Below are positions 1 to 29,082 of a stretch of 29,082 nt of DNA, piece after piece. The notes under the pieces were generated by a model. The model saw only the letters and a list, made by a program, of their open reading frames with translations. It made no database searches and had not been told where the DNA came from. Positions within the stretch are counted from its first letter, which is position 1. Every line of letters begins with the position of its first letter. The position numbers and the translations under genes are program-made. Source of the stretch: a virus; the IMG/VR virus record IMGVR_UViG_3300037189_003935, positions 1 through 29,082 of that record; one strand, written 5' to 3'.

Positions 1-3000
1 ATAAAACGGACTTGTCCCGTCTTTATTGTCACCAGTAACAAATTGAAATACGTCTGCAAACTTAATGCTTTTATCTCCTTGCTTGAGGAATGCTTCTGGG
101 GTTTTGCCATCAGTGCCAACCGTTCTATTAGAAGTAAGAGAGTTGAATACGAGCTTAACAAGCCCCTCTGGAGAATCAATCATTACGCCCTCACTTGTAG
201 GCTTGAACATAGTGTTAATGACATTACTATCAGTAACCATTTCATAAAACTCACGTGCATACTGTGATTGGCGCACTGAGAAGAATGGGCTAATTTTCCC
301 ATTCTGTTTCAACACAGGACTCTTCATAAAGCGATGAGCCATGTATTTAACTTTTGTTTCGGGATTAACGGTTTCAACGCTATGACTGTAAATCAAATAT
401 CCATTAACAACGCCATTACTATCAAGACTTTCAAGAGCATCACCAAACTTCAAATCTCTATCTGGATACTTACCAGTTTCCTTGTCAATTTCATCAGCAA
501 TAAACGCATTAGTAAATGGAAGCTCATCTCCTTTAGTTTGGGCAATCTCTTTAATTGATTTTGCCTGAGTCATTCCATCTTCTCTTACGCCAGTAACAAA
601 ACGTCTAATTCCAGACCAGCCAGCAACGCCAAGTTTTTTCTCAATTGGCTTTGTATCAGGAAGCTGATTTGCTGGCATTGCAATAACTGGAGACTTGTCT
701 GTATTTAGGCGGTCAATCTTGCCTTGGAACAAAGCACGTAGTTCTTCCGTAGAGGCGTCATCATTGAGTTCGCCAAGGATTTCTCGATATGCTTTAAGTT
801 TGCTTGCAACGCTCAATCCAGTTCCGACACCAATCAATCTTTCCTCAATCATGTTAGCAACAAGATTGAAAATATCATTGGCATTTGCAGACTCATTGTA
901 AGCATTAGCAATTTCAATTTGAGCATCAGATACAAGCTCGTTGATATCATCATCTGTAGCGATTCCAGTTTGAATTGCGCTTCCAGTTTTTGCTGATGAC
1001 TTAACTAAGTTCTTGGCCTTATCAACAACTGATGACATGAATCCTTTGAACTTCTCGCTGGACGCAGCTTTCAATCCAAACGCCTCTTCATTGCCTTTAA
1101 TTGCATTGAGATATGCTTTCTCAAGAGCAGTAGCATACCTGTTCAGCTCTTTATCTCTGCCAACAATTTTCTTCAGATACTTAATAAACGCCTCAAAGTA
1201 TTTAGCAAATGGGGTGTAAGTAAATGTTTCTTTATGAATTTTGCCAGCAATAAAAGCTCGCATAACTTCCATAAATGCAACGTTACTATCTAATGAAGCA
1301 AAGTCTGGAGAGTATTCTTTCTCCATGAAAGCAATCAAATCTTTTCTCTTAACGACAGAATCCAAATCAACATCATTGTAAAGCTTTCTGCCTTCAGATG
1401 TTTGCATGAATTGAAGTTCAATTGCATGAAACAATTCGTGTTTAATTGCCGTGTCAATGTCTCCATATTTATCAAGAGACTTCTTGATAAGAACAATTAC
1501 TGGCTTGCCGTCAGACAGCAATGCAAAAGCAGCAGATGGCATAGCGTTTGGCTTAACTCCAATACTTTTAAGATATTCATTCGCATCAGCTTCAGTATCA
1601 ACAACAACTATTTTCCCGCCAACCTTTTCAACAGTTTTAGAGAACTTGGAAACAGATGTTTTCTGTCTTGCGGAAAGTTTTTCTTCTCCTTCAACAAATT
1701 TGTTTTTACTGACAACTTTAAGTTCAACTTTTTCAACAGGAGCTTCAGGTTGCGCAGATTCTTTAGGCTTAGATTCAACTTCAGCTTTAGGTGTTGGCTT
1801 ACCTTTAGGCTCTTGTTTTTCTGGAACTAATTCCTTCTTCTCAGGAGTCTTCGTTTTTTGTGGTTGAACTTCAGTTGCTACATCAGCAAATTCGTTTGTA
1901 GACTCAAGCAATCCTTGGCTGCGTGTACTAAGGCCAAGAAGACTTGTGAGTTTTTCTTTTGTGGCAAACAAAGTCGTAGTTTCCTCAGCGCTTCCAGCTT
2001 TTACTGGATTGCCATCTTTATCTACTTCAATGCTATGAAGGTCGGCAGGTTTCCCATCAATGCTGTAAGAAGTAACATTGTATCTATTTGCTTTGCCACC
2101 AGTCAATACTTCCTTTTTAGTTGGCGCAAGCTTGCCAGCAGGGATTGATTTGCCATGGGCTTGCTCATAAGCATAATTAGCTAGTTCTGATTCAGATTCA
2201 ACTGGGGCTTTAATCTTAACCTGCGTTCCAGTAGTTCCGCTAATGGTAAATAATTTAGGAGCAGACTCCGTGGTTTGAGTTTGTTTTTCGTTTGATTTAT
2301 TGGCTGAAACATAATTTGCGTAATCACGGGGAGTAAAAACCGTATGTCCGAGCGGCTCAAGTTTTGCGCGAACATCCGAAAGACGCTTTTCATATGCAGC
2401 TTTGGACTCATTCGATTGAGGATTTACAACAACACCAGCGATTTCATCTTTGTTTGCAATCTTAGTTCCCTTTTTGCCAACAATAAGATACTTTGCGTTA
2501 ATCTTTGTGTTTACGCCACCAACAGATGAGCCAGTAATCGGCCCAGTAAAAAAGGTAGCCCCATCGGAAGTTTTTGGTCCGTCTTCCAAAATTGAAAGCA
2601 CAGAAGATTCTTGATCTGTTCCATGTGCTTGCCAGTTCTCGCCATTTGCATTACTACCAGACAGTCCAAGAGATTTGACTGCATCGTAAAATGATTCATT
2701 TTCAATATTGCCAAAATCAGGCATCGACGGAGAATTATCAGAAGCAATCGTAGGTTCAGGATTTGTAGTATTTCCAGCAAGAGTGGGAGAACCTGTTGCT
2801 GTTGGAGCTGCTGTTGGTGTTGTAGTTGTTCCACCTGTTGGAGCAGGTGTAGTCCCAGTGGTTGTTGCTGTGGCTCCTGTAGTTGCTGTAGGAGCTTGCG
2901 TGGTTGTTCCTGATGGCGTAGTTCCACCACCAGTTGGAGTAGTGCTAGCTGGCGGAGCAAAAGCATTAACAGCAGCAACATTGCCAAGGTTGGCTAGAGC

Positions 3001-5481
3001 CTCTACTTGTTGAGCAGGAGTTCCGTTTTTGAGAATTTCATCAATTGTTAAAACAAGCTGTGGCTGGGCTTTGTCTGCCTGAGAAACAAATACTTGTTGT
3101 TGAAGACTCGCAGGAAGTTGTGGCAACTTGTCTTGCAAGTAGGCATCCATGCCTTTCTTGGCGTTAACAGCCATTGCTTTCTTTTCTTTTGAAGTAAATG
3201 AAACAACATTAGTTCCACTGCCCATCATTGCTCCCAAAATACCAGACTTGAGAATATCGAAAACAAATCCAGTTTTCTCCATTTCCTTTCTAGCTTCTGG
3301 GGAGTTATTTAAGTAAGCATCAATTGTTGTGGATAATGCCGTATCAAGCATCTCCTCCAGCCCTTCGCTAACACCACTAAGGGCAACAGCGCCAATGTAT
3401 CCACCAATACCCTCCTTGGCTACTTGACCACGGATTGCATCAGCAACACCTTTAGATAGCGCCGATCTTGTAGCTTTATCAGAAACAATATCTTTGAGTC
3501 CAGCAGATATACCTTTAGTTGCCGAACGTCTAGCGAGAGTATTCTTTACAGCTTGCCCAAGTCCAACAGTTGTCTCAGGAGACATTAAAACTTTCTCAAC
3601 ACCTGGAGCAACCATGTTCATAAGAGACATGGCAGTAAATGTAGCAAGTCCACTAGCGGTGGCTTTGCCAGTTGCTTCAGCTAATGCATCTTCTTTACTT
3701 AATCCCTTATTAATTGCCTCTCCATAAGCAGTAGAGAGGGCTTGACCAGCAGAACCGAATGATCCCTGAAGAGATGTAGCCAAAAGATTTTCAGCAGCCT
3801 TTACTTTGGATGAGTTAGTCCACAAGGAAATAGCAGCTTCTTTCATTTGGGTTGCAGACCGAGTAATAACACCAGCTCCTTGTTTAGCTGCAATTTTCTC
3901 AGCGGCTTTGGCTCCACCAGCTTTCAGTGCTTGAGCAACTGTCATTTCAGCAGCAGCGGTCCCAGCTTTTGCTCCAATGCCTATGGCACGACTAAGACCA
4001 GCAGTTGCAAATGTTTCCGCAACTTGACCAAGCAATGAATAAATATCCTCATCAGTTACGTTAATTTGACCAATGCTAAAAGCTTTGTTGATTCCGCCTT
4101 GATACTTAGCATTGGCTTGCAGAATTTCACTAGACGTAGCTCCAGCTTCAGCCATGGCAGTTGTTCCTCTTCTTGCAACATCTTCAACGCCCTCCATTCC
4201 TAGTTTGTCAGCAACATAACCTACAGCGCCAAGAGCGAGTGTGCTTGCGCCAATAGCAGTGTTCTGGAATGAATTGATTGTTCTAAGTCCAATACGTTTA
4301 AGCGAAGAAGCAAAATAAGATTGATCTTTGGAGTAAAATGGATTTTCTTTTAGAAACTCATAAGCAGTTTTATTCGACTCCGCATATCTCTGCATTGCCT
4401 CATCGCCACCATCAGCAATCCCAAATGTAATTGTTTCGGCGGCTAAAGAACCAGTGTATTGCTCCTGAAGAATCTTGGATGCTTCCTCCTCAAAGTCGCG
4501 TCTAAATGAAGCTAGAAATCTTGCTTTGTCAGCAGCTGGCATTTTCAAAGATTTAACAGCTTCTTCAAATTGATTGATATCGGTAATCTTTTCATAGTTG
4601 ATTACTGGTTCGCCATTGTAAGTATCAACAAGCTTATCACCAAGTTGCTTTTCTTTTGCGTAATAGCCAAGCGCATCAGTATATTCCTTCTTGGCTTGCT
4701 CATCAATAATAGGATCATTGCTCCCATTGATTTTCTTTTGCAATTCAAAGTTGCCATCAGTTGGTGCTGAGTCCCTTAGAGAGTTGCGGATTTCTACAAA
4801 CCTTTCAGGAGTAATGTTTTGAATATTAACATCCTCATCATCCAACTCATTCTTTCTCTTGTAGGCCTCAATAACGCTAGATACGTGGTCACGCCCAAAG
4901 ATTTCTTTATTGGACAACTCATATTCACTAGCACCATAACCATTCTCATCGGCCTGACGTTTTTGTTCGGAGCGATTTTTAACTGGGTCATAAGGAGTAA
5001 GGAATTTACTTCCAAATGCTGGTTCACGTTTTCCTGTAAGTGGGTTAAGAACAAACCCACCATCTTCGCGCTTCTGAGCCATTCCAATCATTTCCAAGCT
5101 ACTGCTGTAGGTATGCAAACCAGCATTGGTTAATCTACCGCTCAGAGACGCAGGAACTTGTTTTACCTCGCCATCAATAACAGCTGGAACTGTTGCATCG
5201 GATTGAAGGAGTTTATTGTAGTAATCGTCAGAAATTTTTTTTGCCGTGTCTTCTCTTGATTGTGGATTATTTGCCCATTCATTAGAGTCAAACATCTTAA
5301 ATGGATTCAATGAGTCAGAAGGCTTAATGCCATAATCAGCATAAGTCTCTGGAACAAAATCATCCTTCTCTTCTTCTTTAGTTGGCTCAACTGGCGTTGG
5401 TTCATTGAGGTAGGCATATTTGCTGCCTTTTTCAAAAGTGATGAAACCCTTCTTGTTTTCCGTGCTAAATGGATCGGTCAT
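1..5481 (-). CDS. Giant putative internal virion/ejection protein with HExxH metallopeptidase motif (partial, C-terminus outside window)
   Basis: The frame is open from the ATG at 5481 to base 1, giving 1,827 residues with no stop, so the C-terminus lies outside the window. What can be seen: a charged N-terminal part (about 1-390); an Ala/Gly-rich, partly hydrophobic region (about 390-755); a Pro/Thr-rich linker (about 840-910); a globular part (about 930-1200); a Lys/Pro/Glu-rich linker (about 1204-1261); then HELFH at 1348-1352 followed by AIE. FMEVMRAF around 1403-1410 contains E1405, a possible third zinc ligand of a gluzincin-type site. The gene follows two coiled-coil genes with only a few bases between them. 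Position at the end of the structural block and multidomain make-up resemble the giant ejected or polyvalent proteins of podoviruses. That role, and a zinc protease activity, are inferences. The reading frame itself is certain. Confidence 0.85.
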   Translation of the reverse strand, partial: MTDPFSTENKKGFITFEKGSKYAYLNEPTPVEPTKEEEKDDFVPETYADYGIKPSDSLNPFKMFDSNEWANNPQSREDTAKKISDDYYNKLLQSDATVPAVIDGEVKQVPASLSGRLTNAGLHTYSSSLEMIGMAQKREDGGFVLNPLTGKREPAFGSKFLTPYDPVKNRSEQKRQADENGYGASEYELSNKEIFGRDHVSSVIEAYKRKNELDDEDVNIQNITPERFVEIRNSLRDSAPTDGNFELQKKINGSNDPIIDEQAKKEYTDALGYYAKEKQLGDKLVDTYNGEPVINYEKITDINQFEEAVKSLKMPAADKARFLASFRRDFEEEASKILQEQYTGSLAAETITFGIADGGDEAMQRYAESNKTAYEFLKENPFYSKDQSYFASSLKRIGLRTINSFQNTAIGASTLALGAVGYVADKLGMEGVEDVARRGTTAMAEAGATSSEILQANAKYQGGINKAFSIGQINVTDEDIYSLLGQVAETFATAGLSRAIGIGAKAGTAAAEMTVAQALKAGGAKAAEKIAAKQGAGVITRSATQMKEAAISLWTNSSKVKAAENLLATSLQGSFGSAGQALSTAYGEAINKGLSKEDALAEATGKATASGLATFTAMSLMNMVAPGVEKVLMSPETTVGLGQAVKNTLARRSATKGISAGLKDIVSDKATRSALSKGVADAIRGQVAKEGIGGYIGAVALSGVSEGLEEMLDTALSTTIDAYLNNSPEARKEMEKTGFVFDILKSGILGAMMGSGTNVVSFTSKEKKAMAVNAKKGMDAYLQDKLPQLPASLQQQVFVSQADKAQPQLVLTIDEILKNGTPAQQVEALANLGNVAAVNAFAPPASTTPTGGGTTPSGTTTQAPTATTGATATTTGTTPAPTGGTTTTPTAAPTATGSPTLAGNTTNPEPTIASDNSPSMPDFGNIENESFYDAVKSLGLSGSNANGENWQAHGTDQESSVLSILEDGPKTSDGATFFTGPITGSSVGGVNTKINAKYLIVGKKGTKIANKDEIAGVVVNPQSNESKAAYEKRLSDVRAKLEPLGHTVFTPRDYANYVSANKSNEKQTQTTESAPKLFTISGTTGTQVKIKAPVESESELANYAYEQAHGKSIPAGKLAPTKKEVLTGGKANRYNVTSYSIDGKPADLHSIEVDKDGNPVKAGSAEETTTLFATKEKLTSLLGLSTRSQGLLESTNEFADVATEVQPQKTKTPEKKELVPEKQEPKGKPTPKAEVESKPKESAQPEAPVEKVELKVVSKNKFVEGEEKLSARQKTSVSKFSKTVEKVGGKIVVVDTEADANEYLKSIGVKPNAMPSAAFALLSDGKPVIVLIKKSLDKYGDIDTAIKHELFHAIELQFMQTSEGRKLYNDVDLDSVVKRKDLIAFMEKEYSPDFASLDSNVAFMEVMRAFIAGKIHKETFTYTPFAKYFEAFIKYLKKIVGRDKELNRYATALEKAYLNAIKGNEEAFGLKAASSEKFKGFMSSVVDKAKNLVKSSAKTGSAIQTGIATDDDINELVSDAQIEIANAYNESANANDIFNLVANMIEERLIGVGTGLSVASKLKAYREILGELNDDASTEELRALFQGKIDRLNTDKSPVIAMPANQLPDTKPIEKKLGVAGWSGIRRFVTGVREDGMTQAKSIKEIAQTKGDELPFTNAFIADEIDKETGKYPDRDLKFGDALESLDSNGVVNGYLIYSHSVETVNPETKVKYMAHRFMKSPVLKQNGKISPFFSVRQSQYAREFYEMVTDSNVINTMFKPTSEGVMIDSPEGLVKLVFNSLTSNRTVGTDGKTPEAFLKQGDKSIKFADVFQFVTGDNKDGTSPFY

Positions 5482-5484
5482 AAA

Positions 5485-6963
5485 TTATTCTACTGCTGTT
5501 ACTGAATCTGTTGGTGATGAACTTACTGCTGCGCTAGATCGAGCTATTTCCAAGTCTTTGTTTACATTGCCCAATTGTGCTTGTAGGTCTTCAATGAGCT
5601 TTGTCCTCTTTTCATTTGCTCCTCCAGGAGTTGCCTCTTTTGAGCGCTCATCAATAATGGCATTTTCAATTCTTGTCTTTTCGCTTTCCAGCTTCTTAGT
5701 GCTTTCTTGAAGCATCCTAGTTCTTGTTTGCATATCTGCAAGCCTTCCCTCGGTGTATTTAATTCCAGTTTCGGTTTTAAGATTATCAAGAAGCGCTTTC
5801 CTTTGTTCAAGTTGTTGCGAGTATGTATCAGCCCGTAATTTGCTTCTAGTCATGCTTTGGCCAAGTGTGTTTCTCATTGCCGCAGATTCAAGAGCAATCG
5901 AACCCATTCTATCCTCTCTTGGCATTCCAGTTACTGGATCAATAGACATAAGCAATGCTTTATTGTATGATTGGAATTGATTCTTTGCTTGAGCAAGTTC
6001 ACCAACATCCTCAAGCATTTCTGCCTGATCTTTGGTTCTCATCATGATATTGCCAACACTCCCCTCAGTATCGCGGGTATTGTAAGCATCAATTAAGAAA
6101 CCTTCGAAATTAAGTGTAGAAGGATCAACACCTTCTGCTGCTTTGCTTGCAGCCCATTGCATGAATTGTGGCTGATATTGTCCCTGTGCTTTAGTTTGTG
6201 TTTCAGCGTGTTTAACCGAATAAGAACTTCTAAGAGTTCTATTTACAGCATCAAACTCAAGAAGCGGTGCAAATACGCTATTAGCCTGATCGTAATACTT
6301 TTGAGCCTCAAGCTTGCTTTGAGCGTCGTCTCTGCCAGCAAGATCATTAATTTTCTTATAGAAGTAATTAGAAACATTTGTAATCCCATCTTGAGTCTCT
6401 TTGGTGAGTCCCAGATTTTTAATCGTTGCAAACATATTGGTCACGCCATCCACCTGCGTTTTGTTTGTTTTCCAATCAGCAAGCATTGCATTTGTTTGTT
6501 CCTGAGCAAATTTCAATTGATCTGATTCGAGCTTGGCTTTAAGCGTCTTTCTTTGCAGCCCATCAAACTCTCTTTGAATTTCATTTTCACGGGTTTTCTG
6601 TTCAAGTTCAATAGCAGAAAGTTTATTCTTGTTCTCCGTGTCAAATAAGGAAGACGTTTTGCTAGCGTAGTCCATAATAGCGCTAGCATTGCGAGGATTG
6701 GATTTAACGAAATCCCTTGTTCTTTTAAGCAAGTCTTCAGCACTTGTTGCCTGACTAGCAACTTGCTCATCATAGCTACGCATTGTTTGAAGGCTTTCAT
6801 CCTTCATTGCGATCTCTTTTTGTCGCTCTTGCAGTCCAAGTCTATTCATTTCAGATTGAAAGACAGTATCTTGGCTTTTGGCTACTTGCTCAATTATTGG
6901 TTGGTTGGCCAAGAAATTTCTTAGCTCTCCAGATTTCGTCACTTTATCAAATGGGCTTGGCAT
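5485..6963 (-). CDS. Coiled-coil structural protein, putative internal virion protein (492 aa)
   Basis: No family recognised. The protein is hydrophilic and rich in Gln, Lys, Glu and Ala. Long heptad-like stretches occur near residues 80-165 and again at about 375-475, where a Lys/Glu/Gln-rich helix runs almost to the end. There is no signal peptide or membrane segment. The ATG lies one base after the stop of the upstream gene (TAATATG), and the stop lies three bases before the start of the giant gene, so the three genes are almost certainly co-transcribed. Size, low complexity and position between a putative adaptor and a giant protein suit an internal virion (ejected core) protein of a podovirus. 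That is inference from context. Confidence 0.8.
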   Translation of the reverse strand: MPSPFDKVTKSGELRNFLANQPIIEQVAKSQDTVFQSEMNRLGLQERQKEIAMKDESLQTMRSYDEQVASQATSAEDLLKRTRDFVKSNPRNASAIMDYASKTSSLFDTENKNKLSAIELEQKTRENEIQREFDGLQRKTLKAKLESDQLKFAQEQTNAMLADWKTNKTQVDGVTNMFATIKNLGLTKETQDGITNVSNYFYKKINDLAGRDDAQSKLEAQKYYDQANSVFAPLLEFDAVNRTLRSSYSVKHAETQTKAQGQYQPQFMQWAASKAAEGVDPSTLNFEGFLIDAYNTRDTEGSVGNIMMRTKDQAEMLEDVGELAQAKNQFQSYNKALLMSIDPVTGMPREDRMGSIALESAAMRNTLGQSMTRSKLRADTYSQQLEQRKALLDNLKTETGIKYTEGRLADMQTRTRMLQESTKKLESEKTRIENAIIDERSKEATPGGANEKRTKLIEDLQAQLGNVNKDLEIARSSAAVSSSPTDSVTAVE

Positions 6964-6964
6964 A

Positions 6965-8125
6965 TTATGAGTATGGATTCAATGTTTTGTTTATTTGCGT
7001 ATCGACAGTTCTTTGCATTTCATTCTCTTTTTGACCAAGCTCAAACTGCTCGTTTGCATATCTTTCTGAGCGCACCCTTTTTAATGCGTCAGCATAATTC
7101 TTTTGATATTCGTTAGCATAAAACGCATCCCTTGCAATTTCTCCTTCGGTTTGAAACTTCATCCATTCTTTGGGGGATTGACTGAGTTCTCTTTTTGCGT
7201 TTCTCTCCTGCCTACTTATTAGGGCGTTATCAACATCGTATTTCAATCGCGCCGTTTCGCGTTGCCACTCATCAAAAACTTCTTGCTTGCTCTGAGGGGT
7301 TCCTGTTGCATTGGGAACTGTCATATTTTGAAATGTTTTATTAGCAAGCAAAGATTGCTCAATCCTTTTTTGAGTTTCTTCATCTTTGTCAATGGCTCCA
7401 AGTATGGCTGAATTCTTTCTATCAAGGGCAACTTGTTTTTCATCGACAACCAATTGCTGCCCAGCCCGATCAAAACCTCTCATGGCATTTCGTGCTTTTT
7501 GGGACATAATCATTTGACGAGCTTCCTCTCTGGTTTTGCCAGCAAATCTTGACCAATCTTCCTTAAATGGCTTAAATGTCCTATCATTTTGCACATCGTC
7601 CCACCATGCAGGTTTGGTTGAAGCAACCACTTGCGATTGTTGAGCATTAGGAGCTGGTGGACCAACAAATGGAATTGCTGGAATTGTTTTGCCTTCAGAT
7701 GTTGTCGCTGTCCCTTGTGGTTTTTGCGTAGCCTCTTGGTTGATTGCAGGAGTTGGACTAACGATGCCACCAGATGGAGTTGGAACTCCACCAATAGTTC
7801 CTTCTGCCTTGCTTTTTTGAGCCTGAACCCCTTCAAATAAAGAAGCAGCCCTAGCTCTTAATTCAGCATCACGCTGACTAGCTTCTTGCCCAAGCCCTCC
7901 GCCACCTGCGGCATTGAGCCCAAGTTCCTCAGCAGCAGAAATAAATCCTCTGGGATCTTTCCCTTCACGAATAGCCTTCTTAATATTCCTAGTAAGGCCT
8001 TGCTGTATAATGCGCTTATTCCGTTCTTCACGGCGCATATCATTTACAGTGCGGCGTTGTTCATCCTTGTTCCTGAAGTAATCAACGGAACCAAAGTATT
8101 TTGAGGGGTCTTCTTGTAAAGCCAT
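6965..8125 (-). CDS. Putative internal virion protein, charged and coiled-coil (386 aa)
   Basis: No family recognised. The N-terminus is highly basic (Arg/Lys-rich, about residues 22-60), followed by a Gly-rich turn near 75, a Pro/Thr/Ser/Gly-rich linker (about 110-165), and a long charged helical C-terminal half ending in NPYS. The ATG at 8125 follows the previous stop by one base (TAATATG) and the next gene starts one base after this stop, a spacing shared by this three-gene run. No membrane segment is seen. The linker and helical composition match the neighbouring 492-aa gene, so both are plausibly minor virion or core proteins delivered with the DNA. This is context-based inference. Confidence 0.8.
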   Translation of the reverse strand: MALQEDPSKYFGSVDYFRNKDEQRRTVNDMRREERNKRIIQQGLTRNIKKAIREGKDPRGFISAAEELGLNAAGGGGLGQEASQRDAELRARAASLFEGVQAQKSKAEGTIGGVPTPSGGIVSPTPAINQEATQKPQGTATTSEGKTIPAIPFVGPPAPNAQQSQVVASTKPAWWDDVQNDRTFKPFKEDWSRFAGKTREEARQMIMSQKARNAMRGFDRAGQQLVVDEKQVALDRKNSAILGAIDKDEETQKRIEQSLLANKTFQNMTVPNATGTPQSKQEVFDEWQRETARLKYDVDNALISRQERNAKRELSQSPKEWMKFQTEGEIARDAFYANEYQKNYADALKRVRSERYANEQFELGQKENEMQRTVDTQINKTLNPYS

Positions 8126-8126
8126 A

Positions 8127-8795
8127 TTATCTAAATTGTGTTGGACGTTTCTTCATGTTGTCATTAATACGAATGTGAATCTTGCGATTGCCATTGTATT
8201 GTTTTTGAGCGCGTTCCATTAACGTATTGAATTTCTGCCAATTGAGTTCAGCCCTTTCTAAATCATTTACGTTCTCGTAGGCTACGGCAAGAATGCCAGC
8301 CTTTAATGCACCAATACTCTTAATGGGGACGAGCATATCGTCTTCCATGAGATTGATGCTAATTTTTTTTACGAGCGCGTAAAGCGGCTCTGTAAGGTCT
8401 TTCCAGTGACGAGGCATGCGGTATCTGCGATATACTTCATCATCCACAATTACGTCGCCTAAATCAATGAAATAACCAATTCCGACATTTACATCTTCTT
8501 GATATAACGAGATGAGGGTTTTAATATAGTAGCCCTTTCCCTTGAATCTAAATCCAATAGCTCCATCAAATACATTGGGATTAAAATCAATAAATGTTTC
8601 ATCCTTTTCTTCGTCGTAAACAATATTCACTTCTGGGTGGTTAAGGCAATCAATCTCTTCAGTCATGCCACGCCAGCGCCCCATTTCATAAGCTCTATCT
8701 ACGACTTCTTGAATAGCGTCGCCAATGTTAACCTCAGTAGTTACTAGGTTTGCAAAACGCTGCTTGGCCTCAAGGAAAGTAAGTGACTGTGCCAT
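8127..8795 (-). CDS. Putative tail adaptor / tail-tubular-A-like protein (222 aa)
   Basis: The chosen start is the ATG at 8795 (MAQSLTFLEAKQ). The frame stays open back to a TTG at 8834, but that codon touches the palindromic motif at 8836-8849 and would add an odd Cys-rich leader. Sequence features: an N-terminal helix, a central beta-rich part, then VYRRYRMPRHW, and a C-terminal helical part (IGALKAGILAVAYENVNDLE then AELNWQKFNTLMERAQKQYN). The sequence feels like head-tail adaptor proteins that sit between portal and nozzle in podoviruses, but this is a resemblance in pattern, not a clear motif match. It opens the block that continues with two coiled-coil proteins and the giant protein. 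Confidence 0.6.
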   Translation of the reverse strand: MAQSLTFLEAKQRFANLVTTEVNIGDAIQEVVDRAYEMGRWRGMTEEIDCLNHPEVNIVYDEEKDETFIDFNPNVFDGAIGFRFKGKGYYIKTLISLYQEDVNVGIGYFIDLGDVIVDDEVYRRYRMPRHWKDLTEPLYALVKKISINLMEDDMLVPIKSIGALKAGILAVAYENVNDLERAELNWQKFNTLMERAQKQYNGNRKIHIRINDNMKKRPTQFR

Positions 8796-8835
8796 GCCGC
8801 AACAATACAGGAAATGACCTAAAATGCAAAGCAAA

Positions 8836-8849
8836 TTTAGTTGACTAAA
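8836..8849 (-). promoter_or_regulatory. Palindromic intergenic motif, candidate phage promoter/operator (copy 4)
   Basis: On the coding strand the site reads TTTAGTCAACTAAA, with inverted 5-base arms around TCAA. It sits in the 76-base gap between the glycosyltransferase gene and the 222-aa gene, 40 bases before the latter's ATG. Three close copies occur at other gene-block boundaries. Promoter or operator function is inferred from position and repetition. Confidence 0.55.
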
Positions 8850-8871
8850 GAAATAATCAACTCAAAACAAT

Positions 8872-10779
8872 TCACAGCTCAATATTTGTCCAACAGGCGT
8901 TCGCCCCATTTTGGTAATACAGTGGTTTAGCCAATCCTTTTCTGGTGATTCCATTGCTTTGGCAGTATTTTGCTACGGCTACATCAATTGGTATTTTCAG
9001 ACTTAATGCCAGTAATCCACATTCGTGCATCATAATCGCGGCTTCTTTGTTGTAGTAAATAACTGCATGGGTTCCGCACATTCCATCCATGTCAATCAAC
9101 CCATCACAAACAACTGGCGGATTCGTCCATAGTATGCCCTTCTCCTTATTTTCCACAGTGTATTGAGACAATCCAACAAACAGCCAATCAACAGGCGCAT
9201 TAGGCATAATTGCTTCAAAAGATGTCCTTGTGGCATCCTCTTCTAAAACCAGACACGGATATTGCCCGTTTTCAATAATCGTCATCATTGCTCGCATGTG
9301 AGCCATTGTTGTGCCTTCCACCTTGTTTCCAGTCATAACTGGATTGATTGCTACCTCATTTGGCCTCGCATTTTTGGGGCTACATATTCGGTAAGTAGCC
9401 ATTCCCGTATTTGACTCATTTTCACTTACAGCTAGCAATCCATGCCTGCGATTGATTTCCAAAAACCTTGGAATCCATTTAACCTTAGAGCTTCCTCCCT
9501 TGTGCTTAAATGCTGTTTTTGCAGGAGGATTGGCTCCAGCTACGTGCATTTGAGGATGAAACCATTCTGTTGCTATGCCCAATTCGTGAAGAGCCACAAC
9601 AAGCAACTCCTGATCCCCTTCGCTCTTAGGAAATCGAAACTTATTTTGTGTATACCACAGGGAAAGTTTTTGCGCTTCTTCCCGTTTCCACTTTACAACG
9701 CCAGTGCAAACATTCTTAACATTTGTAGGTAGATTCATTTCATCCTTGAGCTTGTTGCTGAACTTACTGGCATTAACGCAAACGTGTAATGTTTTGGGAT
9801 ACTCTTCAAATATGTTGGTAGCATTATTTGCGATTACTAAATCTGAATCAACCCAAGCAAATTCTGTCCCATCCTCATAAACCAAACTCGCTGCAAAAGC
9901 ATCAAACAAAACCCATTGAGGATTAGCATCTTTGCATTTGGGCAATTCAATCAAATCAGCATCACATTTTTGTGCAAAATGCTTAATTCCCGACTCACAC
10001 CATCTCCAGACTCTTTTATCGCACCCTTCGTGGCATGTAAAAAGAACGCGATTGCTTGCTGCTTTCCTCGGAGCAATTGAAACAATTTCGTCAATATTGT
10101 CAATTTTTTCATAAGGAGAAGGATTGGGAAATTGGCTTTCTAGCCATGAAATTAATTCGGGCGTCATTCCTGCATCACACCAATTTACAAATATTCTATC
10201 ATTTGTAGGTGCAGCACGAAAGGCTCCGTAATACTGCGCAACTACATTAGAAGACTGCCATGGAGCGTTACGCTTACTTAAAATCCATGTTTCGAATGGA
10301 AACTTTCCAGACATTCCTGGCCAATCAAGGAAGGACTCGTCAATCATTCCCTTGTCAAAAAAATATGGGCCATGGGGAGTGCTGTAGTCTCTATCAACAA
10401 ACCCCTCCCGCGCAAGGCGATCTCTAACCTTTAATAGGCTTCCCATCCAAGATGTTCCTGCGGCCTTTCTATTTTCCTTTGCAGGAGCCAATTTGATTTG
10501 CTCAATGGTTTGATCTTTAATCAATACGCAGTCATCATACCACCAAGAAAAGCCACTGGGATATGCTTCTGCGGCCATACATAATGCGGTTTTGAGGCGA
10601 CCACTGGTTTGCTTAATATGGGTAACGCCTTGAACCCAGCTAGGCAACTTAGGGCCAACAATGGCTATTTCATATTCACCTTGCAAGTGTTCATGCAACC
10701 CTCGCAAACAAAAACGTAATTCTGTTCCATTTCTAAATTTCCCAAAACAAGGACTATATGGTATTACAATTGTATGCAT
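8872..10779 (-). CDS. Three-part glycosyltransferase-like protein with C-terminal GT25-type domain (635 aa)
   Basis: Three segments can be distinguished. Residues 1-220 begin with a beta strand (MHTIVIPYSP) and contain FSWWYDDCVLI, with an acidic pair at 82-83. Residues 243-430 contain TEFAWVDSDLVI, with a DxD-type motif at 311-313 typical of metal-dependent GT-A nucleotide-sugar transferases. Residues 460-635 carry the pattern of family GT25: MAHMRAM at 492-498, LVLEEDA at 510-516, GTHAVIYY at 569-576, and a late acidic IPIDVAVAKYC. Phage glycosyltransferases modify DNA, virion proteins or host surface sugars. The position among virion genes favours decorating the virion or the cell surface, but the acceptor is unknown. 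No signal peptide is seen. The GT25 assignment is the firmest of the three. Confidence 0.7.
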   Translation of the reverse strand: MHTIVIPYSPCFGKFRNGTELRFCLRGLHEHLQGEYEIAIVGPKLPSWVQGVTHIKQTSGRLKTALCMAAEAYPSGFSWWYDDCVLIKDQTIEQIKLAPAKENRKAAGTSWMGSLLKVRDRLAREGFVDRDYSTPHGPYFFDKGMIDESFLDWPGMSGKFPFETWILSKRNAPWQSSNVVAQYYGAFRAAPTNDRIFVNWCDAGMTPELISWLESQFPNPSPYEKIDNIDEIVSIAPRKAASNRVLFTCHEGCDKRVWRWCESGIKHFAQKCDADLIELPKCKDANPQWVLFDAFAASLVYEDGTEFAWVDSDLVIANNATNIFEEYPKTLHVCVNASKFSNKLKDEMNLPTNVKNVCTGVVKWKREEAQKLSLWYTQNKFRFPKSEGDQELLVVALHELGIATEWFHPQMHVAGANPPAKTAFKHKGGSSKVKWIPRFLEINRRHGLLAVSENESNTGMATYRICSPKNARPNEVAINPVMTGNKVEGTTMAHMRAMMTIIENGQYPCLVLEEDATRTSFEAIMPNAPVDWLFVGLSQYTVENKEKGILWTNPPVVCDGLIDMDGMCGTHAVIYYNKEAAIMMHECGLLALSLKIPIDVAVAKYCQSNGITRKGLAKPLYYQNGANACWTNIEL

Positions 10780-10784
10780 AATGA

Positions 10785-11138
10785 TTATTCAACTGGAATA
10801 TTAAAAGTTGTCTCGTAGCAATCAGTGCTTAATATGGAATATAATCCACGAATGTCATAAGCCTCTTCAATAATATAATTCAAAATCGCCCCAGCCGCTA
10901 TTGGTTGAGGCCACGTTTCTGATGAACTTGTTGCGCCTCCAATAGCCCAAGAGTTTCCCATTATAACCAAAGGGCATGTTCCAGTATTCGTAATAGTAAC
11001 CTGTGCCTTATTATCCAAAAGCAACACCACTCCAACTGTGTAATCACAAACGCAACTAGAACTAATATTTGATCCGCTCAAGAATGAACTAGACCCACTG
11101 GGTGACGACTTTGAACTTCCTAATGGAGTAATGGGCAT
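10785..11138 (-). CDS. Small Ser-rich putative structural protein (117 aa)
   Basis: No family recognised. Residues 1-28 are dominated by Ser/Gly/Pro. The rest (about 30-117) is beta-rich, with alternating hydrophobic strands such as YTVGVVLLLDN and QVTITNTG, suggesting an immunoglobulin-like or beta-sandwich fold, and it has four Cys residues. The ATG follows the upstream stop by four bases. The upstream 396-aa protein has a similar Ser-rich tract, so the two may be partners or share an origin. A minor virion, decoration or fibre-linked protein is a guess. Confidence 0.7.
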   Translation of the reverse strand: MPITPLGSSKSSPSGSSSFLSGSNISSSCVCDYTVGVVLLLDNKAQVTITNTGTCPLVIMGNSWAIGGATSSSETWPQPIAAGAILNYIIEEAYDIRGLYSILSTDCYETTFNIPVE

Positions 11139-11142
11139 TGGT

Positions 11143-12333
11143 TTATTTTGTTACGCCTAGCCTAGCAAGCTCGGCAATTACTTGTTCTCTGGACATTTTG
11201 GGATTCAGCCTGCATTCGTTATCAACAAAGTCATCAAATGTAGCATAAGCGTTTCTGATATTAACAAAACCTCGGCGCACTCCCTTTAGCATGATTTGAA
11301 CTTTTTGTCTTTTTTTGGGCGTTCGAATAGAAAGGCGAATTCGATTGCTTGATACAGTTGCATGGCAAGTGCCAACATCAGGAGATGCCCATGCTCTTAA
11401 ACTATTAGGTTCGCATCCAAACGCGACTACAGGATCTACTTCAATACTATGTTTTCCTTGTGGTAATTCAAATTCTTGAAAGTCAAAGAAAAGAACTTCA
11501 GAAGCCTCCATTGCATACCACTTGCAGTAGTTACCATTGGGATGGGGAACAATAGCTGTATCTTTGGAGCTTCCTGCGCTGGAAGCTTGAGATGAACTCT
11601 GGGCAGAGCTTGGAGAAGAGCTTGGAGAAGAGCTTGGAGAGGAGCTTGGAGAGGAACCAATGCTACTAGATGAGCCAGCCTCTGGAATAAACGCAACAAA
11701 CCAATACAGGTTGCCTATATGTTTTTGAAATACTTCACCTTCTTCTGGGACTGTTCCAATCTTTACTGCATATCCGCATCGCTCATCATTTCCACTTGAT
11801 CCAGACCCACGGGATAAATCCGAATCTAGTCTGGCAATTGGTCGCATAGCTGGTTCGTCAGGGCCTTCAATGGTAAGACTAACTGGCTCTCCAGTTTCTT
11901 CTGACAGCTCCACTACAGCCCAAACATCTCCCCACCAATTTAATTGCAGCCATTTATGCTCCTCGTCATACATCGCCGCTTCTTCCATGTCTTTAACTTT
12001 TACACCCTCAATTGGCTCCTGAGAAAACAAGGAATTAACATCATCTAAAAGCGTCCCACTAGCATCATAAATAAACTTCTTTTCAAAAACAATTGTTGTC
12101 ACATACCATTCAAGCCAACCTTGGGTGATACGCGCACCATTGTCTCCATGATCCAGCTTAAATGCGTCATACCATGGGGTATGTCGAGTGCTCATATTAG
12201 ATGAATATCTAGGAGCATTTCTTGTCGTTTCCGTTGGCAATGAAACATCGGAGCGGTCTCCACTGCTTCTGCGCATGTCCAGCAATGCTTGAGCCTCTTT
12301 TGGAATGTAGTCTCGTAATATCTTACCCGCCAT
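11143..12333 (-). CDS. Putative structural protein with (SSSP)n linker (396 aa)
   Basis: The chosen start is the ATG at 12333 (MAGKILRDYIPKEAQ). An in-frame TTG at 12357 is less likely. The start overlaps the stop of the upstream 414-aa gene by 11 bases. Residues about 1-220 form a mixed domain, then a low-complexity Ser/Pro/Ala linker (about 220-256) separates it from a C-terminal beta-rich domain (about 260-390) ending in a helical tail. No enzyme motif is seen. Two domains joined by a flexible Ser linker suit a virion appendage or tail component. The function is not recognised. Confidence 0.75.
   Translation of the reverse strand: MAGKILRDYIPKEAQALLDMRRSSGDRSDVSLPTETTRNAPRYSSNMSTRHTPWYDAFKLDHGDNGARITQGWLEWYVTTIVFEKKFIYDASGTLLDDVNSLFSQEPIEGVKVKDMEEAAMYDEEHKWLQLNWWGDVWAVVELSEETGEPVSLTIEGPDEPAMRPIARLDSDLSRGSGSSGNDERCGYAVKIGTVPEEGEVFQKHIGNLYWFVAFIPEAGSSSSIGSSPSSSPSSSPSSSPSSAQSSSQASSAGSSKDTAIVPHPNGNYCKWYAMEASEVLFFDFQEFELPQGKHSIEVDPVVAFGCEPNSLRAWASPDVGTCHATVSSNRIRLSIRTPKKRQKVQIMLKGVRRGFVNIRNAYATFDDFVDNECRLNPKMSREQVIAELARLGVTK
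11606..11653 (-). repeat. Four tandem 12-bp units encoding Ser-Ser-Pro-Ser
   Basis: On the plus strand the unit is GAGCTTGGAGAA or GAGCTTGGAGAG, four copies head to tail, two of each. It encodes the (SSPS)n core of the linker in the 396-aa protein. The near-perfect DNA identity suggests recent slippage expansion, so copy number may vary among relatives. Confidence 0.9.
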
Positions 12334-13567
12334 ATAAGTTGGAAATGTTGATTTCAATTATTGTTACCTCATATAAACTCAAAGGCAACTCGCGAGTTTC
12401 ATATCCTATTCTAATCGTAGAAAGGGCCATAAAAGCAGAATACCCAGGTGTTTCTGGATAACTATCAGTATATACTCTCTCTCTGTCAGGCTCAGGCTCG
12501 GTGCCATTGAGAGTTACTGTAATTGGCCCATGGATGCTTGCTGGCAATTGCCTTTCATTTGCCACCGCCGCAGTATTATTCCCATCAAGGCTTGCATAAA
12601 ACCAAGCGTAAACAACAGCCATTGTTTCACCCACTGGAGCTGGAACCTCAGTCAGTGGATAGTCATTTTTTAGTGATTCGGGATCATCCGTAATAAATCT
12701 ACGAATTGTAGCTGAGTAAGGCCCTGGCCTTGGATCAGTTATTTTCCAATCAAAATAAAAGTCTTCTGAATAAGACGGAAGCGCACTGGTTGAATCGGCC
12801 CAAGCCCACACCCAAACAAGATCAATTCCGTCAAGCCTACTGGGAAATTTGAAGTCGCGATAATCTGGTAATGGGTCTTTTTCATAAGGGTAGGATTCCC
12901 CGACTCCTTGAATTAACTCTTTGGTAATTCTTACATCATGAAACCTATTTCCTTTTTGGATTTCAATAGTTTTACCCGCGATCTGCGTTGGCAGCTCATG
13001 CTCAAGAAGGGCTGGAATTAGTTCTTTTTTTATCCTAATGTTTTTCTTGAATGTGTCATCCCATGATATTTCATTTGTTACTGGCTCTAAAAATCTTCTT
13101 TGAACTATAATGTAAAGACTAGACAACTCTTGTGGAGCGTCCTCCACCGTGTCATCAGCAAATCCATACTTTGCAAAACGAGTGTCTAGTGTGCCAATTT
13201 CTGGATATGTAAATTCATTGCTTACAATAAAATTATCAACCGCCTCATCTGCGCTTCTTTCGTAATAAAGATTGCGAGGAACTAAATATGTCCTAATTAA
13301 TTGCTGTCCACTAGATAATTTCCAGTTGTATTCGTCTTGGTTTTCTCGCTTGGCAGCATAATAAAAACGATAAAATTTACCTTCTTTGTCATTAGGGGCA
13401 ATGTAAACAAGTTCGTGATTAGGAAAGGTTCTTGTATTGTGATATGGATCTCCATATTCAGCATTACGATTATTCTGAAGATTATAGTCAACAACCTCGT
13501 AAAAGATTAGGTCTCTTAGGGGGGAAGCTACATCAAAAATTGGGTAACGCTGTATTGATACACTCAT
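12323..13567 (-). CDS. Putative tail/structural protein (414 aa)
   Basis: No family recognised. The protein is rich in Tyr, Asp and Pro and in short beta-type segments, with no signal peptide, membrane helix or coiled coil. It starts at an ATG (MSVSIQRYPIFDV) and its end overlaps the next gene by 11 bases, so the two are likely co-translated. A region around 300-365 (DDPESLKNDYPLTEVPAPVG onward, with VVYAWFYASLDG) looks like a beta-sandwich. The size and beta content would allow a tail nozzle or fibre-attachment role, but no motif proves it. Confidence 0.75.
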   Translation of the reverse strand: MSVSIQRYPIFDVASPLRDLIFYEVVDYNLQNNRNAEYGDPYHNTRTFPNHELVYIAPNDKEGKFYRFYYAAKRENQDEYNWKLSSGQQLIRTYLVPRNLYYERSADEAVDNFIVSNEFTYPEIGTLDTRFAKYGFADDTVEDAPQELSSLYIIVQRRFLEPVTNEISWDDTFKKNIRIKKELIPALLEHELPTQIAGKTIEIQKGNRFHDVRITKELIQGVGESYPYEKDPLPDYRDFKFPSRLDGIDLVWVWAWADSTSALPSYSEDFYFDWKITDPRPGPYSATIRRFITDDPESLKNDYPLTEVPAPVGETMAVVYAWFYASLDGNNTAAVANERQLPASIHGPITVTLNGTEPEPDRERVYTDSYPETPGYSAFMALSTIRIGYETRELPLSLYEVTIIEINISNLYGG

Positions 13568-13607
13568 GCTTTTGCTATATTAGTATTGTGAATAAATCAT
13601 GCAAGTC

Positions 13608-14423
13608 TTATTGATTAAATAGTTTTTTGGCTGCATCAAGCATTGCGTAATCTTCTGGAGTCATTTGTTTTTCTGTTACTTTCCAACCTTTTGGAAGAAT
13701 ACGAGATTTAACATCATCTTTTTTAACAGATATTTCAGCATCTAAAATTTCAGACATTTCTTCCAAAGCTTGCTGTTTTTCACTATTAATTCCATTTGAG
13801 AGACCTCTTAATGTTGCCCCACCAAAAGCTATTGGTCTTTGGCTTACATATTGCAATGCCTGTAAAAACAAATCAGCGCCTTCAAGGTTGGAGTCAACCA
13901 TTTTCCCCATTCCTTTATCTGCTTCCGCTCTATATTCCGAGTCTCCTAATGCTCTTACAGCATCTCCAACCCATAATGCTTTTTCAACAATATCAGAGGC
14001 TTTGCTTATTGGAGCTAATTTATTTAATGCTTTCCCTGAAATAGAAGAAGTTTTCAAGTTAGGACTTGCTGCCCCAAGAGCTAATCCAAATTGCATATTT
14101 TGCAATGCATCATTAGATTGCTCGACTTTTTGAACCACTTCTTCAAATTTATTGTATGGAGCTATAAAGGACTCCCCAATATCTGGAGCTTGATTGATTT
14201 TGCTCATTAACTGAGATTTTCTTAAATCTACAGAAGGCTTGCTTACGCTTACTGCGTTTTTCGCTAAATCAGTCGGAATAACTATACGTGGAGAAATGAT
14301 TTCATTATTTTGAAATGGAAATTTAGAAGAAGTAGCTTGCTTTTTATCAAGAACAATGCGAGGCAACTCGTCAGCTTTATTAACTGATTCCTTTAACAAA
14401 TTTATTGCCGTAAGTTTTCCCAT
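13608..14423 (-). CDS. Hypothetical protein (271 aa), possibly virion-associated
   Basis: No family recognised. The first 85 residues are polar and extended, with many Pro, Ser and Lys. The middle (about 85-215) is helical and Ala/Leu/Gly-rich (QNMQFGLALGAASPN, then a helix around ADLFLQALQYVSQ). The end is charged and helical. The ATG at 14423 lies 19 bases after the 3' end of the tRNA and has no Shine-Dalgarno sequence. The tRNA and this gene probably share the transcript that starts near the palindrome at 14539. A 40-base gap follows before the 414-aa gene. Confidence 0.75.
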   Translation of the reverse strand: MGKLTAINLLKESVNKADELPRIVLDKKQATSSKFPFQNNEIISPRIVIPTDLAKNAVSVSKPSVDLRKSQLMSKINQAPDIGESFIAPYNKFEEVVQKVEQSNDALQNMQFGLALGAASPNLKTSSISGKALNKLAPISKASDIVEKALWVGDAVRALGDSEYRAEADKGMGKMVDSNLEGADLFLQALQYVSQRPIAFGGATLRGLSNGINSEKQQALEEMSEILDAEISVKKDDVKSRILPKGWKVTEKQMTPEDYAMLDAAKKLFNQ

Positions 14424-14442
14424 ATCAATTAATTTGAAGATT

Positions 14443-14520
14443 TGGTTGCGGAGATGGAATTTGAATCCATATGCTTCACGTTATGAGCGTGACGTCTTAC
14501 CAATCGACATTCACCCCGCT
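14443..14520 (-). tRNA. tRNA-Met-like, CAT anticodon, initiator-like features
   Basis: A 78-base cloverleaf with encoded CCA. The anticodon arm is TCACG / CTCATAA / CGTGA, the five-base variable loop is AGCAT, and the T arm is ATGGA / TTCAAAT / TCCAT. The acceptor stem pairs GCGGGG with CTCCGC, leaving an A-A mismatch at position 1-72, and the 3' end is CCGCAACCA as in bacterial initiator tRNA. The D stem TGTC/GACG gives a purine-pyrimidine pair at the position of initiator 11-24. Against an initiator identity, the anticodon stem lacks the three G-C pairs. The acceptor-D linker is longer than usual by two or three bases, so the D arm is slightly irregular. It may be an initiator-like, an elongator Met or a lysidine-type Ile tRNA. 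Confidence 0.88.
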
Positions 14521-14538
14521 TTTCAAGAAAAGAATAAC

Positions 14539-14552
14539 TTTAGTCGGCTAAA
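14539..14552 (-). promoter_or_regulatory. Palindromic intergenic motif, candidate phage promoter/operator (copy 3)
   Basis: On the coding strand the site reads TTTAGCCGACTAAA, preceded by T and followed by G. It lies 18 bases upstream of the tRNA 5' end, in the gap after the winged-helix gene. A short hairpin (CTTTTC TT GAAAAG) sits between it and the tRNA. It matches the sites at 8836, 21353 and 28525. Confidence 0.55.
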
Positions 14553-14561
14553 AGTCAATAA

Positions 14562-14834
14562 CTATTCATCAAGTCTTGGATTGCTTAATGTTCTTTTGAC
14601 ATTTTGGGGATAACTGTAAATTGAAATTCGATTGCCATCTAATACGGCCTTGCGCCTATTTAGTTCTCCGATATTCACCATGCGAGTTAATTTTGATCTA
14701 GCCGCGCATTCAGTAATTTCAATTCCCGAATTACGCAATTCCTCGACATACTCAGGAACAGTGAACTCATTAGTTCCTACAACATTCTTTTGGGCTAGGC
14801 GAACAAGCTCTTTTAGTAATGCTTTCTTTTTCAT
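14562..14834 (-). CDS. Winged-helix DNA-binding-like protein (90 aa)
   Basis: A small basic protein. Residues 23-60 read as helix-turn-helix (FTVPEYVEELRNSG, then EITECAARSKLTRMVNIG), and residues 60-76 as a beta wing (RRKAVLDGNRISIYSYP). This is the layout of winged-helix regulators, although many such small proteins are poorly characterised. Its ATG overlaps the metallophosphoesterase stop as ATGA, so it is translationally coupled. It is the last gene before the palindrome and tRNA, so it could act on late promoters. That link is speculation. Confidence 0.65.
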   Translation of the reverse strand: MKKKALLKELVRLAQKNVVGTNEFTVPEYVEELRNSGIEITECAARSKLTRMVNIGELNRRKAVLDGNRISIYSYPQNVKRTLSNPRLDE

Positions 14835-15625
14835 TTTGCTGTATAGATTTTTCTGTGAATGCGAGGAAGCTCTCCAGCAGCTTGCCCTCTATGGTCAAAG
14901 ACAATAACGCTAGGTTGAGGAATGGCATCAGGAACAACCTTGTGTCCATGCCTAGTCAATCCCTGCCATGCTCCGCAGATAGCGCTAATCTGGTTGCCAT
15001 CCTCCCATATTCCATGTCTATGCCTATGCGCACGAACCATTACGTCAGGCACTGGCCTCTTTGTTCTAGCACGGGCATGTGTGAGGTTTCCTAGCATAAT
15101 GCTGTGCGCAGATGCTTCAAGATAGGTTCTGGCCGTAGAACTAATGTGGTGAGCAAAGTTGTAAAGCACTCCATTCATTTGCAAATCCAAATTATCCCAT
15201 GCGTTTTGCTGGGTGATTGGATCAATAGAAGCATTAAGCGCCCTGCCAACGTGAATCTCTTGAGTGGTCGTATGGCACTCAGTTCCCTTGATTAGGTGTA
15301 TCTTATCTGCTTTCTCGGCAAAAACTCCCAGAACCTGCTTTACAGCCGCAATTTGATCGCCCAAGTCTGGAGTCATAACCTGCAACGATTTATGGTGAAT
15401 ACCCTCAACAATGTCTCCATTAATAACCAAGTCAAACTCGTCGTCTCCAATCACATTGGTTGCCCATTTCTGCATATCAAGCCAGCATGACCACAGCCAC
15501 TTTTGAAACTTGTTTTGACCAATTGGATTGCCTTCATTGCTTACAAATCCTTCTGGCCAGAGAGCGACAGTAGAACCAACATGAATGTCGGAGAAAGTCA
15601 TCAACACTTTGTTTTTACTTTTCAT
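14831..15625 (-). CDS. Calcineurin-like metallophosphoesterase (264 aa)
   Basis: The chosen start is the ATG at 15625 (MKSKNKVLMTFSDIHVGS), one base after the endolysin stop (TAATATG). The open frame reaches further upstream but would overlap the endolysin. The metal-binding motif series is in order: DIH at 13-15, GD at 70-71, GTECH at 114-118 in place of the usual GNHE/D, an AHH at 158-160, and AHRH at 199-202. These define a binuclear metal phosphoesterase. The substrate (nucleic acid, nucleotide or protein phosphate) cannot be read from the sequence. The gene sits between the endolysin and a winged-helix gene and overlaps the latter by four bases. Confidence 0.85.
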   Translation of the reverse strand: MKSKNKVLMTFSDIHVGSTVALWPEGFVSNEGNPIGQNKFQKWLWSCWLDMQKWATNVIGDDEFDLVINGDIVEGIHHKSLQVMTPDLGDQIAAVKQVLGVFAEKADKIHLIKGTECHTTTQEIHVGRALNASIDPITQQNAWDNLDLQMNGVLYNFAHHISSTARTYLEASAHSIMLGNLTHARARTKRPVPDVMVRAHRHRHGIWEDGNQISAICGAWQGLTRHGHKVVPDAIPQPSVIVFDHRGQAAGELPRIHRKIYTAK

Positions 15626-15626
15626 A

Positions 15627-16220
15627 TTATTTTGTTGCTTCAAAATGCATGGCATCATAGCCCCAGAAAGCTCCCGCTGACTTCCACCCTTCACGGGCAA
15701 AGCACTCCATGATTTCCAATGGCATATCTGCCTTCATTGGCCATGAATCACGGAAAGTATTGTCATCCGCATCTAAATCAATTGCTGCTCCCCAAGCATG
15801 GAGAGAATACGAAGCTCCACCTCGTTTATTACGAAAGTTAAATATCCCGCCATAGTCATTAGCTTCGTCTAGAATTTGAGGGTGATGAGGAAACAAGTCT
15901 TTAATATTGCTCAAGACCCTCAGTAGTGAATCAGCGCATTTTTTGTGAACCCTAGTGCGAGTTACATGCTTGCCTCCATAATACATTGGATAAGGGAACT
16001 CAATCATTACCAAGTTTGACTCATTTCCCGCTTCTCCATAAAATCTTTTCAATGAACGTTGGTCTGGATCAGGCCATGGATTAGGTTTTGGCATTAAGCT
16101 GCGAAGATAGGCGCGACAAGATTCCTGAGACTTTGCCCCCCAAAATTTATCAACTTTCAATAACGGGTCATAGCGGTCTTTAATTCGCTGTTGCATAATT
16201 CCAATTTGTTCTGCGTTCAT
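15627..16220 (-). CDS. M15-family peptidase endolysin (197 aa)
   Basis: Zinc peptidase of the VanY / D-Ala-D-Ala carboxypeptidase / L-Ala-D-Glu endopeptidase group. The hallmark motif is SLHAWGAAIDLD at 139-150 with ligands H141 and D148, followed by the closing motif WGYDAMHFE (186-194), where D189 is the likely catalytic acid and H192 the third ligand. There is no signal peptide or separate wall-binding domain, so it probably reaches peptidoglycan through a holin. Its ATG overlaps the stop of the 43-aa lipoprotein gene (ATGA). The neighbouring 2-TM protein and the lipoprotein make this the lysis block. Cutting the peptide stem of host peptidoglycan is the expected role. Confidence 0.9.
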   Translation of the reverse strand: MNAEQIGIMQQRIKDRYDPLLKVDKFWGAKSQESCRAYLRSLMPKPNPWPDPDQRSLKRFYGEAGNESNLVMIEFPYPMYYGGKHVTRTRVHKKCADSLLRVLSNIKDLFPHHPQILDEANDYGGIFNFRNKRGGASYSLHAWGAAIDLDADDNTFRDSWPMKADMPLEIMECFAREGWKSAGAFWGYDAMHFEATK

Positions 16221-16348
16221 TTGCTGTATTCCATGTAAATAGGTTTATGTGGAGTAATTTTGTAATCAGCATACTTGCCGCGAATAGTCACAGAGTCAAT
16301 GCATGATGAGCAACCAAATACTAAAATAATTACAATTAGTAGTTTCAT
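16217..16348 (-). CDS. Small lipoprotein (43 aa), candidate outer-membrane spanin subunit
   Basis: A 43-residue frame starting MKLLIVIILVFGC. It has a basic start, a hydrophobic core, and a lipobox-like VFGC with Cys13, leaving about 31 mature residues. Both ends overlap neighbours by exactly four bases (ATGA with the DUF1353-like gene upstream and with the endolysin downstream), strong evidence that it is translated. Lipoproteins of this size beside an endolysin are often o-spanins, which link to an inner-membrane spanin and fuse the membranes at lysis. The mature part is short and not notably Pro-rich, so the role is a candidate only. It implies a diderm host if correct. Confidence 0.72.
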   Translation of the reverse strand: MKLLIVIILVFGCSSCIDSVTIRGKYADYKITPHKPIYMEYSK

Positions 16349-16821
16349 ACGTATTCAATGGTAACAGCTTCTGGGTGTTTTTTCCAGAACTTTTCTCCAA
16401 ACATTTCAACAGCATCATAATAATGTTCTGCTAAAAAGAATCCATCAGTCTCTAGCCATTTAAGAAAATTGTAATTAGCGTCCTCAATAGAAATATCTAA
16501 TACGCTGCTAAACTGAAAAAGAATATCATGCCCAAGCGATCCACGAAGACTTTCTTTAGGATCGGGAGTTCCAACCCATTTACCAATTGGAGGCCATCCA
16601 ATATAGTATTTGGGACTACATCCATTCCAAGCATACTCTTTTGCCCACCACAAACGTCCATTTTGAATTCCAGCCCATGCGTTGCCTTTATTATCTTTGA
16701 GTATGCAGTCGCGATGATTTTTGGCTACTCCATACAATTGTAATCCACCAAAGCACGTTGTTATGAAACGGAGTTTCCGTTTCCCTTCTTTAGTCGGATG
16801 GAGTTCTCGATACCAGTTCAT
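16345..16821 (-). CDS. DUF1353-like lysis-region protein (158 aa)
   Basis: The start at ATG 16821 (MNWYRELHPTKEG) overlaps the upstream stop as ATGA. The longer frame to 16857 is unlikely. The segment WNGCSPKYYIGWPPIGKW followed by LRGSLGHDILFQF resembles the DUF1353 pattern (small Ser-Pro turn, then a conserved His-Asp in a helix). DUF1353 proteins are common phage proteins of unknown function, often beside lysis genes. No membrane helix or signal peptide is seen. It overlaps the lipoprotein gene at its 3' end. Confidence 0.7.
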   Translation of the reverse strand: MNWYRELHPTKEGKRKLRFITTCFGGLQLYGVAKNHRDCILKDNKGNAWAGIQNGRLWWAKEYAWNGCSPKYYIGWPPIGKWVGTPDPKESLRGSLGHDILFQFSSVLDISIEDANYNFLKWLETDGFFLAEHYYDAVEMFGEKFWKKHPEAVTIEYV

Positions 16822-17189
16822 TTTGAGCAAGGGTGATTTTCCAAGGCATCTACACACCTTTCAATAATTCTTTGATTCTGCTCTACAACAATACTTGTTT
16901 TAGTGAGAGCCTCGGTCATTGATTTGACCGACTCCTCGCTGCGCCGCAGTGTTTCAGCATCTTTCACATCCTGTAATTTCTGCCTCTCATCGTTTTTTGC
17001 ATCTAGCTTTTTGGTTTTGTCATTCAGATACCAAATAGCAATTGCCATGGCAAATATCCCCCCAAGTGGGCCAGCAAGTTTTTCGATAAAAGATGGGTCA
17101 GGCATTTGAGCTAAAACAAGGCATATCTTGCCAGTGATAACAGCGAGTCCTAGAGTGATGACATCAGCAATGGATTGATGGGGCTGCAT
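16818..17189 (-). CDS. Two-transmembrane holin-like protein with coiled-coil tail (123 aa)
   Basis: Two hydrophobic segments (about residues 9-27 and 38-55) are separated by a short polar loop with Pro and Asp. They are followed by a highly charged helical, probably coiled-coil tail (about 56-115) and a short end with two Cys residues. Two membrane helices next to an endolysin suit a class II holin. The long coiled-coil tail is also reminiscent of inner-membrane spanins, so it could do either or both. It is the first gene of a run coupled by ATGA overlaps through the DUF1353-like, lipoprotein and endolysin genes. Confidence 0.7.
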   Translation of the reverse strand: MQPHQSIADVITLGLAVITGKICLVLAQMPDPSFIEKLAGPLGGIFAMAIAIWYLNDKTKKLDAKNDERQKLQDVKDAETLRRSEESVKSMTEALTKTSIVVEQNQRIIERCVDALENHPCSK

Positions 17190-17224
17190 AAACTTATTTC
17201 TTTTGAGTTAATTGGTCATGCAAA

Positions 17225-17500
17225 TTACTCAATTGCATCTTTGATTTTATCGAGGATCTCGCAGTTGTCAACGCCTAGCGCGGCATTAATAGCGTCAGGA
17301 GAAATGGCGATAGCAGCTGGCATTGCTGGGATTACGCGACCATCCGCTAATACACGTTCAGGTGATGCAGGACGAGAAGGAACACCTTTGGTGCGCAACC
17401 TCTCGATATTCTCTTTAAGAAATTTGATCTGCTGAAGAATTTGACGAGCGATGTTTTTGGCGGACTCATCGTTGGTTACTGGGATTGGCTGTAGTGACAT
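17225..17500 (-). CDS. Hypothetical small protein (91 aa)
   Basis: No family recognised. An N-terminal helical, probably coiled-coil half (about 10-40, SAKNIARQILQQIKFLKENI) is followed by a Pro/Ala-rich linker and a short helical end with one Cys. The ATG follows the 313-aa gene by a 24-base A/T-rich gap without Shine-Dalgarno sequence. Its place between tail-fibre-like and lysis genes suggests a small tail or chaperone protein, but nothing in the sequence decides this. Confidence 0.7.
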   Translation of the reverse strand: MSLQPIPVTNDESAKNIARQILQQIKFLKENIERLRTKGVPSRPASPERVLADGRVIPAMPAAIAISPDAINAALGVDNCEILDKIKDAIE

Positions 17501-17524
17501 AATTTTATTTGTTATGGGTGAGTA

Positions 17525-18466
17525 TTAAGTAAGATCCGCAATGACCTTCCAGTTTGTTCCATTAGACATAACGAGAACGTCACTGGAGCCGCCATCTGAC
17601 ACCGTATCTCCTATAGTGGTAGTGCTTGAGTCAGTGATAATAATCTGCGCTCCAATACCTGCGGCGGAAGCTGTTGGTGCTGCGGAAAGGGTTGAATTTC
17701 CACATTTGAGAGTATTTGTGGTTTCAAGCGGGAAATTAGTGGATATGAGACCACCGCTCCAGCTTAGTGCTGGTGTTATCGAGTCTTGATAAAGAACTCG
17801 GGAATCCCAATTCACCGAGACAGCTCCAGTTAGGTCAATCAAAGCCTGATTGTCATAATCTAGCACACTAAGAAATACAGCTCCATCATACGCTTGAAGA
17901 GCACCACTAACAAAATCAATACGGCTTGCGCCGTCTCCAATGTAGCCGTTCTGCCAGTCGATTGCAACGTCACCTCCTGATGTCAAAAGTTGGCGATTTG
18001 TTATATCAATCGACTTGTCGTCAGAAAGATCATACAAACAACCACCCTCCCAAACTGCGTCATCTGTGGTCGCATCAACGCATTTATAAGCATATCCATT
18101 GTCTAGGACTCTACGTGACCCGCTAGAGTATCCCTTGGTGTCGTCATCGTCACTCATTGGCTCTCCACCGCCATATTCAACGCGAATGCTAATACCATCT
18201 TGTTGCATGATATAAAGTCGCCCTGCTTCCCACTTCAATTCGTAGTCGATCGAGCAAACCATAGCAATGCCGCCATTGCCGCCTGTTCCAGAATCAGTAG
18301 TTCCTTCCCTTAATCTGGAGCCATTATCAAATGTAATAACCGCACCTTCATCCATGGTATCTCCTCCACGCGAGAAACAGTTGAGAGCATTTCTAATTTG
18401 CTCCGCTTGTGTTGGAGTTGGATTCTGGTCGGGTGGAGTGGGGCTGTTTCCTAAATCAATGCTCAT
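17525..18466 (-). CDS. Repeat-containing tail-fibre/spike-like protein (313 aa)
   Basis: After a Pro/Thr/Gln-rich start, the protein contains several loosely repeated W-x2-G/R-x-L-Y type units: LKWEAGRLYI (78), AVWEGGCLYD (137), IDWQNGYIGD (169), VNWDSRVLYQD (218) and LSWSGGLIS (234). Each is followed by a short Asp/Ser/Ile-rich strand. Such DW.NR.LYD-like repeats are common in beta-structured phage fibres. The last 60 residues (SAAPTASAAGIGAQIIITD to the end) look like a fibre tip or trimerisation segment. Its ATG overlaps the 45-aa gene as ATGA. A host-contact or fibre-tip role is inferred. Confidence 0.7.
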   Translation of the reverse strand: MSIDLGNSPTPPDQNPTPTQAEQIRNALNCFSRGGDTMDEGAVITFDNGSRLREGTTDSGTGGNGGIAMVCSIDYELKWEAGRLYIMQQDGISIRVEYGGGEPMSDDDDTKGYSSGSRRVLDNGYAYKCVDATTDDAVWEGGCLYDLSDDKSIDITNRQLLTSGGDVAIDWQNGYIGDGASRIDFVSGALQAYDGAVFLSVLDYDNQALIDLTGAVSVNWDSRVLYQDSITPALSWSGGLISTNFPLETTNTLKCGNSTLSAAPTASAAGIGAQIIITDSSTTTIGDTVSDGGSSDVLVMSNGTNWKVIADLT

Positions 18467-18600
18467 GCGTTTGTAAATGTTATTTCTTCTCCGTTGTAGA
18501 GCAACGGGACTCCATTAAACAAAATTGGACCGAAAGCTACTGGAATAGCGCCTGCCATTAACATTCCAGTTCCAATGTTTAATGTGATTTTTAATTTCAT
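18463..18600 (-). CDS. Small hydrophobic protein (45 aa)
   Basis: A 45-residue frame starting MKLKITLNIGTGMLMAGAIP, two bases after the stop of the spike-base-like gene and ending in an ATGA overlap with the 313-aa gene. That exact spacing on both sides argues for a real gene. Residues 8-35 are Gly/Ala/Leu/Pro-rich and moderately hydrophobic, too weak for a confident membrane helix. No homolog is recognised. It may be a small tail component. Confidence 0.65.
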   Translation of the reverse strand: MKLKITLNIGTGMLMAGAIPVAFGPILFNGVPLLYNGEEITFTNA

Positions 18601-18602
18601 AT

Positions 18603-18869
18603 TTAGTAAGTTGCTACAAAATCAGAAGCAGTCAAGTCTGTAGATGAAATATTGATGACGCTAAATGGGTATTCTAGTCCCGCAATTAGTCCATTAAAAG
18701 TAGCAATATCTCCATTGGCAAATGTAATTGTAGCATTGCCACCGCCGCCAACATAAAGTCCTCTTGAAGGAATTTCTAGTGGAGTATCTGGAGTAATTGC
18801 TATCGCTCCAATTGCGCAATCAGGAGTTGCTAAATAAGCCTGTCTTTTGAATTCTTCTGGTAATGACAT
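18603..18869 (-). CDS. Spike-base-like protein, Rcc01079-type (88 aa)
   Basis: A compact beta protein with the pattern of the small phage or gene-transfer-agent spike-base family: a segment LEIPSRGLYVGGGGNATITF (32-51), then GDIATFNGLIAGLEYPFSV and an ending of TDLTASDFVATY. In that family the equivalent regions read as R-x-LYVG-G-G, then a short strand pair, then a terminal A-x-x-LY. The role would be to seat fibres or spikes at the tail tip. It lies between fibre-type genes, which fits. The family call is from pattern memory, not an alignment. Confidence 0.65.
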   Translation of the reverse strand: MSLPEEFKRQAYLATPDCAIGAIAITPDTPLEIPSRGLYVGGGGNATITFANGDIATFNGLIAGLEYPFSVINISSTDLTASDFVATY

Positions 18870-18881
18870 ATGTGTAGTTGT

Positions 18882-19214
18882 TTAATTGTTAATTTCTTTT
18901 TCGTCCTGCAAGTAAACGAATTGACCGTCTTGGAATGCGTAGCCGCTCGGCATGGTGACGATGCACCGCTCATGGTAGGGGGTGTGTGCCAACTGCGCAT
19001 TGATCGCCTCACCAAGTGCTGTGTTGCCGAGAAACCGCTGCATGGTGAGCTGAATGTTCGCGTTCATTGAATCGAGAATCACTTGAGGATCTCGATTCCA
19101 GAATGCTCGGTAGCACTCGTTCTGGGTGATGGCATAATGCACGGCGGCTTTCGCTTGCTTGCAGGCCAGTGCGTTGTTGAATTGAGTGGGTGTTGGTTCT
19201 TCGATCATAAGCAT
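18882..19214 (-). CDS. Hypothetical protein downstream of tail fibre (110 aa)
   Basis: The chosen start is the ATG at 19214 (MLMIEEPTPTQFNNAL), sharing one base with the fibre stop (TAATG). An in-frame start upstream at 19247 would overlap the fibre, and one at 19208 is also possible. The protein is mainly helical, with three Cys residues and a C-terminal acidic tail. No family is recognised. The G+C content is clearly above the surrounding genes and like the 3' part of the fibre gene, suggesting it travelled with the fibre. A fibre chaperone or tip-associated role is possible from position only. Confidence 0.75.
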   Translation of the reverse strand: MLMIEEPTPTQFNNALACKQAKAAVHYAITQNECYRAFWNRDPQVILDSMNANIQLTMQRFLGNTALGEAINAQLAHTPYHERCIVTMPSGYAFQDGQFVYLQDEKEINN

Positions 19215-21001
19215 TAACGTAAAATTATTGGAAGGAATAATGAACACCAGTCAACCATAATCGTTCGAGATGCTCCTACCGCTTGCGTTTGCACATAAAA
19301 ACTTGGGGTGGATTCCCCCCAGTTACCAGAAACAGATGTATGTGTGACCGTGCCAGCATAAACTGTTGACCAGTTGGCTAGGTTGAAATCAGCAATTTCC
19401 AGCAGGATGCGAGTCTGGGTTGCGCTCACCCTCTCAATCTCGACTTGGTAGCGTTTGCCCGAGAAGTAGTTGCCAGCTTGAGGGGTTGCTGCCGTGAATG
19501 TGGAGATCCCTGCATTTGTGCTGAGAACCCATTGCCCAGAATTTGACGCACTTTGATATACAAGCTGGCACGCGCTGCCACCACCAGAAAAGCCAAGTCC
19601 CAGATTTACGGTTGTGATGTCGGGGATGGCGAAACCGTAGCGAATAATTGCTCCGATGAAAATGTTACTTGCGCCTATGCCTAGACTTCTGGATCTGCTG
19701 TTTCCTTGTGTCGTCCCAGTGACAAGTCTGCATGTCCCAATGAATTGCCCAGCACCTCCAGTGGCAGAGGCATCCGTGCTGCCAGTGCCCGAGTCGTTCC
19801 ATGGGTGCGTTCCCGCCCCGCTGAGTCCATAAAAGTCTTCAAACAAAACACAAATCGGGCGAGTGCTGCCAGCTTGGTTTTGCAGAACGCTAGGCACAGC
19901 AGTGCCACTGATGCCAGAATTGATTGTGGGACTTGTGAGAGTTGGCGAGTCAGCAAAGACATTCGCGCCCGTCCCTGTTTCGTCGGTAAGGCAGGCGGCA
20001 AGATTCGCGCTGCTTGGCGTGGCAAGAAATGTCGCTACGTTTGTTCCAAGGTCGGTGCTACGAATTAGCGTCACTGCTGAGCCTGTGCCGTTGCGGAATG
20101 ATGGCACTCCTGACGCGTTAGACCACCATGCGGATCGACCCGTAACAACCGTTGGAGAAGTGCCGTTAAGGGTGACTAGATGCCCAGCCTCGCCTCCGCT
20201 GGGGACACTCGCTAAATGACCGTTTGTTAGTAGATTTCCGTTTACGTTTCCAGTGCCGTTGAATGACTGTCCGAAAATGTCGCGAGAGGTTGCAAGCGCA
20301 GTTGCGGTTGCGACGTTGGATGTCGTCAGTGCAACCGTGCCGTCCGCATCAGGAAATGCGATTGCGCGATTCGCTGTTTGCGTTCCAGAAAGAGTTGTGG
20401 CGTAAACCCCATTTACATCCGTGATTTTGAACGTGCTGCTGGTTTGGATGTAGCCGCCATTCGACGTTCGTATATTTGCATTTGCACCTCCCGTGAAAAT
20501 GTCAGCGGCATCGCCTGTGGTGTAAATTTCCGAGAACTCACCTTGCGTGTAGATATTCGCATCCGACCCAGTGGTGTAAATATCTCCATAGTCGCCGCTG
20601 GTGTAAATGGTTGCATTTTCGCCAGCAGTGTAGATGCTGCCGAATTGACCAATGGTGTGAATGTGCGCCCCTGCGCCTTGCGTATAAATTCGCGCATCAA
20701 CCCCATTGGTGGAAATCGTTGCGTCAGATCCTAATGTATAAATGGTTGCATCCGACCCGTTCGTGAAAATCTGCCCGTTCATCCCCTCTGTGCAGATGAA
20801 ACCATTTGCTCCTGTTAAAACTATACCATCTCCGCCAACGGTTAAATCCAAAATGTCTAAACTCGCCGTCCCATCGCTTGTCGTCGCACTTGTGACGCTG
20901 TTCGGGCCTGCTGGTCCAGTAGGGCCCGTAGGTCCTGGTATGCCAATTTCAAAATTAGCTAATAATTGTTCGGATTCAAGAGATATGTGAAAATCAGACA
21001 T
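19214..21001 (-). CDS. Tail fibre with collagen-like triplets and 13-copy nonapeptide repeat (595 aa)
   Basis: Domain order: residues 1-19 are a possible virion-attachment end; 20-33 are collagen-like Gly-X-Y triplets (GIPGPTGPTGPAGP); 67-183 are thirteen 9-residue repeats with consensus xxIYTxGxx; 188-375 are a Thr/Ser/Gly-rich fibre shaft with AFPDADGTVALTT; and 375-595 are a Cys-containing beta-rich domain (VLFEDFYGLSG to the end) that looks like a lectin-type or capsid-binding sandwich. The start overlaps the 115-aa gene by eight bases. Together this is a host-recognition fibre, probably trimeric. The C-terminal half is more G+C-rich than the flanking genes, which is usual for exchanged receptor-binding modules. 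Confidence 0.85.
   Translation of the reverse strand: MSDFHISLESEQLLANFEIGIPGPTGPTGPAGPNSVTSATTSDGTASLDILDLTVGGDGIVLTGANGFICTEGMNGQIFTNGSDATIYTLGSDATISTNGVDARIYTQGAGAHIHTIGQFGSIYTAGENATIYTSGDYGDIYTTGSDANIYTQGEFSEIYTTGDAADIFTGGANANIRTSNGGYIQTSSTFKITDVNGVYATTLSGTQTANRAIAFPDADGTVALTTSNVATATALATSRDIFGQSFNGTGNVNGNLLTNGHLASVPSGGEAGHLVTLNGTSPTVVTGRSAWWSNASGVPSFRNGTGSAVTLIRSTDLGTNVATFLATPSSANLAACLTDETGTGANVFADSPTLTSPTINSGISGTAVPSVLQNQAGSTRPICVLFEDFYGLSGAGTHPWNDSGTGSTDASATGGAGQFIGTCRLVTGTTQGNSRSRSLGIGASNIFIGAIIRYGFAIPDITTVNLGLGFSGGGSACQLVYQSASNSGQWVLSTNAGISTFTAATPQAGNYFSGKRYQVEIERVSATQTRILLEIADFNLANWSTVYAGTVTHTSVSGNWGESTPSFYVQTQAVGASRTIMVDWCSLFLPIILR
20453..20803 (-). repeat. Thirteen 27-bp units encoding nonapeptide xxIYTxGxx
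   Basis: The units run in frame from residue 67 to 183 of the fibre without a gap or insertion. Ile, Thr and Gly positions are held and variable residues lie between. DNA units differ considerably, so the repeat is kept by protein structure rather than recent slippage. A beta-helical or beta-roll shaft is the likely fold. Confidence 0.88.
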
Positions 21002-21341
21002 CAGGTAATTGAGTTCCAGTTTCGTAAACAGTTACGATTCCTTTAAGTGTTTTGGTTACGTCATTGCCAGCATCTCGCGCTAAAAAATCGTAAAAGTAAT
21101 TGCCAGTAGAAATTGATTGCGTTTGAGTAGGAGTAAGTAGTATTTCTACCTCGCCATCTTCAGGATTGGTTTTGTTGATTGTAAAATCTAACTTGTAATT
21201 TGCCTTGTATAAAGACATTGCAAAATCAAATTCACTTACATCCACAGTTTCTTCATGCGTAGAATCTGTATAAAAGAAAACTTTGCGACGAAAGGTTGTC
21301 GCTTGTTCAATATGAATTGAAGCTATTACAGGCTTGCTCAT
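20994..21341 (-). CDS. Small beta-rich protein upstream of tail fibre (115 aa)
   Basis: The chosen start is the ATG at 21341 (MSKPVIASIHIEQATTFRRK). The open frame begins at a TTG six bases earlier. It reads as alternating strands with an Ig-like pattern (KVFFYTDSTHEE, VEILLTPTQTQS, FYDFLARDAGN, KGIVTVYETGTQ). Small proteins like this lie just upstream of fibres in many tailed phages and often connect fibre to baseplate or tail. It is the first gene after the capsid hairpin and the palindrome at 21353, and overlaps the fibre start by eight bases. Confidence 0.75.
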   Translation of the reverse strand: MSKPVIASIHIEQATTFRRKVFFYTDSTHEETVDVSEFDFAMSLYKANYKLDFTINKTNPEDGEVEILLTPTQTQSISTGNYFYDFLARDAGNDVTKTLKGIVTVYETGTQLPDV

Positions 21342-21352
21342 ACACAATGTTG

Positions 21353-21368
21353 TTTTAGTTGGCTAAAA
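21353..21368 (-). promoter_or_regulatory. Palindromic intergenic motif, candidate phage promoter/operator (copy 2, most perfect)
   Basis: Coding strand TTTTAGCCAACTAAAA, a perfect inverted repeat of six bases around CCAA. It is 11 bases before the ATG of the 115-aa gene and 16 bases after the capsid hairpin. The arrangement of hairpin then promoter-like site after the capsid gene parallels the T7 layout. Confidence 0.6.
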
Positions 21369-21384
21369 TCTCGCCCGTAGGCAG

Positions 21385-21418
21385 AAGCCTCCCCCTGTTT
21401 TGTTTCAAGGGGAGGCTT
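21385..21418 (-). terminator. Hairpin after major capsid gene, probable (partial) terminator
   Basis: A perfect 10-bp stem (AAGCCTCCCC with GGGGAGGCTT) with a 14-base loop lies five bases after the capsid stop. On the minus strand the stem is followed by CTTCTGCC rather than a U tract, while the plus-strand side ends in TTTT. It may be a leaky terminator, a 3' RNA-protecting hairpin, or a bidirectional one. Confidence 0.65.
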
Positions 21419-21423
21419 TTAGC

Positions 21424-22839
21424 TTATTCGACAACAGGACTGCCAATCGTAGAGCAATCAGTAATCATTCCAAAGGCATTAGAGCAAGCCTTATGACGAA
21501 TGACGATACCAAACTCTGGATTGTCTGGGCGAGTGCCAGAGGTGAGAACACCACGGAAGCGACCAATCGTTCCATCTGGGTTCTTAATCTCATCAGCGTA
21601 GTTCTTCCAAGAGAACTCACCAGCGTGATTAACCAGATCGAATTTAGCACCAGCAACGCTCGTAAGAGGCTTGGGAATCAAGCATACAGCAGTTTTTTGG
21701 TGGAAGATAAAGCTATCTTCGTATTCAGCAGTCAACCAAGCAGGGTTTGGAATAACAACGCCACCAGAATTGATGTATTCAGGAACGCTAACCCATGCGC
21801 TATAAACAGCAGCTGTTCCTTGCGCCGTAGGAGCGCCACCAGTCACGCTGGTAACGGTGTAGGTAGACGCGCTAAGAACTGCGGTAATAATGTATTGGTT
21901 AGAGCCAGAGAACACTTGAGAACCAACAGTTAGCGTCGTATTAGCTGGGGTGGAGCCATCACTTGCGTAAGTCGTAAGGACTGTAGTGGCAACTTTAATT
22001 TTGCCAGTTGCTTCAGCAAGCCAGTTCCAACGTGGAGTCTTGTCATCAATCAAGTGAGTAAAGCCAGCATAATTCCATTTAACGCCCATTGGAGAAAGCA
22101 GTTTCTCGTTTTGGCTAGAATAGCGGAAGTCTTCACGAACATCTGGATTACTGGTAATAAGGTTGCGGCTAGAGCGAGCGCTAGTAATCAAACCATAAAC
22201 CGAACGCGAATCAGCCATGCCCATTGCGCCATCTTGAGCGCCTTGATGGTTGAGGTATTCATACACATAATCAAGGAAGCCTTGAGTAAGGATGGATACT
22301 GCGGGAGTGCCGCCAGGACTTGGGAATGAGAACGAATTGAACTTACCACCGTTCAGGTTGAACGAGGAGTTGGCAAGAGCAAGGTTGTCTGCAACACGCA
22401 CATACTCCGAGCGATAACGCGCAATCCAAGTTTCGCGAGCTTGGTCAGCAAGAGCCTTAATGGATGCTTGCATTTGTTGCTCACGAACAAAGGTGTAACG
22501 CAGGTTATTAACGCAAAGATTCGGACCCCAAATTGCTTTTGTTTGCAGATTGAAGTCGCGAGTGAGCTGACTGAATTTAACTTCATCAGCTGGAGGAACG
22601 CAACTACCACCATCAGAGACACTGGGCTCGTCATACATGTTCTCCCATTGAACAGGAGCAGCGGTAAGTTCAGCGCGGTTAAAAACAAACGTCTTTAGGG
22701 TGTTGCCCATTCCTTCTTGCCATTGTTCGCGAGAGTGAAGGGTGAGCCAAGGCGTGGTCTTGGCCATCATTTTTTGGTTGATATTCGGGGTGATCCTGCC
22801 CGATTCGCGGAGCAGCCAGTCATTAATTTCGTTAGCCAT
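21424..22839 (-). CDS. Probable major capsid protein (471 aa)
   Basis: The position after a scaffold-like gene, and a strong separate leader and 3' hairpin, point to the major capsid gene. The protein starts MANEINDWLLRESGR, is mixed alpha/beta, has no membrane segment, and shows the moderate hydrophobicity of a shell protein. A central part (about 215-245, with RSVYGLITSARSSRN) resembles the spine/loop region of HK97-type shells, followed by a beta-rich insert (about 285-345, Thr/Val/Ser/Tyr). The insert looks like an added decoration or Ig-like subdomain. The identification rests on order and size rather than a diagnostic motif. Confidence 0.75.
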   Translation of the reverse strand: MANEINDWLLRESGRITPNINQKMMAKTTPWLTLHSREQWQEGMGNTLKTFVFNRAELTAAPVQWENMYDEPSVSDGGSCVPPADEVKFSQLTRDFNLQTKAIWGPNLCVNNLRYTFVREQQMQASIKALADQARETWIARYRSEYVRVADNLALANSSFNLNGGKFNSFSFPSPGGTPAVSILTQGFLDYVYEYLNHQGAQDGAMGMADSRSVYGLITSARSSRNLITSNPDVREDFRYSSQNEKLLSPMGVKWNYAGFTHLIDDKTPRWNWLAEATGKIKVATTVLTTYASDGSTPANTTLTVGSQVFSGSNQYIITAVLSASTYTVTSVTGGAPTAQGTAAVYSAWVSVPEYINSGGVVIPNPAWLTAEYEDSFIFHQKTAVCLIPKPLTSVAGAKFDLVNHAGEFSWKNYADEIKNPDGTIGRFRGVLTSGTRPDNPEFGIVIRHKACSNAFGMITDCSTIGSPVVE

Positions 22840-22932
22840 AGTATTAGGTAATTAGAGGTTAGAGATAATAAAACTACTGAGCAAGCTCTGTAGAAGTAAT
22901 GCCTAGAACGGATAACGACCGAGCCAACGGAA

Positions 22933-22998
22933 AATGCTGTTATTTAGAACTTTGCATCTCAAGAAGTTCGAGAGACAAATAAACCAAATAACAGCATT
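22933..22998 (-). promoter_or_regulatory. Long-range inverted repeat in the leader of the capsid gene
   Basis: AATGCTGTTATTT (22933-22945) and AAATAACAGCATT (22986-22998) form a perfect 13-bp stem around a 40-base loop that holds a possible inner pair (GAACTT/AAGTTC). It lies in the 183-base gap between scaffold and capsid genes, otherwise without a credible gene. It could be an RNA processing site, a stabilising 5' leader for capsid mRNA, or an attenuator. A weak partial match to the palindrome half-site (GACTAA) lies at its upstream edge. Confidence 0.65.
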
Positions 22999-23022
22999 AG
23001 TCAAAAACTATTTTTGATTATT

Positions 23023-24195
23023 TTATTTGAATTTAGTTTTTCTCATTAATGTCAAGAAATCCTCAGGGCCACTAGGCTCCTCTGAAGATGGTTGTCCGAG
23101 CTTTGGACGACGCAGCAAGTCATTGGCTTCCTTGCCGCTATATTCCTGTAACAATTTCTTGGCATTGTTTAACTCCTTAATTACATGAGGAAGGGCAACC
23201 CCTGCAAATGCCGCATATGCCTTGTCTTTGCCAGCAGCTTTATTGAAGTCAATAGACAAACTACGATTACGCAGCTTAGTCCACTCCTCAGTAACTTCTC
23301 CTTTTTCATCAACAAATCCTGGAATTACTTCTTTGTATTTATCCCAAATGTTAGACTGAATAGACTGCACGGCTTTTTTATCCTCTTCATATTGAGCTTG
23401 TTGTTCAGCAATTTGCTGCGCCTCAATTTGAGAAAGTTTTTCTTCAGCACGGTCAAGCATTTCTTGACGAACTTTACCAAGCCCCTTGTATTCATAAATC
23501 ATCCGATAGATATCTTGTTTTTCAACTTCATTAAGTTCGGACAAATGCGCCTGAATTAATTTAGCTTGAACCTCTTTATCTTGTTCACGGATAATTGTCT
23601 GAATTACTTCAGAATCAATTTGATAGCTTTCGGCAATTTGATCTGCTTCCTGCAGAATTTCGATGGCTGGATTGAGAACCCTTTCCTTGTATTCCTTGGA
23701 TGACTCCACTTTTACTTTTGCACTTACAGAAGAAAGCTCTTCAACTTGCTGGCGCAAGCCTTCAGCTTCAGCAGCTTTCATTTCAAGTTCTTGCAACTTA
23801 GCTTGAACATCATCGGGAACAGAAACGGTTTTTTGTTTTTGCTTAAAGTCTTTCAACTCTTGGCGCAACTCTTTGAATTTATCGCTAGCCTTTTTATCCA
23901 TTCCTTTTGACAGCTCTTCTGTTTGTTTGTCAAAAGAATCCTCGTTAAACTCGCCGTCATTTTCTTTTTCTCCATCATTAAAAAACTCTTCAGCTTCTTC
24001 AATGGGTGACTTTTCTTCTACTGTTTTACCACTTTCTTTAGGTTCCTCATTGATTGGAGGATCGTCATTACCTGGTGGAACGTCATTTTCAAGGACAGAA
24101 TCATCTGTTCCGTCGTTGTCAATGGCAGGAAACTGGTTATTCATAGCCGAAAAAATATCATCAGCTCCAGCATTATCGTCGTTTGGTTCAATCAT
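23023..24195 (-). CDS. Scaffold-like protein (390 aa)
   Basis: The first 90 residues are very acidic (Asp/Glu/Asn/Pro-rich), followed by a long charged, largely helical and probably coiled-coil body (about 90-290, rich in Glu, Lys, Gln). A more globular end leads to a basic C-terminal tail (LTLMRKTKFK). Acidic N-terminus, helical middle and basic tail are the usual layout of capsid scaffold proteins, whose basic end contacts the shell. No protease motif is visible. The start overlaps the 77-aa gene by eight bases. Confidence 0.75.
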   Translation of the reverse strand: MIEPNDDNAGADDIFSAMNNQFPAIDNDGTDDSVLENDVPPGNDDPPINEEPKESGKTVEEKSPIEEAEEFFNDGEKENDGEFNEDSFDKQTEELSKGMDKKASDKFKELRQELKDFKQKQKTVSVPDDVQAKLQELEMKAAEAEGLRQQVEELSSVSAKVKVESSKEYKERVLNPAIEILQEADQIAESYQIDSEVIQTIIREQDKEVQAKLIQAHLSELNEVEKQDIYRMIYEYKGLGKVRQEMLDRAEEKLSQIEAQQIAEQQAQYEEDKKAVQSIQSNIWDKYKEVIPGFVDEKGEVTEEWTKLRNRSLSIDFNKAAGKDKAYAAFAGVALPHVIKELNNAKKLLQEYSGKEANDLLRRPKLGQPSSEEPSGPEDFLTLMRKTKFK

Positions 24196-24421
24196 GTTTC
24201 AATTTTCTAGTTGTTAATCCCAATGTTGTTTTAACTTTAGCCGACTCAAGTAATGAGTTTAGCCCAGCTAAAAGCCCCATATTGAAAGCCTGCGCTAAGG
24301 CTGCTTTTTCAATTGTATCAACATCAGATTTTTTCTTGTGATGAATTGCTGCTTGCAATGCTTTTTGCATTACATGGGAACTCAGCATTTCATTTAACTG
24401 GTTTTGTTCTAGTTCTGTCAT
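24188..24421 (-). CDS. Small helical protein between portal and scaffold (77 aa)
   Basis: No family recognised. It is predicted all-helical (NQLNEMLSSHVMQKALQAAI, then DTIEKAALAQAFNMGLLAGL) with a basic end. It begins three bases after the portal stop and its 3' end overlaps the scaffold start by eight bases, so it belongs to the head assembly operon. Proteins of this size between portal and scaffold occur in many phages, sometimes as scaffold accessory proteins. The function here is unknown. Confidence 0.72.
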   Translation of the reverse strand: MTELEQNQLNEMLSSHVMQKALQAAIHHKKKSDVDTIEKAALAQAFNMGLLAGLNSLLESAKVKTTLGLTTRKLKHD

Positions 24422-24424
24422 AAA

Positions 24425-26746
24425 TCAAAGTAGTCCAGCTTTACGTTGGAGGGCAGCTTGAACCTCTGCATTTTTTGCAGCAATCTGGCTCATGGCTTTT
24501 TGCGTCTCTAATACAATTTTCTGCTGACCGAGTTCACGCATTTGGCGCAATTTTTCTTGGTGAATCTCTGCTTGCATTTGCATCTTCTGCCTTGCTTCTT
24601 GAGATTTAATATCTCCCTCTGGAGCTTGAGCTTGACCTTGTGCCTGCCCTTCAGCCTCCGCAGCAGCTTGCTCTTCAGCCATTTGCTGTTGTTGTTTGTT
24701 GTAGGCTCTAATGCCATTAACAATAATCTCGCCAATTTGTTGCGATCTTTGGATAAAGGAATTGAGTTGATCCTGAATCTCTGGCTGGACAGTAGTAATT
24801 TGAAGCGTCTGAACAACGTGTTGATGAACTGGATAGCGCGATGTGCTGTATTCAATCAAATCAACTTCTCCATTTTCAACTCCTTGCAAGCCTTCCTCAA
24901 GAACTGCCAAGTGGCGAGGAATATGAACCATGTGGTTTTCACCATCCATAGGCATAACTTCTTGACCTTGAAGCAATTGCATATTTTCCAAATCGGCAAT
25001 CTTGGCATCAATTGGAACTCTAGGTTCTTCATTTTTGCCGAAGTAACGAATTGTTTTATCTGCGCCAATAAGCTCAGAAGCTACATCAAATGTAAAGTTT
25101 TTACGTCCAATTTCATCCATGCTTGCATACATCTGTTGCAACTGATCGTAAATCATTACGCGGCTAACGCGAGAACCAGTCCCAATAATGCGTTGCGCTT
25201 TGACTTTTTCGTAGTCAATCATGTCAAAAATGGCATCGGGAACTCCACGTCTACGGCAACGCTCTTTCATTGACTCTACCATTTCACGGCTTTTCTTGTC
25301 TGGTTGCTTGATGGTGAAAGCTCTCTTTACCTTTTCACGCATGATGTTATCAAGTGGGCCGTAGAAAAGGTTAATAGCAAAGCTGTTAAGTTTATTAATC
25401 CAATCAAGTTGCGCACTAACTTCAAGCTTTGTGCGTCTATCTTGTTGATTAGACAAAATCATATTGCCAGCACTAAGTCCACCAGTAGCTCGGTCAAGTA
25501 GTCCACGACCAAGCGTAATTGCTGGCATCATGGAGTTATTAAGGTTTGCTGCTTGTGGTCTAGCTGGAAGGCTTAGGTTTGGGGGGAGTGCAATACCACC
25601 ACCAAAGTCAATAATCTCCAAGTCTTCTAGTTCTTCTTGTGTTCCAGCTTGGAAAAGCATTGACCCTTCAACGCGAGCATTGTCCATCATCTTACAGGTG
25701 AGGACATTCATAGCATTGCAAATTTGATAAATAAGATAACCAAGTCCGCGCACGGAATGGATTCTGGCATTGTTGCCAATTGTAAATGCAAAGATTTGGA
25801 ATGCTTGGTTAATATTTTCGTAATATCCAACTTCCTTAAACAAGAACTCTTCACTGTCGGAGTCATATGGGCCAGATGCGCCACTTCTAGTGGTAATATA
25901 CATGCTGACTTTGCCATCAAACTCTACAACCCATCCATAAACCAACTCAACCAAATCTACTTGTGACTCAAGATAAACATCATTGCTCTTGATGTCTTCC
26001 TGCACCTTTTCCCATTCGTTCCATCTCACGTTGCGTTGAGACGCCACATTGGTAATTGCTTTAGTTACCGCATCTTTATTCCATCCTTTTAGAGGCGCAT
26101 CACCAGAGATTTTCTGATAAAGCTCGATAATTGTCATTGTGCTATCGCATGTGCATAGCGGCATATCGCCAGTAATAATCGTTGTTTTGCGAGGGAACTT
26201 AAATCTATCTAGCCCACCGACTTTGTAATGCATTGTTTGCTTGTCTTCAAAATAAGCAACGGCAACGCCATGAGTTACATACAAGTCGCAAAGCTGTAGG
26301 AATGTAGGGAATGCACTGTCATTTGAGCGATCCATTGCGCTAAACTCTTCAGCCAAAATCTTTTCATAATGGCTACGCATTGGGTCTTCAACTTCCATCA
26401 ATGGAATTTCAGCAATGGTTGTTGGAGTGCTGTAAATATCAACATAACCACTAACTGCTTCGTTTTTAATTGCGGCAGCTTCGCCAGTATTGAAGTTAAA
26501 CCTGTCGCCTTGTCCTTTTTCAGCTAGCTCTTTCTCATCAAACGGAGGAGCAAAATCCATGTCGGCCTGAACCAAGCTTCTATTGTAGCTTCCAACTTCA
26601 TCATCAGTAATACTTTTATCATGAATCCCTCTCAAAGCCGCAGGAGAAATCATCCGTTCCTTTGGAGCTTTCTTTGTTTCTGGGTCCAAGCTACGCAATC
26701 CGTCAGCAATTCCGTCAAGTTCCTTAATGGCTACATCGTGTAACAT
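24425..26746 (-). CDS. Portal protein (773 aa)
   Basis: Large, mixed alpha/beta, directly after the terminase with six bases between them, followed by small and scaffold genes: the standard place for the portal. Middle segments (about 280-330, VELVYGWVVEFDGKVSMYIT and VGYYENINQAFQIFAFTIG) and the region DNARVEGSMLFQAGTQEELE match the stem/wing pattern seen in podovirus portals. The last 90 residues are Gln/Ala/Glu-rich (a helical barrel-like tail). The length is near that of P22-type portals (about 725). Twelve copies would form the DNA entry ring. There is no single diagnostic motif, so the call rests on order, size and pattern. Confidence 0.82.
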   Translation of the reverse strand: MLHDVAIKELDGIADGLRSLDPETKKAPKERMISPAALRGIHDKSITDDEVGSYNRSLVQADMDFAPPFDEKELAEKGQGDRFNFNTGEAAAIKNEAVSGYVDIYSTPTTIAEIPLMEVEDPMRSHYEKILAEEFSAMDRSNDSAFPTFLQLCDLYVTHGVAVAYFEDKQTMHYKVGGLDRFKFPRKTTIITGDMPLCTCDSTMTIIELYQKISGDAPLKGWNKDAVTKAITNVASQRNVRWNEWEKVQEDIKSNDVYLESQVDLVELVYGWVVEFDGKVSMYITTRSGASGPYDSDSEEFLFKEVGYYENINQAFQIFAFTIGNNARIHSVRGLGYLIYQICNAMNVLTCKMMDNARVEGSMLFQAGTQEELEDLEIIDFGGGIALPPNLSLPARPQAANLNNSMMPAITLGRGLLDRATGGLSAGNMILSNQQDRRTKLEVSAQLDWINKLNSFAINLFYGPLDNIMREKVKRAFTIKQPDKKSREMVESMKERCRRRGVPDAIFDMIDYEKVKAQRIIGTGSRVSRVMIYDQLQQMYASMDEIGRKNFTFDVASELIGADKTIRYFGKNEEPRVPIDAKIADLENMQLLQGQEVMPMDGENHMVHIPRHLAVLEEGLQGVENGEVDLIEYSTSRYPVHQHVVQTLQITTVQPEIQDQLNSFIQRSQQIGEIIVNGIRAYNKQQQQMAEEQAAAEAEGQAQGQAQAPEGDIKSQEARQKMQMQAEIHQEKLRQMRELGQQKIVLETQKAMSQIAAKNAEVQAALQRKAGLL

Positions 26747-26752
26747 GTGTTC

Positions 26753-28483
26753 TTATCTTTTAAGTTTTCTGCCGCAGCAAGCACGAATTTGTTTCTTTTT
26801 GGTTATTTTGTTCCAACCAGAACCAATTACTTTTGAGACGCGCTTTACTTCCTCGGACTTAAACATGCCTATGCTAATGGCTTTGTCAACTAACATTAAG
26901 AACATATCTGCAATATCGCAAGATTCTCCATTGTTATTTTTCTTGTGCTCGCCCTTCCCCTCTACGCGCAATTTCTCAGTTTCCTTGGCATAATACTGCC
27001 TTGTGCATAACTCGGACATAAGCTCTTTGCTGATTCCCGTGATCTGGCCGCTACGAATAAACTCTTTAGGCTGAATCCATAATTCACTATTTTTGTTGTA
27101 ATACTCAACCTCTTTGCCCCTGAAGAAAGCCTTTCGTCCGCTAGCTTTGCTGCTAAAGTTTACCTTGCTTACAGCAGGACTCCATAGACTGTCAATAATA
27201 TGGCCAAAGGCAATGCCGCTTCCAGTTCCATCCATTACTGCCTTAAATGGCGTCACGCCCCAGTTATCAGCAAGTTCCTTCCACTGAAGCGCCAACTGGT
27301 GAGACAATGGATTCTTTTTGTCATTCGTATTCTCTTCAAGACCCTTGTATTGGCATAAGTGCATGTGATCCCTTCCATTCACTTTCCCGATTTTAGCCAC
27401 GCCAGCATACGCTCTATCCCCATCCCTAGTAAACGCAGGGTCTAAAGACGTAATTGTTGTCGGCTGGCTATCCCATGTAGGCTCATTTTCTTCCATAGCC
27501 CCGTTGATGTTGAACTCACTTTCCTGATAAATCGTATTCCCAACCCCATCAGGACACCAGAAAGCCTTAACAAATCGGTAATATCCACGGCTATTCTTGC
27601 CACCACGGGCTTCCGCAATCCTATTGCAATAATCCAAATCAGGTTGCCAAAAGTATTTCTCCCCATCTTCATCCGTAATTCTTGGACTCTTCTCAGCATT
27701 AAAACGAATACAACTCCCATACTTTGTTTTCCATTCCTCATCATCTTCCGTAATAGAAGCCCATCCCGCCAATGGCTCGCACAAATCAGCAAACGGATCG
27801 CTAAATAAATTAGGGTTGCCCAGCCCACCAAAGAAAACCCTATCATTGGACGTAAGGTTGTCCCAAGCCGCATCCAAAATACCATCCCCTAAGTTTGGCA
27901 TCTCATCCGCAATCACAATAACATTTGGACTCTTAATACCAATCAATCCACTGCTGGCTTCTCCAGCATCCGCCTTTCCAGCAGCGACAAGTTCAATGCC
28001 GCTATTCCGAGTCAATCTCCCTAACTTGTCTACCCCCTTAATCACCCCCAACGAGTCATTCAACTTTCCAGGGCATCCCATTCTCTGAGCCTGTCCGTAC
28101 AACTGCGTTATGCTCCGCCAAATCCTCTTCCTAGCATCACTCTTCGTCGTACTCATTACAAACACATACGTATCTGCTGGCCGACTCCAATACTCCACCA
28201 ATGCGTACAACGCAAAGCCATCGCTCTTTCCCGAAGACGAGCATCCCGCAATACCCAAAAACCGCTTCTTCTCCCAATCCCCAATCGCCGCCCTAATCAT
28301 CCTCTCCGTCCATTTATTCCATATCACCCGCCGTAAACTCCCCTGACAATTAAATGCCATATCTACAATGTTCTTAAAATGCAGCCACTTCTCCTCCGCA
28401 CTGCAAACCCTGTTCGCATAACACCACAACTCAATCGTCAATAAATTAACCCCTTCAGGAAACTTCATCCCATATGCGTCCAT
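26753..28483 (-). CDS. Terminase large subunit (576 aa)
   Basis: The chosen start is the ATG at 28483 (MDAYGMKFPEG). A GTG two codons earlier is the alternative. ATPase motifs: Walker A-like AGCSSSGKSD at about 79-88, and Walker B VIVIADE at about 188-194. Nuclease acidic residues are in order: SLDPAF near 347-351, MDGTGSG near 417-423, and CDIAD near 522-526. These define a packaging motor that cuts concatemeric DNA and pumps it through the portal. The gene heads the late operon and lies 41 bases after the palindrome at 28525. No small terminase subunit was identified in this window. Confidence 0.92.
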   Translation of the reverse strand: MDAYGMKFPEGVNLLTIELWCYANRVCSAEEKWLHFKNIVDMAFNCQGSLRRVIWNKWTERMIRAAIGDWEKKRFLGIAGCSSSGKSDGFALYALVEYWSRPADTYVFVMSTTKSDARKRIWRSITQLYGQAQRMGCPGKLNDSLGVIKGVDKLGRLTRNSGIELVAAGKADAGEASSGLIGIKSPNVIVIADEMPNLGDGILDAAWDNLTSNDRVFFGGLGNPNLFSDPFADLCEPLAGWASITEDDEEWKTKYGSCIRFNAEKSPRITDEDGEKYFWQPDLDYCNRIAEARGGKNSRGYYRFVKAFWCPDGVGNTIYQESEFNINGAMEENEPTWDSQPTTITSLDPAFTRDGDRAYAGVAKIGKVNGRDHMHLCQYKGLEENTNDKKNPLSHQLALQWKELADNWGVTPFKAVMDGTGSGIAFGHIIDSLWSPAVSKVNFSSKASGRKAFFRGKEVEYYNKNSELWIQPKEFIRSGQITGISKELMSELCTRQYYAKETEKLRVEGKGEHKKNNNGESCDIADMFLMLVDKAISIGMFKSEEVKRVSKVIGSGWNKITKKKQIRACCGRKLKR

Positions 28484-28685
28484 AGCCACATACTACCCCA
28501 CAAAAAATTTTTTTTCAATATTTTTTAGTTGGCTAATTTTTTTATGCTCCCCCCCTAAATTTTTTTCACAAGAATTTTTTCGGGGATGTTCTCTTCGATC
28601 TGTGTAGTGAGTTTGGTGGTATTGGGGAGTCAGGTGACACCCGCCGCCCCTCAAGCTACACGTAACATACACACACATACATACT
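28484..28685. promoter_or_regulatory. Divergent intergenic control region
   Basis: About 200 bases separate the terminase gene (leftward) from the small rightward gene. The terminase side is very A/T-rich, with runs of A and T. A seven-C run lies at about 28549-28555. The right side is G+C-rich, followed by a CA/TACA-rich tract (28657-28681) up to the rightward ATG. It probably carries promoters for both directions. Only the palindrome is recognisable. Confidence 0.55.
28525..28536 (-). promoter_or_regulatory. Palindromic intergenic motif, candidate phage promoter/operator (copy 1)
   Basis: Coding strand TTAGCCAACTAA, flanked by A/T runs that extend similarity to the site at 21353. It lies 41 bases before the terminase ATG, the same offset as the copy before the 222-aa gene (40 bases). 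Confidence 0.55.
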
Positions 28686-28937
28686 ATGCAAGTATTAAAA
28701 GCAATCCGTGACCACATCCTCATCGCTCTCGACCTTCCAACTCCTGATCAGTATCAGGCGTGGAGAGAGCTAGCTGAGAGAACAGTGCATGAGCATGACA
28801 GACTCAAGCGTCTACTGAGCGAGAAGCATGAACGTCCTTGGAAGATAACCAAGGACGGCACAAAGCGGTATCGCAAGGTATGCGTAAAAGTGTTAAGGGA
28901 GAAATGGATAACGGAGTCGCAGTCGCTGCTCCGCTAA
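28686..28937 (+). CDS. Small charged hypothetical protein (83 aa), divergent
   Basis: The only rightward gene supported. It starts at ATG 28686 after a CA-rich tract without Shine-Dalgarno sequence. The protein is basic and helical (DQYQAWRELAERTVHEHDRL, then KHERPWKITKDGTKRYRK), with regular codon use and no membrane segment. The end is WITESQSLLR. No family is recognised. A DNA-binding or small terminase-like role could be imagined from basic helical content beside terminase, but there is no motif. Direction away from the late genes suggests it begins an early or middle region. Confidence 0.55.
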   Translation: MQVLKAIRDHILIALDLPTPDQYQAWRELAERTVHEHDRLKRLLSEKHERPWKITKDGTKRYRKVCVKVLREKWITESQSLLR

Positions 28938-29082
28938 TCCATCGTCGTTTGGGCGACGTTAAACAGACATTAAGCCCAAAGCGTCCTATCACCGCAAGGT
29001 GATGGGGGTTGCGTCAGCGTCATGTGCTGACCACGTAGTATCTGTGTGTGTAGAGCGACAGCTCTCCCTTGCACTGCATTGC
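28938..29082 (+). ncRNA. Candidate structured RNA region with several hairpins and a possible pseudoknot
   Basis: Perfect short hairpins occur in series: CGTCG/CGACG (28943-28958, loop TTTGGG), ATCACC-GCAA-GGTGAT (28988-29003, GNRA loop), GTCAGC/GCTGAC, and AGAGC-GACA-GCTCT. The first hairpin's loop TTTGGG can pair with CCCAAA at 28975-28980, making an H-type pseudoknot. No known RNA family is recognised and no protein gene fits. The region is cut by the window edge, so it may be a 3' UTR, riboswitch-like leader or free RNA. Confidence 0.4.

Follow-up and report, generated by a model that had tools for sequence, protein, structure and literature searches.

Three G-C pairs in the anticodon stem (G29-31:C39-41) are taken as a conserved mark of initiator tRNA. 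These pairs serve the passage from the 30S to the 70S complex, and formylation is served by a 1:72 mismatch together with G2-C71, C3-G70 and A11-U24 (PMC7949028). A tRNA-fMet without the three pairs can initiate in E. coli if formylation or the host initiator is limiting (PMC7949028). A UA/CG/AU mutant of E. coli tRNA-fMet, altered at the three pairs, was formylated and bound IF2, but was inactive in initiation and disturbed ribosome biogenesis and maturation (PMC10486304). Phage initiator tRNAs are already known, as in T5 (AY543070), where tRNA-fMet is annotated as an initiator. In the proposal of Van den Berg and colleagues, phage tRNAs stand in for host tRNAs that anticodon nucleases have cleaved; the authors also noted that phages generally avoid tRNA-fMet genes where VapC targets tRNA-fMet (PMC10264068).

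Results

The window, the stretch of DNA analysed here, is a whole virus record of 29,082 bases. Its sole tRNA match, found with an initiator model and Rfam, is an initiator-like tRNA of 78 nt with an encoded CCA at 14443-14520; the coordinates and the CAU anticodon given by the first-pass annotation were exact, and the gene is on the minus strand (14520-14443). It sits within a 138-nt gap of a minus-strand gene run that includes endolysin and tail-assembly homologues. The upstream gene (14562-14834, minus strand) encodes 90 aa and has an 85-aa gene at the syntenic place in a 61-kb relative, G006. The downstream gene (13608-14423, minus strand) encodes 271 aa, had no family match and no relative among the viral contigs, and is absent at the same place in G006. 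Megablast with the window did not find a similar phage. In a simple scan, no Shine-Dalgarno (SD) match was present upstream of 24 of the 26 window genes. Bacteroidota usually have SD-free starts and would fit the window as its host, a possibility that is unproven.

At the far end of the window, a Pistol self-cleaving ribozyme was found at 28943-29013 (plus strand, 63.4 bits); the structural genes are on the other strand. Two relatives have Pistol at the corresponding position (L005:9453-9523, L007:9453-9523 (-)). Two others have a type-P5 twister ribozyme at the Pistol site (L008:9450-9503 and L009:2543-2596, both minus strand), where one ribozyme class appears to have been exchanged for another. 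A lone tRNA-Arg (TCT) was observed elsewhere in one of these records (L008:1600-1674, minus strand).

Read 5' to 3', the tRNA begins with A1 (14520), which faces A72 (14447) unpaired, as had been annotated. The 5' strand of the acceptor stem, G2-G7 (GCGGGG, 14514-14519), pairs with CUCCGC (14448-14453) with one G-U, and is followed by the linker UGAAU (14509-14513), by the D-arm GUC-GAUUGGUAA-GAC (14494-14508; 3 bp, G18G19 present in the Rfam alignment) and by a single G before the anticodon stem and loop, UCACG CUCAUAA CGUGA. The 20-nt anticodon arm, GTCACGCTCATAACGTGAAG, spans 14474-14493, with CAU at 14485-14483 followed by A37 and A38. The variable region is AGCAU, and the T-arm (14454-14470) reads AUGGA-UUCAAAU-UCCAU, in which A53-U61 replaces G53-C61; G53 was invariant in the 36 initiator sequences used for modelling, but two members of the elongator set had A53-U61. 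After the acceptor 3' strand come A72, A73 and CCA, so that the CCGCAACCA 3' end of the first-pass annotation is present.

Relative to the features of bacterial initiators, the tRNA has G2-C71 and C3-G70 and lacks both A11-U24 and the three G-C pairs; the earlier statement about the missing pairs was borne out, positions 29-31:39-41 being ACG/CGU. The purine-pyrimidine pair assigned earlier to 11:24 was not recovered, since this position is U11-A24, a pyrimidine-purine pair, in both the Rfam alignment (best D-stem GUC/GAC) and the initiator-model register. All stems of a canonical tRNA are present, the D-stem with 3 bp, but the linker at positions 8-9 has 5 nt, 3 more than the usual two, which agrees with the irregular D-arm linker noted at first pass. 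The 5-nt linker, U11-A24, U15/U48 (the Levitt pair is lost) and C46 make for a weaker tertiary core than usual, and free folding favoured a non-cloverleaf structure (-22.4 vs -19.8 kcal/mol). No tRNA was called by ARAGORN at 14443-14520.

Covariance models were used for class assignment. The initiator model (36 sequences from viruses and cells, T5 and BL57 among them, with the window tRNA left out) matched the tRNA over its full length at 59.3 bits (E=3e-12), and the runner-up in the window scored 10.1 bits. Scores were 42.9 bits on the elongator Met model (23 sequences) and 31.8 bits on the Ile2 model (23 sequences), whose training sets were split by our own 4:69/5:68 rule and may have a few misplaced members. 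The Rfam tRNA match was local, covering positions 10-63 only, with 38.7 bits, above the gathering score. Because the initiator model also outscored the elongator model for some non-CAU tRNAs, the score margin alone is not proof, and initiator class was assigned from the margin together with the anticodon, CAU, and the mismatch at 1:72.

We searched for the anticodon arm in its tRNA context with the pattern GTCACGCTCATAACGTGAAGN8TTCRAAT, exact matches only. Matches came from 23 other viral contigs (viral_contigs) and from none of the 84,980 bacterial and archaeal species of genome_contigs, a contrast on which the different size and sampling of the two collections bear. A looser ACG-stem pattern was found in 0 of 395 Bacteroidota genomes. 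The general initiator pattern was found in 125 of 148 Bacteroidota genomes, with GGG/CCC in nearly all among the matches listed. Merging identical and near-identical copies reduced the 23 contigs to about 16 distinct tRNAs, including two without an encoded CCA (L318, L331). Position 1:72, which was not a selection criterion in the arm search (another viral pattern had a fixed A72), was mismatched in 13, G-U in 2 and U-A in 1, compared to a mismatch in 4 of 239 non-CAU tRNAs of viral loci. The kind of mismatch varied (A.A, C.A, U.U, A.C, G.A). These viral tRNAs (L155, L317-L338) thus share with the window tRNA an identical arm and a mostly mismatched 1:72; they differ from it in that A11-U24 is retained in all members tabulated, in that they are called by ARAGORN, and in that several lie in tRNA arrays, adjoining another CAU tRNA. 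Most members of the viral initiator-like set likewise lacked the three G-C pairs. We found no earlier account of the virus-restricted arm in the literature.

Two other viral loci were of note. One contig, L125, carries three CAU tRNAs (1326-1399, 3975-4048, 9345-9416), of which two are initiator-like and differ from each other and one scored best on the elongator model. An initiator-like tRNA at L153:6496-6571 (minus strand) has a D-stem region longer by a single base and is the nearest seen to the enlarged linker of the window. A search pattern modelled on the irregular D-arm with GCGGGGTG matched 10 contigs; on reading, the CAU arm of the window was in none of them, and these were set aside.

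Among described tRNAs, T5 tRNA-fMet resembles the window tRNA in lacking a Watson-Crick 1:72 pair (U.U), in its GCGGG acceptor, in an anticodon stem without GGG/CCC and in scores that all lie within 3 bits (58.6, 42.3 and 29.2 bits on the initiator, elongator Met and Ile2 models, T5 itself being in the initiator training set). It differs in its standard-length linker, its anticodon stem (CUAGU/GCUAG) and its location in a large tRNA cluster. The top-scoring match in the phage collection (E=0.005), tRNA-Met of Caulobacter phage BL57 (L057:1474-1552), is likewise initiator-like, with CxA at 1:72 and no GGG stem, but has an A11-U24 D-arm and a UGG stem and belongs to a 225-kb phage. Bacterial tRNA-fMet shares the acceptor end, the T-loop UUCAAAU and the CAU anticodon with the window tRNA; in contrast, it has A11-U24, a 2-nt linker and, nearly throughout the Bacteroidota sample among the matches listed, GGG/CCC.

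Discussion

Initiator descent of the window tRNA, as proposed at first pass, is well supported by the model scores, by its initiator acceptor end (the A1xA72 mismatch with G2-C71 and C3-G70), by the CAU anticodon and by the arm shared with other viruses. We give about an even chance to the reading that it is an initiator-class phage tRNA whose lineage is carried by viruses, that it probably adds to the initiator pool of the host and that, with its unusual D-arm, it is possibly decaying. Processing of the transcript would give a mature tRNA, which the host methionyl-tRNA synthetase would charge and which would be at least partly formylated; when the host initiator runs short during infection, this tRNA would occupy ribosomal P sites as an additional or substitute initiator. 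Loss of GGG/CCC would lower P-site selection when the host initiator is plentiful and would be of less consequence at vacant P sites. The same loss may alter how VapC and other anticodon nucleases of the host recognise the tRNA. The viral set is most simply read as a source of replacement initiators. Against the reading of the window tRNA stand the missing ARAGORN call, the weakened tertiary core, the non-cloverleaf free fold and the UA/CG/AU mutant, which is reported inactive in initiation though formylated (PMC10486304). The suggestion that the tRNA biases initiation toward phage mRNA is unsupported, since SD-free starts are also usual in the possible but unproven host group and a free tRNA does not discriminate between phage mRNAs without an SD and those of the host.

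Activity of the window copy is probably reduced by its extended linker and inverted 11:24 pair, and early-stage decay is possible. The caveat about decay in the first-pass annotation was reasonable, as G006 holds what looks like a decayed remnant. Genes on one side of the locus are 72% and 67% identical in G006, and the gene on the other side is 52% identical. G006 has a gap at the syntenic place, where the 3' flank of the tRNA (14424-14442, minus strand) is near-identical (L306:4996 onward; 0/2000 shuffles). Just before this flank is a match to the 3' half of the tRNA that is weak alone (46/2000 shuffles) and stronger beside the flank (1/5000), and is probably a decayed 3' remnant. No tRNA model fired at this gap, and no tRNA was found in the 61-kb G006 record. 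Window-gene homologues run off one end of the G006 record and resume at the other (L306, L308). The arrangement looks like that of a circularly permuted genome that is nearly complete, and the window may cover about half of a genome of this kind.

Together with the odd linker, the lost Levitt pair and the lack of an ARAGORN call, the G006 locus is consistent with a remnant of a once-working initiator-like tRNA whose function was already lost through linker insertion and core changes. We regard this as possible but rather unlikely, because the tRNA still encodes CCA and, compared to L155 as the assumed ancestor, has 12 differences outside the D-arm yet retains 16/16 pairs in the acceptor, anticodon and T stems through compensated changes. 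Only 0.06% of 200,000 random-substitution trials kept 16/16 pairs, a rough figure given that paired insertions could account for the 12 differences with fewer events. Somewhat more tentatively still, a virus-restricted initiator lineage may have swapped the near-universal GGG/CCC for ACG/CGU and been used as the phages' own start tRNA, perhaps resistant to nucleases, with the window tRNA as a further remodelled member (elongator-type 11:24, expanded linker).

A mismatch at 1:72 disfavours binding by elongation factor Tu. Conversion to an elongator methionine tRNA would account for the elongator-type flip to U11-A24 and the stem without the three G-C pairs, but is improbable, as A1xA72 is kept and the elongator model is 16 bits worse. 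We consider similarly improbable a decoy or interfering initiator that would be charged, formylated and bound by IF2, would initiate poorly, and would disturb host ribosome maturation or absorb anticodon nucleases. The E. coli tRNA-fMet mutant is formylated, binds IF2, is inactive in initiation and disturbs ribosome biogenesis (PMC10486304), and it has C30-G40 in common with the ACG stem; however, the role is a predicted one for one lone gene, whose stem differs from the tested mutant at 29 and 31. A lysidine-type tRNA-Ile2 would fit the CAU anticodon with A37 and A38, yet is very improbable: Ile2 was the lowest-scoring model, and 4:69 and 5:68 are both G-C rather than the C4-G69 and C5-G68 by which our Ile2 set was selected.

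The recurrent viral set with a 1:72 mismatch and without the three G-C pairs provides natural variants for testing what these pairs do, and for asking whether phages bring a start tRNA of their own. How far a D-arm can drift before function is lost is the question raised by the window copy.
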